This document shows, piece after piece, positions 1 to 64,000 of a stretch of DNA of 64,000 nt. Where the stretch lies: positions 1 to 64,000 of the forward strand of contig NZ_MKQR01000001.1 in the NCBI RefSeq assembly GCF_001940455.1, read 5' to 3'. The translations under genes and the position numbers were made by a program. This DNA comes from Actinokineospora bangkokensis (lineage in GTDB: Bacteria > Actinomycetota > Actinomycetes > Mycobacteriales > Pseudonocardiaceae). The stretch's first letter is position 1; every line of letters starts with the position of its first letter. The notes beneath the pieces are model-generated. The model searched no databases, was not told the origin of the DNA, and saw nothing but the letters and a program-made list of their open reading frames with translations.

Positions 1-1698
1 GTGTCCGAGCACCAGGTGAACCTGGGCGTGGTCTGGGAGCAGGTCGTCCGGGAGCTCTCGGCCGGGACCCTGTCGCCCTCGCAGCGCGCGTGGATGCGGA
101 TGACGCGCCCGATCGGCCTGCTCGACGGCACCGCGCTGCTGTCCGCGCCCAGCGACTTCGCCAAGGAGGCGATCGAGCGCGCGCTGCGCGAGCCGATCAC
201 CGCCGCGCTGTCGCGCAGGCTGGGCCGGGTGGTGTCGCTGGCGGTGAAGGTCGACGTCGCGCCGAGCGCCGCGGCCCGCGGCCCGGTGGCCGCCCAGACC
301 GCGGTCATCCCGCCGATCGCCCCGCCCGCGCCGCCGGTGCCGGTGGTGCCGACCACCCTGGGCATCGACTCCGACACCGTGACCATCCCGGCCGCCGACG
401 TCGCCGCCGCTGAGGCCACCCCGTACGAGCAGGCGCCCTACGGCGCCGAGGGCTACGAGCCCGCGGCCTACGAGCCGCCCGCCCGCGAGTTCACCGCGCC
501 CGAGCAGCCGCAGGCGCAGGCCGGTGAGGGCGACGACGACTCCGAGGAGGTGGACGAGGAGGGCGACGCGCTCGCCACCGTCCACGAGATCTGGCCGACC
601 TTCACCGGCCAGCCCCCCGACAGCGGGCAGCCCTACACCGCCCCCGCCCAGCCGCAGACGTCGAAGACCCGGCTGAACGAGAAGTACAACTTCGACACCT
701 TCGTCATCGGCGCGTCGAACCGGTTCGCCCACGCCGCGTCGGTCGCGGTGGCCGAGGCTCCGGCCAGGGCGTACAACCCGCTGTTCATCTGGGGCGAGTC
801 GGGCCTGGGCAAGACCCACCTGCTGCACGCGGTCGGGCACTACGCCCAGCGGCTGTTCCCCGGGATGCGGGTGCGGTACGTCTCGACCGAGGAGTTCACC
901 AACGACTTCATCAACTCGCTGCGCGACGACCGCAAGGTGGCCTTCCAGCGCCGCTACCGCGACATCGACGTGCTGCTGGTCGACGACATCCAGTTCCTGG
1001 AGGGCAAGGAAGGCACCCAGGAGGAGTTCTTCCACACCTTCAACACCCTGCACAACGCCAACAAGCAGATCGTGGTGTCCTCCGACCGGCCGCCCAAGCG
1101 GCTGGAGACGCTGGAGGACCGGCTGCGCACCCGGTTCGAGTGGGGCCTGATCACCGACATCCAGCCGCCGGAGCTGGAGACGCGCATCGCCATCCTGCGC
1201 AAGAAGGCCGCCCAGGACCGGCTGGCCGCGCCCGCCGAGGTGCTGGAGTTCATCGCCGCCCGGGTCGAGGCCAACATCCGCGAGCTCGAGGGCGCGCTGA
1301 TCCGGGTGACCGCGTTCGCCTCGCTCAACCGGCAGCCGGTGGACGTGCCGCTGGCCGAGATCGTGCTGCGCGACCTGATGCCGGACTCGCAGGCGCCGGA
1401 GATCAGCGTCTCGACGATCATGGGCGTGACCGCGGAGTACTTCGGCGTGGCCATCGACGACCTGTGCGGGCCGGGCAAGACCAAGGCGCTGGCGCAGGCC
1501 CGGCAGATCTCGATGTACCTGTGCCGGGAGCTGACCGACCTGTCGCTGCCCAAGATCGGCCAGACCTTCGGCGGCCGCGACCACACCACGGTCATGCACG
1601 CGGACAAGAAGATCCGCAAGGAGATGGCCGAGCGCAGGCGGGTCTACGACCAGGTCCAGGAGCTGACCTCCCGGATCAAGCAGCGCGCCCGCGGCTGA
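1..1698 (+). CDS. dnaA: Chromosomal replication initiator protein DnaA
   Basis: DnaA binds 9-bp DnaA boxes at oriC, forms an ATP-dependent filament and opens the duplex to start replication. The 565-residue protein has the four family domains: an N-terminal helicase-loading domain (about 1-90), a long Pro/Ala/Glu-rich linker (about 95-225, which makes it longer than the usual ~500 residues), an AAA+ domain with Walker A GESGLGKT at 265-272 and Walker B VLLVDD at 324-329, and a C-terminal DNA-binding domain with the signature [11 protein letters not shown] at 524-534. The GTG at base 1 is taken as the start because the domain I sequence is complete from there; the promoter and ribosome site lie outside the window. 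oriC follows directly downstream. Confidence 0.98.
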
Positions 1699-1791
1699 GC
1701 CGCCACCCCCACCCCGGACAGGCACCATCCCCGCCAGGCACCACCCCGGACGACCGCGTCCTCCCGGCCTGAGCCGACCCGGTTGACGCCC

Positions 1792-1825
1792 AGCCCCCGC
1801 CCCCCACGGGCGGGGGCTGTTCTTA
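1792..1825 (+). terminator. Rho-independent terminator after dnaA
   Basis: An 11-bp perfect stem (AGCCCCCGCCC at 1792-1802 with GGGCGGGGGCT at 1808-1818) has a 5-nt loop and is followed by GTTCTTATT. It lies about 95 bp past the dnaA stop codon and should separate dnaA transcription from the origin. Confidence 0.7.
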
Positions 1826-2435
1826 TTGCGCCGGTGGAGCGGCCCGCACAGCCGCAATAAGGCCCGGCGTCGCGCCCGGCCGCGGGGGCCGGCAGGCTGC
1901 TCCCCGGTGCGACCACCCCGGCGGCCGCCGCACCGGCCGAACTTTTCTGCCACCGGGGGCGGAGCCCGCACCTCCCCGCAAAACCCCCGCGCCGCCCGGC
2001 GCCGCCGCGCCCTCGGCACCCGCGCCCCCGGCCGACCGCGCGGGCGGGACTTTTCTGCGGCTGGGGGCAGCGCCTCCCCAACCGGGAAAAAGTCGCTGGA
2101 GCCGGATCGCGGGCGGGCGACCACACCGCCGCGACGACCGATGAGCGGATGGGCACGCCGGCCACCGCGCCGGGCTCCGCGCAATAAAGACAGCCACCGC
2201 GCGGCGCACCGCCTTATTGGGGGTGGGGAGCGGGGCGTCCACACCCCGAAAAGTCGGCCGGAGGTGAACGGCGGGCGTCCGGTGACACCGCGCGGCGAGG
2301 TCCGGGGCCGCCGCCGGGCGCTCGAACCGGCTCGCCGGGGGGTCGGCGACGCGTCCTCCACCGCCCCGAAAACCCTTGCCACACCGGGAAAACCGGCACC
2401 GGTGAGTGGTCTCGGTCACCGGTACGGGGGACTTC
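1819..2435. other. Non-coding left part of the dnaA-dnaN interval with spaced AT-rich motifs
   Basis: No convincing gene is seen in this 0.6 kb; the open frames are GC-driven shadows. Short AT-rich islands stand out in very GC-rich DNA. TTATTG at 1823 and its complement CAATAA at 1855 start 32 bp apart, and CAATAA at 2182 and TTATTG at 2214 again start 32 bp apart in the opposite arrangement. ACTTTTCTGC occurs at 1941 and 2049, and AAAAGTCG-type reverse versions occur near 2087 and 2249. The function is unknown; the position suggests origin-associated protein sites. Confidence 0.45.
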
Positions 2436-2436
2436 A

Positions 2437-2745
2437 GCTGTGGATGGCTGTGGACAACCCTGTGGGTCGTTCGCGGGCAACCTGTGCGCTACTCGGCGCA
2501 CATCTGGGGATGGAAATGTGGACAACTCGCGCCGTCTGTGGACAGTTCGAGCCTGTGGACAACTCATCCACCGAAGGCCCGAGTTGTCCACGGGTTGTCC
2601 CCAGGGGTTCTCCACAGCCCCGCACCGGTCCTGACCTGCTGGGACAACGGCTGTCCACAGTATCCACAGGACCTACTACTGCTACTGGCTTTTGATCTCT
2701 TGAAGAGAAGAAAAAGACAGAAATAGGGGAGCTGTGGATCTGGGG
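2437..2745. other. oriC: oriC: chromosomal replication origin (DnaA-box cluster and AT-rich segment)
   Basis: Perfect actinobacterial DnaA boxes (TGTGGACAA or its complement) occur at 2449-2457, 2517-2525 and 2554-2562. One-mismatch versions occur at 2537, 2584, 2595, 2608 and 2651, and weaker ones at 2439, 2461, 2660 and 2733. Boxes left of about 2565 read in one orientation and most of those at 2584-2668 in the other. The AT-richest stretch, about 2670-2730 (including a purine run near 2701-2725), is the best candidate for the unwinding element. The position between dnaA and dnaN is the usual one in Actinobacteria. Confidence 0.9.
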
Positions 2746-2832
2746 ACAGCTCGGCCGGGGCGGGTGGTCGGGGCACCGGGCCGGGGCGGCCGCGACCACC
2801 CGCCCGAATCGACGCGGCCCGGGAGCACGCTC

Positions 2833-2838
2833 TACGGT
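2833..2838 (+). promoter_or_regulatory. Possible -10 element of dnaN
   Basis: TACGGT matches the actinobacterial -10 pattern TANNNT and lies about 250 bp before dnaN, to the right of oriC. No strong -35 is seen. The 340 bp from 2746 to 3085 otherwise holds no recognisable feature. Confidence 0.3.
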
Positions 2839-3085
2839 TGGGGCTCCACAGCGTGGACAGCCCGAGGCCCCGGCCTGCACCGCACGGCGCGCTCGCCGGG
2901 CCCCGGGCCAGGCTGGGGCTGGCACCCGACTCCGACGCGGACCGACCCGACCGCACCCGACCCCCGACGCGGGGACCCGTGCCCGGGACCGGTCGTGCGC
3001 GCGGCGCCGGTCGCCCGCCCCGACCTCGGGGACCGCGCCGTGGTCCCGGCCCGCCGTGCACGAACCGTGCCGCGAAAGGACTCGC

Positions 3086-4219
3086 ATGAAGATCCGCGTC
3101 GAGCGCGACGGCCTGGCCGACGCCGTCGCCTGGGTCGCCCGCAGCCTCCCGTCCCGGCCCCCGGTCCCCGTCCTCGGCGGTGTGCTGCTGGACGCCGGGT
3201 CGGCCGACGGCGCGGACGGGCTGACCGTCTCCGGCTTCGACTACGAGGTGTCGGCCACGGTCGGCGTGCCCGCCACGGTGGCCGACGGCGGCCGGACCCT
3301 GGTCTCGGGCAGGCTGCTGGCCGACATCACCAAGTCCCTGCCCGCGCAGCCGGTGGAGATCTCCGTCGACGGCGCCAGGGTGGCCATCTCCTGCGGCAGC
3401 GCGCGGTTCTCGCTGCCGACGATGCCGGTGGACGACTACCCGCAGCTGCCCGCGATGCCCCAGCACGCAGGCGAGCTCGCCGGTGAGGTGTTCGGCCAGG
3501 CGGTCAGCCAGGTCGCGGTCGCGGCGGGCAAGGACGACACGCTGCCGATGCTGACCGGGGTGCGGGTGGAGATCACCGGGGACAAGCTGACCCTGGTCGC
3601 CACCGACCGCTTCCGGCTGGCGATGCGCGAGTTCGACTGGAAGCCCTCCGGCGACGTCGAGGACGCCGCGGTGCTGGTGCCCGCGCGCACGCTGGCCGAC
3701 GCGGCGAAGGCGCTGGGCAGCGCCGGGCGCACGGTGGAGCTGGCGCTCTCGCCCACCGACGGCCTGCTGGGCCTGTCCGGCTCCGGCCGCCGCACCACCA
3801 GCCGCCTGCTCGACGCGGAGTTCCCGCGCTACCGCCAGCTGCTGCCGAGCGAGCAGACCTCCAGCGCGGTGATCGCGGTCTCGGCCCTGGTCGAGGCGAT
3901 CAAGCGCGTGTCACTGGTCGCGGAGCGGGGTACCCAGGTGCGGCTGGAGTTCGCCGACGGCGTGCTCCGCCTGTCCGCGGGCGGCGAGGACGAGGGGAGC
4001 GCGGAGGAGGAGCTGCCGGTCGAGTTCACCGGCGAGCCGGTGACCATCGCGTTCAACCCCGGCTACCTGCAGGACGGCCTGGCCGCGCTGCACTCCGACC
4101 GCGCCGAGCTGTCGTTCACGACCCCGAACCGGCCCGCGCTGGTCAAGCCGGTCGGCGCGGAGGGCGAGGTCACCCCCGGCTACCTCTACCTGCTGATGCC
4201 GGTGCGGCTGCCGGGCTGA
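3086..4219 (+). CDS. dnaN: DNA polymerase III beta sliding clamp
   Basis: DnaN forms the dimeric ring that tethers DNA polymerase III to its template. The 377-residue product has the usual clamp length with three similar domains, and it ends in the typical MPVRLPG C-terminus near the protein-binding cleft. An upstream GTG at 3056 would add ten residues, but ATG at 3086 is chosen because the family begins at [10 protein letters not shown] and a GAAAGGA ribosome site lies just before it. gnd follows after 35 bp, so dnaN, gnd, recF, the DUF721 gene and possibly gyrB form one transcription unit. Confidence 0.97.
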
Positions 4220-4254
4220 CCCCCGGCAGGCACCCGATCGAGAGGAATGTGATC

Positions 4255-5166
4255 GTGCAGCTCGGACTCGTCGGCCTGGGCAAGATGGGCTTCAACATGC
4301 GCGAGCGCCTGCGCGCCGCGGGGCACGACGTGGTCGGCTACGACCGCAACCCCGAGGTCAGCGACTCGGAGTCGCTGGCCGACCTGGTCGGCAAGCTGGC
4401 CGCGCCGCGCGTGGTGTGGGTGATGGTGCCCTCGGGGCAGCCGACCCGCGACACCGTGGCCGAGCTGGGCGAGCTGCTCAGCGAGGGCGACCTGGTCATC
4501 GACGGCGGGAACTCCCGCTACACCGACGACAAGGGCAACGCTGAGGTGCTGGCCAAGCAGGGCGTCGGCTACCTGGACTGCGGGGTGTCCGGTGGCGTGT
4601 GGGGCAAGGAGAACGGCTACGGCCTGATGGTCGGCGGCGAGCGCGAGCAGGTCGACCGCGCGATGCCGATCTTCGACGCGCTGCGCCCGGAGGGCCCGCG
4701 CGAGGAGGGCTTCGCGCACGCGGGCAAGGTCGGCGCGGGCCACTACGCGAAGATGGTGCACAACGGCATCGAGTACGGCCTGATGCAGGCCTACGCCGAG
4801 GGCTACGAGCTGCTCGAGGCCGCCGACGAGGTCACCGACGTCGCCGCCACCTTCAAGGCGTGGACCCGCGGCACCGTCGTCCGCTCCTGGCTGCTGGACC
4901 TGCTGGTCAAGGCGCTGGAGGAGGACAAGGGGCTGACCGGGATCTCCGGGTACGTCGAGGACTCCGGCGAGGGCCGGTGGACCGTCGAGGAGGCCATCGC
5001 GCACGGCGTGCCCGCCCCGGTGATCTCCGCCGCGCTGTTCGCCCGGTTCGCCTCCCGGCAGGAGGACTCGCCCGCGATGAAGGCCGTGGCCGCGCTGCGC
5101 AACCAGTTCGGCGGGCACGCGGTGCACAAGGCGGGACCGAGCTCCGGCCACGGCACCACCGCCTAG
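4255..5166 (+). CDS. gnd: 6-phosphogluconate dehydrogenase, short decarboxylating type
   Basis: Predicted to oxidise and decarboxylate 6-phosphogluconate to ribulose 5-phosphate in the pentose phosphate pathway. The 303-residue product belongs to the short class (about 300 rather than 470 residues). It shows an N-terminal Rossmann motif GLVGLGKMG, the substrate motif [10 protein letters not shown], and the [15 protein letters not shown] helix of the catalytic domain. Two in-frame GTG codons compete; 4255 is preferred because AGAGGA at 4241-4246 is 8 nt upstream, whereas 4249 has only a 2-nt gap. A gnd between dnaN and recF is a known actinobacterial arrangement. Its stop overlaps the recF start by one base. 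Confidence 0.93.
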
Positions 5167-6323
5167 TGCGCGTGCGGCACCTCCAGGTCGTCGACTTCCG
5201 CTCCTGGGAGCAGGCCGACCTGGAGCTGGAGCCGGGGCCGAGCGTGCTGGTCGGGCGCAACGGGCAGGGCAAGACGAACCTGGTGGAGGCCATCGGGTAC
5301 GTCGCGACGCTGGGGTCGCACCGGGTGGCGCAGGACGCGCCCCTGGTGCGGCACGGCGCGACCAGGGCGATCATCCGGACCGCGGTGGTCAACGACGGCC
5401 GCGAGCTGACCGTCGAGCTGGAGATCACCCCCGGCCGGGCGAACCGGGCGCGGGTCAACCGCGGCCCGGTGCCGCGCCCGCGCGACGTGCTCGGCATCCT
5501 GCGCACGGTGCTGTTCGCGCCGGAGGACCTGGCGCTCGTGCGCGGCGACCCCGGGGAGCGGCGCCGGTTCCTCGACGACCTGCTGGTGCTGCGCGCGCCC
5601 CGGTACGCCGGGGTGCGCAGCGACTACGAGCGGGTGCTCAAGCAGCGCAACGCCCTGCTCAAGAGCGCGGCGGCGAACCGGCGGGCCCGGCGCAGCGACC
5701 CGGACGCGCTGGCCACGCTCGACGTGTGGGACGGGCACCTGGCCGCGCACGGCGCCGCGCTGCTGGCCGCGCGCCTGGACCTGGTGGCCGACCTGCAGGA
5801 GCGGGTGGCCGACGCCTACGCCGGGGTGGCGCCGGAGTCCCGCCCGGCGCAGGTGGGGTACCGCTCGAAGATCGAGGACGCGCTCCCGCCGGGGTACGGC
5901 AAGACTGGTGGCGAGCGCGCGGACCAGGAGGTCTGCGCCGACGCGCTGCTGGCCGAGATGGCCGCCCGCCGCGACAACGAGCTGGAGCGCGGGGTGAGCC
6001 TGGTCGGCCCGCACCGCGACGAGCTGGACCTGGTGCTCGGCGAGGCCCCGGCCAAGGGCTACGCCAGCCACGGCGAGTCGTGGTCGTTCGCGCTGGCGCT
6101 GCGGCTGGCCTCCTACGAGCTGCTGCGCGCCGACGGCGCCGAGCCGGTGCTGGTGCTCGACGACGTGTTCGCCGAGCTGGACCGGCGCAGGCGGCAGCGG
6201 CTGGCCGAGGTGGCCGCGGCGGCCGAGCAGGTGCTGGTGACCGCGGCGGTGGCCGAGGACGTGCCGGGCGAGCTGGCCGGTGCGCGCTACGAGGTGGCGG
6301 AGGGGCGGGTGCGGCGTGCCTGA
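5166..6323 (+). CDS. recF: DNA replication and repair protein RecF
   Basis: RecF is an SMC-like ATPase that helps load RecA at single-strand gaps with RecO and RecR. The 385-residue product has Walker A GRNGQGKT at 30-37, an extended coiled middle, and the ABC-type C-terminal block with Walker B around [11 protein letters not shown] (about 328-340). The GTG at 5166 shares one base with the gnd stop (TAGTG) and has no own ribosome site, suggesting translational coupling; a GTG at 5172 is possible. The open frame continues far upstream inside gnd, but that is a GC-rich shadow. The last 8 bp overlap the next gene. Confidence 0.96.
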
Positions 6324-7116
6324 CGACCTGTTCGGCGGGGAGCTGGTGCCCGAACCCCGCCCGTCACGCACCGTGAGCAAGCCCGGTGTGCGCCGTCGCA
6401 CATCTGGGGATAAACCTGTGGATACTGTGGATAACACGGGCCGCAGGGGGCCGTCCGGCGCAGCGGCGGAGCCGTTCGACGCCGATCGATCCACAGGTAC
6501 CGGTGGACAACCCCGGATTTCATCCACAGGGTCGGGTGACGCGCACCCCGGTCCGGTTGCGGAGGGTGATCGGGGCGGTGGCCCCGGCGCGGACCAGGAC
6601 GCGGGCGCGCAGCCCCCCAAGGGTGCTGATCTTGCCAGAGCCGCCCTGGCGGCCGCGCGGCAGGCCGCCAAGGCCAAGCCCCGGCGCAAGCAGGTTCCAC
6701 GTGGAACCGCGGTCGGCGGCTCGCGGGCCCGGCGGCGCTGGTCCGGTCCGGGCGCCGACGACCGGGACCCGCAGCCCCTGGGCAGGCTGGCCTCCCGGGT
6801 CGCCGCCGACCGCGGCTGGCACGAGAACCTGGTGGGCGGCAAGGTGTTCGACCGGTGGGCGGCGCTGGTCGGCGCCGAGGTGGCCGAGCACGCCAAGCCG
6901 GTGAAGCTCGACGACGGCGAGCTGACCGTGCAGGCCGAGTCGACCGCGTGGGCCACGCAGCTGCGGCTGCTCCAGCGCAAGCTGCTCGCCCAGATCGCCG
7001 CCGGGGTGGGCCGCGACGTGGTCACCAGGCTCAAGGTGCTGGGCCCCTCGGCGCCGAGTTGGCGGTTCGGCCCCCGGCACGTCGCCGGTCGCGGACCGCG
7101 GGACACCTACGGCTGA
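6316..7116 (+). CDS. DUF721 / DciA-like protein
   Basis: A 266-residue protein whose C-terminal half (about 150-240, from [19 protein letters not shown]) matches the DUF721 domain found between recF and gyrB in Actinobacteria. DUF721 proteins are related to DciA, a loader of the replicative helicase, so a replication role is plausible but inferred. GTG 6316 overlaps the end of recF by 8 bp and has a GAGGGGCGG ribosome site. Residues 1-145 are low-complexity and poorly conserved; at the DNA level this part carries a DnaA-box cluster (6397-6528) and a parS-like palindrome (6693-6708), so its sequence may be constrained as DNA rather than as protein. Confidence 0.88.
6397..6528. promoter_or_regulatory. 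DnaA-box cluster inside the DUF721 gene
   Basis: TGTGGATAC at 6417 and TGTGGATAA at 6426 (the second identical to the E. coli consensus TTATCCACA) are followed by CGATCCACA at 6487, GGTGGACAA at 6502 and TCATCCACA at 6520; TGGGGATAA at 6404 is a one-mismatch box. The 15-mer CGCACATCTGGGGAT at 6397-6411 also occurs at 2497-2511 in oriC, and in both places a DnaA box begins 6 bp after its last base. Confidence 0.7.
6693..6708. other. parS-like site 1
   Basis: GGTTCCACGTGGAACC is a perfect 16-bp palindrome close to the ParB site consensus (TGTTTCACGTGAAACA). It lies in coding sequence of the DUF721 gene. An identical copy lies at 15778-15793. parAB itself is not in the window. Confidence 0.8.
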
Positions 7117-7228
7117 GCCTGGCGCCCCGAACCGCCCGGTCGGGCGGCAGGACCCGCGCCCGTTCCGCCCGATCGCTCTGTGAGCAATCCAGGGGTGTCC
7201 TTGGCCCCCTCCTGCGCGAGCGCCCCGG

Positions 7229-7234
7229 TAGTAT
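7229..7234 (+). promoter_or_regulatory. Possible -10 element for gyrBA
   Basis: TAGTAT fits TANNNT and lies 43 bp before the gyrB start in the 160-bp gap after the DUF721 gene. A TTGGCC at 7201-7206 is too far upstream (22 bp) for an ideal -35. Confidence 0.35.
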
Positions 7235-7243
7235 GTGGGGTAG

Positions 7244-9301
<2,058 letters not shown>

Positions 9302-9404
9302 CCCGGCGCGGGCCCGGCGCCGAGCGCGCTGCCGGGCCCCGCCGCGCCGGACGCGGCACCCAGCACGCCCCCGAGATCAGAGCACCCCGAAGGGACCACC
9401 GGTC

Positions 9405-12938
<3,534 letters not shown>

Positions 12939-13025
12939 CCCCGGGCCGCTGAGCCCGGCGGCCAGCAGGACCAGTACGACGAGTTCGACGCAGTCCAGGA
13001 CCAGGCAGTGAGGGACACCCCGCTC

Positions 13026-13850
13026 GTGACACCACCCGAGAAGCCGGACAACGCCGAGGCCGGACCGGACCGCGCGTCGGTCGCCACCGACCACACCCCG
13101 GGCCAGCCCGCGGACACCCCGGCCGCGGGCGGGGACGCTGCGGCCGAGGGCGCGCCCGCCGCCCAGGCCAACGACCACACCCCGCCGCCGTGGTCGCGGG
13201 TCTCCGCCGACCCCGCCCCCGAGGCGCCGCCGGGCGAGGCGACCCAGACCCTGCCCCGGCCGCCCGCGGGCGGCTTCACCCCGAGCGCGGCCTACCGGCC
13301 CGACGACGAGGTGACGGTGAACGTGCCGCGCCCGGTCGTCACCGGCACCGCCGCGGGCAGGCTGTTCGGCACGGCGGCGCCGCAGACCGAGGAGGAGCGC
13401 ACCGGCACCCCCGCGGGCGGCACCCCGCTCGGCGGCGCGGCGGGCGGCGCCCCGCCCAGCGCGCTGCGCCGCCCCGGCCGCGGCCCGCGCCGGGCCAACC
13501 TCCAGGTCAAGCGGTTCGACCCGTGGTCGGTGCTCAAGCTGTCGCTGGTGCTCGGCGTGGCGCTGTTCTTCGTCTGGCTGGTGGCGGTGGGCGCGCTGTA
13601 CGCGGTGCTCGACGGCATGGGCGTCTGGGACAAGATCAACGGCCTGTCCAGCGAGCTGCTCAACGCCTCCGAGAGCGGGGGCGGCGGCGACCAGCTGATC
13701 AGCGCGGGCCGGGTGTTCGGCATCGCCGCGATCATCGGCGCGATCAACATCGTGCTGTTCAGCGCCCTGGCGACGGTCGGCGCGTTCGTCTACAACGTCT
13801 CCGCCGACCTCGCGGGCGGGCTCGAGGTGACGCTGGCCGAGCGCGAGTAG
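13026..13850 (+). CDS. DUF3566 domain-containing membrane protein
   Basis: About 274 residues. The first ~160 are Pro/Ala/Gly-rich and probably disordered. The C-terminal part has two predicted membrane segments (around LSLVLGVALFFVWLVAVGAL and AAIIGAINIVLFSALATVGA) separated by a short loop, matching DUF3566, found just after gyrA in Actinobacteria (Rv0007 position in M. tuberculosis). The biochemical role is unknown. GTG 13026 is chosen because GAGGGA lies 10 nt upstream; GTG 13008 is also possible. Read from the gyrBA unit with an 87-bp gap. Confidence 0.85.
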   Translation: MTPPEKPDNAEAGPDRASVATDHTPGQPADTPAAGGDAAAEGAPAAQANDHTPPPWSRVSADPAPEAPPGEATQTLPRPPAGGFTPSAAYRPDDEVTVNVPRPVVTGTAAGRLFGTAAPQTEEERTGTPAGGTPLGGAAGGAPPSALRRPGRGPRRANLQVKRFDPWSVLKLSLVLGVALFFVWLVAVGALYAVLDGMGVWDKINGLSSELLNASESGGGGDQLISAGRVFGIAAIIGAINIVLFSALATVGAFVYNVSADLAGGLEVTLAERE

Positions 13851-13860
13851 CCATACCGGT

Positions 13861-13902
13861 TTGGGGCGCTCGGAGGACGTGCTGTAGTCTTCTCCTCGTT
13901 CC
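13861..13902 (+). promoter_or_regulatory. tRNA-Ile promoter
   Basis: TTGGGG (13861-13866) as -35 and TAGTCT (13885-13890) as -10, with an 18-bp spacer. The 12 nt immediately after the -10 box, TCTCCTCGTTCC (13891-13902), are identical to those following the -10 of the tRNA-Leu promoter at 32101. Confidence 0.6.
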
Positions 13903-13908
13903 GAACAC

Positions 13909-13982
13909 GGGCCTATAGCTCAGGCGGTTAGAGCGCTTCGCTGATAACGAAGAGGTCGGAGGTTCAAGTCCTCCTAGGCCCA
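13909..13982 (+). tRNA. tRNA-Ile (GAT anticodon)
   Basis: The cloverleaf folds with acceptor stem GGGCCTA/TAGGCCC, anticodon stem CTTCG/CGAAG with loop CTGATAA (anticodon GAT), and T-arm GGAGG-TTCAAGT-CCTCC. The CCA is not encoded. It sits after gyrA, as in other Actinobacteria. Confidence 0.96.
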
Positions 13983-13993
13983 CGGACGACGGG

Positions 13994-14034
13994 CGACCCT
14001 TGCTTGCGGAAAGCGCAAGCGGGGTCGTCCTTTG
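13994..14034 (+). terminator. Terminator after tRNA-Ile
   Basis: A long hairpin, CGACCCTTGCTTGCG against CGCAAGCGGGGTCG with loop GAAAG, is followed by TCCTTTG. Confidence 0.65.
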
Positions 14035-14039
14035 TCATT

Positions 14040-14205
14040 TCCGGGGGGCGACCCCCCGGACCCCCACGGTGCGGTGGGTGCCTTCGCGGGGAAGGTGGGG
14101 GTTGGGTGGGTGGGGGGACGGGGGAAGTGGGGGCGAATGGGGTGGGGGACGGGGAAGGGGGTGGGGGAGGGGAAGGGGGAGAGTGGGGGGTGGCAGGATG
14201 TGTAG
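14040..14205 (+). repeat. G-rich repeat element, copy 1 (after tRNA-Ile)
   Basis: It begins with a conserved block around CCGGGGGGCGACCCCCCGG (itself a palindrome) and CCCCCACGGTGCG, then about 110 bp of G runs of 3-6 on the plus strand separated by one to three other bases. The conserved block recurs with one mismatch at 32281-32314 after tRNA-Leu, again followed by G-run DNA. Open frames across it are compositional shadows. The G runs could form quadruplexes. Confidence 0.7.
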
Positions 14206-14258
14206 TGCGCCACCTTGATGGGGGGTGCGTCGTGGAAGTGCCTGAAGGAGGCGTGGTC

Positions 14259-14402
14259 GTGAAGAAGCTCCTCGCGCTGGTTGCGGTTGCCGGCGGTGTG
14301 CTGTTCGTCGTTCGCAAGAAGAGCGCGGCGAAGGCGGAGGCCGACTTGTGGCGCGAGGCCACCGCGCCCGCCCCGGTGAACAACGGCGTGAAGAAGGCCT
14401 GA
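14259..14402 (+). CDS. DLW-39 family small protein
   Basis: A 47-residue protein starting at GTG 14259, with AAGGAG 8 nt upstream. It has a short hydrophobic N-terminal segment (LLALVAVAGGVLFVV) followed by a basic and then Ala/Lys-rich tail containing the family signature DLWREA at about 29-34. DLW-39 proteins are tiny conserved actinobacterial proteins of unknown function, commonly encoded between the tRNA-Ile and tRNA-Ala genes after gyrA, as here. The single hydrophobic segment suggests a membrane association. The longer open frame upstream through the G-rich repeat is not believed. Confidence 0.82.
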   Translation: MKKLLALVAVAGGVLFVVRKKSAAKAEADLWREATAPAPVNNGVKKA

Positions 14403-14453
14403 CAACGCCTGCGTGACTCTTCTGGCCGCGACGGGGTACCGTGGCGGCCGCCA

Positions 14454-14529
14454 GGGGATGTAGCTCAATTGGCAGAGCACTGCCTTTGCAAGGCAGGGGT
14501 TAGGGGTTCGATTCCCCTCATCTCCACCA
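14454..14529 (+). tRNA. tRNA-Ala (TGC anticodon)
   Basis: Acceptor stem GGGGATG/CATCTCC, anticodon stem CTGCC/GGCAG with loop TTTGCAA (anticodon TGC), T-arm AGGGG-TTCGATT-CCCCT, and an encoded CCA at 14527-14529. A TACCGT at 14437 could be its -10 element. Confidence 0.96.
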
Positions 14530-14607
14530 ACCAGGGGTACCCGCCCGCGCGATAGGGGCGGTGTTCGGACCCCGCTGCTGGCTCCCGCGTGACGTGCTGG
14601 AGGTTCG

Positions 14608-15777
14608 GTGGGGCGGTCGGTTGCCGGGCGGGTGTCCGGGATGGGGCGGTCGGCCACCGTCTCCCTCTTCGACGTGGTGGGGCAGCTGCGCGCCGAGGGG
14701 CGGGTGGTCGTCGACGTCAGCGGGGGGCAACCCGACTTCGTGACCGGCGAGCACGTCGTGGACGCCGCCGTGGACGCGCTGCGCGCCGGGCACACCCACT
14801 ACACCGCCAGCCGCGGCCTGGTCCGGCTGCGGGAGCTGATCGCGCAGAAGCACCAGCGGGACAACGGTTTCACCGTGTCCCCCGAGGACGTCATCGTCAC
14901 GCCCTCGGCCAAGCACGCCCTCTACATCAGCCTGCTGACCCTGCTCGACCCCGGCGACGAGGTCGTGGTGCCGACGCCGAGCTGGGTGAGCTACCAGGCC
15001 ATGGCGCACCTCGTCGGCGGTCGGGCGGTCGAGGCCGAGCTGCGCGCGGACGAGGGGTTCCGCATCACCCGCGACGTGCTGGAGTCCGCCACCACCGACC
15101 GGACGCGGGTCCTGCTGCTCAACACCCCCAACAACCCCACCGGGCGGGTGCTCGACGCCGAGGAGGCCGCCGTGGTGGCCGCGCACGCGGCCGAGCACGA
15201 CCTGTGGGTGGTGGCCGACGAGATCTACGAGGCGATCCGGTTCGACGGCCGCGCGCACACCAGCGTCGCGGCGCTGCCCGGGTGCGCCGAGCGGACGCTG
15301 ACGGTCAACGGGTTCTCCAAGAGCCACGCCATGACCGGGTGGCGGCTGGGCTGGGTGGCCGCGCCGCGCGAGGTGGCGGGGCACCTGCTCAAGGCCCAGG
15401 AGCACACCGTCAGCTGCGCGGCCTCGTTCGCCCAGCACGGCGGCATCGCGGCCCTGGAGGGGCCCGCCGGGCACGTGGCGGCGATGCGCGACTCCTACGA
15501 CGAGCGGCGCCACCTGGTCGTCGACGGGCTGAACGCGCTGCCTGGGGTGCGCTGCGCGCTGCCGGAGGGGGCGTTCTACGCCTTCGCGGACATCACCGGC
15601 GCGGGGCGCGGCGGGTCGCTGGAGTTCGCGGGGTGGGCGCTGCGCGAGGCCGGGGTGGCGGTGACGCCGGGGACGGCGTTCGGCGCGGGCGGGGAGGGGC
15701 ACGTGCGGGTGTCGTTCGCCGCCCGGCGGGAGCTGCTGGAGGCGGCGCTGGAGCGGTTGGCCGCGGCGCTGGGCTGA
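14608..15777 (+). CDS. Pyridoxal-phosphate-dependent aminotransferase (class I/II)
   Basis: A 389-residue fold-type I aminotransferase. It shows the cofactor contact NTPNNPTG (about 172-179), the aspartate region VVADEIYE, and the Schiff-base lysine in NGFSKSHAMTGWRLGW (Lys238). The overall resemblance is to aspartate/aromatic aminotransferases (AspC/PatA-like); substrate specificity cannot be read. GTG 14608 follows GGAGG at 14599; ATG 14641 is an alternative with no ribosome site. It is flanked by tRNA-Ala and a parS-like site, and DoxX is convergent, so it is probably monocistronic. Confidence 0.87.
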   Translation: MGRSVAGRVSGMGRSATVSLFDVVGQLRAEGRVVVDVSGGQPDFVTGEHVVDAAVDALRAGHTHYTASRGLVRLRELIAQKHQRDNGFTVSPEDVIVTPSAKHALYISLLTLLDPGDEVVVPTPSWVSYQAMAHLVGGRAVEAELRADEGFRITRDVLESATTDRTRVLLLNTPNNPTGRVLDAEEAAVVAAHAAEHDLWVVADEIYEAIRFDGRAHTSVAALPGCAERTLTVNGFSKSHAMTGWRLGWVAAPREVAGHLLKAQEHTVSCAASFAQHGGIAALEGPAGHVAAMRDSYDERRHLVVDGLNALPGVRCALPEGAFYAFADITGAGRGGSLEFAGWALREAGVAVTPGTAFGAGGEGHVRVSFAARRELLEAALERLAAALG

Positions 15778-15793
15778 GGTTCCACGTGGAACC
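15778..15793. other. parS-like site 2
   Basis: GGTTCCACGTGGAACC, a perfect 16-bp palindrome identical to the site at 6693-6708, begins one base after the aminotransferase stop. The rest of the 144-bp gap to the DoxX gene shows no clear feature. Confidence 0.8.
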
Positions 15794-15921
15794 GGCGGCG
15801 GGCGGCGGTGGGGAAACCACCCGCCCGGGTGATGACCGGGTCACCCGGACGGGCGGCGTCCGACGAGCGGAGGAGACGGGAGCTGGCTCCCGGCCGTCGC
15901 CCCGCCGCACCGGGGGTGCGA

Positions 15922-16350
15922 CTAGGCGGGGACGGTCTCCGGGGTGCTCGCCGTGCTGCGCGAGCGGGTGAACAGCTGGTCCACGGCCCAGGCGCCCGGC
16001 CCGGTGAACGCGATCAGCAGGAACGCCCAGCAGAACATGGCCGACGCCTCACCACCGTTGAGCATGGGCCAGAGGTCCTTCGGCGCGTGCACGACGAAGT
16101 AGGCGTAGGCCATCGAGCCGGACGCGATCAGCGCCGCCCAGCGCGTGCCGAGGCCCACCGCCACCAGCGCACCGCCGACGAGCTGGATCGCGGCCGCCCA
16201 CCAGGACGGCCACTCGCCGACCGACGGCACGCCGCCGCCCTTGGGGCCGCCCAGCACGTTGAACAGCGTGGCGGCTCCGTGGCAGGCGAACAGCAGTCCG
16301 ACGACGATCCGGAACAGTGCGAGCACGTGGGGCTTGATTCGGTCGAACAA
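15922..16350 (-). CDS. DoxX family membrane protein
   Basis: A 142-residue protein with about four hydrophobic segments and the DoxX-like N-terminus MFDRIKPHVLALFRIVVGLLF, the HGAATL motif in the first helix and the WAALIASGSMAYAYF helix. DoxX proteins are small integral membrane proteins; some associate with redox and thiol homeostasis, but the role here is unknown. The start codon appears to be TTG, with GGAGA in the 10 bp upstream. It is divergent from the lipoprotein gene at 16507. Confidence 0.85.
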   Translation of the reverse strand: MFDRIKPHVLALFRIVVGLLFACHGAATLFNVLGGPKGGGVPSVGEWPSWWAAAIQLVGGALVAVGLGTRWAALIASGSMAYAYFVVHAPKDLWPMLNGGEASAMFCWAFLLIAFTGPGAWAVDQLFTRSRSTASTPETVPA

Positions 16351-16506
16351 GTCCGTCTCCGCTCTTTCTCGGTCGATTCAGCAGGGGTGCTTCTTGCCGA
16401 GGCGGTCGGGGTGACCACCGTGGGTGTGTATGTACCTGCACCCCGTGACGGTTCAAAAGGTGGCCTGGAACACACCACCCGCCGATCTGGTTGACTGGCC
16501 CCTGCT

Positions 16507-17058
16507 ATGAGACGAGCCGTGATCCTCACCGCGCCCCTGCTCGCCCTCGCGGCGTGCACCGGCGACCCCGCCGCGCAGGCCCCCACCAGCAGCTCCGCCG
16601 CGGCGCCCGCGACCAGCGGCGCCCGGCCGACCAGCCAGGCGCCCGCGCAGGTGCCGCCCGCGCCCGAGCCGGTCGCCGACGGGCCCTGCCCCTACCTGAC
16701 CAGCACCGCGGTGGCCGACGCCAACGGCCAGCACGTCACCAAGGTGCGCACGTCGGCGGACAAGCCGACCCCGGCGTGCTTCTTCTACCGGCCGGACGGG
16801 TCGGTGCAGCTGACCATCCGCGTCTACCAGGGCGAACCCGCCGTGGCCAAGGCGCTGGTGGACTCCGCGGCGCCGATCGACACCTCGAACCCGGCCACCT
16901 CGCCCGCGGGCTGGGAGGGCGGGTCGCTGTCCGGGGAGGAGAACGCGGTGTACGCCGTGGCCAAGGGCGGCGCGGCGGTGGTGGTCGACTCCAACCAGAA
17001 GCAGACGATCAAGGCCCGGCGGATCGCCGAGACCGCGATCGAGAACCTGGGCCTGTAA
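16507..17058 (+). CDS. Lipoprotein, DUF2020-like
   Basis: A 183-residue predicted lipoprotein. The first 17 residues form a short signal peptide ending in the lipobox LAAC; a Ser/Ala/Pro-rich linker (about 20-58) leads to a folded domain with two cysteines (GPCPYLTSTAVADANGQHV and PACFFYRPDG). The CPYL-ADANGQ-V pattern resembles the actinobacterial DUF2020 family of unknown function. Likely anchored to the outer face of the membrane. No ribosome site is visible before ATG 16507, so the transcript may be leaderless. Confidence 0.7.
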   Translation: MRRAVILTAPLLALAACTGDPAAQAPTSSSAAAPATSGARPTSQAPAQVPPAPEPVADGPCPYLTSTAVADANGQHVTKVRTSADKPTPACFFYRPDGSVQLTIRVYQGEPAVAKALVDSAAPIDTSNPATSPAGWEGGSLSGEENAVYAVAKGGAAVVVDSNQKQTIKARRIAETAIENLGL

Positions 17059-17085
17059 CCGGCCGCGCCCGGCCCGTCGACGCGC

Positions 17086-17124
17086 GAAGGCCCGCGCCCC
17101 CCGGGTGGGGAGGCGCGGGCCTTC
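17086..17124. terminator. Bidirectional terminator
   Basis: A 13-bp perfect stem (GAAGGCCCGCGCC at 17086-17098 and GGCGCGGGCCTTC at 17112-17124) sits between convergent genes. Confidence 0.75.
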
Positions 17125-17139
17125 GTCTGCTGCTGCTGC

Positions 17140-17853
17140 TCAGCCCTTGTCGGAGCCCGCGGCCTTGGGAGCGGGCTTGGACTGCCCGTTGGTCTCCGGC
17201 GCGCCCGCGGCGGGCTTGGCCACCGGCGCGTCCGCGGCCTTGGGGGCCGGGGTCGGCGCGGGGGCAGGCTTGGCCACCGGGGTCGGGGCCGGGGCGGGCT
17301 TCTGCTGCCCCTTGAGCACCACGGCGGCACCGGCGCCGAGCGCGGCGAGCGCCACGACCCACGGCCACCGGCGGCGCTTGCGGTTCGCCGGGTCCTTCGC
17401 CGCCTGCTTGGCCGCCGCGCGCGCGGCCTTGAGCTGCTCCTCAAGCTCCTTGCGGTACTGCTTGACCTGCGGCTTGAGGTCCTTCTGGAGCTGCTTGACC
17501 TGCTTCTTGACCGGCGCGCCCGCCGCGACGGCCTGCTTCACGGTCTTGTTCTTGCCCGCGTCCTTGCGGGCGGACTTGGCCGCCTTCGCCAGGTCCTTGC
17601 GGGTCTGCTTGGCGGTCTTGGCCAGGCGCTTGCGGGCCCGGCGGCCGGTCGCGACCGCCTCTTCCCTGGCCACCTGGGCGCCCTCGGCGATGGCGCCCGC
17701 CACCTGCTGCGGGGCCAGGCCCTTGGCCGCGAGCTTCTGCTCGGCGGCGTGCGCGGCCTCGGCGCCCGCCTGACCAGCGCGAACGGCGCCCTCGCGAACC
17801 GCGCGCCAGCCGGTGCCCACTGCCTTGCCCACCGACTCTCCGGCCCTGGTCAT
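17140..17853 (-). CDS. Lys/Ala-rich membrane-anchored protein of unknown function
   Basis: A 237-residue low-complexity protein. Residues 1-150 are rich in Ala, Lys, Arg and Gln in helical heptad-like patterns (TRKDLAKAAKSARKDAGKNK, VKQLQKDLKPQVKQYRKELEEQ), a very basic segment that could bind DNA or polyanions. A single membrane segment (WPWVVALAALGAGAAVVL, about 165-182) is followed by a Pro/Ala/Lys tail. GTGAGGT-type ribosome sequence lies just before ATG 17853. It occupies the position of Rv0008c next to ppiA in mycobacteria, but similarity is positional only. Function unknown; the long open frame continuing upstream over ppiA is a shadow. Confidence 0.7.
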   Translation of the reverse strand: MTRAGESVGKAVGTGWRAVREGAVRAGQAGAEAAHAAEQKLAAKGLAPQQVAGAIAEGAQVAREEAVATGRRARKRLAKTAKQTRKDLAKAAKSARKDAGKNKTVKQAVAAGAPVKKQVKQLQKDLKPQVKQYRKELEEQLKAARAAAKQAAKDPANRKRRRWPWVVALAALGAGAAVVLKGQQKPAPAPTPVAKPAPAPTPAPKAADAPVAKPAAGAPETNGQSKPAPKAAGSDKG

Positions 17854-17961
17854 GGCTTCACCTCGTCGATCGTGCTTCAGCCGCGGCGGCCGCCGCGTCC
17901 GTCCGTCCCCCCAATCCTGCCCCTTCCGGACGGATCCCGCCGGAGATGGCACGATGGCGGC

Positions 17962-18510
17962 GTGGCAGACAGCAACGAGTCCCTCGTCGGGACGAAGGTA
18001 ACCACCACCCTGCACACCAGCATGGGTGACATCCGGATCAACCTCTTCCCGGACCACGCGCCCAAGACCGTCGCGAACTTCGTGGGCCTGGCCGAGGGGA
18101 CCAAGGAGTACAAGACCGAGAACGCGAAGGGGGAGAAGTCCGGCCCGTTCTACGACGGCGCGGTCTTCCACCGGGTGATCTCCGGGTTCATGCTCCAGGG
18201 CGGCGACCCGACCGGCACCGGCCGCGGCGGCCCCGGCTACCAGTTCGGCGACGAGTTCACCCCCGAGCTCCAGTTCAACCGGCCGTACCTGCTGGCCATG
18301 GCGAACGCGGGCCCGGGCACCAACGGCTCGCAGTTCTTCATCACGGTGGCCCCGACCACCTGGCTGAACTTCAAGCACACCATCTTCGGCGAGGTGGCCG
18401 ACCAGGACTCGCGCAACGTCGTCGACGCGATCGGCAGCACCCCGACCGGCCCCGGCGACAAGCCGCTGACCGACGTCGTCATCACCAAGATCTCCGTCGA
18501 GCGCGGCTGA
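17962..18510 (+). CDS. ppiA: Cyclophilin-type peptidyl-prolyl cis-trans isomerase
   Basis: A 182-residue cytoplasmic cyclophilin catalysing proline cis-trans isomerisation. The cyclophilin core is complete: FHRVISGFMLQGGDPTGTGRGGPGYQF with the catalytic Arg, LLAMANAGPGTNGSQFFITVAPTTWLN, and HTIFGEV. There is no signal peptide. Start GTG 17962; a CACGAT hexamer ends 6 nt upstream, compatible with a leaderless transcript. Synteny with Rv0009 (ppiA) of M. tuberculosis. The rhomboid gene follows after 7 bp, suggesting an operon. Confidence 0.94.
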   Translation: MADSNESLVGTKVTTTLHTSMGDIRINLFPDHAPKTVANFVGLAEGTKEYKTENAKGEKSGPFYDGAVFHRVISGFMLQGGDPTGTGRGGPGYQFGDEFTPELQFNRPYLLAMANAGPGTNGSQFFITVAPTTWLNFKHTIFGEVADQDSRNVVDAIGSTPTGPGDKPLTDVVITKISVERG

Positions 18511-18517
18511 GCGTCGC

Positions 18518-19465
18518 GTGAGCGTCCCCCCGCACCACCCGGGTCCCGGACCGCAGGCGGGCCTGCCCGCCTGCGCCCGGCACCCGGACCGGCCCACCGG
18601 CCTGGGCTGCACCCGCTGCGGCAGGCCCGCCTGCCCGGAGTGCCTGGTGGAGGCCTCGGTGGGCTTCCAGTGCGTCGACTGCGTGCGCAGCGGGCAGCGG
18701 TCGGTGCGCCGCCCGACCACGGTCGCGGGCGCCCCGCTGGCCAGCAAGCCGGTGCTCGTGCCGGTGCTGGTCGCGGTCAACGTCGGCGTGTTCGCGCTCA
18801 CGGCGCTGCTGGCGCGCTCACCGCTGACCAACGAGAACTCCGAGTTCTTCCACGCGCTGAGCGGGTTCGCCCCGGCCATCGCCTCCGGCGGCTGGTGGCG
18901 GGTGCTCACCGCGGGGTTCCTGCACTTCGGCGTGCTGCACATCGTGGTGAACATGGTCGCGCTGTGGTTCCTGCGGGACCTGGAGCTGCTGCTGGGCCGG
19001 GTGCGCTTCGCCGTCGTCTACGCGCTGTCGCTGCTGGGCGGCTCGGCGTCGGCGTACCTGTTCGGGGCGCTGCTCAGCGAGAACGCTGGCGCGTCCGGGG
19101 CGATCTACGGCCTGCTCGGCGGGCTGCTGGTGGCGGTGATCCGGCTCAAGCAGGACCGGCACGCGCTCATGCAGGTGGTGGCGGTGATCGCGCTCAACCT
19201 GGCGATCAGCGTGGCCGTCCCGCAGATCTCGCTGCTGGCCCACCTCGGCGGCCTGGTGGTCGGCGCGGTGGTGACGGCGGGGATGCTCTACGCCCCGGCG
19301 GCCTCCCGGGTGCTGTGGCAGTCGGTGGTGTCGGTGGCGGTGCTCGTCGCGCTGGCGGTCGCCTTCGCCGTGCGCACGCCCGCCGTGACCGACGAGGTGC
19401 GGTGCGCGGACCCGGTCGACCTGGGCAGCTGCGTCTACGTGCTCCCCGGCGGCTTCCCGACCTGA
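18518..19465 (+). CDS. Rhomboid family intramembrane serine protease
   Basis: A 315-residue membrane protease. The N-terminal ~65 residues hold a cysteine-rich zinc-binding module (CARHPDRPTGLGCTRCGRPAC, then CPECL and CVDCV) typical of actinobacterial rhomboids. Six or more membrane segments follow, with the catalytic Ser193 in GASGAIYG and His242 in LLAHLGGLVVG; the HFGVLHIVVNM helix is the conserved loop-1/helix-2 region. Substrates are unknown. It lies 7 bp after ppiA and is convergent with the PH-domain gene, 4 bp apart. Confidence 0.92.
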   Translation: MSVPPHHPGPGPQAGLPACARHPDRPTGLGCTRCGRPACPECLVEASVGFQCVDCVRSGQRSVRRPTTVAGAPLASKPVLVPVLVAVNVGVFALTALLARSPLTNENSEFFHALSGFAPAIASGGWWRVLTAGFLHFGVLHIVVNMVALWFLRDLELLLGRVRFAVVYALSLLGGSASAYLFGALLSENAGASGAIYGLLGGLLVAVIRLKQDRHALMQVVAVIALNLAISVAVPQISLLAHLGGLVVGAVVTAGMLYAPAASRVLWQSVVSVAVLVALAVAFAVRTPAVTDEVRCADPVDLGSCVYVLPGGFPT

Positions 19466-19469
19466 CCGC

Positions 19470-19913
19470 TCAGGTGCGCAGGCGCAGCAGGGCGTTGACG
19501 ACCTCGCGCGGGTCGACCCCGAGGTCGAGCTGCCCGAGCACGACCAGCGCGGGCTCCGCGGCGCCGTCGGCGTCGACCTCCACCGAGGTCGTCTCGCGGC
19601 CCAGCCGCCGGTGGGTGGCCAGCCGCACGTTCACCTCGCCCCACCGCCAGGTGCGGGCGCCGGTGAGCCCGCGCACGGTGACGCCCGCTGCGTCGGCCGA
19701 CAGGCGGGGGCGCACGACGGTGCCGTGCAGGGCCAGCGTGGCCAGCACGGCGGCCGCCACGGCCAGCAGGAGCGCGCCGCGGGGGTCGTCGACCAGGACC
19801 GCGGTGGCACCGGCGACAGCGGCAGCGGCCCACCCCACGCCCACCACGGCGGGTCGGGGGGCCCAGCTCGCGGCGGGGTGGGCGGGGTGGGTGATCGGCT
19901 CGTCAGCGGTCAC
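19470..19913 (-). CDS. PH domain-containing membrane protein (Rv0010c-like)
   Basis: A 147-residue protein with two closely spaced hydrophobic segments (PAVVGVGWAAAAVAGATAVLV and ALLLAVAAAVLATLAL) and a C-terminal bacterial PH-like beta domain (VVRPRLSADAAGVTVRGLTGARTW to VVNALLRLRT). The position next to crgA matches Rv0010c of M. tuberculosis. The start is uncertain: GTG at 19911-19913 (VTADEPITHP) is chosen, because the 16 residues upstream to ATG 19961 are encoded by DNA carrying a perfect DnaA box and look non-coding. Function unknown. Confidence 0.72.
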   Translation of the reverse strand: MTADEPITHPAHPAASWAPRPAVVGVGWAAAAVAGATAVLVDDPRGALLLAVAAAVLATLALHGTVVRPRLSADAAGVTVRGLTGARTWRWGEVNVRLATHRRLGRETTSVEVDADGAAEPALVVLGQLDLGVDPREVVNALLRLRT

Positions 19914-19923
19914 CGCGGAGATC

Positions 19924-19952
19924 CATCCACAGGAGTTGTCCACACTGGGGAT
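19924..19952. promoter_or_regulatory. DnaA box upstream of the PH-domain gene
   Basis: TTGTCCACA at 19936-19944 is a perfect DnaA box; a CATCCACA lies 12 bp before it and the oriC-associated string CTGGGGATG follows at 19945. The sites lie between the PH gene start and crgA. Confidence 0.55.
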
Positions 19953-20010
19953 GAACCACAAGCGTGTGGTTCAGCGGCGCCGCGCCACCCGGCGCGGCCG
20001 CGCCGACCGG

Positions 20011-20280
20011 TCAGCGCCACCGCATCGTCATGAGCAGGCCCGCGATCATCAGGGCGAAGCCGATGGCGAAGTTCCAGTTGCCCAGGTCGGCCATCAGCGG
20101 GATCTTCTCGCCCGCGATGTAGTTGACGACCAGCCAGGCCAGGCCGATGAGCATCACGCCGAGCATGACGGCGATGTACACCGGGTGCGACGGGCCCGCC
20201 TGCTTCACCTTGACCGGCGTGCGCCGGTCGGTGGTGGGAGCGGTGTAGACGGACTTCTTCCTGACCTTGGACTTGGGCAT
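20011..20280 (-). CDS. crgA: Cell division protein CrgA
   Basis: CrgA is a small actinobacterial septation protein that interacts with FtsZ, FtsQ, FtsI and PBPs. The 89-residue product begins MPKSKVRKK, has two membrane segments ([22 protein letters not shown] and [16 protein letters not shown]) and ends MRWR, all typical. It is read toward the PH-domain gene and away from the sortase gene. The 187-bp divergent gap (20281-20467) contains a 10-bp palindrome ACGTTAACGT at 20378-20387 that could be a regulator site. Confidence 0.95.
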
Positions 20281-20467
20281 GCTGTCCTCGCCTGACGTCT
20301 AGCGGTGGGTGCGGTGGTTCGCTGGCAGGTCGTTCCGGCAGGTCAGCCGGCACAATCGCAACTCCCGCCGTGGTGACACGTTAACGTAGCCGAACGGCGT
20401 CACGAACCCCCAGTAGGCAACGATCTCCACCAGCCCGCGGGCTGGCCGCCCAGGAAGGAGGCCGGAC

Positions 20468-21346
20468 GTGAGCACGGTCGGCCACAGCGAGGCGGCAGCC
20501 GCGCCGCCCACCGGCCCCGGGCCCGGCCGGACCGGGCGCGACCCGGTGCGCACCGCGGTCCGCGGCATCGGCGAGCTGCTCATCACCGCGGGCCTGGTGG
20601 TGCTGCTGTTCGTCGTCTACGAGGTGTACGTCACCGACCTGCTGTCGGCGGCCAAGCAGCGCGACGCCACCGCCGCGCTCGACCAGGAGTGGCGCAGCGC
20701 CACCCCGGAGGACGAGCGCGACCGGGTGGAGCACTTCGACGGCCCCGAGGGCTCCGGCATCGCCAAGATGTACGTCCCGGCCTTCGGCGCCGACTACTCC
20801 TTCACCGTCCTGCAGGGCACCACGGAGAAGACCCTGGAGGTCGGCCCCGGGCACTACACCGGCAGCGGCGACCCCGGCATGCCGGGCAACTTCGCCGTCG
20901 CGGGCCACCGGGTCGGCAAGGGCGCGCCGTTCAACGACATCGACCTGCTCAACTCCTGCGACGCGATCGTCGTCGAGACCGCCTACAGCTGGTACGTCTA
21001 CCGGGTGCTGCCCAAGTCCGACGAGGTGGCGGACTGGGCGAGCACCAAGGCCGCCGACCCGCGCTGCGCGGGGGTGGGCCCGCTGGGCGCCCCCTACGAG
21101 CAGGTGGTGGGCCAGGAGATCGTCGCCCCCACCCAAGGCGGGGTGGTGCTGCCGGTGCCGAACCGGCCGGGTGCCGAGCAGACCCTCAGCGCCGGGCAGC
21201 AGGTGTCGCTGATGACGCTGACCACCTGCCACCCCAAGTTCTCCGACCGGCAGCGCCTCATCGTGCACGCGGTGATGGTCAAGCAGTGGGCGAAGAACCC
21301 GCAGCAGCCCGGTCAGACCCCGCCCGAGTTGAAGGAGACCAGCTGA
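20468..21346 (+). CDS. Class E sortase
   Basis: A 292-residue membrane-anchored transpeptidase predicted to attach surface proteins to the cell envelope. After a Pro/Gly-rich cytoplasmic tail, one N-terminal membrane segment (LLITAGLVVLLFVVYEVYV, about 39-57) is followed by the sortase barrel. Catalytic residues are visible: His147 in VAGHRVGKG, Cys254 in TLTTCHPKF and Arg261/263 in SDRQR. The TLTTC context is that of class E (SrtE-like) enzymes of high-GC Gram-positives. A strong GGAAGGAGG site precedes GTG 20468. Its stop overlaps the start of a small membrane protein gene. Confidence 0.93.
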   Translation: MSTVGHSEAAAAPPTGPGPGRTGRDPVRTAVRGIGELLITAGLVVLLFVVYEVYVTDLLSAAKQRDATAALDQEWRSATPEDERDRVEHFDGPEGSGIAKMYVPAFGADYSFTVLQGTTEKTLEVGPGHYTGSGDPGMPGNFAVAGHRVGKGAPFNDIDLLNSCDAIVVETAYSWYVYRVLPKSDEVADWASTKAADPRCAGVGPLGAPYEQVVGQEIVAPTQGGVVLPVPNRPGAEQTLSAGQQVSLMTLTTCHPKFSDRQRLIVHAVMVKQWAKNPQQPGQTPPELKETS

Positions 21347-21501
21347 TGTACGGGTGGATCTGGCGCCACCTCCCCGGCCCGGTCGCCGTGCGCGTGCTCA
21401 CCGCCGCGGTGCTGGTGCTCGGCGTGGTGGCCCTGCTGATGTTCGTGGTGTTCCCCTGGGTGGAGCCCAAGCTGCCCTTCAACCAGGTCACCACGCAGTA
21501 A
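21346..21501 (+). CDS. Small membrane protein coupled to the class E sortase
   Basis: A 51-residue protein with one membrane segment (VRVLTAAVLVLGVVALLMFVVFPWV) and the ending EPKLPFNQVTTQ. The ATG shares its first base with the sortase stop (TGATG) and GAAGGAGA lies upstream, so translation is probably coupled. Small proteins of this kind sit between sortase and pabA in related Actinobacteria; the function is unknown, possibly a sortase accessory protein. Confidence 0.75.
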   Translation: MYGWIWRHLPGPVAVRVLTAAVLVLGVVALLMFVVFPWVEPKLPFNQVTTQ

Positions 21502-21523
21502 CCCGCGGGGCGCCGCGGGTCGG

Positions 21524-21529
21524 TACCGT
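21524..21529 (+). promoter_or_regulatory. -10 element for a leaderless pabA transcript
   Basis: TACCGT, then 6 nt, then the ATG of pabA; no ribosome site is present. Confidence 0.55.
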
Positions 21530-21535
21530 GGCGGC

Positions 21536-22183
21536 ATGCGCGTGCTGGTGGTCGACAACTACGACAGCTTCGTCTACAACCTCGTGCAGTACCTGGCGCA
21601 GCTGGGCGCCACCACCGAGGTCTGGCGCAACGACGCCGAGCAGCTGTCGTCCGCGTCCGCCCTCGACGGGTTCGACGGCGTCCTGGTCAGCCCCGGGCCC
21701 TCCACCCCGGAGCGCGCGGGCCGCTCCATCGACGTGGTCACCTGGTGCGCCGAGCGGCGGCTGCCCGTGCTCGGCGTGTGCCTGGGCCACCAGGCGATGG
21801 GCGTGGCGTGGGGCGCCACCGTCGACCGGGCGCCGGAGCTGCTGCACGGCAAGACCTCGCTGGTGCACCACTCGGGGGTCGGCGTGCTCGCGGGCCTGCC
21901 CGACCCGTTCGTGGCCACCCGCTACCACTCGCTGACCGTGCTGCCGGAGACGATCCCGGACGAGTTCGAGGTCACCGGGCGCACCGAGGGCGGCATCGTG
22001 ATGGCGATGCGGCACCGGGAGCTGCCGGTGGAGGGCGTGCAGTTCCACCCCGAGTCGGTGCTCACCGACGGCGGGCACCGGATGCTGGCGAACTGGATGG
22101 GCTCGGCCGGGTTCCCGGTGGACGACGGCCGGGTCACCGAGCTGGAGAGCGGCATGCGGGCCCTCACCCGCGGCGTCGCCTGA
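21536..22183 (+). CDS. pabA: Aminodeoxychorismate / anthranilate synthase component II (glutamine amidotransferase)
   Basis: A class I glutamine amidotransferase of 215 residues that supplies ammonia to the chorismate-using partner for p-aminobenzoate (folate) and possibly anthranilate (tryptophan). The triad is visible: Cys82 in GVCLGHQ, His171 and Glu173 in FHPES; the N-terminal VVDNYDSFVYNLVQYL is characteristic. No component I gene lies nearby, so it may serve both pathways. Synteny with the pabA/trpG gene beside pknB in mycobacteria. Confidence 0.93.
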   Translation: MRVLVVDNYDSFVYNLVQYLAQLGATTEVWRNDAEQLSSASALDGFDGVLVSPGPSTPERAGRSIDVVTWCAERRLPVLGVCLGHQAMGVAWGATVDRAPELLHGKTSLVHHSGVGVLAGLPDPFVATRYHSLTVLPETIPDEFEVTGRTEGGIVMAMRHRELPVEGVQFHPESVLTDGGHRMLANWMGSAGFPVDDGRVTELESGMRALTRGVA

Positions 22184-22226
22184 GACCGACCCCGGGCGAC
22201 TCCCCCGGCGACGAACCCCGGACAAC

Positions 22227-22266
22227 GCGAGAGCCCCGCACCCCTGAGGGGGTGCGGGGCTCTCGC
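22227..22266. terminator. Bidirectional terminator between pabA and pknB
   Basis: GCGAGAGCCCCGCACCCCT (22227-22245) pairs with AGGGGGTGCGGGGCTCTCGC (22247-22266), a stem of about 18 bp between convergent genes. Confidence 0.8.
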
Positions 22267-22277
22267 CGCGCTGGGGA

Positions 22278-24275
22278 CTACCGGTTCGTGGTGGTCGGGT
22301 CCGGTCCGCCGCCGCCGATCAGCGACTTGCCGATGGTGACGTTGACCGTGTCGTCCTTGGCGATCTTCTCGCCGGGCTGCTGGTCCTGCTCCAGCACCTT
22401 GCCCACCTCGTCGCGGTCGGTGGTCGGGTAGTCCACGGCGTTGAGCGAGCCGGTCCAGCCCAGCTGGCGCAGCGCGGCCTCGGCCTCGGCCCGGGACTTG
22501 CCCTCCAGGTTCGGCATGCTGATCTCGACCTGGTCGCCCTTGGACACGCTCAGCGTCACCGTGGACCCCGGCTTGAGCTTGCCGGACTTGGGCGCCTGGT
22601 CGGTGACCGTGCCCGCGGGCTGGTTGGAGGAGACGTCCTGGCGCTTGGCGGTGAGCCCGGCGCGCTGGAGGTTGGCCGCGGCGGTGTCGTAGTCCTGGCC
22701 CACCAGGTTCGGCACGTCCACCTGCTCCTGGGCCTTGCCGATCACCAGCTTGACCTCGGTGCCCGCGCTCACCGACGTGCCCACCGCCGGGTTCGACGAG
22801 GTGACCTTGCCGACCAGGTCGTCGTCGGTGGTCACCTCCTCCTCGGTCTGCGCCGCCACCGACAGCTTGGCCTGCTTGAGCAGGTCGGTGGCCTCCTGCA
22901 GGGTCTTGCCGGAGACGTCGGGGACGGCGACCTTCTCCGGGCTCACGCCCACCCGCAGGGTGATCCGGTCGCCCTTGCGCACCGCGGCGCCGGTGCTCGG
23001 GTCGGTGCCGATGACCTTGCCGATGCTGTCCGGGCCGCACGGGCCGGGGGCGCCGGTCTCGGTCTGCTGGCAGGGCACGTTCTCCACCACCGGTTGCAGG
23101 CCCAGGTTCGACAGCTGGCTCTGCGCCTCGGCCTGGGACTTGCCCACCACCTCCGGCACGGTGAACGACCCGTCGGCCTGGTCGGCGGAGCTGTCGCTGA
23201 GCAGGTACCAGACGATGCCGATGAGGCCGACGACGATGAGGCTGCACAGCACGATCAGCCACGTCTTGCGCTGCCTGCGCCTGCGCTCCTCCTCCTCGTC
23301 GGCGTAGTCGTCGTAGTCGTACTCGGTGTCCAGCGACTCGGGCCGGTGGCGCCCGCGCATCTCCGGCTGCGGGCGGCCCGCGCCCAGCACGGCGGTGCGG
23401 TCGTCGTCGGTCATCACCATCGGCGCCGCCGGGCGCTGGCCGGAGAGCACCCGGACGATGTCGGTGCGCATCTCGGCCGCGGACTGGTAGCGGTTGGCCG
23501 CGCCCTTGGACATCGCCTTGAGCACGATCGCGTCGAGCTGCGGGCTCACCCGGGGGTTGAGCTGCGACGGCGGCCGCGGGTCCTCGCGCACGTGCTGGTA
23601 GGCCACCGCGACCGGGCTGTCGCCGGTGAACGGCGGCTCCCCGGTCAGCAGCTCGAACAGCACGCAGCCGGTGGCGTAGACGTCCGAGCGGGCGTCGACG
23701 GACTCGCCGCGGGCCTGCTCGGGGGACAGGTACTGGGCGGTGCCGATGACCGCGGCGGTCTGGGTCACCGCGACCTGGCCGTCGGCCACCGCGCGGGCGA
23801 TGCCGAAGTCCATCACCTTGACCGCGCCGGTCTTGGTGATCATGACGTTGGCGGGCTTGACGTCGCGGTGCACGATCCCGTGCCGGTGCGAGAAGTCCAG
23901 CGCCGCGCACACGTCGGCCATGATCTCCATCGCGCGCTGGCCGGGCAGCGGGCCCTCGGTCTTGACGATGTCGCGCAGCGTCCGGCCGTCGACGTACTCC
24001 ATGACGATGTAGGGCAGCGGCCCGGAGTCGATGCGCGTCTCGCCGGTGTCGTACACGGCCACGATCGCCGGGTGGTTCAGCGCGGCGGCGTTCTGCGCCT
24101 CGCGCCGGAACCGCTCCTGGAACTGCGGGTCGCGGGCCAGGTCGGCGCGCAGCACCTTCACCGCGACCTCGCGGCCGAGGCGGACGTCGCGGCCGAGGTG
24201 GACCTCCGACATGCCGCCGTAGCCGATCGCGTCGCCGATCTCGTAGCGGTTGGAGAGCAGTCGCGGTGTGGTCAT
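22278..24275 (-). CDS. pknB: Serine/threonine protein kinase PknB with PASTA repeats
   Basis: A receptor kinase controlling cell-wall growth and division. The 665-residue product has a kinase domain (about 11-275) with glycine loop GYGGMSEV, Lys40, HRDVKPAN and an activation loop VTQTAAVIGTAQYLSPEQ with two candidate autophosphorylation threonines. An acidic juxtamembrane segment follows, then one membrane helix (about 347-369) and four extracellular PASTA domains (from about 385 to 655) that should sense peptidoglycan or lipid II fragments. The first PASTA has two cysteines that could form a disulfide. Last gene of the fhaB-pstP-rodA-pbpA-pknA-pknB operon, 61 bp after pknA. Confidence 0.97.
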   Translation of the reverse strand: MTTPRLLSNRYEIGDAIGYGGMSEVHLGRDVRLGREVAVKVLRADLARDPQFQERFRREAQNAAALNHPAIVAVYDTGETRIDSGPLPYIVMEYVDGRTLRDIVKTEGPLPGQRAMEIMADVCAALDFSHRHGIVHRDVKPANVMITKTGAVKVMDFGIARAVADGQVAVTQTAAVIGTAQYLSPEQARGESVDARSDVYATGCVLFELLTGEPPFTGDSPVAVAYQHVREDPRPPSQLNPRVSPQLDAIVLKAMSKGAANRYQSAAEMRTDIVRVLSGQRPAAPMVMTDDDRTAVLGAGRPQPEMRGRHRPESLDTEYDYDDYADEEEERRRRQRKTWLIVLCSLIVVGLIGIVWYLLSDSSADQADGSFTVPEVVGKSQAEAQSQLSNLGLQPVVENVPCQQTETGAPGPCGPDSIGKVIGTDPSTGAAVRKGDRITLRVGVSPEKVAVPDVSGKTLQEATDLLKQAKLSVAAQTEEEVTTDDDLVGKVTSSNPAVGTSVSAGTEVKLVIGKAQEQVDVPNLVGQDYDTAAANLQRAGLTAKRQDVSSNQPAGTVTDQAPKSGKLKPGSTVTLSVSKGDQVEISMPNLEGKSRAEAEAALRQLGWTGSLNAVDYPTTDRDEVGKVLEQDQQPGEKIAKDDTVNVTIGKSLIGGGGPDPTTTNR

Positions 24276-24336
24276 CGGTGCGTCGTCCCGATCCTCGTCA
24301 AGTCTGGTCCCATCATGGTGGTGCCGAGCGCCGCGC

Positions 24337-25809
24337 TCACCCCGGCGGGCCGTTCTGCTGAGGGTCGCAGATCACCCGCACCGCGGACCTGCGCTCCACC
24401 CAGCCGTTGGGGGTCACGTTGGTCACCACGCAGGTCGACGGGTCTGCCGGGGGCAACTGCTGCTGGCGGGTGACGACCTTGGTCTGCAGGCCGAGCGTGC
24501 CCAGCTGGATCGCGGCCTGGTCGGCGGTGAGCCCCAGGTAGTCCTCCACGTCCACGCGCACCTGGTCGCCGTCCTCGGGGTCGGTGGGGTCCACCGGGGA
24601 GGTGCTGGGCGGCGTCGCGCCGGGGGGCGGCACGGGCGCGCCCGTGGTGCCGGTCGGCTCCGCCCGCTCGGAGCTCGTCGGGGCGCCGCCGCCGACCCGG
24701 CCGTCGTCCTCGCGCTGGTCGTCGCGCAGGATCGCGGGCAGGCCGAAGGCCAGCGCCGCCACCAGCGCCACCGCCAGCACGGCGATGGTGATCCACAGCC
24801 CGGTGCGGCCCTCCCGGTGCTGCTGGTGGCCGGGCACCGGGGTGAACGGCGGCTGCGGGCCGCGCGGCAGCGGCCCGGACACCGGGGCCAGCCCGGGGTG
24901 CGTGCCCGCGGCCGGACCGCGGTGGGCGCCGGAGAGGGCCAGCCCGGACGGCGCGGGCAGCGGCCTGCCCGCGCGCACGGCGGCCACCGCCACGGCGAAC
25001 TCCCCGCCGTTGGCGTAGCGCTGCCGGGGGTCCTTGACCAGCGTCGCCTCGATGAGCGCGCGGGTGCCGGGCGGCACGTCGGCGGGCAGCGGCGGCGGGA
25101 TGTCGCGGATGTGCATCATCGCGACCGTCACCGCGTTCTCGGACAGGAACGGCCGGTGCCCGGTCAGGCACTCGTAGCCGACCACGGCCAGGGAGTACAC
25201 GTCGCTGGCGGGTTCGGCCTCGTGGCCCAGCGCCTGCTCGGGGGCGATGTAGTGCGCGGTGCCCATCACCATGCCGGAGCGGGTCACCGGGGCGGCGTCG
25301 GCGGCCTTGGCGATGCCGAAGTCGGTCAGCTTCACCACCCCCGACGGGGTGATGAGGATGTTGCCCGGCTTGACGTCGCGGTGGACGTACCCGCGCTCGT
25401 GCGCGGCGTTGAGCGCGGCCGCCGACTGCTCCAGCACGTCCAGGGTCCGGTCGGCGGGCAGCCTGCCCTCCTTGGCCAGGATCGCCGCCAGCGGCTCGCC
25501 CTCGACCAGCTCCATCACCAGGTAGGCGGTGTCCTGCGGGCCGTCGACGACGCCCGCGGTCTCGCCGTAGTCGTGCACCGCGGCGATGCCGGGGTGGTTG
25601 ATGGAGGCGGTGGTGCGCGCCTCGGTGCGGAAGCGGTGCAGGAACTCCGCGTCCCCGCACAGCTCCGGCTTGAGCACCTTCACCGCGACCCGCCGGTCCA
25701 ACCGGGTGTCCGCGGCCTCCCACACCTCGCCCATGCCGCCGACCGCGATCCGGCGGGCGAGCCGGTAGCGGTCGGCGAGCAGCTGGCCGGAGGTGAGCAC
25801 GTCAGCCAC
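24337..25809 (-). CDS. pknA: Serine/threonine protein kinase PknA with an extracellular PASTA-like domain
   Basis: A 490-residue kinase predicted to regulate cell shape and division with PknB. The kinase domain (about 15-275) has Gly loop VGGMGEV, Lys44, HRDVKPGN and [12 protein letters not shown] long Pro/Gly linker and one membrane helix (about 343-363) follow. Unlike M. tuberculosis PknA, which has almost no ectodomain, this one has about 125 extracellular residues with a PASTA-like unit ([20 protein letters not shown]) and a Cys pair (STCVV, RVICD). Starts at GTG 25809, overlapping the pbpA stop by 8 bp. Confidence 0.96.
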
Positions 25810-27295
25810 CGCCCAGCACGGCGTTGATCGTCGCGCGGCCCACCCCGGCCGAGACCTGCGAGCCGGTCGCCGCCGGGTCGTCGGTCTCCACCACCACGGC
25901 CACCGCGACCTTGGGGTCGTCGGCGGGGGCGAAGGCGACGTACCAGGCGAACGGGGGGGTGTCCTTGGGGGCGTCGCCGGTCTCGGCGGTGCCGGTCTTG
26001 GAGGCGATCTGCACGTCGGCGCGCTTGCCGCCGCCGCGGGTGTTCTTCTCCGACTCCTTCATCATGTCGCGCAGCTGGTCGGCGGTGGAGCGCGAGATGG
26101 GCGAGCCCAGGCTGTCCTCGGAGAAGTCGGAGATCACCGACAGGTCCGGGGCCAGGATCGAGCGCACCAGCTGCGGGCGCATCCGCTCGCCGCCGTTGGC
26201 GATGGTCGCCACGATCTCGGCGTTCTGCATCGGGGTCAGCCGCACGTCGCGCTGGCCGATGCCGGTCTGGTAGATCGCCAGCGGGTCGGGCAGCGCCATG
26301 CAGTCGTCGTCGGGGGAGCGCGGGCCGATGCAGGAGCGCACCACCGGGGTGGGCACGGTCAGGTCGCTGTCGCCGATGCCGTAGGCGGCGGCCTGGTCGA
26401 TGAGCTTGTCGTCGCCGAGGTCCTTGGCCAGCTGGGCGAAGGAGGTGTTGCACGACAGCGCGATCGCGGTGGTCATGGTGACGGTGGTGGAGCTGCCGCC
26501 GCAGGTGCCGCGCGAGTAGTTGCGCAGCTCCGAGCCGCCCACCTTGATGCTGGCGGTGGCGGTCAGCGGCGAGTCCTTGGTCTGCCCGTCCTCCAGCGCC
26601 GCCGAGGCCACCAGCAGCTTGAACGTCGAGCCGGGCGGGTAGGTCTCGGCCACCGCCCGGTTGAGCATGGGCTTGTTGGCGTCGGCGTCGTAGGCCGCCC
26701 AGGCCTTGCCCTGCACGTCGCCGTCGTGCGCGGCGAGCGGGTTGGGGTCGTAGGAGGGGGTGGACACCATGGCCAGGATGGCGCCGGTCTTGGGCTCCAG
26801 GGCCACCACCGCGCCGCGGTAGTTCGCCTGGGTCATCGCCTCGTAGGCCGCCGCCTGCGCCGCCGGGTTGATGGTGATCTCGACGTTGCCGCCGCGCGGG
26901 TCCCGGCCGGTGATCAGGTCCGACAGGCGGCGGACGAAGAGCCGGTCGTCGGAGCCGTTGAAGATCTCGTCCTCGGCGCGCTCGAGGCCGGTGGCGCCGT
27001 AGCGGGTCGAGTAGAACCCGGTGACCGGGGCGTAGAGCGGGCCGTTGGTGTACTGGCGCAGGTAGCGCAGCCGGTCGTTGGTCGGCTGGACGGTGGCCAC
27101 CAGCTGCACGTCGTTGCCCGCCCGGACGAGGATCTTGCCGCGCTCGCGGGCGTACTCCTCCAGGATGATCCGGTTGTTCTTCGGGTTCTGCCGGTAGTCG
27201 TCGGCCTTGAAGATCTGGATGTAGGTGGCGTTGGCCAGCAGCAGGATGACCATGCCGAGCATGGCCAGGCCGACGCGGCGCAGCGGGGTGTTCAC
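25802..27295 (-). CDS. pbpA: Penicillin-binding protein PbpA (class B transpeptidase)
   Basis: A 497-residue class B PBP that cross-links peptidoglycan; in mycobacteria PBPA is a PknB substrate needed for division. One N-terminal membrane anchor ([20 protein letters not shown]), a dimerisation domain, and a transpeptidase domain with Ser223 in STFK, SCN at 281-283 and KTG at 433-435. The short form, lacking PASTA domains, fits the PbpA family. GTG 27295 overlaps the rodA stop (GTGA), so it is translationally coupled to its SEDS partner. Confidence 0.95.
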
Positions 27296-28764
27296 GTCGG
27301 CCGCTCCACCATGACGGTGTGCGCCTCGGCGATGGGCGCCTGCGGGACCGGGCGGGGCCGCGACCCGCTCTGCGGGCGGCGGGCGGCGTCGGAGATGCGG
27401 AGCAGGAGTGCCACCAGGATGTAGTTCGCGAGCAGGGACGAGCCGCCGTAGGACAGGAACGGCGCGGTGATGCCGGTCATCGGGATCAGCTTGGTGACCC
27501 CGCCGACGACCACGAACACCTGCATGATCAGCAGGAACGACAGGCCGCCGCCGAGCAGCTTGCCGAAGGTGTCGCGCACCGCCAGCGCCGAGCGCATGCC
27601 GCGCAGCGCGAGCACGGTGTAGATCAGCAGCAGCGAGGCCAGGCCGATGAAGCCCAGCTCCTCACCGATCGCCGCGACGATGAAGTCGGTGTTGGCCAGC
27701 GGCACCAGGTCCGGGCGGCCCGCGCCGAGGCCGGTGCCGCCGACGCCGCCGGTGCCCAGGCCGAACAGCGCCTGCGCGATCTGGTAGCCGCCGCCCGCGT
27801 CGTCGTAGGTGGCCAGCGGGTCCAGCCAGTTCGCCACGCGCTGCTGGACGTGGGTGAACAGCTGGTAGGCCACCAGGGCGCCGCCGACGAACAGGCTCAC
27901 CCCGATGCCCACCCACACGCCGCGCTCGGTGGCGACGTAGAGCATCACCAGGATCGTGCCGTAGAACAGCAGCGAGGTGCCCAGGTCCTTCTGGAAGACC
28001 AGGACGCCCAGCGACATGGCCCAGGCGAACAGCACCGGGCCCAGGTCGCGGGCGCGCGGCAGGTCCACCCCGAGCACCCGCCTGCCCGCGGACATGAACA
28101 GGTCGCGCTTGGAGACCAGGAACGCCGCGAAGAACACCAGCAGCAGGACCTTGGAGAACTCGCCGGGCTGGATGGAGAACGGCCCGATCCGCAGCCAGAT
28201 CTTCGCGCCGTTGATCGTGGGGGCGATGATGCCGGGCAGCAGCGCGGGCAGCGCCAGCAGCACCAGGCCCGCCACGCCGAAGGTGTAGTAGTACTTCGTC
28301 AGCGTGCGGTGGTCCTTGATCACCACGAGCACGGCGAGCAGCAGGGCCAGGGCGACCGCGGTCCACAGGATCTGCTTGGGGACGTCGTTGTTGAACTCCC
28401 GGCCCGCGCGCAGCGCCCGCTCGCTCAGCGCCAGGTCGATGCGGTAGATGACCACCAGGCCCAGCCCGTTGAGCAGCGCCACGCAGGGCAGGATCAGCGG
28501 GTCGGCGTAGGGGGCGAACTTGCGCACGGCCACGTGCGCGACGCCGAACAGCGCCAGGTAGGCCAGGCCGTACCAGACGATGCGGAAGGTGAGCGTCTGC
28601 TCCTGGTTGGCCTCGACCAGCACCAGCGCGCTGGTGACGATGAGCGCGGCGAAGCCGAGCAGCCACAGCTCGGTGCCGCGCCGCGTCGGCGTGCCGCCCT
28701 CGGGGGTCGACCCGGTGCGCCCGGCCGCCGGACCACCCACCGCGCCCTGGACCGGTGCGCCCAT
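27292..28764 (-). CDS. rodA: SEDS family peptidoglycan polymerase (RodA/FtsW type)
   Basis: A 490-residue polytopic membrane protein with about 12 hydrophobic segments, predicted to polymerise lipid II glycan strands together with the adjacent class B PBP. SEDS signatures include KIWLRIGPFSIQPGEFSK, the FQKDLGTSLLFYGTI helix, NTDFIVAAIGEELGF and FLSYGGSSLLANY near the C-terminus. Pro/Gly-rich cytoplasmic ends are present. It lies 1 bp after pstP and overlaps pbpA by 4 bp. Confidence 0.95.
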   Translation of the reverse strand: MGAPVQGAVGGPAAGRTGSTPEGGTPTRRGTELWLLGFAALIVTSALVLVEANQEQTLTFRIVWYGLAYLALFGVAHVAVRKFAPYADPLILPCVALLNGLGLVVIYRIDLALSERALRAGREFNNDVPKQILWTAVALALLLAVLVVIKDHRTLTKYYYTFGVAGLVLLALPALLPGIIAPTINGAKIWLRIGPFSIQPGEFSKVLLLVFFAAFLVSKRDLFMSAGRRVLGVDLPRARDLGPVLFAWAMSLGVLVFQKDLGTSLLFYGTILVMLYVATERGVWVGIGVSLFVGGALVAYQLFTHVQQRVANWLDPLATYDDAGGGYQIAQALFGLGTGGVGGTGLGAGRPDLVPLANTDFIVAAIGEELGFIGLASLLLIYTVLALRGMRSALAVRDTFGKLLGGGLSFLLIMQVFVVVGGVTKLIPMTGITAPFLSYGGSSLLANYILVALLLRISDAARRPQSGSRPRPVPQAPIAEAHTVMVERPT

Positions 28765-28765
28765 G

Positions 28766-30187
28766 TCAGCCGCCGCCCTTGTCCGTGTCGCGCGGGGTGC
28801 GGCAGTCCGCGGACTGCGCGGCGCTCGTCGACGGGGTGGCGGTGGTCGTGGTCAGCGCCGGGGTCGTGGTCGGCGGCGCCGGGGTGGTGGTCGGGGTGGC
28901 CTGGCCGACGCCCGGCGGCAGGCCGGGGGCCTCGGTGGCCGACTGGTCCGGCTCGTCGCACAGCGGCAGCCGGTTGGTGCGCAGCTGCTTGAGCTTGTCC
29001 CTGGCGTCGTCGATGCTGGTGGCGACGTTGCGCCCGGAGCGGACGACGTCCTGCCCGATGGAGTTCAGGTCGTCGACGTAGAGCTTCTCGCACGGGGTCG
29101 AGTCGGTCGGCCCGCAGCTGCCCTGCACCTGGCTGTTGAGCGACAGGCCCAGCACCGAGCCCTGGATGCCCTGGAAGATCGCGACCTCGCCGCCGGTGCC
29201 CTCGCCGATGAAGTACTGCGAGTTCACCCAGTAGCGCACGCCGACCGCGCCCGCGCCGAGCAGCAGCACCAGCAGCAGCGCGAACAGCAGGGCGCGCACG
29301 CGCTTGCGCCTGCGCACCGACGGGTCCGGGGGCTCGGGCTGCGCCTGCGGCCTGGGCACCGGGCGGGGGGCGGTGATCGCCCCGGCGCGCGAGGCCGGGG
29401 AGTCCGGCGGCGGCACCTCGTCCTGGCCGTTGCCCGCCGCGCCGCCCACGATCCGGTGGTTGTCGCCGTAGTCGACGTCGACCACGTCCGCGACGATCAC
29501 GGTCACGTTGTCCGGGCCGCCGGACTTCAGCGCCAGCTCGATCATCCGGTCCGCGCACTCCTGCGGGTCCGGGATGCGGATGGCCTCGGCCAGCGTCTCG
29601 TGGCTGACCGGGCCGGACAGCCCGTCCGAGCACAGCAGGTACCGGTCGCCGGGGCGGGCCTCGCGGACGGTCAGCGTCGGCTCCACCTCGTGCCCGGTCA
29701 GCGCCTTGAGCAGCAGCGACCGCTGCGGGTGGGTGGCCGCCTCGTCCTCGGTGATCCGGCCCTCGTCGATCAGCGACTGCACGAAGGTGTCGTCGTGGGT
29801 GATCTGGGTGAACTGCTCGTCGCGGCTGAGGTAGATCCGCGAGTCGCCGACGTGCACCAGGCCGATGCGGCTGCCCGCGAACAGGATCGCCGACAGCGTC
29901 GTGCCCATGCCGTCGAGGTCCGGGTCGTTGGCGACCAGCTCCGCGATCGCGCCGTTGCCCGCCGTGGTGGCCTCGCGCAGCTGGCCGAGCAGGTCGTCGC
30001 CGGGTTCGTCGTCGTCGAGCGGGGCCAGGGCGGCGATGACGACCTTGGAGGCCACCTCACCGGCCACGTGGCCGCCCATGCCGTCGGCGAGGGAGAGCAG
30101 GCGGGGGCCCGCGTACACGGAATCCTGGTTGTTCGAGCGCACCAGGCCCCGGTCGCTGCGGGCCGCGTAACGAAGAACAAGGGTCAT
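28766..30187 (-). CDS. pstP: PP2C-family Ser/Thr phosphatase PstP
   Basis: A membrane-anchored phosphatase that reverses PknA/PknB phosphorylation. The 473-residue product has the PP2C catalytic domain (about 1-235) with metal-binding motifs RSNNQDS, ADGMGGH, GDSR, CSDGLSG and GPDNVTV, a Pro-rich cytoplasmic linker, one membrane helix (LLFALLLVLLLGAGAVGV, about 297-315) and an extracellular domain with conserved cysteines and a Thr/Pro-rich tail. Its start overlaps the end of fhaB (ATGA). Confidence 0.96.
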   Translation of the reverse strand: MTLVLRYAARSDRGLVRSNNQDSVYAGPRLLSLADGMGGHVAGEVASKVVIAALAPLDDDEPGDDLLGQLREATTAGNGAIAELVANDPDLDGMGTTLSAILFAGSRIGLVHVGDSRIYLSRDEQFTQITHDDTFVQSLIDEGRITEDEAATHPQRSLLLKALTGHEVEPTLTVREARPGDRYLLCSDGLSGPVSHETLAEAIRIPDPQECADRMIELALKSGGPDNVTVIVADVVDVDYGDNHRIVGGAAGNGQDEVPPPDSPASRAGAITAPRPVPRPQAQPEPPDPSVRRRKRVRALLFALLLVLLLGAGAVGVRYWVNSQYFIGEGTGGEVAIFQGIQGSVLGLSLNSQVQGSCGPTDSTPCEKLYVDDLNSIGQDVVRSGRNVATSIDDARDKLKQLRTNRLPLCDEPDQSATEAPGLPPGVGQATPTTTPAPPTTTPALTTTTATPSTSAAQSADCRTPRDTDKGGG

Positions 30188-30642
30188 GAGCGCAGCTCGA
30201 TCACCGTCTTGCCGATGCGGATCGGGACACCTAGCGGCACCCGGAGGGGTTGGGTGACCTTAGCCCGGTCCAGGTAGGTGCCGTTCGTCGAGCCCAGATC
30301 TTCCACGTACCAGTCCGTTCCGCGCAGCGACAGCCGGGCGTGCCGGGTCGAGGCGTAGTCGTCGTCGAGCACCAGCGTCGAGTCGTCGGCGCGGCCCATC
30401 AGGATGGGCCTGCCGTCGAGGTTGATCCGCGTCCCCTGCAGCGCGCCGTGGGTCACCACCAGCTGCCGCGGCGCCTTGCCCCGGACCTTCTTCTCGGTCG
30501 ACCTGCGGAACCCGGGCACCGCCACGCGGAGCCCGGACGCGGCGTAGAGGTCCGAGCGGACCACCCGCAGGGCGGCGAGCACGAACAGCCAGAGCAGGGC
30601 CAGGAAGCCCGCTCTGGTCAGCTGCATGACCAACTCTGGCAC
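30184..30642 (-). CDS. fhaB: FHA domain protein FhaB (FipA)
   Basis: A 152-residue protein with an N-terminal membrane segment (FLALLWLFVLAALRVV) and a C-terminal forkhead-associated domain (about 60-152) with the phosphothreonine-binding residues in MGRADDS, STRHARL and [10 protein letters not shown]. In mycobacteria FhaB/FipA links FtsZ and FtsQ and is phosphorylated by PknA. First gene of the six-gene signalling/wall operon; its promoter should lie in the 181-bp gap before fhaA's end (30643-30823), where no convincing -10/-35 pair is seen. Confidence 0.94.
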   Translation of the reverse strand: MPELVMQLTRAGFLALLWLFVLAALRVVRSDLYAASGLRVAVPGFRRSTEKKVRGKAPRQLVVTHGALQGTRINLDGRPILMGRADDSTLVLDDDYASTRHARLSLRGTDWYVEDLGSTNGTYLDRAKVTQPLRVPLGVPIRIGKTVIELRS

Positions 30643-30779
30643 TGGTAGTCGCCGCTCCCGCTTCTTCCCTCAACCGGTCGGGACCGCCCCCCGGGCAGGG
30701 GGGCCATGACCCGACACGAGGACTGCCCGGTGCCGTGCCCGGACAGCCCTCATATCCTCCGACAGCTTGCAGGACGCCC

Positions 30780-30820
30780 GGCGCCCCGCCCGCGTTGCCC
30801 GCCCCCTCCGGGCGGGCGCC
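30780..30820 (-). terminator. Possible terminator of fhaA
   Basis: GGCGCCCCGCCCG and CGGGCGGGCGCC can pair with one bulged C just after the fhaA stop; no T tract. Confidence 0.4.
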
Positions 30821-30823
30821 GCG

Positions 30824-31996
30824 TCACCCCTGGGTGCGGAACACCAGCGACGAGTGGCCGATGCGCACCACGTCGCCGTCGGCCAGCTGCCAGGTCTGCA
30901 CCGGGGTCCCGTTCACGGTGGTCCCGTTCGTCGAGCCCAGGTCGGCCAGGGTGGCGCTCTGCCCGTCCCAGGTGATCTCCAGGTGCCTGCGCGACACCCC
31001 GGTGTCGGGGAGGCGGAAGTCGGCGTCCTGGCCGCGGCCGACCACGTTCCCGCCCTGCTTGAGCGAGTAGTTGCGGTTGGAGCCGTCGTCGAGCTGCAGG
31101 CTCGCGGAGAGCTGGCGCTGGGTCTGCACCGCGGGCGGGGCGTAGCCGCCCTGCTGGCCGTAGGGGTCCTGGCCGTAGCCCTGCTGCTGCTGGCCATAGC
31201 CGCCCTGGTCGTAGCCGCCCTGCTGGCCGTAACCCTGGTTGTAGCCCTGGTCGTAGCCGGGCTGCTGGCCGTAGCCCTGCTGGTCGTAGCCACCCTGCTG
31301 CTGGCCGTAGCCCTGGTTGTAGCCCTGGTCGTAACCCTGCTGGCCGTAGCCCTGCTGCTGGTCGTACCCGCCCTGCTGGCCGTAGCCCTGCTGCTGGCCG
31401 TAGCCCTGCTGGTCGTATCCGCCCTGCTGCTGGCCGTAGCCCTGCTGGCCGTAGTTGGGGTCGTTGCCGTACTGCCCTTGGCCGTACCCGTACTGCTGTC
31501 CGTAGGGGTCGCCCTCGGGGGCTTGTCCGTAGCCGGGCTGCTGGCTCATGGATCGGTCTCCTGCGTTGCGGGGTTGTGCCGGCCGTCGGCCTGCCTGGTC
31601 ACCTGCACCCACGGGGTGGGCCTTCACGTCGGGGTCGACGGACGAGCGGGTTCGGAACTGTCCGGTGTGCAGCGCGTCCGAGCGCTCCAAGGAGACTACG
31701 ACGTCGCCGTAGGTGTCCCAGCCGTGCTCCTGGAGGTGCTCGGCCACGCTCTCGGCGAGCAGCACTTGCATGCGGGAGTCGGCCGAGAGGTTGCCGTGGT
31801 CGGTCGGCCCCAGCTGCACCACGTAGTGGTTCGGCGCCAGCAACCGCCCGCCCGCCAACTCCTGGACCTTGTCCTCGCCCTCGCGCTGCAGCGCCGCGGC
31901 CACCTCCTGGGGCACCACGCTGCCACCGAAGACGCGCGCGAACGAGTTGTCCACGAGGTTCTCCAGCTTGCGGTTCAACCGCTGCCCGATGCCCAT
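30824..31996 (-). CDS. fhaA: FHA domain-containing protein FhaA (DUF3662 and FHA)
   Basis: A 390-residue phosphothreonine-reading adaptor; the mycobacterial homologue binds phosphorylated MviN/FhaA partners and restrains peptidoglycan synthesis. Residues 1-120 form the DUF3662 domain ([25 protein letters not shown] start). A Tyr/Gly/Gln-rich repeat linker spans about 153-290. The C-terminal FHA domain has [17 protein letters not shown] and [15 protein letters not shown] 31996 is chosen because GGGAGGGAGG lies just upstream and the family begins there; the open frame extends further but is not needed. A second candidate start lies at Met150 (see 31547). Separate from the fhaB operon by 181 bp, on the same strand. 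Confidence 0.94.
31136..31540 (-). repeat. YGQQ/YDQ-coding tandem repeat within fhaA
   Basis: About 400 bp of degenerate 12-24-bp units encode runs such as [11 protein letters not shown] and [12 protein letters not shown]. Protein composition is nearly only Tyr, Gly, Gln, Asp and Asn, resembling disordered, phase-separating linkers. The repeat could vary in length between strains. Confidence 0.85.
31547..31567 (-). promoter_or_regulatory. Possible internal ribosome binding site and start in fhaA
   Basis: On the minus strand AGGAG is followed by 8 nt (ACCGATCC) and an in-frame ATG (31547-31549) encoding MSQQPGYG, Met150 of FhaA. Initiation here would give a 241-residue protein with only the YGQ repeat and the FHA domain. 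Confidence 0.45.
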
Positions 31997-32076
31997 GGAC
32001 CCTCCCTCCCGTGCGTGCTCCTGCCTCGATCGTATCCGGGTGCGCCATCCCCGACACGGGGATGTGCGAACCCCGG

Positions 32077-32118
32077 TGCAGACCCCCTCCGCGACCGTGC
32101 TACTGTTCTCCTCGTTCC
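32077..32118 (+). promoter_or_regulatory. tRNA-Leu promoter
   Basis: TACTGT at 32101-32106 is the -10 element, with a weak TGCAGA 18 bp upstream. The next 12 nt, TCTCCTCGTTCC (32107-32118), are identical to those after the -10 of the tRNA-Ile promoter. Confidence 0.55.
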
Positions 32119-32139
32119 CCACGGGGGACACCACCACTC

Positions 32140-32222
32140 GGGCGAGTGGCGGAATGGCAGACGCGCACGGTTCAGGTCCGTGTGTCCGAAAGGACGTGGG
32201 GGTTCAACTCCCCCCTCGCCCA
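32140..32222 (+). tRNA. tRNA-Leu (CAG anticodon)
   Basis: A type II tRNA with acceptor GGGCGAG/CTCGCCC, anticodon stem CACGG/CCGTG with loop TTCAGGT (anticodon CAG), a variable arm (TGTCC-GAAA-GGAC) and T-arm GGGGG-TTCAACT-CCCCC. CCA is not encoded. Divergent from fhaA, matching leuT in mycobacteria. Confidence 0.95.
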
Positions 32223-32230
32223 CACGAATG

Positions 32231-32264
32231 ACGGCGGGTGCTCGTGGAGAGCACTCGCCGTTTT
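32231..32264 (+). terminator. Terminator after tRNA-Leu
   Basis: ACGGCGGGTGCTC (32231-32243) pairs with GAGCACTCGCCGT (32249-32261) with one mismatch and is followed by TTTT. Confidence 0.75.
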
Positions 32265-32280
32265 CGTGTGTCCACGTCTT

Positions 32281-32540
32281 TCCGGGGGGCGACCCCCCGG
32301 GCCCCCACGGTGCGTGCTCCTCGGCTTGCGGGGGGTGGGGGTTGGGGTGGGACCAGCTGGCTCGCGGGGTGTGTGGGTGGGGAGTGGAGTGGGGCGGCGG
32401 GAGTTGGGTGGGGGAGGGAGCGGGGATGGGGGGGTAGGTGTGTGGGTTGAGGGGATTGGGGGGGTGAGTGGTGGGGAGGGTGCGGTGAGTGGAAGTGGGG
32501 GAATGGGGAGTGGGATTGTGGGGGAGGGGCGGGGTGTGGC
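32281..32540 (+). repeat. G-rich repeat element, copy 2 (after tRNA-Leu)
   Basis: The block CCGGGGGGCGACCCCCCGG plus CCCCCACGGTGCG matches copy 1 at 14041 with a single change, and is followed by about 220 bp of plus-strand G runs. The remaining DNA to 33038 (about 500 bp) has no credible gene; it is less GC-rich and includes an 11-bp tandem duplication ACCGGTCGTCG at 32877-32898 and a one-mismatch DnaA box at 32823. Confidence 0.7.
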
Positions 32541-33038
32541 TCTTTGTGGTTTTGAAGTCACGGAACGTCGTTGTGGGCTGGGGATGGGGAGTGGGTGTGG
32601 TCCGGGGCACTTTATGCACCAGTTGTGGGGAGGGGTGCATTTTTGCGGCGGCGATTGCGGGGCGGGGTGGAAAAGGGGTGCGGTGAGCGGCGGGGGAGTG
32701 GTGCCGGGGGGCCTGGTGCGCGCTGGTGATGGGCCATGTGGGGGACACCGGAAATAGCGGTTTTCCAGGGTTGTGGCCGCCGATGATCTTTGTCACCGCA
32801 CTGAGGGTGCTGCTCGTGGCCGTTGTCCACCGACGCGATCACCCGGATGGCGGGATAGCGGCAGTGAAGTTCGTTTACCGGTCGTCGACCGGTCGTCGAT
32901 GGTGGACGGCCGCCGGCCGCAGGGGGGTGCTCGGGGGGTCTTATCGGGCGGGTGCCGACTGGTACTCAATGGGATGACCGATCGACACCGCTCGGCGGGG
33001 ACCGCGTCCCGGCCGGGGGGAGAGAAGGGCGGAAGTTC

Positions 33039-33671
33039 GTGAGCGGCATCCCCGGGCGCACTGCGATCACCGAGACCCTCAAGGCGCTGCCCGCACAGCT
33101 GACCCCACCGGTCGAGCTGCCCGGGACGCCCGACGAGCTCGCCGCGGGCGCCGCCGCCGCGCTGGGCTGGGCGGGCACCGTGCTGCCCGAGGTCGTCCTC
33201 TTCGGCAGGCGCGTGTGCCTGGTCGCCGACCTGCTGCCCGACGTGCACGCCGAGCGGATCTGCCTGGGGCAGGAACCGGTCACCGACAAGGCCAGCGTGT
33301 CCACCTGGGCCTGGCCGGAGCTGGCGGGCCGGGTGCCCGAGCCCGCCGTGCGCATCGTCGGCGCCATCGCCGTCGCCCGGCACTGGCGCACCGGCCTGGC
33401 CAACGCCGTGCCCTTCCTGCGCTACGGCGACGCCGCGGTCGTGCTGCCCACCTCCGCCGTGCTCACCCACGACTACCTGGTCAACTGCCTGCCGCGCGCC
33501 CGCGCCTACGGCGTCGCGGTCACCAGCGCCGAGCCGGACGGCGCCGTGCAGCTCGACCTGCCCGGCCGCGGCGACCGCGCGGGCGCCGAGACCGACAGCA
33601 CCTACCGCTGGGTGTCCGAACTGGCCTACGACCAGATCCTCGACTCCGCGGCCAACGGCCCCCGCGCCTGA
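33039..33671 (+). CDS. Conserved-looking protein of unknown function
   Basis: A 210-residue cytoplasmic protein with no membrane segment or signal peptide and no motif recognised with confidence. It is acidic, with clear secondary-structure periodicity. Visible segments include PGRTAITETLKALPAQLTPP, a central region with two cysteines (VCLVADL and ICLGQEP), ARHWRTGLANAVPFLRYGDAAVVLP and the C-terminal STYRWVSELAYDQILDS. Codon use matches its neighbours. GTG 33039 with GGCGGAAG upstream is preferred over an earlier start because the preceding residues are low-complexity. Preceded by 0.8 kb of non-coding DNA. Confidence 0.65.
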   Translation: MSGIPGRTAITETLKALPAQLTPPVELPGTPDELAAGAAAALGWAGTVLPEVVLFGRRVCLVADLLPDVHAERICLGQEPVTDKASVSTWAWPELAGRVPEPAVRIVGAIAVARHWRTGLANAVPFLRYGDAAVVLPTSAVLTHDYLVNCLPRARAYGVAVTSAEPDGAVQLDLPGRGDRAGAETDSTYRWVSELAYDQILDSAANGPRA

Positions 33672-33729
33672 GGACTCCTGCGGCCTGAGGACTGCTGCGG
33701 CTGAGGACCGCTGAGGCTGAGGACCGCGG
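33668..33729. repeat. 16-bp tandem minirepeat
   Basis: Four near-identical units beginning CTGAGGAC (33668, 33685, 33701, 33717) of 17, 16, 16 and about 13 bp. The first overlaps the stop codon of the preceding gene. Confidence 0.75.
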
Positions 33730-33754
33730 GCCTGCGGTCGACGGCGGGCGCGCC

Positions 33755-33760
33755 TAGCTT
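33755..33760 (+). promoter_or_regulatory. -10 element for a leaderless transcript
   Basis: TAGCTT, 6 nt, then the ATG at 33767; no ribosome site. Confidence 0.5.
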
Positions 33761-33766
33761 GGGGTC

Positions 33767-34435
33767 ATGCGCACAGTCATCGCCGGGGGCCACGGGAAGA
33801 TCGCACTGCTGCTGACCGAGCTGGCCGCTCGGCGCGGGGACGCCGTGACCGGCCTGGTCCGCAACCCCGACCACGTCGAGGACGTCCGCGCCGCCGGCGG
33901 CGAGGCCGTGGTGCTCGACCTGGAGTCCGCCACCGCCGAGCAGGTGGCCGCCGCGCTCGCCGGTGCCGACGCCGTGGTGTTCGCCGCGGGCGCCGGACCG
34001 GGCAGCGGCACCGACCGCAAGGACACCGTCGACCGCGGCGCGTCGGCGCTGCTGGCCGACGCCGCGCGCATCGCGGGCGTGCAGCGGTACGTGCAGGTCA
34101 GCGCGATGGGCCTGGAGCGCACCGACGACGAGGACGTCGACGAGGTGTTCCGCGCCTACCTGCGGGCCAAGCTGCTCGCGGAGCAGGACCTGCGCTCCCG
34201 CGACCTGGACTGGACCATCGTGCGGCCCGGCAGGCTCACCGACGACCCGCCCACCGGCACCGTCACCCTCGCGGAGTCCGCGGGTCACGGCGAGGTCAGC
34301 CGCGCCGACGTGGCCGCGGTGCTGCTGGCCGTGCTGGACGACCCGACCACCGCGGGGATCACCGCCGAGCTGGTCGGCGGCAGCACGCCGGTGGCCGAGG
34401 CGGTTCAGGCCCTGCCCAGGACCCGGTCGGTGTAG
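33767..34435 (+). CDS. NAD(P)H-binding protein (atypical SDR, YwnB-like)
   Basis: A 222-residue Rossmann-fold protein of the atypical short-chain dehydrogenase type. The dinucleotide motif is VIAGGHGKIALLL at the N-terminus; VFAAGAGPGSGTDRKDTVDRG and RYVQVSAMG are the next strands, and WTIVRPGRLTD is the family's typical segment. There is no classical YxxxK pair, so it may be a redox sensor or a flavin/NAD(P)-linked reductase rather than an alcohol dehydrogenase. Its last 31 bp overlap the end of the convergent aldonolactone oxidase gene. Confidence 0.85.
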   Translation: MRTVIAGGHGKIALLLTELAARRGDAVTGLVRNPDHVEDVRAAGGEAVVLDLESATAEQVAAALAGADAVVFAAGAGPGSGTDRKDTVDRGASALLADAARIAGVQRYVQVSAMGLERTDDEDVDEVFRAYLRAKLLAEQDLRSRDLDWTIVRPGRLTDDPPTGTVTLAESAGHGEVSRADVAAVLLAVLDDPTTAGITAELVGGSTPVAEAVQALPRTRSV

Positions 34436-35724
34436 GGGTTCGCGAACCGGCCCTCCGGGTCCACTTCGGACCGCACGCGCAGGAAGTCGTCGAACCGCGG
34501 GTACCTGGCGCGCAGCGCCTCCGCGTCCAGCGTGTGCATCTTGCCCCAGTGCGGCCGACCGCCCACCTGGGCCACGACCGACTCGAACAGGTCGAAGTAC
34601 TCCCGGTAGGGCATCCCGACGTACTGGTGGATGGCGAGGTAGGCGGAGTCGCGGCCGTGCGCGGTCGACAACCAGATGTCGTCGGCCGCCGCGACCCGCA
34701 CCTCCACCGGGAACATCACCGGGTCGGCCAGCCGCGGCACCCGGGTGCGCAGCTCGCCCAGGACGTCGGCCAGGGACTCGCGCGGGACGGCGTACTCGGA
34801 CTCCACGAAGCGCACGCGCCTGCTGGTGACGAACACCCGGTGCGAGGTGTCGCTGTAGGACCGCTCGGACAGCGCCGACGCCGAGATCCGGTTGAGCGGC
34901 TTGACCAACCGCGGCACCGCGCGCCCGACCCGGCACAGCGCGCCGAACGCGGCGTTCTCCACCACCTCGTACTCCACGAACCTGCGCAGCGCGCCGAGCG
35001 GTCGCGGCACTTCGCCCTCCGGCAGCCGGTTGTTGCGCTTGACGAGCGCCTTGCTGCCGTAGGGGAACCAGTAGAACTCGAAGTGGTCGTTGGCGGCGCA
35101 GTGCTCGTCCAACCCGGCCAGCACCTCCGCCAGCGGCTCCGGCCGCTCCTGGGCGGCCAGGGCGAAGGCGGGCACCACGCGCAGGGTCACCGTGCTGATC
35201 ACGCCCAGCGCGCCGAGGCCGATCCTGGCCGCGGCGAACAGGTCCGGGCGCTCGGTGTCCGAACAGGACACCACCGAGCCGTCCGCCAGCACCAGCTCCA
35301 GCGCGGTCACCTGGGTGGCGATGCCGCCCAGCCCGGCCCCGGTGCCGTGGGTGCCGGTGGAGATCGCGCCGGAGATGGTCTGCGCGTCGATGTCGCCCAG
35401 GTTCTCCAGCGCCAGGCCCAGCGCGTCCAGCTCGCGGTTGAGCTGGGCGATGGTCGTGCCCGAGCGGACGGTCACCCGGCGCGCGTCGAGGTCCGCGCCG
35501 CAGACACCGGTCCACCGCGACAGGTCGACGGCCACCCCGTGCGCCGCGGCGGCGGCGGTGAACGAGTGGCCGCTGCCGCGCGCCTTCACCCGGGCGCCGC
35601 GCTCGGCGGCCCACCGCACCGCGGCCGCGATCTCCCCCGGGTCGCGCGGGCTGCGCACCGCCGTCGCGGTCGCCGCCTCGGTGCCCGCCCAGTTCCGCCA
35701 CGCCAGTGCGTCGTCCCGCGCCAC
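34405..35724 (-). CDS. FAD-linked aldonolactone oxidase (D-arabinono-1,4-lactone / L-gulonolactone oxidase family)
   Basis: A 439-residue flavoenzyme of the VAO superfamily. The N-terminal FAD domain has KARGSGHSF and the SGAISTGTHGTG block, with DIDAQTISGA between; the C-terminal ALO domain contains HWGKMH and ends in the family-type DPEGRFANPYTDRVLG. The GSGHS motif has no obvious covalent-flavin His at the usual position plus one, so the linkage is unclear. It should oxidise a sugar lactone with oxygen or another acceptor. Divergent from the alanine-racemase-fold gene, with a 77-bp shared control region. Confidence 0.9.
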   Translation of the reverse strand: MARDDALAWRNWAGTEAATATAVRSPRDPGEIAAAVRWAAERGARVKARGSGHSFTAAAAAHGVAVDLSRWTGVCGADLDARRVTVRSGTTIAQLNRELDALGLALENLGDIDAQTISGAISTGTHGTGAGLGGIATQVTALELVLADGSVVSCSDTERPDLFAAARIGLGALGVISTVTLRVVPAFALAAQERPEPLAEVLAGLDEHCAANDHFEFYWFPYGSKALVKRNNRLPEGEVPRPLGALRRFVEYEVVENAAFGALCRVGRAVPRLVKPLNRISASALSERSYSDTSHRVFVTSRRVRFVESEYAVPRESLADVLGELRTRVPRLADPVMFPVEVRVAAADDIWLSTAHGRDSAYLAIHQYVGMPYREYFDLFESVVAQVGGRPHWGKMHTLDAEALRARYPRFDDFLRVRSEVDPEGRFANPYTDRVLGRA

Positions 35725-35788
35725 GCCACGCCTCCGCTCCGGTGCTGAAGACCCTTCAGGTCTGCGAGGATATGGTCTGAACCTGCCG

Positions 35789-35794
35789 TAGGGT
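35789..35794 (+). promoter_or_regulatory. -10 element for a leaderless transcript
   Basis: TAGGGT, 7 nt, then GTG at 35802. Confidence 0.5.
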
Positions 35795-35801
35795 GCTGCG
35801 G

Positions 35802-37022
35802 GTGGACCCCGCCGAGCTGCGCACCCGACTGGACCAGGCCACCGCCGACCTCGACCCGCCGTTCGCCGCGGTCGACCTCGACGCCTTCGACCGCAACGCC
35901 GACGACCTGGTGCGCCGGGCCGCCGGGCGCCCGGTGCGGGTGGCCAGCAAGTCCATCCGCGTCCGCGCGCTGCTGGAGCGGGTGCTGCGCAGGCCGGGGT
36001 TCGCGGGCGTCCTCGCCTACTCGCTGCCGGAAGCCCTGTGGCTGCACGGGGAGTGGGCGGGCACCGACCTCGCGGGCACCGACCTGCTCGTCGCCTACCC
36101 GACCGCCGACCGCTCGGCGCTGCGCGCGCTGGCGGCGGACGCGGGCGCCCGCGAGCACATCTCGGTGGTGGTCGACTCCCCCGAGCAGCTCGACCTCGTC
36201 GACGCCGCGCTCGGCGCCGACCACCCCGAGATCCGGGTGTGCCTGGAGCTGGACGTGTCGTGGCGGCCGGTGGCGGGCGACCGCCGGGTCCACATCGGCA
36301 CGCTGCGCTCGCCGGTGTTCACCGCCGAGCAGGCCGCCGACCTCGCCGCGCGCATCCGCGCCCGCGCCGGTTTCCGGCTGGTCGGGCTGATGGGCTACGA
36401 GGGCCAGATCGCCGGGCTCGGCGACGCGCCGGTGGGCAACCCGCTGCTCGGCGGGTTGCGCCGGGTGCTGCGCCGCGGGTCCGTCCCGGAACTGGTGCGC
36501 AGGCGCGGGGACGCGGTGCGCGCGGTCCAGGCGGGCGGCCCGCTGGAATTCGTCAACGGCGGTGGGACGGGGTCGTTGGAAGAAACCGGTTCCGATCCGG
36601 TGGTCACCGAATTCGCGGCGGGTTCCGGACTGCTCGCGCCCGCGTTGTTCGACAACTACCGCGCTTTCACCCCGGAACCGGCGGCGTTCTTCGCGCTGCC
36701 CGTCGTGCGCCGCCCCGGGCCCGGCGTGGCGACGGTGTTCAGCGGCGGCTACACCGCCTCCGGACCGGCCAACGCGCTGCGCCTGCCGGTCCCCGCCCTG
36801 CCCGCCGGGCTCAAGCTGGTGGCCACCGAGGGCGCCGGTGAGGTGCAGACCCCGGTGACCGGACCGGCCGCCGACGCCCTCGCGGTCGGCGACCGGGTCT
36901 GGTTCCGCCACGCCAAGGCGGGCGAGCTCGCCGAGCGCTTCACCGCCTACCACCTGGTCTCCGGCGGGGCGGTCGTGGCGACCACCCCCACCTACCGGGG
37001 TGAGGGGCGCAGCTTCGGCTGA
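35802..37022 (+). CDS. Alanine racemase-fold amino acid deaminase/aldolase
   Basis: A 406-residue PLP-dependent enzyme of fold type III. The N-terminal barrel carries the cofactor lysine in VASKSIRVRALLERVL (about residue 48); GLMGYEGQIAGLGD and EFVNGGGTGS are the phosphate-binding loops. The C-terminal domain resembles D-serine dehydratase/D-threonine aldolase proteins, with FSGGY, EGAGEVQTP and the metal-site-like VWFRHAKAGELAERF. The substrate is probably a D- or beta-hydroxy amino acid, not determinable here. GTG 35802 is chosen because of the -10 element; GTG 35793 would add three residues. Often paired with an aldonolactone oxidase gene in Actinobacteria, as here. Confidence 0.86.
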   Translation: MDPAELRTRLDQATADLDPPFAAVDLDAFDRNADDLVRRAAGRPVRVASKSIRVRALLERVLRRPGFAGVLAYSLPEALWLHGEWAGTDLAGTDLLVAYPTADRSALRALAADAGAREHISVVVDSPEQLDLVDAALGADHPEIRVCLELDVSWRPVAGDRRVHIGTLRSPVFTAEQAADLAARIRARAGFRLVGLMGYEGQIAGLGDAPVGNPLLGGLRRVLRRGSVPELVRRRGDAVRAVQAGGPLEFVNGGGTGSLEETGSDPVVTEFAAGSGLLAPALFDNYRAFTPEPAAFFALPVVRRPGPGVATVFSGGYTASGPANALRLPVPALPAGLKLVATEGAGEVQTPVTGPAADALAVGDRVWFRHAKAGELAERFTAYHLVSGGAVVATTPTYRGEGRSFG

Positions 37023-37030
37023 GCGCCGGG

Positions 37031-37669
37031 TCAGCCCGCCGCGGCGGCGACGCCGGTGCCGGTGGTGCGCCCGGACAGGTACTCGCGCACCACCGCCTTG
37101 GCCTCCGCGATGACCTGCTCCTCGGGGAACAGCGCGCGGCGGAAGGCGAGGTTGAGGATGCTGTCGGCGATCTCGTTGGCCACCGCCACCGGCATCCGGA
37201 TCTCGTCGAAGGGCACGCCGAACCGCTCGGCGAGCAGGGTGGCCATGCCGTCGGCGATCACCGTGTTGTTGTCCCGCTCGCCGTCGATCAGGCGCAGGTC
37301 CACCACGTCGCCGAAGCGGATCCGGCTGAACCCGGGCACCTCGCGGTACATCTGCACGTAGATGTCGAACACCAGGTCCGCGCCGTCGAACCAGTGCGCG
37401 GGGGCCTGCGCGTCGAGCCTGCGGGCGATCTCGGTCATGAACCGGTCGAGGTTGCGCTGGGTCAGCGCCTGCACCACGGCCCGCTTGTCCGGGAAGAACT
37501 GGTACAGCGAGCCCACCGCGACGCCCGCGCGCTCCGCGATGAGGGTGGTGGTGACGCCGTCGTAGCCGAGTTCACCGACCAGCTCCGCGCACGCCTCCAG
37601 CATCCTCTCCACCCGCTTCGCGCTGCGCTGCTGCACGGGCTGTCGGCGAAGGGGGGTAAGCGTTGCCAC
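37031..37669 (-). CDS. TetR family transcriptional regulator
   Basis: A 212-residue repressor-type protein with an N-terminal helix-turn-helix (about 15-60: RVERMLEACAELVGELGYDGVTTTLIAERAGVAVGSLYQFFPDKRAVV). The C-terminal ligand domain begins with the WFDGADLVFDIYVQMY helix and has the C-terminal-related pattern of the TetR_C group with ANEIADSILNLAFRRA. The ligand is unknown. AGGAGGAGA precedes GTG 37669. It is convergent with the racemase-fold gene (8-bp gap) and has its own 5' region with an inverted repeat at 37771. Confidence 0.9.
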   Translation of the reverse strand: MATLTPLRRQPVQQRSAKRVERMLEACAELVGELGYDGVTTTLIAERAGVAVGSLYQFFPDKRAVVQALTQRNLDRFMTEIARRLDAQAPAHWFDGADLVFDIYVQMYREVPGFSRIRFGDVVDLRLIDGERDNNTVIADGMATLLAERFGVPFDEIRMPVAVANEIADSILNLAFRRALFPEEQVIAEAKAVVREYLSGRTTGTGVAAAAG

Positions 37670-37770
37670 CGTGTCTCCTCCTGGTCGCAGGGCGTGATCA
37701 CCCTGTCCAACGACCGACAGCCCGGGAGGACGCGGGTCCGCGGCGGATTAGTGCAACGGATTTCACCTTA

Positions 37771-37784
37771 TTACCGGGCGGTAA
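37771..37784. promoter_or_regulatory. Possible TetR operator
   Basis: TTACC-GGGC-GGTAA, a 5-bp-arm inverted repeat about 100 bp upstream of the TetR gene, in one of the few AT-rich patches of the 363-bp gap 37670-38032. Autoregulation is inferred only. Confidence 0.35.
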
Positions 37785-37986
37785 CGACGTTATCCCGGAC
37801 AGGTGGAAACCGCGGGCCCGCGCGGCGTGCGGAGGCACCCAGCACCGCTGCCGCGCGGACCCGCGGGGCCCGCACCCCCGCGCCGCGCGCCGTCAGCGGG
37901 GCGGGGGGAACTCGTGGGGTGGTCGACCACCGGCCCGCCCACCTCGGGGGAGCGGGCGGACCGGCGGCCGACCGCGGCCGGTCGCG

Positions 37987-38022
37987 CCGGCCTCCGCCGT
38001 CCGGGGGAACGGCGGAGGCCGG
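37987..38022 (-). terminator. Terminator after the small-protein pair
   Basis: CCGGCCTCCGCCGT (37987-38000) pairs perfectly with ACGGCGGAGGCCGG (38009-38022), 8-nt loop, 11 bp past the stop of the 38033 gene. Confidence 0.65.
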
Positions 38023-38032
38023 GACCGGACGG

Positions 38033-38374
38033 CTACCTGGCGCCCGCGGCGACCCGGCGGGGGAACGCGTCGAGGGCGTGCCGGGCGGGCTTCTCCGGGG
38101 CGAGGCCACCGGCCACCAGGTGCTCGTGGGCGGCCCGCCACACCGAGCACGGCGCCTTCTGCTGGCGCCAGCGGCCGGAGCAGGTCGGGCAGTTGCCCCG
38201 CTCGTCGGGCTCGTGGGCGGTGAGCATCGCCCGCCACCCCTCGGTGAGCCGGGGCAGTTCGGAGCGGGCGACCGAGAGCAGGCTCGGCGCGTCCGCGCGG
38301 TCGGCCAGTTCGGTGAGCATGTCCAGGCGCTCCCACACGGCGCTGCGCAGGACCTGGCCGAGTATCTCGTCCAC
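38033..38374 (-). CDS. Small putative zinc-binding protein of unknown function
   Basis: A 113-residue cytoplasmic protein. The N-terminal 50 residues look helical (MDEILGQVLRSAVWERLDMLTEL). The centre has a CPTC motif, and further on a third cysteine (APCSVWRAAHEHL) with nearby histidines, suggesting a metal site. Starts at GTG 38374 with GAGAGGTGA upstream. It lies 10 bp after another small unknown gene and should be co-transcribed. I do not recognise the family. Confidence 0.68.
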   Translation of the reverse strand: MDEILGQVLRSAVWERLDMLTELADRADAPSLLSVARSELPRLTEGWRAMLTAHEPDERGNCPTCSGRWRQQKAPCSVWRAAHEHLVAGGLAPEKPARHALDAFPRRVAAGAR

Positions 38375-38384
38375 CTCTACACCG

Positions 38385-38666
38385 TCACCTCTCCGCCTGT
38401 GCGGCGGCTTCGCGGAGGGCGGCCCGCAACTGGCCCAGTTGGCCGGTCGTCAGCACCGCCGCCTCACCGGGTGGTCCGACCAGGACCACCTTGTCGTCGT
38501 CGACGAGCACGGTCAGGCACCGGTCGCGGTCGGCCACGTCGCCGCAGCCGATCCGCCAGGTCCGGCGCCCCGAGGTGGACCCGGTGAGCGGGCGCAGCGC
38601 GTCGGCGCGGGCAACCGGCGCCGCGGCGCCGGTGTCCTGTGCCTGGCGGAGCAGTTCCACGTCCAC
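38385..38666 (-). CDS. Small protein of unknown function
   Basis: A 93-residue cytoplasmic protein with a compact alpha/beta look: LTGSTSGRRTWRIGCGDVADRDRCLTVLVDDDKVVLVGPPGEAAVL followed in part by a C-terminal helix (GQLRAALREAAAQAER). Two cysteines are present. GTG 38666 has GGAGAGGGA upstream. First gene of a two-gene unit, divergent from the XRE regulator; the 211-bp shared gap (38667-38877) may hold both promoters. No function can be given. Confidence 0.65.
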   Translation of the reverse strand: MDVELLRQAQDTGAAAPVARADALRPLTGSTSGRRTWRIGCGDVADRDRCLTVLVDDDKVVLVGPPGEAAVLTTGQLGQLRAALREAAAQAER

Positions 38667-38877
38667 CGTCCCTCTCCGTGCTCGTGCGCTTACAACGAAC
38701 TACATTGAGGCCTGGGCAACGGCGACGGGTCTGCACAGCGCCGATCGGCGCCCGCCCGACGATAAGCGGTCGACGGAGTTCACCCGGGCCTATCAGGCCC
38801 GCCGAAGGGGGCTTCTCGCCGCTCGTGAACTGCGCTTACGCTGCGCTCGACGCCCAGCGGAACGGTGAGGGGCCGGT

Positions 38878-40248
38878 ATGAACTCGATCGGATCGCAGGG
38901 TTCTCCCATCACTCCGGACACGTGGGAAGACCCCGAGATGCGCGCCGCGCTCGCGGCGCGGGAGATCAGTTCCGTCTACCGGCTCCTGCGGCGCACCGGT
39001 GTGTCGCAGCGGCAGATCGCCGCGATGACCGGCCAGTCGCAGTCCGAGGTGTCGGAGATCCTCAAGGGCCGCCAGGTCATGGCCTACGACGTGCTCGCGA
39101 GGATCGCCGACGGGCTGGGCGTCCCGAGGGGATTCATGGGTCTCGCCTACGACGAGGTGACCGCGGTGCGAGTCGCGGTGTCGCGCGAGGCCGCACAGCC
39201 TGAGGAGAGCGAAGAGGTGAAGCGTAGGGAGTTCCTGGCGCACGCCGCCGCCGTCACGGTGGGCGCGAACGTGCTGGGCACGAACTCCGGGTCGTGGGTC
39301 GCCAACCCGGTGCAGACCCCCGCGCCCGGGCGCATCGGGATGACCGATGTGCGCCAGGTCGAGGCCGCCACGCGGGCGCTGCGCTCGCTGGACTACCAGT
39401 ACGGCGGCGGGTTCTGCCGCGACGCGGTGGTGGCGCAGCTGTCGTGGGGCCAGCAGATGCTCGGCGCGTCCGGACCCGAGCACGTCAAGCAGCGGCTGCA
39501 CGTGGCGCTGGCCGACCTGCACAACCTGGCCGGGTGGACCTCGTTCGACATCGGCCTGACCGACTCCGCCCGCAACCACTTCGGCAAGGCGCTGGAGCTG
39601 GCGAAGGCGGGCCGCAGCGAGCCGCTGGTGGCCAACATCCTCTACCGGATGGGCCGGGTCTACCTGCACAAGGAGTCCCCGGACGACGCGCTGAAGATGT
39701 TCCAGCTCGGCCAGATCGCCGCCCAGGAGTCCGGTTCGGAGCTCGCGGTGGCGGTGATCTGCGCCAACCAGGCGTGGGCGTACGCGCTGATGGGGCACAA
39801 GGACCAGACCATGAAGCTCATCGGCAGGACCCGCGACGAGTTCGCGCGGGCCAACGTCTCCGAGGCCGAGGACTGGGTCAAGTTCTTCAACGAGACCGAC
39901 GTGCACGCCATGATCGGCACGGTGCACACGGTGCTGGCGCAGACGGTGGACCCGACGCACACCAAGTACGCCATCCCGGCGCTGTCGAAGGCCATCGACT
40001 CCTACGGCGAGGACATGAGCCGGTCGAAGGCGTTCAACCTGGGCGCGCTGGCCACCAACCACCTGCTCGACGGCGACGTCGACCACGGCGCCCGGATCGG
40101 GCGGCAGGCGGTGGAGATGGCCGAGACGCTCAAGTCCAGCCGGGTCAAGGACCGGCTCAAGCCCCTGCTGGAGGAGGCGGCGAAGCGGCGCAACAACGCC
40201 GACGCGCGCGACCTCGCCGAGCAGATCACCAACCTCAACGTGGCGTGA
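38878..40248 (+). CDS. XRE-family helix-turn-helix regulator with TPR-like C-terminal domain
   Basis: A 456-residue regulator. Residues about 30-90 form a Cro/C1-type helix-turn-helix (VSQRQIAAMTGQSQSEVSEIL). A linker with a twin-arginine-like RREFLAHAAAVTVGANVLG stretch follows; it is internal and typical of this actinobacterial family, not a genuine export signal. The rest (about 160-450) is all-helical TPR-like repeats (RLHVALADLHNLAGWTSFD, NILYRMGRVYLHK). Such proteins often control secondary metabolism or differentiation and may bind a small signal. GGTGAGGGG precedes ATG 38878. Its stop overlaps the start of the phosphotransferase gene (GTGA), indicating co-translation. Confidence 0.88.
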   Translation: MNSIGSQGSPITPDTWEDPEMRAALAAREISSVYRLLRRTGVSQRQIAAMTGQSQSEVSEILKGRQVMAYDVLARIADGLGVPRGFMGLAYDEVTAVRVAVSREAAQPEESEEVKRREFLAHAAAVTVGANVLGTNSGSWVANPVQTPAPGRIGMTDVRQVEAATRALRSLDYQYGGGFCRDAVVAQLSWGQQMLGASGPEHVKQRLHVALADLHNLAGWTSFDIGLTDSARNHFGKALELAKAGRSEPLVANILYRMGRVYLHKESPDDALKMFQLGQIAAQESGSELAVAVICANQAWAYALMGHKDQTMKLIGRTRDEFARANVSEAEDWVKFFNETDVHAMIGTVHTVLAQTVDPTHTKYAIPALSKAIDSYGEDMSRSKAFNLGALATNHLLDGDVDHGARIGRQAVEMAETLKSSRVKDRLKPLLEEAAKRRNNADARDLAEQITNLNVA

Positions 40249-41165
40249 GCGCGGCGCCCGCACCCGCTGACGTGGCCAGGGACGGGCTGTTCACCAGGGA
40301 GAACCTCGACTCGACGCTGGCCGAGGTGTGCGCCGGGGTCGGCCTGGACCCCACCGGCGCCCGCCTGCTGCGCTTCACCAACAACGCGGTGTTCCTGCTG
40401 CGCTCGCGCCCGGTCGTGGTGCGCATCGTCGGGTCGGTGTCGCTGCGGCACCGGGTGGACAAGGTCGTGCGGGTGGCCCGCTGGTTCGCCGAGCACGACG
40501 TGCCCGCGGTGCGCCTGGTCGACGGCCTGGAGCACCCGGTGCACGTCGGCCCGTACACCGCGACCGTGTGGGACGCGGTGCCCCCCGGCGGCGAGGAGCC
40601 CCGCCCGCGCGACCTGGCCCGGCTGCTGCGCCGGGTGCACTCGCTGCCGCCGCCCGCGGACCTGCCCGCCTGGGACCCGCTCGACGACGTGCGCAGGCGG
40701 GTGGACGAGGCCGAGGGCATCGACGACGAGCTGGCCGGGTTCCTGCGCGAGCGGGTGGCCGGTGCCGCCGCCGCGGTCGAGGCGCTGGAGTTCCCGCTGG
40801 CCAGGGGGTTCGTCCACGGCGACGCGCACCTGGGCAACCTGGTGCCCTCGCCTGCGGGCCCGGTGCTGTGCGACTTCGACTCCAGCGGCGTCGGCCCGCC
40901 GGAGTGGGACCTGGTCCCGTTCGCCGTGGGCGTGCTGCGCTTCGGCGAGTCGGAGGCGGACTACCGGGAGCTGTCGCGGGCCTACGGCTTCGACGTCATC
41001 GGCTGGTCGGGCTTCCCGGTGCTGCGCGAGGTGCGCGAGCTCAAGCTCATCACCAGCGTGCTGCCGATCATGGTGAGCAGCCCGCAGGTGCGCCCGGAGC
41101 TGCTGCGCCGCCTGCGCGACTTCCGCGGCGGCGACACCTCGGCCCGCTGGGCCCGCTACCGCTGA
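40245..41165 (+). CDS. Aminoglycoside phosphotransferase-fold kinase
   Basis: A 306-residue protein kinase-like phosphotransferase. The ATP-binding N-lobe includes VVVRIVGSVSLRHRVDKVVR; the catalytic loop is HGDAHLGN with Asp193, and the metal-binding DFD is in LCDFDSSGVGPPEWDL. This APH/choline kinase-like fold phosphorylates small molecules or antibiotics; the substrate is unknown. Translationally coupled to the XRE-TPR regulator through a GTGA overlap, so the two likely act together. Confidence 0.88.
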   Translation: MSAAPAPADVARDGLFTRENLDSTLAEVCAGVGLDPTGARLLRFTNNAVFLLRSRPVVVRIVGSVSLRHRVDKVVRVARWFAEHDVPAVRLVDGLEHPVHVGPYTATVWDAVPPGGEEPRPRDLARLLRRVHSLPPPADLPAWDPLDDVRRRVDEAEGIDDELAGFLRERVAGAAAAVEALEFPLARGFVHGDAHLGNLVPSPAGPVLCDFDSSGVGPPEWDLVPFAVGVLRFGESEADYRELSRAYGFDVIGWSGFPVLREVRELKLITSVLPIMVSSPQVRPELLRRLRDFRGGDTSARWARYR

Positions 41166-41254
41166 GCCCCTCAGGAGGTAACGCGTGGCCGCTGCCAGGC
41201 GAAATGCCTGTCGTGGGGCCCGCGCGGAGGGCCCCGGTCCTCCGAGGTGGCCCC

Positions 41255-41551
41255 ATGTTCGCTCTCCCCAGCAAGGCCGTCCGGCGGCGGCGCGCGCTGT
41301 GCACCGCCGCGGCCATCGACCGGCTGGTCGACGACCGGGTCGCCGGTGTGCGCGGGCTGCCCGAGGCCGACCGCCGCAGGCACGCCGAGCACCTGGCCGA
41401 GCTGGTCGCCCTGGCCCAGGCCTACCGGCACTTCGGCAAGGGCTGGATCGGCAAGCGCGAGCTGGACCGGCGCTCCGCCGCGGCCACCCGCAGGCTCACC
41501 GCGCTGCGGCTGGCGGTGCCGTCCGCCGCGCACCTCACCGATGGGGACTGA
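41255..41551 (+). CDS. Small basic protein of unknown function
   Basis: A 98-residue, largely helical and strongly basic protein (KAVRRRRALC, EADRRRHAEHLAELVALAQAYRHF). No family recognised. The start is uncertain: ATG 41255 has GAGGTGG upstream, while ATG 41204 in the same frame would add 17 residues. A strong AGGAGGTAA at 41172-41180 is too far from either and fits only an out-of-frame GTG. Possibly co-transcribed with the phosphotransferase. Confidence 0.5.
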   Translation: MFALPSKAVRRRRALCTAAAIDRLVDDRVAGVRGLPEADRRRHAEHLAELVALAQAYRHFGKGWIGKRELDRRSAAATRRLTALRLAVPSAAHLTDGD

Positions 41552-41670
41552 CCACTCGCCGTACCGGGAGACTGCCCCGAACGGGTTACGAGTGCGCCCG
41601 GTGCGTTGCACGGGTCGCTGCGCAGCGCGTTGAGCGGCAGCATTCCCGCGACGAACGCGCATCCGGTGAG

Positions 41671-41820
41671 TTGTCCCCCGCTGCCTGTGGACAACTAGGG
41701 GTAGTTGTCCACAGGTGTGGACCACCGGTGCTCGCCGCGATCACCCGCCGAGGCCCGGAAACCGCTGCCGAGCAGGGGGAGGGCAGGTGCCGGGGCGGGG
41801 TGTGCACAGCCTGTGGACAA
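41671..41820. promoter_or_regulatory. DnaA-box cluster with a perfect palindrome between convergent genes
   Basis: Perfect boxes at 41686-41694, 41705-41713 and 41812-41820, and one-mismatch boxes at 41671 and 41716. The first two form a perfect inverted repeat, CCTGTGGACAACTA (41684-41697), loop GGGG, TAGTTGTCCACAGG (41702-41715). The 287-bp gap 41552-41838 holds no gene. It could be a DnaA titration/regulatory site, and the hairpin could also end transcription from either side. Confidence 0.7.
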
Positions 41821-41838
41821 CTCCACCCGGCCTGTGCA

Positions 41839-42864
41839 CTACACGTTGATGGGCGCCCGGGTGAGGACGGTGGCGATGCCGAACGCCAGGCCCATGACGC
41901 CGAGTTCAACCGCCGCCCAGGTGACCAGGGCGGTCGGCTTGTGCGCGGTGACCGCGGGCAGCAACCGGTACCGCATCTTCGCCCCGAGCAGGCCCAGCGC
42001 CACCAGGCACACCACCTTGAGCAGGAGCAGCAGCCCGTAGTCGGTGGTGAACAGGCCCTCGACGACGCCCAGCGTCGGGCTCACCACCAGCTCGACGAAG
42101 CCGTTGAACACCCCGGTGGCGGTGACCACCAGGACGCAGGCCGTCGCGAGCTTGGAGAACCGGGGCAGCGCGTGCGCCAGCAGGGTGCGGTTCGCGGCGA
42201 GCACGACGACCACCGCGCCCAGCCCGCCGGTCCACGCCGCCGCCGCCAGCACGTGCAGCTCCATCGAGATCATCGTGAAGTCGTGCCAGCGCGGGTTGGT
42301 GGCGTGCCCGGTCACCGGCAGCGGCAGCAGCGCGAACAGCGCCACCGCCGCCAGCAGCTCGGCGGGCACCCGGTCCCCGGCGCGCACCGACCACAGCGCC
42401 AGCCCGAAGCACAGCAGGCCGAACACCGCCACGAACACCAGCGCCTTGCCCGCGGCGATGGTGACCACGTACTCGACCACCGACGCCGCGGTCAGCGGTG
42501 CCCCCGGCCGCAGCTCCGCGGCCTGGAGCACCAGGGTGGCCAGCGCCGCGCCGACCCACAGCAGCGAGGTCTGCACCGCGGCCCGGCGGGCGCCGAGCAG
42601 CAGCGGCGCGGACAGCTTGGGCCGGTCGAAGCCGACCAGCAGCGACAGCAGGCACAGCCCGGTGGTGACCACGGCGGCCACGTCGAGCAGCACCCGCACC
42701 AGCGGCAGCGCGACCCGGACCACCGCCGGGGGCTCCGGCAACCCGGGGACCGGCTCCGCCGCGGTGATGGCGAGGCCGACCAGCACGCCGAGGACCGCGC
42801 CCGCGGTCAACGACGCCACCAGGTGGTACCGGCGCCCGGGGGTGGTGGTCCGGGTCTCGGTCAC
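41839..42864 (-). CDS. copD: CopD family copper transport membrane protein
   Basis: A 341-residue polytopic protein with about nine hydrophobic segments. The CopD domain is recognised by the helix containing SMELHVLAAAAWTGGLGAVV (metal-ligand-like His) and LLLLKVVCLVALGLLGAKMRYRL. CopD proteins move copper across the inner membrane together with periplasmic/extracellular CopC. Last gene of the copC-copD-ycnI unit, 21 bp after copC. Unlike YcnJ of Bacillus, CopC and CopD are separate here. Confidence 0.87.
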   Translation of the reverse strand: MTETRTTTPGRRYHLVASLTAGAVLGVLVGLAITAAEPVPGLPEPPAVVRVALPLVRVLLDVAAVVTTGLCLLSLLVGFDRPKLSAPLLLGARRAAVQTSLLWVGAALATLVLQAAELRPGAPLTAASVVEYVVTIAAGKALVFVAVFGLLCFGLALWSVRAGDRVPAELLAAVALFALLPLPVTGHATNPRWHDFTMISMELHVLAAAAWTGGLGAVVVVLAANRTLLAHALPRFSKLATACVLVVTATGVFNGFVELVVSPTLGVVEGLFTTDYGLLLLLKVVCLVALGLLGAKMRYRLLPAVTAHKPTALVTWAAVELGVMGLAFGIATVLTRAPINV

Positions 42865-42885
42865 AGCGCGTTCTCCCAGTTCAGG

Positions 42886-43443
42886 CTACTTGTCGGCACC
42901 GCTGCCCACCCGCGCGGCGAGGAAGCCGCCGCCACCGAGCAGGACGACGGCACCAACGACCCACACCCACACCGGGATACCGCCGCCGCCGTCCGGGGCG
43001 GAGCTTCCCGAGGACTGGGACGCGGTGCCCCCGGCGGTGGCGGGCGCCGGCGTTCCGGTGCCCGCCTGGGTGAGGGTGAACTCGACCTCACCGGTGACCG
43101 AGTGGCCGTCGGCGGACAGGATGCGGTAGCCGATCGTGTACTTGCCCGCGGGGCCCAGGGCGCGCAGCGGCGCGGACACCACGTTGCTCTTGACCTGGGC
43201 GGCGCCGCCCTGCCACTGGCTCGACCCGTCCGGACCCTGCACGACGACCGTGTTGAGGTCCTGCCCCTCCTGCACGGGCTGGTCGAAGGTCAGCTCGACG
43301 GTGTCGGGGGCGGTCGCCACCGAGGAACCGGCGACGGGGTTGCTCCCGACGAGCTGGTTGTGGGCGGACGCCGTCCCCGCCGCACCGGCGAGGGCGAGCA
43401 GCGCCACCGCGGTGGTGGTGAGGACCCGACCGAGGACGCGCAC
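42886..43443 (-). CDS. copC: CopC domain copper-binding protein
   Basis: A 185-residue secreted, membrane-tethered protein. A signal peptide ends at SASA-type sequence TASA, leaving His28 as the mature N-terminus (HNQLVGSNPVAGSSV), the canonical CopC copper ligand. The second ligand region DGHSVTG is present. A Gly/Ser/Pro linker and a C-terminal membrane segment (VWVWVVGAVVLLGGGGFLAA) anchor it. It should bind Cu(II) outside the membrane and pass it to CopD. Three bases separate it from ycnI upstream. Confidence 0.9.
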   Translation of the reverse strand: MRVLGRVLTTTAVALLALAGAAGTASAHNQLVGSNPVAGSSVATAPDTVELTFDQPVQEGQDLNTVVVQGPDGSSQWQGGAAQVKSNVVSAPLRALGPAGKYTIGYRILSADGHSVTGEVEFTLTQAGTGTPAPATAGGTASQSSGSSAPDGGGGIPVWVWVVGAVVLLGGGGFLAARVGSGADK

Positions 43444-43446
43444 GGG

Positions 43447-44208
43447 TCACTCGCCCCGCTTCGCTGCCGCGACGGCCTTGCGGGCGCGCAGGGTCGCCCC
43501 GGCGGCCAGGCCCAGGCCCAGCGCGCCGACGACCAGGCCTGCGCCGCCGAGCCAGCGGGCGGTGGTGTCGGACCCGGTCGCCGCCGCGGCGGTCTCGGTG
43601 CCGCCGCCGTGCTCGGAGTGCTCCGACGAGGCGCTCGCCGCGCCGTGGGCGTCGCCGGTGGCGGCGGCCAGCGCGATCGACGGCGCCGGGTGCTCGGGCT
43701 CCTCACCGCTGGGCGGGGTGGGCTGGTCCCAGGCCACGACCTTGCCGTTGTCGTAGGTCTGCACGGCCGGGGTGGTGAGGGTGTCGGTGTTGTCGGGCAG
43801 CTTGCCCACCGACAGCTTGAAGTCCTGGAACTGCCCGGGGGCGATGCGCGCGGGCGAGACCGCGGTCCAGGTCACGGTGTTGAAGTACTCGGTGACCTCG
43901 GTGTTGCCGACCTTGACCGGCTTGTCGAGCTTCGCCTTGGTGGCGGTGGCCGTCCACCCCGCGATCGGCTCGGTGCGCACCGAGCTGAGCGGGTACTCCG
44001 CCGGGAGCTTCACCTCGACCTTGACGGTGCCCGCGGTGTTGTCCTCGTTGGGCACCCGGTAGGTGATGACGGTGTAGCCGCCCTTGGCGGCGGCCTCCCC
44101 GACGACGCGGGCGGTGACGTGGGCGGACGCGACGCCGGAGGTGAGCAGGGCGGCGGCGCCTGCGGCGGCGAGCACGACGCCCGCGCGGGCGGCGGTGCGG
44201 CTGGGCAT
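43447..44208 (-). CDS. YcnI family (DUF1775) copper-binding protein
   Basis: A 253-residue exported protein. The signal peptide ends at ASA, and the mature protein begins with His30 (HVTARVVGEAAAKGGY), the proposed copper-binding terminus of the YcnI family. The DUF1775 beta domain extends to about residue 165, including WTATATKAKLDKPVKVG and WTAVSPARIAPGQFQDF. A His/Ser-rich spacer (EHSEHGGG) and a C-terminal membrane segment follow. Operon with copC and copD; the set probably supports copper acquisition or homeostasis. Confidence 0.9.
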   Translation of the reverse strand: MPSRTAARAGVVLAAAGAAALLTSGVASAHVTARVVGEAAAKGGYTVITYRVPNEDNTAGTVKVEVKLPAEYPLSSVRTEPIAGWTATATKAKLDKPVKVGNTEVTEYFNTVTWTAVSPARIAPGQFQDFKLSVGKLPDNTDTLTTPAVQTYDNGKVVAWDQPTPPSGEEPEHPAPSIALAAATGDAHGAASASSEHSEHGGGTETAAAATGSDTTARWLGGAGLVVGALGLGLAAGATLRARKAVAAAKRGE

Positions 44209-44283
44209 GGGGGTTCTCCTGGAATGCGTGCTGGTGACCCCGGCCGATTCCGGCCGGGCTTCTGCGGGGGGTTCTGCGGTTTC

Positions 44284-44844
44284 TCAGGAGAAGAGCGGGG
44301 GACCGCGGCGGCCCAGGGAACGGCGCAGTACCCCGAGCACGGTGCGATCGGGGTCCCATTCCACGACGGGGAGCGGGCGCGGGGCGGTGGACCCCGCGCC
44401 GAGCACCACGACGAGCACGCCCACCCAGCGCAGCACCGCGGTGGCGATGGCGGTGAACGCCACCCCCGCCCGGGTCAGCAGCACGGCGGCGAGCAGGGTC
44501 GCCAGGGCGTGCAGGCCGAGCATCAGCGGCGTCGGCAGCACCGCCGAGGGCTCCTGCCCGGGGTGGTCGTCGGCGATGTAGGTGAGCAGGACGTGCAGGC
44601 CCGCCTGGCTGACGGCCAGCACGGCCAGGGTGGCGAGCACCCCGCCGCGCCGGTCGGCCACGGCGGTGCCCGCCCAGCCGACGAGCGCGGTCATGACCGC
44701 GGTGACGGCGGTGTCGGGGACGCCACCGCCCGCCGTGCCGTGCGCGGCGACGGCCAGCCCGGTGCAGCACAGCCCGAGCAGGACGGCGCGAGCGGCGCGG
44801 GCAGGCCGCTGCGCGCGGTCCGCTCTGCCCGCTCCGGTGGTCAC
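44284..44844 (-). CDS. Membrane protein of the copper operon, function unknown
   Basis: A 186-residue protein with about five hydrophobic segments (AVLLGLCCTGLAVAAHG, AVTAVMTALVGWAGTAV, VLATLAVLAVSQAGLHVLLTYI, LHALATLLAAVLLTRAGVAF, VLRWVGVLVVVLGAG) and an HGTAGG/SQAGLHVLL pair of histidine-bearing helices. Similar proteins accompany CopC/YcnI in Actinobacteria. It starts at GTG 44844 and lies 75 bp upstream of ycnI on the same strand, so it is probably the first gene of this copper unit. Confidence 0.7.
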   Translation of the reverse strand: MTTGAGRADRAQRPARAARAVLLGLCCTGLAVAAHGTAGGGVPDTAVTAVMTALVGWAGTAVADRRGGVLATLAVLAVSQAGLHVLLTYIADDHPGQEPSAVLPTPLMLGLHALATLLAAVLLTRAGVAFTAIATAVLRWVGVLVVVLGAGSTAPRPLPVVEWDPDRTVLGVLRRSLGRRGPPLFS

Positions 44845-44905
44845 AACTCACCAGGGTAGGAGGCCCTGTCCAGACCCTTCGCCCACCATGCGGGAAGTTG
44901 TTACC

Positions 44906-45406
44906 TCAGACACCCAGGGTTTTGAGCAATTGCTCCTCGATGCGATCCAATTCACCCGACACGGCCCGGTGCGCGGCTTTCCGGCGGGTGGTCGGCATGC
45001 GCTCGGCGGCGCGCACCGCGGCCGCGAGCTGGCGCAGCGTGGTCTCGGCGCCGTCAGCGAAGGCGAGGTCGTCAGCGGCGGCGCCGGGCTTGCCGCGCAC
45101 CTCGCCCAACCCGGTCGCCACCCCGGCGATCCTGGCGTGCAGCGCCCCGCCCCGGCCGCTGAACCGCCCGAGGTCGTCGACGGCCACGCCCAGCTTGCGG
45201 GCCCGGCGCCGCTCCAGCCGCTCGCGGACCGCCGCGGCGCCCTGCACCACGAACGGGGTCACCACCGGCAGCACGGCGGGGCCGACCACCTTGGCCACCG
45301 CGAGCGCGTTCCTGGCCTTGGCGGGCGTGAACCGCCCCTCGGCCACCTTCTTCCGAGCCACCTTCCGAGCCACCCTGACCTCCACCGACCGCGGCCGCAC
45401 CGACAA
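44906..45406 (-). CDS. Basic protein of unknown function (possibly DUF6474)
   Basis: A 166-residue, basic, mostly helical protein. The N-terminus is rich in Arg and Lys (VARKVARKKVAEGRFTPAKARNAL), followed by a hydrophobic patch (VVGPAVLPVVTPFVVQGAAA) and a helical C-terminus (RIAGVATGLGEVRGK, LDRIEEQLLKTLGV). It may correspond to the actinobacterial DUF6474 family, but I recall this only weakly. Transcribed toward the copper genes but separated by 61 bp; divergent from the nuclease gene. Confidence 0.6.
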   Translation of the reverse strand: MSVRPRSVEVRVARKVARKKVAEGRFTPAKARNALAVAKVVGPAVLPVVTPFVVQGAAAVRERLERRRARKLGVAVDDLGRFSGRGGALHARIAGVATGLGEVRGKPGAAADDLAFADGAETTLRQLAAAVRAAERMPTTRRKAAHRAVSGELDRIEEQLLKTLGV

Positions 45407-45540
45407 CGCAGGAGAACCTGCACGCAGAACCTAGCGGCGGCCCCGGTCGCGGGCACCTCGACCCGCGCCCCCGTCGTGGTCCAGACCAGGGTGGAGCGCC
45501 TGCCGGGGGAAACCGCCGGGGGATCGTCGCCACGTGCAAC

Positions 45541-45546
45541 TAAGCT
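45541..45546 (+). promoter_or_regulatory. -10 element for a leaderless transcript
   Basis: TAAGCT, 7 nt, then GTG at 45554. Confidence 0.5.
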
Positions 45547-45553
45547 GCGGGGT

Positions 45554-47188
45554 GTGACGACCACGGTGCTGCTCGACGCCGGCGTGGTGAGCCGGTGCAG
45601 GCGCCGGGTGCACCTCGAACACGACCCCGCCCTGCGCGACGTGCCGCGCAGCGCCCCCGACCCGACCGCCGAGCTGCGCAAGGCCGACGCCGCGGCGCAC
45701 CGCAGGGCGGTCGCCGACCGGCTGGCCGAGCGGTTCGGCGACCGCTGGGTGGAGGTGCCCGCGGGCCGCGCCGCCGACCGCGAGGCGGCCACCGCCGCGG
45801 CGCTGGCCGCGGGGGCCGGGTTCATCTGGGGCGCCCAGCTGCCCCGCGACACCGAAGCGGGCAGGCGCGGGTCGATCGACCTGCTCGTGCGCACCGACCA
45901 CGGGTACGTGCCGGTGCTGGTGGTCCGGCACAAGGTGCACGACCCGGGCGCCGGGGCGAACACCGGCCCGCTGTTCGCCGTGGACGCCGTCGGCGGCACC
46001 GCCGACCCCAAGCGCAAGGCGCGCCCGCAGCCGCGCGACCAGCTGCGCCTCGCGCACGCCCGCGCGCTGCTGTCCGCCGCCGGGTACGCCGACGAGCGCA
46101 CCGGGCACGCGGGCGTGGTCGGCCTCGACGGGGAGGTCGTCGTCTGGCACGACCTGACCGCCCCCACCTGGCCGGGCGGGCGCACCGCGCTGGCCGAGTA
46201 CGCCGCCCGCTTCGCCGACCGGGTCGCGGTGGCCGAGGCCGCGGCCGCGGGCGCCGAGCCGCTGGCCCAGCCGTCGCGGGTCGTCGAGTGCAAGAGCTGC
46301 CCGTGGTGGTCGGTGTGCGGCCAGGACCTGCTGGCCGCCCGCGACGTCAGCCTGGTCGTGCGCGGCGAGGACGCCACCCTGCTGCGCGGCGCCGGGGTGG
46401 GCACCGTCGACGAGCTGGCCCGGCTCGACCCCGCCGCGGGCGAGCTGCCGCCGATGGTCGGCATGCCGGTCGACGACGCCGTGGGGCTGGCGAAGGCCTG
46501 GCTGGCCGACCTCACCCTGGTGCGCAGGCACCGCGAGGTGCTGGTGCCGCGCGCCGACGTCGAGGTCGACGTGGACATGGAGAGCTTCGGGGACCTCGGC
46601 GCCTACCTGTGGGGCACCCTGCTCTCCGGCGCCGACGTGGGCGTCGAGCCCGGCTACCGGGCGTTCGTCAGCTGGGACCCGCTGCCCACCGACGACGAGG
46701 CCCGCTCGTTCGCGGAGTTCTGGACCTGGTTCACCGGGGTGCGCGACGCCGCGCACGCGCGCGGGCTGACCTTCCGCGCCTACTGCTACAACGAGCTGGC
46801 CGAGAACCGGTGGCTGCTGGCCTCGGCCAAGCGGTTCGCGGGCAAGCCGGGCATCCCCACCCGCAGGCAGGTGCTGTCGTTCATCGAGTCCGACGAGTGG
46901 TTCGACCTGTTCGGCAGCGTGCGCGACCACTTCCTGTGCTCGCAGGGCAAGGGGCTCAAGACGATCGCCCCGGTCGCGGGCTTCCACTGGCGCGACCCGG
47001 AGGCGGGCGGGGAGAACTCGATGCGCTGGTACCGCGACGCGGTCGGCCTCGACGGCGGTGCGCCGGACCTGCCGCAGCGCGCCCGGCTGCTGGAGTACAA
47101 CGAGGACGACGTGCGGGCCACCGCCGTGCTGCGGGCGTGGATGTCCTCGCCGGAGGTCGGCGAGATCCCCTACATCGGCGACCTCTGA
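45554..47188 (+). CDS. TM0106-type RecB-like putative nuclease with RNase H-fold domain
   Basis: A 544-residue predicted nuclease. The N-terminal half is a RecB/Cas4-like domain: GSIDLLVRT (active-site Asp), VVRHKVHDP and the cysteines VECKSCPWWSVCG that may hold an iron-sulfur cluster. A helix-hairpin-like middle (LLRGAGVGTVDELARL) leads to a C-terminal DnaQ/RNase H-fold domain with VDVDMESFGD (first acidic motif) and YNEDDVRAT (DEDDy-type Tyr/Asp motif). This matches the TM0106 family, whose substrate is unknown. Not near any CRISPR array. Monocistronic by position. Confidence 0.85.
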   Translation: MTTTVLLDAGVVSRCRRRVHLEHDPALRDVPRSAPDPTAELRKADAAAHRRAVADRLAERFGDRWVEVPAGRAADREAATAAALAAGAGFIWGAQLPRDTEAGRRGSIDLLVRTDHGYVPVLVVRHKVHDPGAGANTGPLFAVDAVGGTADPKRKARPQPRDQLRLAHARALLSAAGYADERTGHAGVVGLDGEVVVWHDLTAPTWPGGRTALAEYAARFADRVAVAEAAAAGAEPLAQPSRVVECKSCPWWSVCGQDLLAARDVSLVVRGEDATLLRGAGVGTVDELARLDPAAGELPPMVGMPVDDAVGLAKAWLADLTLVRRHREVLVPRADVEVDVDMESFGDLGAYLWGTLLSGADVGVEPGYRAFVSWDPLPTDDEARSFAEFWTWFTGVRDAAHARGLTFRAYCYNELAENRWLLASAKRFAGKPGIPTRRQVLSFIESDEWFDLFGSVRDHFLCSQGKGLKTIAPVAGFHWRDPEAGGENSMRWYRDAVGLDGGAPDLPQRARLLEYNEDDVRATAVLRAWMSSPEVGEIPYIGDL

Positions 47189-47265
47189 CCGCCGCCCGCG
47201 CCGCGCGGGCCACCGGAGCGGGGGACCTCCGCCCTTCCATCAGTGCGTGCGCATCTGTTCTCCCA

Positions 47266-47271
47266 TACGGT
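47266..47271 (+). promoter_or_regulatory. Possible -10 of the mycothiol formaldehyde operon
   Basis: TACGGT lies 31 bp before the dehydrogenase start, and a separate ribosome site AGAGGAG follows. Confidence 0.4.
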
Positions 47272-47301
47272 TGAAGCCACAACCGATCAGAGGAGCTGCG
47301 C

Positions 47302-48387
47302 ATGGCACAGCAGGTCAAGGCCGTGGTGGCGCGGGCCAAGGGCGCCCCGGTCACCGTGGAGACGATCACCGTCCCGGACCCCGGTCCGGGTGAGGCGGTG
47401 GTCGAGGTCCGGTCCTGCGGGGTGTGCCACACCGACCTGCACTACCGCGAGGGCGGGATCAACGACGAGTTCCCGTTCCTGCTCGGCCACGAGGCCGCGG
47501 GCGTGGTGGAGTCGGTGGGCGAGGGCGTCACCGACCTGGCCCCCGGCGACTTCGTCGTCCTCAACTGGCGGGCGGTGTGCGGCAGCTGCCGGGCCTGCCT
47601 CAAGGGCAAGCCCTGGTACTGCTTCAACACCCACAACGCCGCCCAGCCGATGACCCTGGCCGACGGCACCCCGCTGACCCCGGCGCTGGGGATCGGGTCG
47701 TTCGCGGAGAAGACGCTGGTCCACAGCGGCCAGTGCACCAAGGTCGACCCGCAGGCCTCGCCCGCCGCGGTGGGCCTGCTCGGCTGCGGCGTCATGGCGG
47801 GCATCGGCGCCGCGGTGAACACCGGGGCGGTCACCCGGGGCGACTCGGTGGCCGTGTTCGGCTGCGGCGGCGTGGGCGACGCGGCGATCGCGGGCGCCAA
47901 GCTCGCGGGTGCCACCACGATCATCGCCGTCGACGTCGACGACCGGAAGCTGGAGTGGGCCAAGGGCTTCGGCGCCACGCACACCGTCAACTCCCGCTCC
48001 ACCGACCCGGTCGAGGCGATCCGCGAGCTGACCGGCGGCTTCGGCGCCGACGTGGCCATCGACGCCGTGGGCCGCCCGGAGACGTGGAAGTCGGCGTTCT
48101 ACGCCCGCGACCACGCGGGCGTGGTCGTGCTGGTGGGCGTGCCGACGCCGGAGATGTCCATCGAGATGCCGCTGATCGATCTGTTCTCCCGCGGCGGGTC
48201 GCTCAAGTCCAGCTGGTACGGCGACTGCCTGCCCTCGCGCGACTTCCCCTACCTGGTGGACCTCTACCGGCAGGGCGCGCTGGACCTCGACGCGTTCGTC
48301 ACCGAGACGATCGCCCTGGACCAGGTCGAGCAGGCGTTCGAGAAGATGCACCACGGCGAGGTGCTGCGCTCGGTGGTGGTCCTGTGA
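47302..48387 (+). CDS. mscR: S-(hydroxymethyl)mycothiol dehydrogenase
   Basis: A 361-residue zinc-dependent alcohol dehydrogenase-family enzyme that oxidises the formaldehyde-mycothiol adduct to S-formylmycothiol with NAD. Catalytic zinc ligands are in [11 protein letters not shown] and LLGHEAAG; structural zinc cysteines are in [16 protein letters not shown]; the NAD fold is [12 protein letters not shown]. The [12 protein letters not shown] insert is typical of the mycothiol enzyme (AdhE2/MscR) rather than the glutathione one. ATG 47302 has AGAGGAG upstream. Its stop overlaps the metallo-hydrolase start (GTGA). Confidence 0.93.
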
Positions 48388-49007
48388 CCCGGGTCGACCG
48401 CGTCGTCACCTCCGGCACCTTCAGCCTGGACGGCGGCACCTGGGACGTGGAGAACAACGTCTGGATCGTCGGCGACGACGAGCAGTGCGTGGTCGTCGAC
48501 GCCGCGCACGACCTGGAGGCGATCAAGCGGGGCATCGGTGACCGCCGGGTGCTGGCGATCGTGTGCACGCACGCCCACGACGACCACATCAACCAGGCCG
48601 CCGCCCTCGCCTCGCACACCGCCGCCCCGGTCAAGCTGCACCCGGCCGACGACCAGCTGTGGCAGCGGGTCTACCCCGGCACCACCTACCAGCCGCTGGC
48701 CGAGGGTGACCGGGTCGAGGTCGCGGGCACGGCGCTGACCGTCCTGCACACCCCGGGGCACGCGCCGGGCGCCGTCTGCCTGCACGCGCCGGAGCTGGGC
48801 GTGGTGTTCAGCGGGGACACGCTGTTCCAGGGCGGGCCGGGGGCCACCGGCCGCTCGTTCAGCGACTTCCCCACGATCATCGGCTCGATCACCGACAAGC
48901 TGCTGGTGCTGCCCGAGGAGACCGTCGTGCACACCGGCCACGGCGACAGCACCACCATCGGCGCGGAGGCCCCGCACCGGCAGGAGTGGATCGACCGCGG
49001 CCACTGA
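48384..49007 (+). CDS. Metallo-beta-lactamase fold hydrolase coupled to mscR
   Basis: A 207-residue glyoxalase II-like hydrolase. Metal ligands: HAHDDH (first His motif), [14 protein letters not shown] and the final HTGHGDS. Coupled to mscR by a 4-bp GTGA overlap, an arrangement also seen in mycobacteria (Rv2259-Rv2260). It probably hydrolyses S-formylmycothiol to formate and mycothiol, completing formaldehyde detoxification; this function is inferred from context. Confidence 0.88.
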
Positions 49008-49016
49008 GCCCGGGAG

Positions 49017-49046
49017 CCGGGTCCGGGGTCGCTGCCCCGGACCCGG
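49017..49046. terminator. Bidirectional terminator
   Basis: A perfect 12-bp stem, CCGGGTCCGGGG (49017-49028) and CCCCGGACCCGG (49035-49046), between convergent genes. Confidence 0.75.
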
Positions 49047-49053
49047 CGGCCCG

Positions 49054-49812
49054 CTAGCGGGGCGCCATCCGCAGGGAGCCGTCGAGGCGGATGACCTCGC
49101 CGTTGAGGTAGTCCTGCTCGATCATCGACAGCGCCAGGGCCGCGTACTCGCTGGGCAGGCCGAGGCGCTTGGGGAAGGGCACGCCCTCGGCCAGCGCGGC
49201 GCGGAACTCGTCGCTGACGGTGGCGAGCATCGGGGTGTCGATGATGCCGGGGGCGATGGTGAGCACCCGGATGCCGGAGCTGGCCAGGTCGCGCGCGGCG
49301 GGCAGGTTCAGCCCGACGACCCCGCCCTTGGACGAGGAGTAGGCCACCTGGCCCACCTGGCCGTCGAACGCCGCGATCGACGCGGTGTTGATCACCACGC
49401 CGCGCTGGCCGTGGTCGAGCGGGTCGGTCTTGGCGATCGCCTCGGCGGCGATGGTCAGCACGGTGAACGTGCCGACCAGGTTGATCTCGACGACCTTGCG
49501 GAACAGGGCGAGGTCGTGGCGGCCCTTCTTCGACAGCACCCGCGCCGAGGGGCCGATGCCCGCGCAGTTGACCACCACGCGCAGCGGGTGGCGACCGCCC
49601 GCGGCCTCGTCCACCGCGGCCTGCACCTGGTCGGCGTCGGTCACGTCGGCGGCGACGTAGGTGACGCCCTCCACCTTCGGGGCGTCCTCGACCGCCCGGG
49701 GCAGGTCCAGGGCGTACACCGACGCCCCCTTCTCCGCCAGCGCGGCGGCGGTGGCGCCCCCGAGCCCCGACGCACCGCCGGTGACGAGCGCGGCGACACC
49801 GTTGACCTGCAT
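49054..49812 (-). CDS. SDR family oxidoreductase (3-hydroxyacyl-CoA dehydrogenase type 2-like)
   Basis: A 252-residue classical short-chain dehydrogenase. The NAD motif TGGASGLGGATA, NCAGIG, the catalytic Ser in NTASIAAFDGQ and YSSSKGG (Tyr-x-x-x-Lys) are intact. The sequence pattern (MQVNGVAALVTGGASGLG, PGIIDTPML, RLDGSLRM) resembles the HSD17B10/short-chain 3-hydroxyacyl-CoA dehydrogenase group, implying fatty acid or branched-chain degradation. ATG 49812 has GAGGAC 9 nt upstream and is preferred to ATG 49833. Confidence 0.88.
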   Translation of the reverse strand: MQVNGVAALVTGGASGLGGATAAALAEKGASVYALDLPRAVEDAPKVEGVTYVAADVTDADQVQAAVDEAAGGRHPLRVVVNCAGIGPSARVLSKKGRHDLALFRKVVEINLVGTFTVLTIAAEAIAKTDPLDHGQRGVVINTASIAAFDGQVGQVAYSSSKGGVVGLNLPAARDLASSGIRVLTIAPGIIDTPMLATVSDEFRAALAEGVPFPKRLGLPSEYAALALSMIEQDYLNGEVIRLDGSLRMAPR

Positions 49813-49960
49813 GAGCGTTGTCCTCTCTGACATACCGACGGTCCGCAGCAGAGGTTAACGCTCGTTCAGCCCGCGCCGCTGCGAGGTGTGGCTCACCCAA
49901 CCGGCGGGTCCCCTCCCGCAGGCCCGCGACCGCCGCGCTGGAACAGGCCCGAGGACAGAC

Positions 49961-50923
49961 CTAGCGGCGGCCGGGCGGGCAGACGTCGTCGATGGCCGCG
50001 AGGTCGTCCGCCGAGGGCCGCCAGGACACCGCCTCGGCGTTCTCCTCCACCTGCTCGGGCGTCGTCGCGCCCGCGATCACCGACCCCACCGCGGGCCGCG
50101 AGGTCAGCCAGCCGATCGACAGGGTGGCCATGGAGATGCCGCGCTCCTCGGCCAGCGCCCGCAGCTTCTCGATCCGGGTCCACGGCGCGTCGGCCAGCAG
50201 CCGGGGCCTGCCCGCGAGCCTGCTGCCCGCGGGCGGCGCCCCGCCCTGGGAGTACTTGCCGGTGAGCAGGCCGTTGGCCAGCGGGAAGTAGGGCAGCACG
50301 CTCACCTGGAACCGGCGGGCCGCGGGCACCACCTCGCGCTCGACCTCCCGCTCCAGCAGCGAGTAGTGGTGCTGGGCGGCCACCGGCGCGCCCACCCGCT
50401 CGGTGCGCGCGGTCCACACCGCGTCCGCCAGCTGCCAGGCGGGCAGGTTGCAGAGCCCGGCGTAGCGGACCATGCCCGCGCGCACCAGGTCGTCGAGGGC
50501 GGACAGGGTCTCCGCGACCGGGGTCGCCGGGTCCGGGCGGTGCAGCTGGTAGAGGTCGATCCAGTCGGTGCCCAGCCTGCGCAGCGACTGCTCGGCGGCG
50601 CGGCGCACGTACCGGCGGGAGCCGCGGGCGCCGAAGTCCGGGCCGTTGGCGCCGTGCATGTCGACGCCGAACTTCGTGGCGATCACCGCCTGGTCGCGCC
50701 GCCCGGCCAGGGCGTGCCCCAGCAGCTCCTCGCTGCGCCCGCGCGGCGCGCCGTAGACGTCGGCCACGTCGAACAGGGTGATGCCCGCCCCCAACGCGGC
50801 GCTGACCAGCTCCCGGGACCCGCCGAGGGACTCCGCGGCGGTGCCCGGCCTGCCCAGGTTGTTGCAGCCCAGGCCGACGGCACTCACCACGAGTCCCGAA
50901 TCGCCCAGGTGACGCAGCTCCAC
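49961..50923 (-). CDS. Aldo/keto reductase
   Basis: A 320-residue NADPH-dependent TIM-barrel reductase. It shows LGLGCNN-type N-terminus (GLGCNNLGRPG), FDVADVYGAPRGRSEELLG with the catalytic Asp/Tyr, ATKFGVD with the Lys, and LYQLHRPDP with the His. The VIAGATTPEQVEENA cofactor region is typical. GTG 50923 is selected over the longer form because TACTGT ends 7 nt upstream and the extra N-terminal residues look non-coding. Substrate unknown. Divergent from the SDR at 51022. Confidence 0.9.
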   Translation of the reverse strand: MELRHLGDSGLVVSAVGLGCNNLGRPGTAAESLGGSRELVSAALGAGITLFDVADVYGAPRGRSEELLGHALAGRRDQAVIATKFGVDMHGANGPDFGARGSRRYVRRAAEQSLRRLGTDWIDLYQLHRPDPATPVAETLSALDDLVRAGMVRYAGLCNLPAWQLADAVWTARTERVGAPVAAQHHYSLLEREVEREVVPAARRFQVSVLPYFPLANGLLTGKYSQGGAPPAGSRLAGRPRLLADAPWTRIEKLRALAEERGISMATLSIGWLTSRPAVGSVIAGATTPEQVEENAEAVSWRPSADDLAAIDDVCPPGRR

Positions 50924-50930
50924 CCCGCTG

Positions 50931-50936
50931 ACAGTA
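50931..50936 (-). promoter_or_regulatory. -10 element for a leaderless transcript
   Basis: On the minus strand TACTGT, 7 nt, then GTG (50923). Confidence 0.55.
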
Positions 50937-51021
50937 AGCGGCGGTGCGGCTGTGATCCAGAACTGCGGCGGATACCGGTCCACGCGCCGCGCGGCGCGGG
51001 CCCGTGCGCCATGCTGTGCCC

Positions 51022-51969
51022 ATGAGCAGCACTCCGGAGGACGCCCAGGCCGCCGCCGCGCCCGGGTGGACCGCCGCGGACCTGCCCGACCTGGGCGGGC
51101 GCACGTTCGTCGTCACCGGCGGCACCAGCGGGCTGGGCTTCCAGACCTGCCGCGAGCTCGCGCGCCACGGCGGGCACGTGGTGCTCACCGCGCGCGACGC
51201 GGCCAAGGGCGCCGCGGCGGTCGCGGAGATCACCGCCGAGGTCCCCGGGGCCGAGGTCGAGACCAGGGTGCTCGACCTGGCCGACCTGGACTCGGTCGCG
51301 GACTTCGCCGAGTCGCTGGACCGCGTGGACGTCCTGGTCAACAACGCGGGCGTGATGATGCCGCCGCACCAGCTGACCGCGCAGGGGTTCGAGCTCCAGT
51401 TCGGGGTCAACCACCTCGGGCCGTTCGTGCTCACCTCGATGCTGCTCGACGCGCTCGGCCGGGGCACCGACGCCCGGGTCGTCACCGTGACCTCGTACCT
51501 GCACCGGCGCGGCCGCATCTACTTCCACGACCTCGACGGCACCGGCAACTACGACCGGGCGAAGTTCTACGCCCAGTCCAAGCTCGCCAACGTCGTGTTC
51601 GCCCTGGAGCTGCACCGGCGGCTGCGGGCGGCTGGCGCCGGGATCGCCAGCGTGCTCGCCCACCCCGGCTACGCGGCCACGAACCTCCAGTCCAACGGCC
51701 CGACCGGGGTGGCGAAGCTGGCGCTCAAGGTCACCAACCGGTTCCTGGCCCAGGACGCGGCCATGGGCGCGCTGCCCCAGCTCTACGCCGCGGCGCACCC
51801 GGACGTGGAGTCCGGGCAGATGATCGGCCCGGACGGGCGGCGCGAGCAGAAGGGCCACCCGAAGGTGGTCTACCCGCTGGAGGCCGCGCGCGACCGGGAG
51901 CTGGCGCAGCGGCTGTGGGAGGTCAGCGAGGAGCTGACCAAGGTCGAGTTCGGCCTGCCGGGGCGCTGA
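51022..51969 (+). CDS. SDR family NAD(P)-dependent oxidoreductase (retinol dehydrogenase-like)
   Basis: A 315-residue short-chain dehydrogenase. The cofactor motif is VVTGGTSGLGFQT, followed by NNAGVM, GVNHLGPF and a catalytic Tyr-Lys pair in YAQSKLANVVF. The usual catalytic serine position reads VTVTSYLHRRG. HPGYAATNLQ is characteristic of the retinol dehydrogenase-like subgroup widespread in Actinobacteria. ATG 51022 is used; an upstream in-frame ATG at 51004 has no support. The -10-like CATGCT ends 7 nt before it. Substrate unknown. Confidence 0.88.
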   Translation: MSSTPEDAQAAAAPGWTAADLPDLGGRTFVVTGGTSGLGFQTCRELARHGGHVVLTARDAAKGAAAVAEITAEVPGAEVETRVLDLADLDSVADFAESLDRVDVLVNNAGVMMPPHQLTAQGFELQFGVNHLGPFVLTSMLLDALGRGTDARVVTVTSYLHRRGRIYFHDLDGTGNYDRAKFYAQSKLANVVFALELHRRLRAAGAGIASVLAHPGYAATNLQSNGPTGVAKLALKVTNRFLAQDAAMGALPQLYAAAHPDVESGQMIGPDGRREQKGHPKVVYPLEAARDRELAQRLWEVSEELTKVEFGLPGR

Positions 51970-52020
51970 GTCCGCGCAGGTCAGCGACCGCGGCTCTAGC
52001 CCAGGCTACCTACCTCTGAG

Positions 52021-52026
52021 TAGCAT
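52021..52026 (+). promoter_or_regulatory. -10 element for a leaderless transcript
   Basis: TAGCAT, 6 nt, then the ATG at 52033. Confidence 0.5.
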
Positions 52027-52032
52027 CAGCGC

Positions 52033-53793
52033 ATGGACGCAGCGGAGCAGCAGGTGGCCAGGCGTGTCACGATCACCGACTTCCTGCGCGCCCTGCCGCC
52101 GATGGCACTCGACGCGCCCAGGATGGCCGCGGGCGCGCTCGGGCTGATCACCACCAAGCCGGTGACCCGCGAGTCGATCGGGCACATCTTCCAGCGCATC
52201 GCGGGCAAGCACCCGGACCGGGCGTTCCTCCGCTTCGAGGGCCGCACGATCACCTACGGCGAGGCCAACGCCCAGGTCAACCGGTACGCCTCGGTGCTGG
52301 AGGCCAACGGCGTGCACCCGGGGCGCACGGTGGCGGTGCTGGCGGGCAACCGGCCGGAGACGCTGCTGGCGGCGCTGGCCGCGGTCAAGCTCGGCGCCGC
52401 CGCCGGGATGATCAACACCAACCAGCGCGGCGACGTGCTCGACCACAGCCTGCGGCTGCTCGACGCGGCGGTGCTGGTCGTCGGCGAGGAGTACCGGCAC
52501 GCCCTCGACGGCGTGGAGACCCGCGGCGTGATCGACCTGGACTCGCTGGACTACGGCGCGACCACCGACCAGGACCCGCCCGGCACCGAGCGGATCATGG
52601 CGGGCAGCACCGCGTTCTACATCTTCACCTCCGGCACCACCGGCCTGCCCAAGGCCTCGGCCATGTCGCACATGCGCTGGCTCAAGTCGATGGCGGGCCT
52701 GGGGTCGATGGGCGTGCGGCTGTCCTCCGGCGACACCCTCTACTGCTGCCTGCCGCTCTACCACAACAACGCGCTCACGGTGTCGCTGTCGTCGGTGCTG
52801 GCGGCGGGGGCGACCATCGCCATCGGCAAGTCGTTCTCGGCGTCGAAGTTCTGGGACGACGTGGTGCGCAACCAGGCCACCGCCTTCTGCTACATCGGTG
52901 AGCTGTGCCGCTACCTGCTCAACCAGCCGGTGCGCGAGGCCGAGCGCAAGCACAAGGTGCGGGTCGTGGTGGGCAACGGGCTGCGCCCGGAGATCTGGGA
53001 CGAGTTCCAGCAGCGCTTCGGCATCCGGCGCATCGCGGAGTTCTACGGCGCCTCCGAGTGCAACCTGGCCTTCATCAACGCGCTCAACATCGACCGCACC
53101 GCGGGCATCTGCCCGCTGCCCTACGCGGTGGTGCAGTACGACCCCGACACCGGCCGGGCCAAGCGCTCCGACGACGGCAAGCTGCGCAAGGTCAAGGCGG
53201 GCGAGGTGGGCCTGCTGCTGACCAAGGTCACCAACCGCGCCCCGTTCGACGGCTACACCGACGCCGAGGCCACCGAGAAGAAGCTGGTGCGCGGCGGGTT
53301 CAAGGACGGCGACTGCTGGTTCGACACCGGCGACCTGGTGCGCAACCAGGGCTTCAAGCACGTCGCGTTCGTCGACCGGCTCGGCGACACCTTCCGCTGG
53401 AAGGGCGAGAACGTCGCCACCACCGAGGTCGAGGGCGCGATCGGGGAGCACGGCGACGTCGAGCAGGCCGTGGTCTACGGGGTGTCGATCCCGGGCACCG
53501 ACGGCAAGGCGGGCATGGCGGCGATCAAGCTGCACTCGGGCGCCCGCTTCGACGGCGCGGCCATGGCCGAGCACCTGGCCAAGCGGCTGCCCTCCTACGC
53601 GGTGCCGCTGTTCATCCGGGTGATCGACGAGGTGGAGCAGACCTCGACGTTCAAGTCCCGCAAGGTCGACCTGCGCACCGAGGGCTACTCCGAGGACGTC
53701 GACGACCCGATGTACGTGCTGCGCGAGGGCGAGTACGTCCCCGCCTACGCCGGCTACGCGGACGAGGTCGCGGAGGGCAAGGTCCGGGTCTGA
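52033..53793 (+). CDS. Long-chain acyl-CoA synthetase (FadD6/FATP-like)
   Basis: A 586-residue AMP-forming ligase that activates long-chain fatty acids to acyl-CoA and may take part in their uptake. The P-loop is FTSGTTGLPKA, the adenine motif FYGASECN, the hinge region CWFDTGDLVRNQGFKHVAFVDRLGDTFRWKGENVAT in two pieces, and the C-terminal domain contains the catalytic Lys near TSTFKSRKVDL. The pattern is that of the very-long-chain/fatty acid transport protein branch (mycobacterial FadD6). No membrane segment is obvious. Fits with the adjacent SDRs in lipid metabolism. Confidence 0.92.
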   Translation: MDAAEQQVARRVTITDFLRALPPMALDAPRMAAGALGLITTKPVTRESIGHIFQRIAGKHPDRAFLRFEGRTITYGEANAQVNRYASVLEANGVHPGRTVAVLAGNRPETLLAALAAVKLGAAAGMINTNQRGDVLDHSLRLLDAAVLVVGEEYRHALDGVETRGVIDLDSLDYGATTDQDPPGTERIMAGSTAFYIFTSGTTGLPKASAMSHMRWLKSMAGLGSMGVRLSSGDTLYCCLPLYHNNALTVSLSSVLAAGATIAIGKSFSASKFWDDVVRNQATAFCYIGELCRYLLNQPVREAERKHKVRVVVGNGLRPEIWDEFQQRFGIRRIAEFYGASECNLAFINALNIDRTAGICPLPYAVVQYDPDTGRAKRSDDGKLRKVKAGEVGLLLTKVTNRAPFDGYTDAEATEKKLVRGGFKDGDCWFDTGDLVRNQGFKHVAFVDRLGDTFRWKGENVATTEVEGAIGEHGDVEQAVVYGVSIPGTDGKAGMAAIKLHSGARFDGAAMAEHLAKRLPSYAVPLFIRVIDEVEQTSTFKSRKVDLRTEGYSEDVDDPMYVLREGEYVPAYAGYADEVAEGKVRV

Positions 53794-53815
53794 GCCCGGC
53801 CCCGCGCGGACCGGC

Positions 53816-55582
53816 TCAGCGGCCGACGGCGTAGCCCTGCATCCCGCGCGGGTTGGCCGCGGCGCGCAGCCTGCCGCCGCGGTTGCCCACGGCGGACATG
53901 CGGCCCAGCGACCACGGGCCCATGTCCACCAGCTCGTGCCCGCGGGCACGCAGCTCCGCCAGCGCCGCCGCGCCCAAGCGGCTCTCCACCTGGGCTTCCC
54001 GGGGGGAGAAGGTGCGCGGGTAGAAGCTGCTGGGGAACGCCGTGGAGTGCCAGGCGGGGGCGTCGATGGCGGCCTGGAGGTCCAGGCCCGCGGTGAAGGC
54101 CAGCCAGAAGCACAGCTGCCACTGGTCCTGGCTGTCGCCGCCCGGGGTGCCGAAGGCGATCGTCTCGCCGTCGCGCTGGGCCAGCGACGGGGACAGCGTC
54201 GTGCGCGGGCGCTTGCCCGGCAGCAGCGAGGCGGGCAGCCCCGGTTCCAGCCAGAACATCTGCGCCCGGCTGCCCAGGCAGAAGCCGAGGCCGGGGATGG
54301 CCGGGCTGGACTGCAACCAGCCGCCGGAGGGCGTGGCCGAGATCGTGTTGCCCCAGCGGTCGGTGACGTCGACGTGCACCGTGTCGCCGCGGGTGGCGCC
54401 GAGGTTGCCGACGGTGGGCTCCCCGGTGGTGGGCAGGGTCGGCTCCATCGAGTCGCCGCGGGCGCTGGTCGGGGCCTCGCGCACGTACCGGGGCAGCACC
54501 GGGGCGCGGCCACCCGGGGAGCCGGGGCGCAGGTCGGGTGAGGCGGAGCCGCCCAGCAGGGCCCGGCGCTCGGCGGTGTAGCCGGGGGAGAGCAGCTCGG
54601 CCAGCGGCACCTCCGCGGAGTCGCCGTACCAGGCCTCCCGGTCGGCGAAGGCGAGCTTGGCGGCCTCCAGGGCCTGGTGCACGGTGTCGGCCGTCGGCAC
54701 GCCGTCGACGTGGCGCAGGTCCAGGCCGTCGAGCAGGAGCAGCTGCTGGAGCAGGACCGGCCCCTGGGTCCACGGGCCGCACTTGGCGACCGCCCACCCG
54801 CCGACCTCCGCGGTGGCGGCGTCCTCGTAGGTCGCTGACCACGACGCCAGGTCTTGCCCGGTGAGCACGCCCGCGTGCGCCTCCCCGGAGTCGTCGAGGT
54901 GCGGGCGGCGGGCGAAGGCGTCCACGGCCTCGGCGATGAAGCCCTGCGACCAGGCGCGGCGGGCGGCGTCGATCCGGGCCTCCCGGGTCGGGCCGGTGGC
55001 CTCCGCCAGCAGGCGCTCCCAGGTGCCCGCCAGCGCCGGGTTGGCGTGCCACCCGCCGGTGGCGTGCAGCCACAGCTCCCCGGAGGTGGGCCAGTGCTCG
55101 GTGAACAGCTCGCGGACGGCGGCCACCACCGGCGGCACCCGAGGTGGCAGCGGGTAGCCGTCGCGGGCGTAGCCGATGGCGTGCTTGAGCACGTCCGCCA
55201 GCTCCTTCGTGCCGTGGTCGCGCAGGAGCAGGAGCCAGGCGTCCCAGGACCCGGGGACGGTCGCGGCGAGCAGGCCGCTGCCCGGCACCAGATCGAGGCC
55301 CAGGCCGCGGTAGTGCTCGACGGTGGCCGCCGCGGGCGCCACGCCCTGCCCGCACAGCACCCGCGGGGTGGGGTCGCCCGCGGTGCGGAACACCGCCGGG
55401 ACCTCGCCGCCCGGGCCGTTGAGGTGCGGCTCCACCACCTGGAGCACGAACCCGGCCGCGACCGCCGCGTCGAAGGCGTTGCCGCCGTCCTCCAGCACCG
55501 CCATCCCCGCCGAGGAGGCGAGCCAGTGCGTGGAGGCGACCATGCCGAAGGTGCCCGTCAGCTCGGGCCGGGTGGTGAACAC
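53816..55582 (-). CDS. Gamma-glutamyltransferase family protein
   Basis: A 588-residue Ntn-hydrolase-type protein. The large-subunit start FGMVASTHWLASSAGMAVLEDGGNAFDA (in pieces) and the autoprocessing/catalytic threonine region GDTVHVDVTDRWGNTISATPSGG are visible; FGTPGGDSQDQWQLCF and the C-terminal YAVGR also fit. No signal peptide is evident, unlike exported GGTs, so it may be a cytoplasmic homologue acting on a different gamma-glutamyl or cephalosporin-like amide. GTG 55582 is chosen since upstream residues contain DnaA boxes and look non-coding. Confidence 0.88.
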   Translation of the reverse strand: MFTTRPELTGTFGMVASTHWLASSAGMAVLEDGGNAFDAAVAAGFVLQVVEPHLNGPGGEVPAVFRTAGDPTPRVLCGQGVAPAAATVEHYRGLGLDLVPGSGLLAATVPGSWDAWLLLLRDHGTKELADVLKHAIGYARDGYPLPPRVPPVVAAVRELFTEHWPTSGELWLHATGGWHANPALAGTWERLLAEATGPTREARIDAARRAWSQGFIAEAVDAFARRPHLDDSGEAHAGVLTGQDLASWSATYEDAATAEVGGWAVAKCGPWTQGPVLLQQLLLLDGLDLRHVDGVPTADTVHQALEAAKLAFADREAWYGDSAEVPLAELLSPGYTAERRALLGGSASPDLRPGSPGGRAPVLPRYVREAPTSARGDSMEPTLPTTGEPTVGNLGATRGDTVHVDVTDRWGNTISATPSGGWLQSSPAIPGLGFCLGSRAQMFWLEPGLPASLLPGKRPRTTLSPSLAQRDGETIAFGTPGGDSQDQWQLCFWLAFTAGLDLQAAIDAPAWHSTAFPSSFYPRTFSPREAQVESRLGAAALAELRARGHELVDMGPWSLGRMSAVGNRGGRLRAAANPRGMQGYAVGR

Positions 55583-55633
55583 GCAACGGCACGTTACCCC
55601 GTCACGCTCGGTCACTCGAACATTTGTGCACAG

Positions 55634-55655
55634 TGTGGACAACCCCTGTGGACAA
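55634..55655. promoter_or_regulatory. Two tandem perfect DnaA boxes
   Basis: TGTGGACAA at 55634-55642 and 55647-55655, same orientation, 13 bp start to start, between the gamma-glutamyltransferase gene and the glycan locus. Confidence 0.6.
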
Positions 55656-55700
55656 CTCGACGAACGCGAGGTCACGGGCGGGTGCGGGCGGGTCGTTCGC

Positions 55701-55706
55701 TACAGT
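55701..55706 (+). promoter_or_regulatory. -10 element for a leaderless transcript of the glycan locus
   Basis: TACAGT, 7 nt, then GTG at 55714; lies about 46 bp after the DnaA box pair. Confidence 0.55.
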
Positions 55707-55713
55707 CGCGGCC

Positions 55714-56997
55714 GTGTCAGCCGAGGACGAGCGCGCCAGGGGCCGAGCGGCCGGGATCGGCGCGGTGGCCGTGTGGAGCAGCACCGACCTGCCCGGGTGG
55801 GGTGACCAGGTCATCGGCCGGGTCGTCGAGCGGGCGCTGACCAGCAGGCTGCCCGGGTGGCGGGCCACGCACTGCGCGCCCTGGGGCTGGTCGCGGCCCA
55901 GCCTGGCCGACGGCGGCATCGCCGCCGAGCCGCTGGGCACCCCCACCCCGACCCGGCTGGCCGACCTCACCGCGGGCGCCGACGCCTCCGTGCTCGCCCC
56001 CGCCTTCGCCCTCGGCCACGACCCGTACGCGGGGCAGGCGCCGGGCGTGCGCTTCTTCCTCGACCCGCGCGTCGGGCACGCCACCGCCCTGTCCGCCGTG
56101 CGCACCGCCCCCGGCGCCGACCTGTCCGGCCTGGTCGGCGTGTCGTTCGCGGCCGCCCGCGACCGGGCCTCGCAGCTCGCGCTGTCCGCCCTGCACCTCG
56201 ACCCCGAGGTCGTCCCGCACCCCGGCATCGCCGTCACCACCGCCGTCGACCCGGCCACGCTGCCCGAGCGGGTGACCCAGCTGCGCACCCTCGGCCTGCT
56301 GCCCGCCGGGGACTACGTGCTGGCCAGCGCCCCCGGCCTCGACCAGGACGCCGTCGTGGTCCCGCCGGAGTGGGTGCTGGAGGACCGGGTGGCCGCCGTC
56401 GCGGGCGCCCGGCTGGTGCTGGCCGCCGACGAGCACGCCGCCGCCGTCGCCGCGGGCGTGGGCGCCGAGTGGGTGCTGGTGGACACCGCCGACCCCGCCG
56501 ACGCCGAGGTCGTGGCCGAGTTCGGGCCGCGCGCGCGGATCGGCGCGCGCACCCCGCCGCCCGGCGCGCCGGTGCTGCTGCCCGACGCCCACGACCGGCT
56601 GGCCGCGCACTTCGACGCGCTGGCCGAGGCGGTGGAGACCGCCCGCTCGCTGCGCGACGGCGACCTGGTGCGGCGCACGTCGGTGCTCGCCGGGGAGAAC
56701 GCCGCCGTCCGCGCCGCGCACTGGCAGCTGCGGCAGCGGCTGCTCACCGAGCGCCGCCGGTTCGCCGAGCCCTACGCCACCGCCCTGCGCGAGCTGGCCG
56801 AGACCCGGGAGGCGCTGGCCGAGCGGCGCGCCACCGCCGAGGCCCAGCAGGGGCACATCGAGCACCTGGAGCGGGTCAACGCCGACCTCGCCGCCCGGCT
56901 GGCCGCCGCCGAGCGGGAGCTGGCCGCCTGGCAGGGCACCAAGCTCGTGCGCTGGAGCGAGCCGCTGCGCCGCGCCTACGGCAGGGCCCGCGGGTGA
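55714..56997 (+). CDS. Polysaccharide pyruvyl transferase-like protein with C-terminal coiled coil
   Basis: A 427-residue protein. Residues 1-290 have a Rossmann-like, glycosyltransferase B-like pattern (WSSTDLPGWGDQVIGRVVERAL, FALGHDPYAGQAPGVRFFLDP, DYVLASAPGLDQD) that recalls polysaccharide pyruvyl transferases, but no catalytic signature can be confirmed. Residues about 300-415 form a coiled coil (RELAETREALAERRATAE, LAAAERELAAWQ) ending in KLVRWSEPLRRAYGRARG, a tail typical of actinobacterial glycan-locus proteins. Coupled to the following GT by GTGA. Role in surface polysaccharide assembly is inferred. Confidence 0.7.
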   Translation: MSAEDERARGRAAGIGAVAVWSSTDLPGWGDQVIGRVVERALTSRLPGWRATHCAPWGWSRPSLADGGIAAEPLGTPTPTRLADLTAGADASVLAPAFALGHDPYAGQAPGVRFFLDPRVGHATALSAVRTAPGADLSGLVGVSFAAARDRASQLALSALHLDPEVVPHPGIAVTTAVDPATLPERVTQLRTLGLLPAGDYVLASAPGLDQDAVVVPPEWVLEDRVAAVAGARLVLAADEHAAAVAAGVGAEWVLVDTADPADAEVVAEFGPRARIGARTPPPGAPVLLPDAHDRLAAHFDALAEAVETARSLRDGDLVRRTSVLAGENAAVRAAHWQLRQRLLTERRRFAEPYATALRELAETREALAERRATAEAQQGHIEHLERVNADLAARLAAAERELAAWQGTKLVRWSEPLRRAYGRARG

Positions 56998-58916
56998 GCA
57001 CCCCCAGGGTCACCTTCGTCCTGGTCAGCTACGGCGGCCGGGACATGCTGGTCAGCTGCCTGCGGGCGCTCGCGGAGCACACCCCGCAGCCGCACCGCGT
57101 CGTGGTCGTCGACAGCGCCTCCCCCGACGGCACCGGTGAGTGGCTGGAGCGCAACCTCACTGGTGCCACCGTGCTGCGGCTGCCGGAGAACCTGGGCTTC
57201 GGCGTGGGCTGCAACCTCGGGGTGCGCCACGCCGACACCGAGTTCGTCTGCTTCCTCAACGCCGACATCGAGGTCACCGCGGGCTGGTTGGCGCCGCTGC
57301 TGGCCTTCCTCGACGCCACCCCGGCCGCCGCCGCGGTCGCGCCGGTGCTGCTCAACGAGGACGGCACCGTGCAGGAGGCGGGCAGCCTCATCGGCGGCGA
57401 CGGCTGGTGCCGCGCCTACGACGAGCCCGCCGAGCGGCTGTTCGCCCGCGAGGTCGACTACGCCTCCGCGGCCTGCCTGCTGGTGCGCCGCTCGGCGTTC
57501 TTCGCCGTGGGCGGCTTCGCCAGCGACTACGAGATCGCCTACTTCGAGGACGTCGACCTCGCCCTGCTGCTCGCGCGGGCCGGGCACCAGACCTGGGTGC
57601 TGCCCTCGACCGCGGTCCGCCACCTGCGCCACGGCAGCTCCTCCTCGGCGCGCGCCGAGGAGCTGATGCGGCTCAACCACGCGCACTTCACCGCCCGGTG
57701 GGGCGACTGGCTCGACGGGCGCCCCCCGGTGGTGGGCCTGGACGAGGAGCCGCACCGGCGCTGGGCGCTGCGCGACGCGCCCGCCCCCTACCGGGTGCTG
57801 CTCATCGACGACCGGGTGCCGCAGGCCGACCGGGGCCGGGGCGACCCGCGCACGATGGCCGTCGTCGACGCCTGGCGCGACGGCGACCCGCGCGCCCGGG
57901 TCACCTTCTACGCCGCCTCCCCCGAGCGCGCCGAGGAGTACGCGCCCGCCCTGCAGGCCCGCGGCATCGAGGTCGTGTGGGGCGTGCCGGACGCGGCGGC
58001 GTGGTCGCGGGAGCGGGCGGGCCAGTTCGACGTGGTGTGCGTGTTCCGCCCGCACAACTTCGGCGCGCTGGGCACGGTGATCGCCGAGCACCAGCCGCAG
58101 GCGGTGCTGGTGTACGACTCGGAGGCGCTGTTCCACCGCCGCCCGGCCCAGCACTTCGAGACCGCGGGGACGGCCGAGGAGCGGCGGGGGTTCGCGGCGG
58201 AGGGCAAGCGGTTGCGCGAGCAGGAGGTGCACGCGTTCACCTGGGCCGACGTCGCCGTCTGCGTCAGCGAGGAAGAGGCGGCCTGGGCCCGGCGCGTCGC
58301 CCCCGGCACGGCGGTGCACGTCGCCTGCTACCCGGCGAAGGTGCCCGACTCGGTGCCGGGGCGGGAGGGGCGCCGGGACGTGGTGTTCTTCGGCGGCTTC
58401 GACGGCCAACCCCGCACCCCCAACGAGTTCGCCGCGCTGGAGCTGGTCAACGGCGTGCTGCCCGGTCTGCGCGAGCGGCACCCGGACCTGCGGGTGCGGG
58501 TGGTGGGGGCGGACCCGTCGCCCGCGATCCTCGCCCTGGACGGGGACGTGGTGCGGGTGGTGGGCAAGGTCCCGGACCCGCAGCCGGTGCTCGCCTCGGC
58601 GCTGCTGCACGTGGTGCCGATGCGCTACGGCGCGGGCGTCAAGATCAAGTTCGTGGACTCGATGGCGGCCGGGCTGCCCTTCGTCACCACCCCGGTCGGC
58701 GGCGAGGGCCTGCACCTGGGCTGGACGGCGCCGCACCTCATCGGCCGCTCCACCGCCGAGATCGTCGAGCTGTGCGACCGGCTGCTGCGCGATGCTCCAC
58801 TGTGGACCGACATCCAGGCCGAGCTGCTCGCCGTGTGCCGCGCGCACTTCTCGGCGGAGCGCTTCGCGGAGGAGATGCGCGGCGTCCTCGTCGACTGCGC
58901 GATCGCGCCGGTGTGA
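56994..58916 (+). CDS. Two-domain glycosyltransferase (GT2-GT4 fusion)
   Basis: A 640-residue cytoplasmic protein. Residues 1-250 form a GT2 (rhamnosyltransferase-like) domain: VSYGGRDMLVSCLRAL, ENLGFGVGCNLG, FLNADIEVT with the metal-binding Asp, and EDVDLALLLARAG. Residues about 260-640 form a GT-B/GT4-like domain with DYSEAL-type VYDSEALFHRR, VVFFGGFDGQPRTPNEF and the C-terminal MRYGAGVKIKFVDSMAAGLPFV donor site. Such fusions build two consecutive linkages of cell-surface glycans. Overlaps the preceding gene by 4 bp and converges on the 1146-residue gene. Confidence 0.88.
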   Translation: MSTPRVTFVLVSYGGRDMLVSCLRALAEHTPQPHRVVVVDSASPDGTGEWLERNLTGATVLRLPENLGFGVGCNLGVRHADTEFVCFLNADIEVTAGWLAPLLAFLDATPAAAAVAPVLLNEDGTVQEAGSLIGGDGWCRAYDEPAERLFAREVDYASAACLLVRRSAFFAVGGFASDYEIAYFEDVDLALLLARAGHQTWVLPSTAVRHLRHGSSSSARAEELMRLNHAHFTARWGDWLDGRPPVVGLDEEPHRRWALRDAPAPYRVLLIDDRVPQADRGRGDPRTMAVVDAWRDGDPRARVTFYAASPERAEEYAPALQARGIEVVWGVPDAAAWSRERAGQFDVVCVFRPHNFGALGTVIAEHQPQAVLVYDSEALFHRRPAQHFETAGTAEERRGFAAEGKRLREQEVHAFTWADVAVCVSEEEAAWARRVAPGTAVHVACYPAKVPDSVPGREGRRDVVFFGGFDGQPRTPNEFAALELVNGVLPGLRERHPDLRVRVVGADPSPAILALDGDVVRVVGKVPDPQPVLASALLHVVPMRYGAGVKIKFVDSMAAGLPFVTTPVGGEGLHLGWTAPHLIGRSTAEIVELCDRLLRDAPLWTDIQAELLAVCRAHFSAERFAEEMRGVLVDCAIAPV

Positions 58917-58917
58917 C

Positions 58918-58943
58918 GGGCCCGGGGCCACCGCCCCGGGCCC
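58918..58943. terminator. Bidirectional terminator
   Basis: GGGCCCGGGGC (58918-58928) pairs with GCCCCGGGCCC (58933-58943), loop CACC, between the convergent glycan genes. Confidence 0.7.
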
Positions 58944-61900
58944 CTACAACGGCCGCACCAGCGGGGGGATCCGCAACCGCTCGCCGCGCAGCGCCCGGCG
59001 GCGCAGCGCGGCCGCGAGCAGCCGCCGCTCCGCGCCCGCGGTGAACCGGCCGCCGTCGCGGGCCGCCCGCGCCACCGTCGGCACCAGCGCGCGGATCGAG
59101 TCCTCCACCTGCGACAGGCGCTCCAGCAGCGCGCGCGTGGCCGGGTCGACCTCGTTGCGCAGCAGCAGCACCCGCGCGAACTGCGCCAGCCTGCGCAGCT
59201 CGAAGTCCGCCACCGCGTCCAGCTCCGCCGCCAGCCGCGGCGGCACCGGGCCGCCCCTGGCCAGCTTCAGCAGCGCCAACCCCGACGGCAGGTCGCGGTC
59301 GAGGCGGTCGTCCTGGCGGCCGGAGACGTTCGACGAGTGCTGGCGGTAGGCGTGCAGCGGGCGGTCGAGGAAGGCGATGCGGCCGTTGAGCATCGCGGTG
59401 GCCGCCATCCACTGGTCGTGGAAGGCCGACGGGGTGCCCGGCGGCAGCGGCAGCACCTTGTCCGCCACCAGGTCCGCGCGCATCAGCGACGCCGCGCCGG
59501 TGACGGTGTTGAGCAACAGCAACGACTCCAGGTCGTCCCGCTGGTTCACCCGGCTCGCCCAGAACGACTCCTCGACCACCGAGTCGTGCTCGTCGATGAG
59601 CCGCATGTCCGCGTACACCAGCTGCACCGCCGGGTCGGCCAGCGCCGCCAGCAGCGACTCCAGCTTGTCCTCGTACCAGACGTCGTCCTGGTCGGCGGGG
59701 GCGATCGCGTCGGCGTCGGCGGGCGCCAGCTCGAACGCGCGGCCGAAGTTGGCGTAGAAGCCGACGTTCTCCCCGGTGCGCACCAGGGCGAACCGCGGGT
59801 CGCCCGCGATGAGCCCCGCCACCTCGTCGAGCACCTCGGGCGCCGAGCCGTCGTCCACCAGCAGGCAGAACCAGTTCGTGTGCGACTGGGCCCGGATCGA
59901 GTCCAGCTGCGCGGCCAGGAACTTCACGTCCGGCTCGTAGAGCGCCAGGCACACCGCGACCTTGGGGCCGCTGCCCGGCCAGTGCCCGGTGAGCCGCCGC
60001 GCGGCGGGTCGGGTGCGCACCACCACCGGGTCCAGGTCGCGGCGCAGCGCGGTGCCGTCGGTCAGCTCCACGACCATCGTCAGCGGCAGCTCGCCGTCGC
60101 CGGGCGGCACCGGGAGCCGGGCGTGGAAGCCGCTGCCCTCCGGCGCCCGCACCCCGTCCGCGCGCAGCGCCGCGGCCACGTCCGGCCTGCTCAGCCCGTA
60201 GGTCGCCGCCACCTCCACGCCGCCGAGGGTGAACGACAGCGCGCGCACCCCCACGTCGGCGTGCACCACCCAGCCGGTCAGCTCCACCACGGTGCCGCGG
60301 CCGGTGGCCACCGGCCCGGCGGGCAGCGGCACGTCGAAGTGCAGGTGCTGCTCGCGCGCCCGCGCCGCGGCCGCCCGGTACCGACCCGCGGCCAGCACCG
60401 AACCCGCCAGCGCGGACCTCGCCCCGATCCGGCGCAGCACCCCGTCGGACTCCTCGCCGGGCCGCCCCAGCGCCAGGTCGCGCACACCGCGCGCCACCCG
60501 GGCGGCGGGCCACAGCGCCCGGTGCGCCTGGCGCACCAGCCGGGAGCTCTCCAGCGCCGCCAACCGCTGCGCGGTGCGGTCCAACCGGGCGGCCAGCGCG
60601 GCGGCCGACGCCTCGGCGCGCTCGGTCTCCGCCGCCGCCCGCGCCGCCGACTCCCACGCCGCGCCCGCCTCGGCCACCGCGTCGGCGATCTCGGCGAACG
60701 CCAGCGCCAACCGGTCGTCCATGGTGTCGAGCGCGGCGTTCGCGCTGGTCAGCCCGTGCTCGGCCAGGGCCACCCGGTCGGCCAGCTCGGCCAGCTGCTC
60801 GCGGGCGGCGGCCAGCTCGCGCTCCCGCTCGGTCAGCGCCTCGTCCGCCGCGTGCCTGCGCGCGCGGTCGGCGCGCAGCTCCTCGACCCCGCCCGGCACC
60901 CGCCACAGCGGCTCCGGCGGCTCCACCCGGGCGCTCGCCGCCAGCTCGGCCGCGATGAGCGCGGCGGTGCGGCCGTGCACCGCCTCCTGGAGCTGCGCCT
61001 CGGCGGACAGCAGCTCCTCCCAGCGGGCGCGCAGCGCCTGCCCCACACCGCTCAGCGCGCACAGCTCGGTGAGCACCCCGTGCACCGTGCGCGCCCGCCA
61101 CGGGTGCTCGGCGGCGTTGCCCACGACCTCGCGGGCGAACTCCAGCAGCGCGCGCAGCAGCACCAGCTCCGCGTCCACCCCGGTGCCCGCCAGCCACTCG
61201 TCGTCCACCCGGCGCACCACGCCGTCCGCGTCGACGACCAGGTTGCCCGGGTGCACGTCCAGCCGGTCGGCGGGCAGCACCGCGACCCCCGCGCGGCCGG
61301 GCAGGAACGGGTGCCGCTGGTGGGCGTCGGACAGCTCGCGGGCGCCGTCGAGGCAGTGCTCGCGCCACACCGCGAGCAGCGCCGCGGCCCGCTCCAGGTC
61401 GTGCTCGCGCAGCGCGGCCAGCACCAGCGCGTCCAGGCCCCGGCCCGGCACCAGCGGCTCGACGTCGGTGACCCGCTGCCGCAGCCAGCCCGCGGCGCCG
61501 CCGCTGCCGCGGGTCGTGCGCAGCACCAGGTCCCGGTCGAGCCGCCGGGCCCGCCGCCAGTGCGGCAGCCGGGGGTTCGCGGTCAACCAGGCCAGCCCGT
61601 CGTGCACGCGCTCGGCGAGCACCGCCGCGTCCCGGGCCGCGAACACCACGGAACCGGGCGCCACCGCCGGGCCCGCGCCCGCCGCCACCGCCAGGCGGTG
61701 CGGCTCGCGCGTGCTCACCAGCGGGTCCACGCCCGCCGCCGAGCCCTGCAGGGGGTGGCGCACCAGCTTGTCCACCAGCTCCGCCGCGTCCGGGCGCGCC
61801 AGCAGCGACTCGTCGAGCAGCACCCGGGGCAGCACCACGTCCGGGTACGCCTGCACCACCCGGCGCGCGGTGAGCCCGGCGGCGTCCAGCGCGGCGGCCA

Positions 61901-62384
61901 GCTCACCCGGGGTCACCGCTCCCGGCGCGGCGGGGGCGCCGATCAGCTGACCCAGGCCCATCCGGTTCGCCACGAGCAGCACCGCGAGCCCGCGCGGGGC
62001 GAGCAGGTCGGGCAGCCGCGGGTCGACCCCGTCGGCGAGCACCACGTCCCAGGTGCCCCCCAGCACCTCGTCGCCGCCCACGGTGACCCCGGGCAGGTCC
62101 CGGCAGCGCTCGCGCGCCGCCTCGGCCAGGTCGGGGTCCGGCTCGCACCCGGTGACCACCGCGCCCGCCTCGGCCAATGCCCGCACCAGCGCCCCGGACC
62201 CGCAGCCCAGGTGCAGCACCCGCGCGCCCGGCAGCGGGCGCAGCGGGTCGAGCACGCCGAGGCGGGCGGGGGAGAAGTGCGCCGCGGTGGCCCAGGACCG
62301 CACGGCCGCGGCCAGCTCGGCGGACCCGGCGGAGGTGTCGCGGGCGGCGCGCAGCACCGCCAGCGCGTCGCTGGAGCCGGTCAT
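58944..62384 (-). CDS. Multidomain methyltransferase / coiled-coil / GT2 glycosyltransferase
   Basis: A 1146-residue protein. Residues about 40-150 are a class I SAM methyltransferase (VLHLGCGSGALVRALAEAG). Residues about 290-470 hold a domain with HPGNLVVDADGVVRRVDDEW that resembles the catalytic loop of APH-like kinases (histidine/aspartate altered). Residues about 510-610 are coiled coil ending in LESSRLVRQAHRALWPAARVA. Residues about 700-790 form a beta-sandwich (ELTGWVVHADVGV, GSGFHARLPVPPGD). Residues about 806-1030 are a GT2 transferase (VCLALYEPDVKFLAAQLDS, CLLVDDGS, ADQDDVWYEDK). It probably modifies and extends a surface glycan; all functions are inferred. Confidence 0.85.
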   Translation of the reverse strand: MTGSSDALAVLRAARDTSAGSAELAAAVRSWATAAHFSPARLGVLDPLRPLPGARVLHLGCGSGALVRALAEAGAVVTGCEPDPDLAEAARERCRDLPGVTVGGDEVLGGTWDVVLADGVDPRLPDLLAPRGLAVLLVANRMGLGQLIGAPAAPGAVTPGELAAALDAAGLTARRVVQAYPDVVLPRVLLDESLLARPDAAELVDKLVRHPLQGSAAGVDPLVSTREPHRLAVAAGAGPAVAPGSVVFAARDAAVLAERVHDGLAWLTANPRLPHWRRARRLDRDLVLRTTRGSGGAAGWLRQRVTDVEPLVPGRGLDALVLAALREHDLERAAALLAVWREHCLDGARELSDAHQRHPFLPGRAGVAVLPADRLDVHPGNLVVDADGVVRRVDDEWLAGTGVDAELVLLRALLEFAREVVGNAAEHPWRARTVHGVLTELCALSGVGQALRARWEELLSAEAQLQEAVHGRTAALIAAELAASARVEPPEPLWRVPGGVEELRADRARRHAADEALTERERELAAAREQLAELADRVALAEHGLTSANAALDTMDDRLALAFAEIADAVAEAGAAWESAARAAAETERAEASAAALAARLDRTAQRLAALESSRLVRQAHRALWPAARVARGVRDLALGRPGEESDGVLRRIGARSALAGSVLAAGRYRAAAARAREQHLHFDVPLPAGPVATGRGTVVELTGWVVHADVGVRALSFTLGGVEVAATYGLSRPDVAAALRADGVRAPEGSGFHARLPVPPGDGELPLTMVVELTDGTALRRDLDPVVVRTRPAARRLTGHWPGSGPKVAVCLALYEPDVKFLAAQLDSIRAQSHTNWFCLLVDDGSAPEVLDEVAGLIAGDPRFALVRTGENVGFYANFGRAFELAPADADAIAPADQDDVWYEDKLESLLAALADPAVQLVYADMRLIDEHDSVVEESFWASRVNQRDDLESLLLLNTVTGAASLMRADLVADKVLPLPPGTPSAFHDQWMAATAMLNGRIAFLDRPLHAYRQHSSNVSGRQDDRLDRDLPSGLALLKLARGGPVPPRLAAELDAVADFELRRLAQFARVLLLRNEVDPATRALLERLSQVEDSIRALVPTVARAARDGGRFTAGAERRLLAAALRRRALRGERLRIPPLVRPL

Positions 62385-62412
62385 CTCGTCCGTCCCGGGT
62401 CCTCGGTCCGCC

Positions 62413-63828
62413 TCAGGCCTGCGGTGCGAACTTCTCGGTCTGCGCGGACACCAGGGCGTCGAAGGCGTTCTTGGCCGCCGCCTCGTCCGGGCCGAACGCC
62501 TCGATCTGGAGCACCACGCCGTCAGCGACGTAGAACGCGCGGAACGCCGTGCGGCCGGTGTCGTTCTGCGCGGCCATGGTGCGCCCGACCACCCCGGTCG
62601 GCAGGCCGGACAGCGAGGTGTGCCCGCGCTCGCCGAAGTAGCCGTCCACCGCGGTCAGCAGCGCCTTGGGGTCCGAGCCCGCGGCGGGGGTGAACGAGTA
62701 GACCGCGCGCACCAGGGCGTTGCCGCCGGTGCCGCCCTCCATCGTCACGTACATGCCGACGCTGGTGACGCCCTGCGCCTTGAGGAAGTTCGCCTCGTCG
62801 GGCGCGGGCACCTTGCCGGTCACGGCGCGCTCGATGGAGATGTTCTGGTTGGCGTGCTCCTCGCCGTCGTCGATCTTGACGAACGGGCCCTTGGGCAGCT
62901 TCGGCGGCGGCGAGGTCGACACGGTCGTGCTCGGCGGCGCGGACCCCGGTCCCGGCGCGGCGGTCTCGCCCCCGCCCGGCTTGAAGATGAGGAACGCCGC
63001 GACGCCCGCGGCCACGAGCACCACCACCGCGGCGACGATGCCGATGACCTTGCCCTTGCCGCCGCCGCTGGACTCGGTGAAGACCTCCGGGCCCTGCCGC
63101 GGCCAGCTCTGCGCCTGGCCGAAGTCCGGCGGCAGGCCGTCGTCGCTCATCCACGGCGGCGGGCTCTGCTGCGGGGCCTGCTGCTGCGGGCGCGAGGTCT
63201 CCCACGCCGGGCGCGGCTGCGGCGGCGGGAACTGCGGCGGGCCGCCCATCCCCGGCTGCGGCTGCTGGCCGGTGCCCATCGCCCGGCCGGGCACGATCTG
63301 GGTGCGGTCGCTGTCGGCGGGGCCGGTGCCCAGCGAGCCGCTGGGCACGACCTGGGTGCGCTCACCCGCGTCGCCCTGGCCCTGCTGGTGCGGCTGGTTC
63401 TGGGGGATCTGCGGGTTCTGGCCCTGCTGGGTGGGCACGACCTGGGTGCGCTCGGTCTGGTTCTGCTGCGCGGGGTTCTGCTGGGGGGGCACCGGGAAGC
63501 CACCGGAGATCGGGGCGACGATCTGGGTCGACTCGTTCGCGTTCGGCGGCGGCACGGCGGGGTTCCCGCCCGGCGGGGTGCCCGGCACCGGGTTGCCCCC
63601 GGGCGGGGTGCCCGGCGCCTGCTGGGCCTGCGGCGGCTGCGGCGCGCTCTGCTGCGGGGTCGGCTGCTGCGGCGCGGGCGGCTGCGGGGCGGGCTGCTGG
63701 CCCTGGGGTTGGTTCTGGCCGGACGCCTCGATCATCACCCGGTCGCGGCGCTGGCGGTACTCGTCCGCGGTCAGCTCGCCCGCCACCAGTGCGCTGTCGA
63801 GCTTCCGCAGCTCGTCTTGCCAGGACAT
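62413..63828 (-). CDS. Single-pass membrane protein with SHOCT-like N-terminus and repeated TQ(V/I)V motifs
   Basis: A 471-residue protein. Residues 1-33 (DELRKLDSALVAGELTADEYRQRR) resemble a SHOCT-like oligomerisation motif. A Pro/Gln-rich disordered segment (about 36-260) carries four copies of [ERS]-T-Q-[VI]-V-[PA] with threonines at 101, 128, 158 and 176. One membrane helix (VIGIVAAVVVLVAAGVAAFLIF, about 272-293) is followed by an extracellular domain (about 325-470) of unknown fold. The cytoplasmic Thr motifs have a hydrophobic residue at +3, the pattern FHA domains prefer when phosphorylated. Function unknown; link to PknB/FhaA is inference. The 172 bp upstream to the window end show no gene. 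Confidence 0.8.
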   Translation of the reverse strand: MSWQDELRKLDSALVAGELTADEYRQRRDRVMIEASGQNQPQGQQPAPQPPAPQQPTPQQSAPQPPQAQQAPGTPPGGNPVPGTPPGGNPAVPPPNANESTQIVAPISGGFPVPPQQNPAQQNQTERTQVVPTQQGQNPQIPQNQPHQQGQGDAGERTQVVPSGSLGTGPADSDRTQIVPGRAMGTGQQPQPGMGGPPQFPPPQPRPAWETSRPQQQAPQQSPPPWMSDDGLPPDFGQAQSWPRQGPEVFTESSGGGKGKVIGIVAAVVVLVAAGVAAFLIFKPGGGETAAPGPGSAPPSTTVSTSPPPKLPKGPFVKIDDGEEHANQNISIERAVTGKVPAPDEANFLKAQGVTSVGMYVTMEGGTGGNALVRAVYSFTPAAGSDPKALLTAVDGYFGERGHTSLSGLPTGVVGRTMAAQNDTGRTAFRAFYVADGVVLQIEAFGPDEAAAKNAFDALVSAQTEKFAPQA

Positions 63829-64000
63829 GCCTATGCCTCCAACCGCGTCAGGACGCGCTCATTCTGCACAAGGTGCGTGACGCCCTGTGTCACGGCAGCC
63901 AAATCGGTACCCGATGGTGGTGCGAACAGTCACCACCGGGTTGCGGGACGTGCTCATCAACTCGCCGGAAGTGTCCGGCTGACGGTGGACACCAGGGTAC

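Follow-up and report, generated by a model that had tools for sequence, protein, structure and literature searches.

The gap between two convergent genes of Actinokineospora bangkokensis, about 40 kb from oriC, carries three DnaA boxes (four when the weak box 0 is counted) that alternate in direction and keep a fixed, helically phased spacing. From these boxes and their arrangement we infer a genus-specific, oriC-proximal cluster that binds DnaA and restrains initiation, a reading whose overall probability we put slightly below one half, at about 0.48. Control of once-per-cycle initiation is less well known in Actinobacteria than in E. coli, and the cluster may help to control how often the chromosome is copied. 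It is a compact, non-coding and conserved candidate with a defined 40-bp geometry, found in a soil genus and not in the neighbouring genera examined, so its gain and function are directly testable.

In the window, that is, the whole analysed stretch of 64,000 nucleotides, a perfect palindrome occupies 41684-41715. Its 14-nt arms (41684-41697 and 41702-41715) are 100% complementary and are separated by GGGG, and each contains one perfect TTGTCCACA DnaA box: box 1 at 41686-41694 on the minus strand and box 2 at 41705-41713 on the plus strand, 19 bp further on. The two head-to-head boxes, the arms and the loop are thus as the earlier note had described them. It had also listed further boxes at 41671, 41716 and 41812, of which only the distal one (41812-41820, minus strand) is a perfect TTGTCCACA. 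Box 0 (41671-41679, plus strand, TTGTCCCCC) has two mismatches to TTGTCCACA, and box 3 (41716-41724, minus strand, TGGTCCACA), 30 bp from box 1, has one. TTGTCCACA is listed as a high-affinity DnaA box for Streptomyces coelicolor and M. tuberculosis in Table 1 of PMC4285127. Sites within one mismatch of TTATCCACA number 16 in the window, where shuffles predict 1.03.

The setting is convergent and intergenic, as had been noted. A small gene (41255-41551, plus strand, about 98 amino acids, start uncertain), which follows an NsdA-family regulator gene (38878-40248), faces a CopD-like copper-resistance gene (41839-42864, minus strand; Pfam CopD, 5.5e-19). The protein of the small gene had no Pfam match, those of 14 relatives gave only stray weak Pfam matches, and NCBIfam matches were absent for both proteins tested. 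The distance of 41 kb from dnaA was also correctly given: dnaA is at 1-1698, followed by the oriC region in the dnaA-dnaN gap (1699-3055, with its own boxes at 2449-2668) and by dnaN (3056-4219). The gene names in this block were assigned by eye.

Two to three strict boxes (TTRTCCACA) follow the stop codon of the small gene in all of the 16 Actinokineospora genomes compared, the present genome (G000) included. Counted from the start of the stop codon, the first box is 92-138 bp away and the last no more than 264 bp, so that in every one of the 16 genomes the strict boxes fit in 300 bp and form a DnaA-box cluster outside oriC. The protein encoded by the small gene is 50-71% identical to the present copy in the 13 congeners aligned. 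When loci were collected through CopD, at least two boxes were found directly past its end in 11 of 15 congeners. The apparent loss of the cluster in G002, G007, G011 and G013 was a false impression from orthology based on CopD only: CopD is not adjacent in these four genomes, the boxes remain beside the small gene, and the small gene reveals the cluster in 16 of 16. For G011 and G013, a codon-bias scan places the closest gene on the opposite strand about 0.9-1.1 kb away, and it may have missed nearer ones.

The cluster is origin-proximal in the seven genomes, of eight searched for dnaA, that have dnaA and the site on one contig. From the start of dnaA to box 1 we measured 41.7 kb in the present genome, 41.7 kb in G005, 42.5 kb in G014, 49.0 kb in G006, 45.5 kb in G009 and 40.5 kb in G004, and 41.8 kb to the nearest box in G001, giving a range of 40.5-49.0 kb in 7 of 7 such genomes. 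G011 has dnaA and the site on different contigs.

The spacing of the boxes is conserved together with their direction. In 12 of the 16 genomes, box 1 (minus) is followed by box 2 (plus) at +19/20 and box 3 (minus) at +30/31. In G006, G010 and G014, boxes 2 and 3 are at +9 and +20, one helical turn shorter, and a strict box 0 (plus) lies 15 bp before box 1. The three boxes together hold at most two mismatches in all 15 genomes with the alternating geometry; G001 is the exception, with another box arrangement. G001, which does not fit, is the only one of the 16 genomes without a strict box 1; box 3 is strict in 12, with one mismatch in G000, G007 and G008. Box 2 is strict in only 6 genomes, so that both opposed boxes are strict only there, and it has one or two mismatches in 9. 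The low conservation of box 2, which is half of the palindrome, and the lack of the geometry in G001 count against our reading. At the aligned position of box 0, strict boxes were found in G001, G006, G010 and G014, and degenerate ones in G003, G012 and G013; a distal minus-strand box is also present in G007 and G003.

Three alignments were used: A2 with 14 of the 16 genomes (G005 and G010 left out), A3 with 15 (G010 left out, as it is near-identical to G014), and A4 with the 12 that have the 19-20 spacing. In A4, pairwise column identity was 94.6% for box 1, 82.8% for box 2 and 92.6% for box 3. For these 12 genomes of equal spacing, identity was 90% over the box columns together and 53% in the spacer that separates box 1 from box 2. 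The TTG and TTA variants interchange within boxes, as expected of a DnaA target.

This arrangement was not reproduced by chance. When the 16 orthologous stretches were dinucleotide-shuffled (3200 shuffles), neither two strict boxes nor the three-box spacing with a total of up to three mismatches ever appeared. The 9/20 spacing class was admitted after it had been seen in the sequences, and the shuffles were scored under the same rule. The 19/30 pattern (at most three mismatches) was searched for in 200 Pseudonocardiaceae genomes, including 10 of Actinokineospora. Nine places matched: the present locus in seven Actinokineospora, and two weak places (three mismatches) in two other genera. The reversed control of this search gave no place in the 200 family genomes. 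Across the 16 Actinokineospora genomes, 11 places have a strict opposed pair with a gap of 8-13 bp, and six of these are the present locus. In another genus, an opposed DnaA-box pair with a third box lies just upstream of the ribosomal S6 - SSB gene pair (L007, G016:C42:45751).

The palindrome itself could be the element, as an RNA hairpin or cruciform that serves as a terminator or structure signal. The perfect 14-bp arms of the present genome suggest this, but they are perfect in that genome only among the 16, a near-identical loop occurs only in G007, and in many relatives pairing fails at outer and inner positions of the arms. Over the alignment, 73.2% of the cells of the arms were paired, compared with 72.9% in column shuffles; slid controls gave lower values (23-41%), which the boxes themselves would lead one to expect. 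Of five pairing measures, the one that counts further pair types exceeded most shuffles, with 12 of 500 as high. Between 41500 and 41900 there were no terminator-like sites, a conserved GC hairpin followed by a T-run was not found, and no Rfam match over the site reached the gathering score. The alignment thus largely refutes this explanation, which we regard as very improbable. Of the conservation of boxes and loop that the earlier note had proposed to look for in relatives, the box cluster was found in 16 of 16 genomes, and the perfect palindrome and the GGGG loop were not conserved. Its suggestion of a terminator made of DnaA boxes is unlikely because palindrome, loop and pairing are not conserved, the pairing being no better than in column shuffles.

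Between the small gene and the boxes, a stretch at 41549-41660 (plus strand) with motifs of the type CCGTTCGG...CCGAACGG is conserved in the 15 genomes of A3. It includes a conserved 7-pair stem in which no pair was changed on both sides; as it is without covariation, its structure is not proven. This stretch, distinct from the boxes, is a candidate for the real terminator or for a DNA motif.

Regulation of a promoter is an unlikely role because the site lies between convergent genes. In agreement with the earlier expectation that no promoter would be there, a scan limited to sigma-70-like promoters found no such site in 41500-41900. A protein road block would fit the convergent setting: bound DnaA could halt both convergent transcripts, or shield the early replication fork from collisions. 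In G002 and G007, where CopD is not the neighbour, a crude scan of codon bias still predicts a gene on the opposite strand, its frame overlapping the boxes in G002, and orientation-dependent termination by DnaA was reportedly described by Schaefer and Messer in 1989. Against this, 20 outgroup loci do without boxes, the separate conserved motif after the stop codon precedes the boxes, and the fixed phase of three boxes would seem unnecessary for a road block. We therefore consider it improbable.

Strict boxes are common in these genomes. The present genome has 193, compared with 13 matches to a reversed-pattern control, and the 16 Actinokineospora genomes, all of one genus, have 100-757 each, compared with 13-40 in controls. 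A single box therefore means little, and it is the conserved cluster that counts. In G014, among the first 100 boxes listed (0-3.0 Mb), the density was 10.5 per 100 kb within 100 kb of oriC and 2.8 outside; three strict boxes within 150 bp occurred, among the matches listed, at the present locus and at 1299303-1299441. The site is thus one of several clusters and is singled out by its place and geometry. Synteny can pick out likely extra-origin DnaA sites in genomes as crowded with DnaA boxes as these.

Many of the other boxes belong to a repeat that is scattered over the genome and has no copy in the window. In the present genome (L132, L133, L134, L135, L141, L144 and L145), the repeat is intergenic, dispersed and sometimes in tandem; its unit combines TTGTCCACA, present once or as two direct copies that often lie 19 bp apart, with GTTGAAAACAGGGGTCCCC about 45-70 bp further on, and resembles boxes plus a promoter-like word plus a GC hairpin. 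No Rfam match was found in the four repeat loci scanned. A comparable layout in other letters is seen in A. inagensis (L057, with a period of about 213 bp) and, less clearly, in Goodfellowiella (L114).

Because the word TTRTCCACA is so frequent and often lies in dispersed repeats, not every copy need be a DnaA site. The present locus could then serve another protein, or chromosome organisation, and contain the word by coincidence; the large excess of strict boxes over controls noted above is in line with this. Against this, the word is known as the DnaA box of actinobacteria, as given in the table of PMC4285127, and it recurs at oriC and at places matching DnaA-bound mycobacterial sites. We regard this alternative as quite unlikely.

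The excerpted parts of PMC7738170 describe mycobacterial DnaA at oriC, at Rv0010c-Rv0011c, upstream of dnaB and at two more sites, with binding shown in vitro for the M. tuberculosis protein and in vivo for that of M. smegmatis; among the bound sequences is a palindrome of two DnaA-like boxes near the origin. For Rv0010c-Rv0011c, the same excerpts report that expression of both neighbours was unaltered in dnaA mutants. Two of these places could be examined in Actinokineospora. Between the L9 gene and dnaB (in the present genome G000:C26, about 833670-833920; genes assigned by Pfam), all 16 genomes contain two to four strict boxes of a single direction (L200-L215), and in 13 of them two boxes are 53 bp apart with another about 152-165 bp before. 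On the crgA side, each of the seven genomes read carries boxes in the gap. Six congeners have a tandem arrangement there, two boxes 13 bp apart that hold at most one mismatch, while the window has one strict and one degenerate box at 19920-19950, in the 5' end of the bPH_6 gene next to crgA. As boxes recur at both mycobacterial DnaA-bound places, DnaA probably binds conserved clusters in Actinokineospora, and for the present site we hold binding to be highly probable.

The present site matches neither the dnaB-upstream nor the crgA-side place. It is not the mycobacterial Rv0010c-Rv0011c site, which lies between a bPH-domain gene and crgA; the counterpart of that site is the one at 19.9 kb in the window, with tandem rather than opposed boxes in the six congeners, whereas the present site is at 41.7 kb.

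Among the closest known parallels are clusters outside oriC in Bacillus and Streptomyces. Bacillus subtilis has six such clusters, and removal of all six advances initiation (excerpts of PMC13220808 and PMC5295017). Those of S. coelicolor have been called datA-analogous (excerpt of PMC10950094). Compared by description, the present cluster resembles those of Bacillus and Streptomyces in having several DnaA boxes outside oriC, and differs in its few boxes, its one fixed alternating geometry, its convergent genes and, as far as tested, its restriction to one genus. The Bacillus clusters are also said, in the title of the paper on them, to be oriC-proximal.

By analogy with B. subtilis and S. coelicolor, the complex on the present boxes might restrain initiation after early duplication. 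DnaA would bind the boxes cooperatively, in an opposed and closed complex unlike the head-to-tail filament that opens oriC; the spacing and the one-turn deletion suggest that the boxes carry one phased, alternating DnaA complex. The site would be copied soon after initiation, and the doubled site would take up or inactivate DnaA, lowering the chance of a second, untimely initiation. The present site holds 3 strict boxes (5 with the degenerate ones) of about 193 strict boxes in the genome. With so small a share, plain titration by number is a weak explanation, and a special affinity for DnaA or activity on it must therefore be assumed; for the same reason a role in changing the state of DnaA is retained.

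The earlier note had called the palindrome a datA- or DARS-like site for titration or reactivation. Its core, a DnaA control site outside the origin, remains the best reading, and a strict datA or DARS is not supported by the geometry. DARS cores were read from E. coli MG1655, where DARS1 was taken as the bioD-uvrB gap; the uvrB-ybhK gap had no box within one mismatch. Both DARS1 and DARS2 had boxes at +0, -14 and -26, in agreement with the equal spacing described for the two, and in PMC5742627, as excerpted, box I is opposite to boxes II and III, head-to-head contacts are proposed, and the DARS sites are placed well away from oriC.

A DARS-like site would bring DnaA molecules into opposition, let them swap ADP for ATP and so promote initiation. 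The three-box core with an opposed pair resembles DARS1 and DARS2, with their box I against boxes II and III, and boxes 2 and 3 face each other with their CACA ends on the inside, as do DARS I and II. The order here is -0/+19-20/-30-31 rather than 0/14/26, the facing pair is 11-12 bp apart with the third box on the other side, and the site is about 40 kb from oriC whereas DARS sites are distant from it; reactivation of this kind is therefore unlikely. With datA of E. coli the present site shares a cluster of DnaA boxes near oriC that is duplicated early. The essential boxes of datA all point in one direction and need IHF, by the description excerpted from PMC5742627, whereas the boxes here alternate.

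A further and doubtful proposal is that the site controls the state of DnaA as a lineage-specific element outside Proteobacteria: opposed protomers on the phased alternating array would change the nucleotide state of DnaA, by exchange or hydrolysis, the element having evolved independently of DARS and datA through a single gain in the ancestor of Actinokineospora.

That no element of this kind had been described for the group holds for the genus in the literature searched, and is too strong for the kind of element, given the clusters of Bacillus and Streptomyces and the DnaA-bound palindrome of mycobacteria. In the open-licence literature we found no paper on both Actinokineospora and a DnaA box, and none on DnaA-reactivating sites in Actinobacteria, both being weak absences. 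Within the Pseudonocardiaceae, the oriC of Kutzneria albida has been reported, in an excerpted source, to be without classic DnaA boxes.

Outside the genus the cluster was not seen. The small gene is present in 109 of the 200 family genomes, 10 of which are Actinokineospora. At 20 small-gene loci from the other 99, representing eight genera with eight loci from one genus, no strict box was found within 1.5 kb, and degenerate box words occurred in five, for example TCTTCCACA at 60 bp past the stop in G103. Similarly, 68 named non-Actinokineospora CopD loci (among 80 kept of 124 confirmed) had no strict box within 2 kb downstream. On these comparisons, the cluster appears specific to Actinokineospora as far as examined, and its gain most likely dates to the ancestor of the genus, an exception among the 79 further small-gene genomes being possible. 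With 0 of 20 small-gene loci and 0 of 68 CopD loci in other genera, it is not a general actinobacterial control element. One CopD locus (L052) is from a record titled Rhodococcus rhodnii, and its CopD is as similar to the query (62%) as that of Kibdelosporangium; the title may therefore be wrong.

Another box pair was observed in the window further from the origin. At 55634-55655, where a gamma-glutamyltranspeptidase gene starts, two perfect boxes lie in tandem with a spacing of 13 bp. Stretches of five congeners, matched by their similar distance from dnaA, each have a tandem pair with the 13-bp spacing; its direction is that of the present genome in G005 and G009 and the opposite in G014, G004 and G001.
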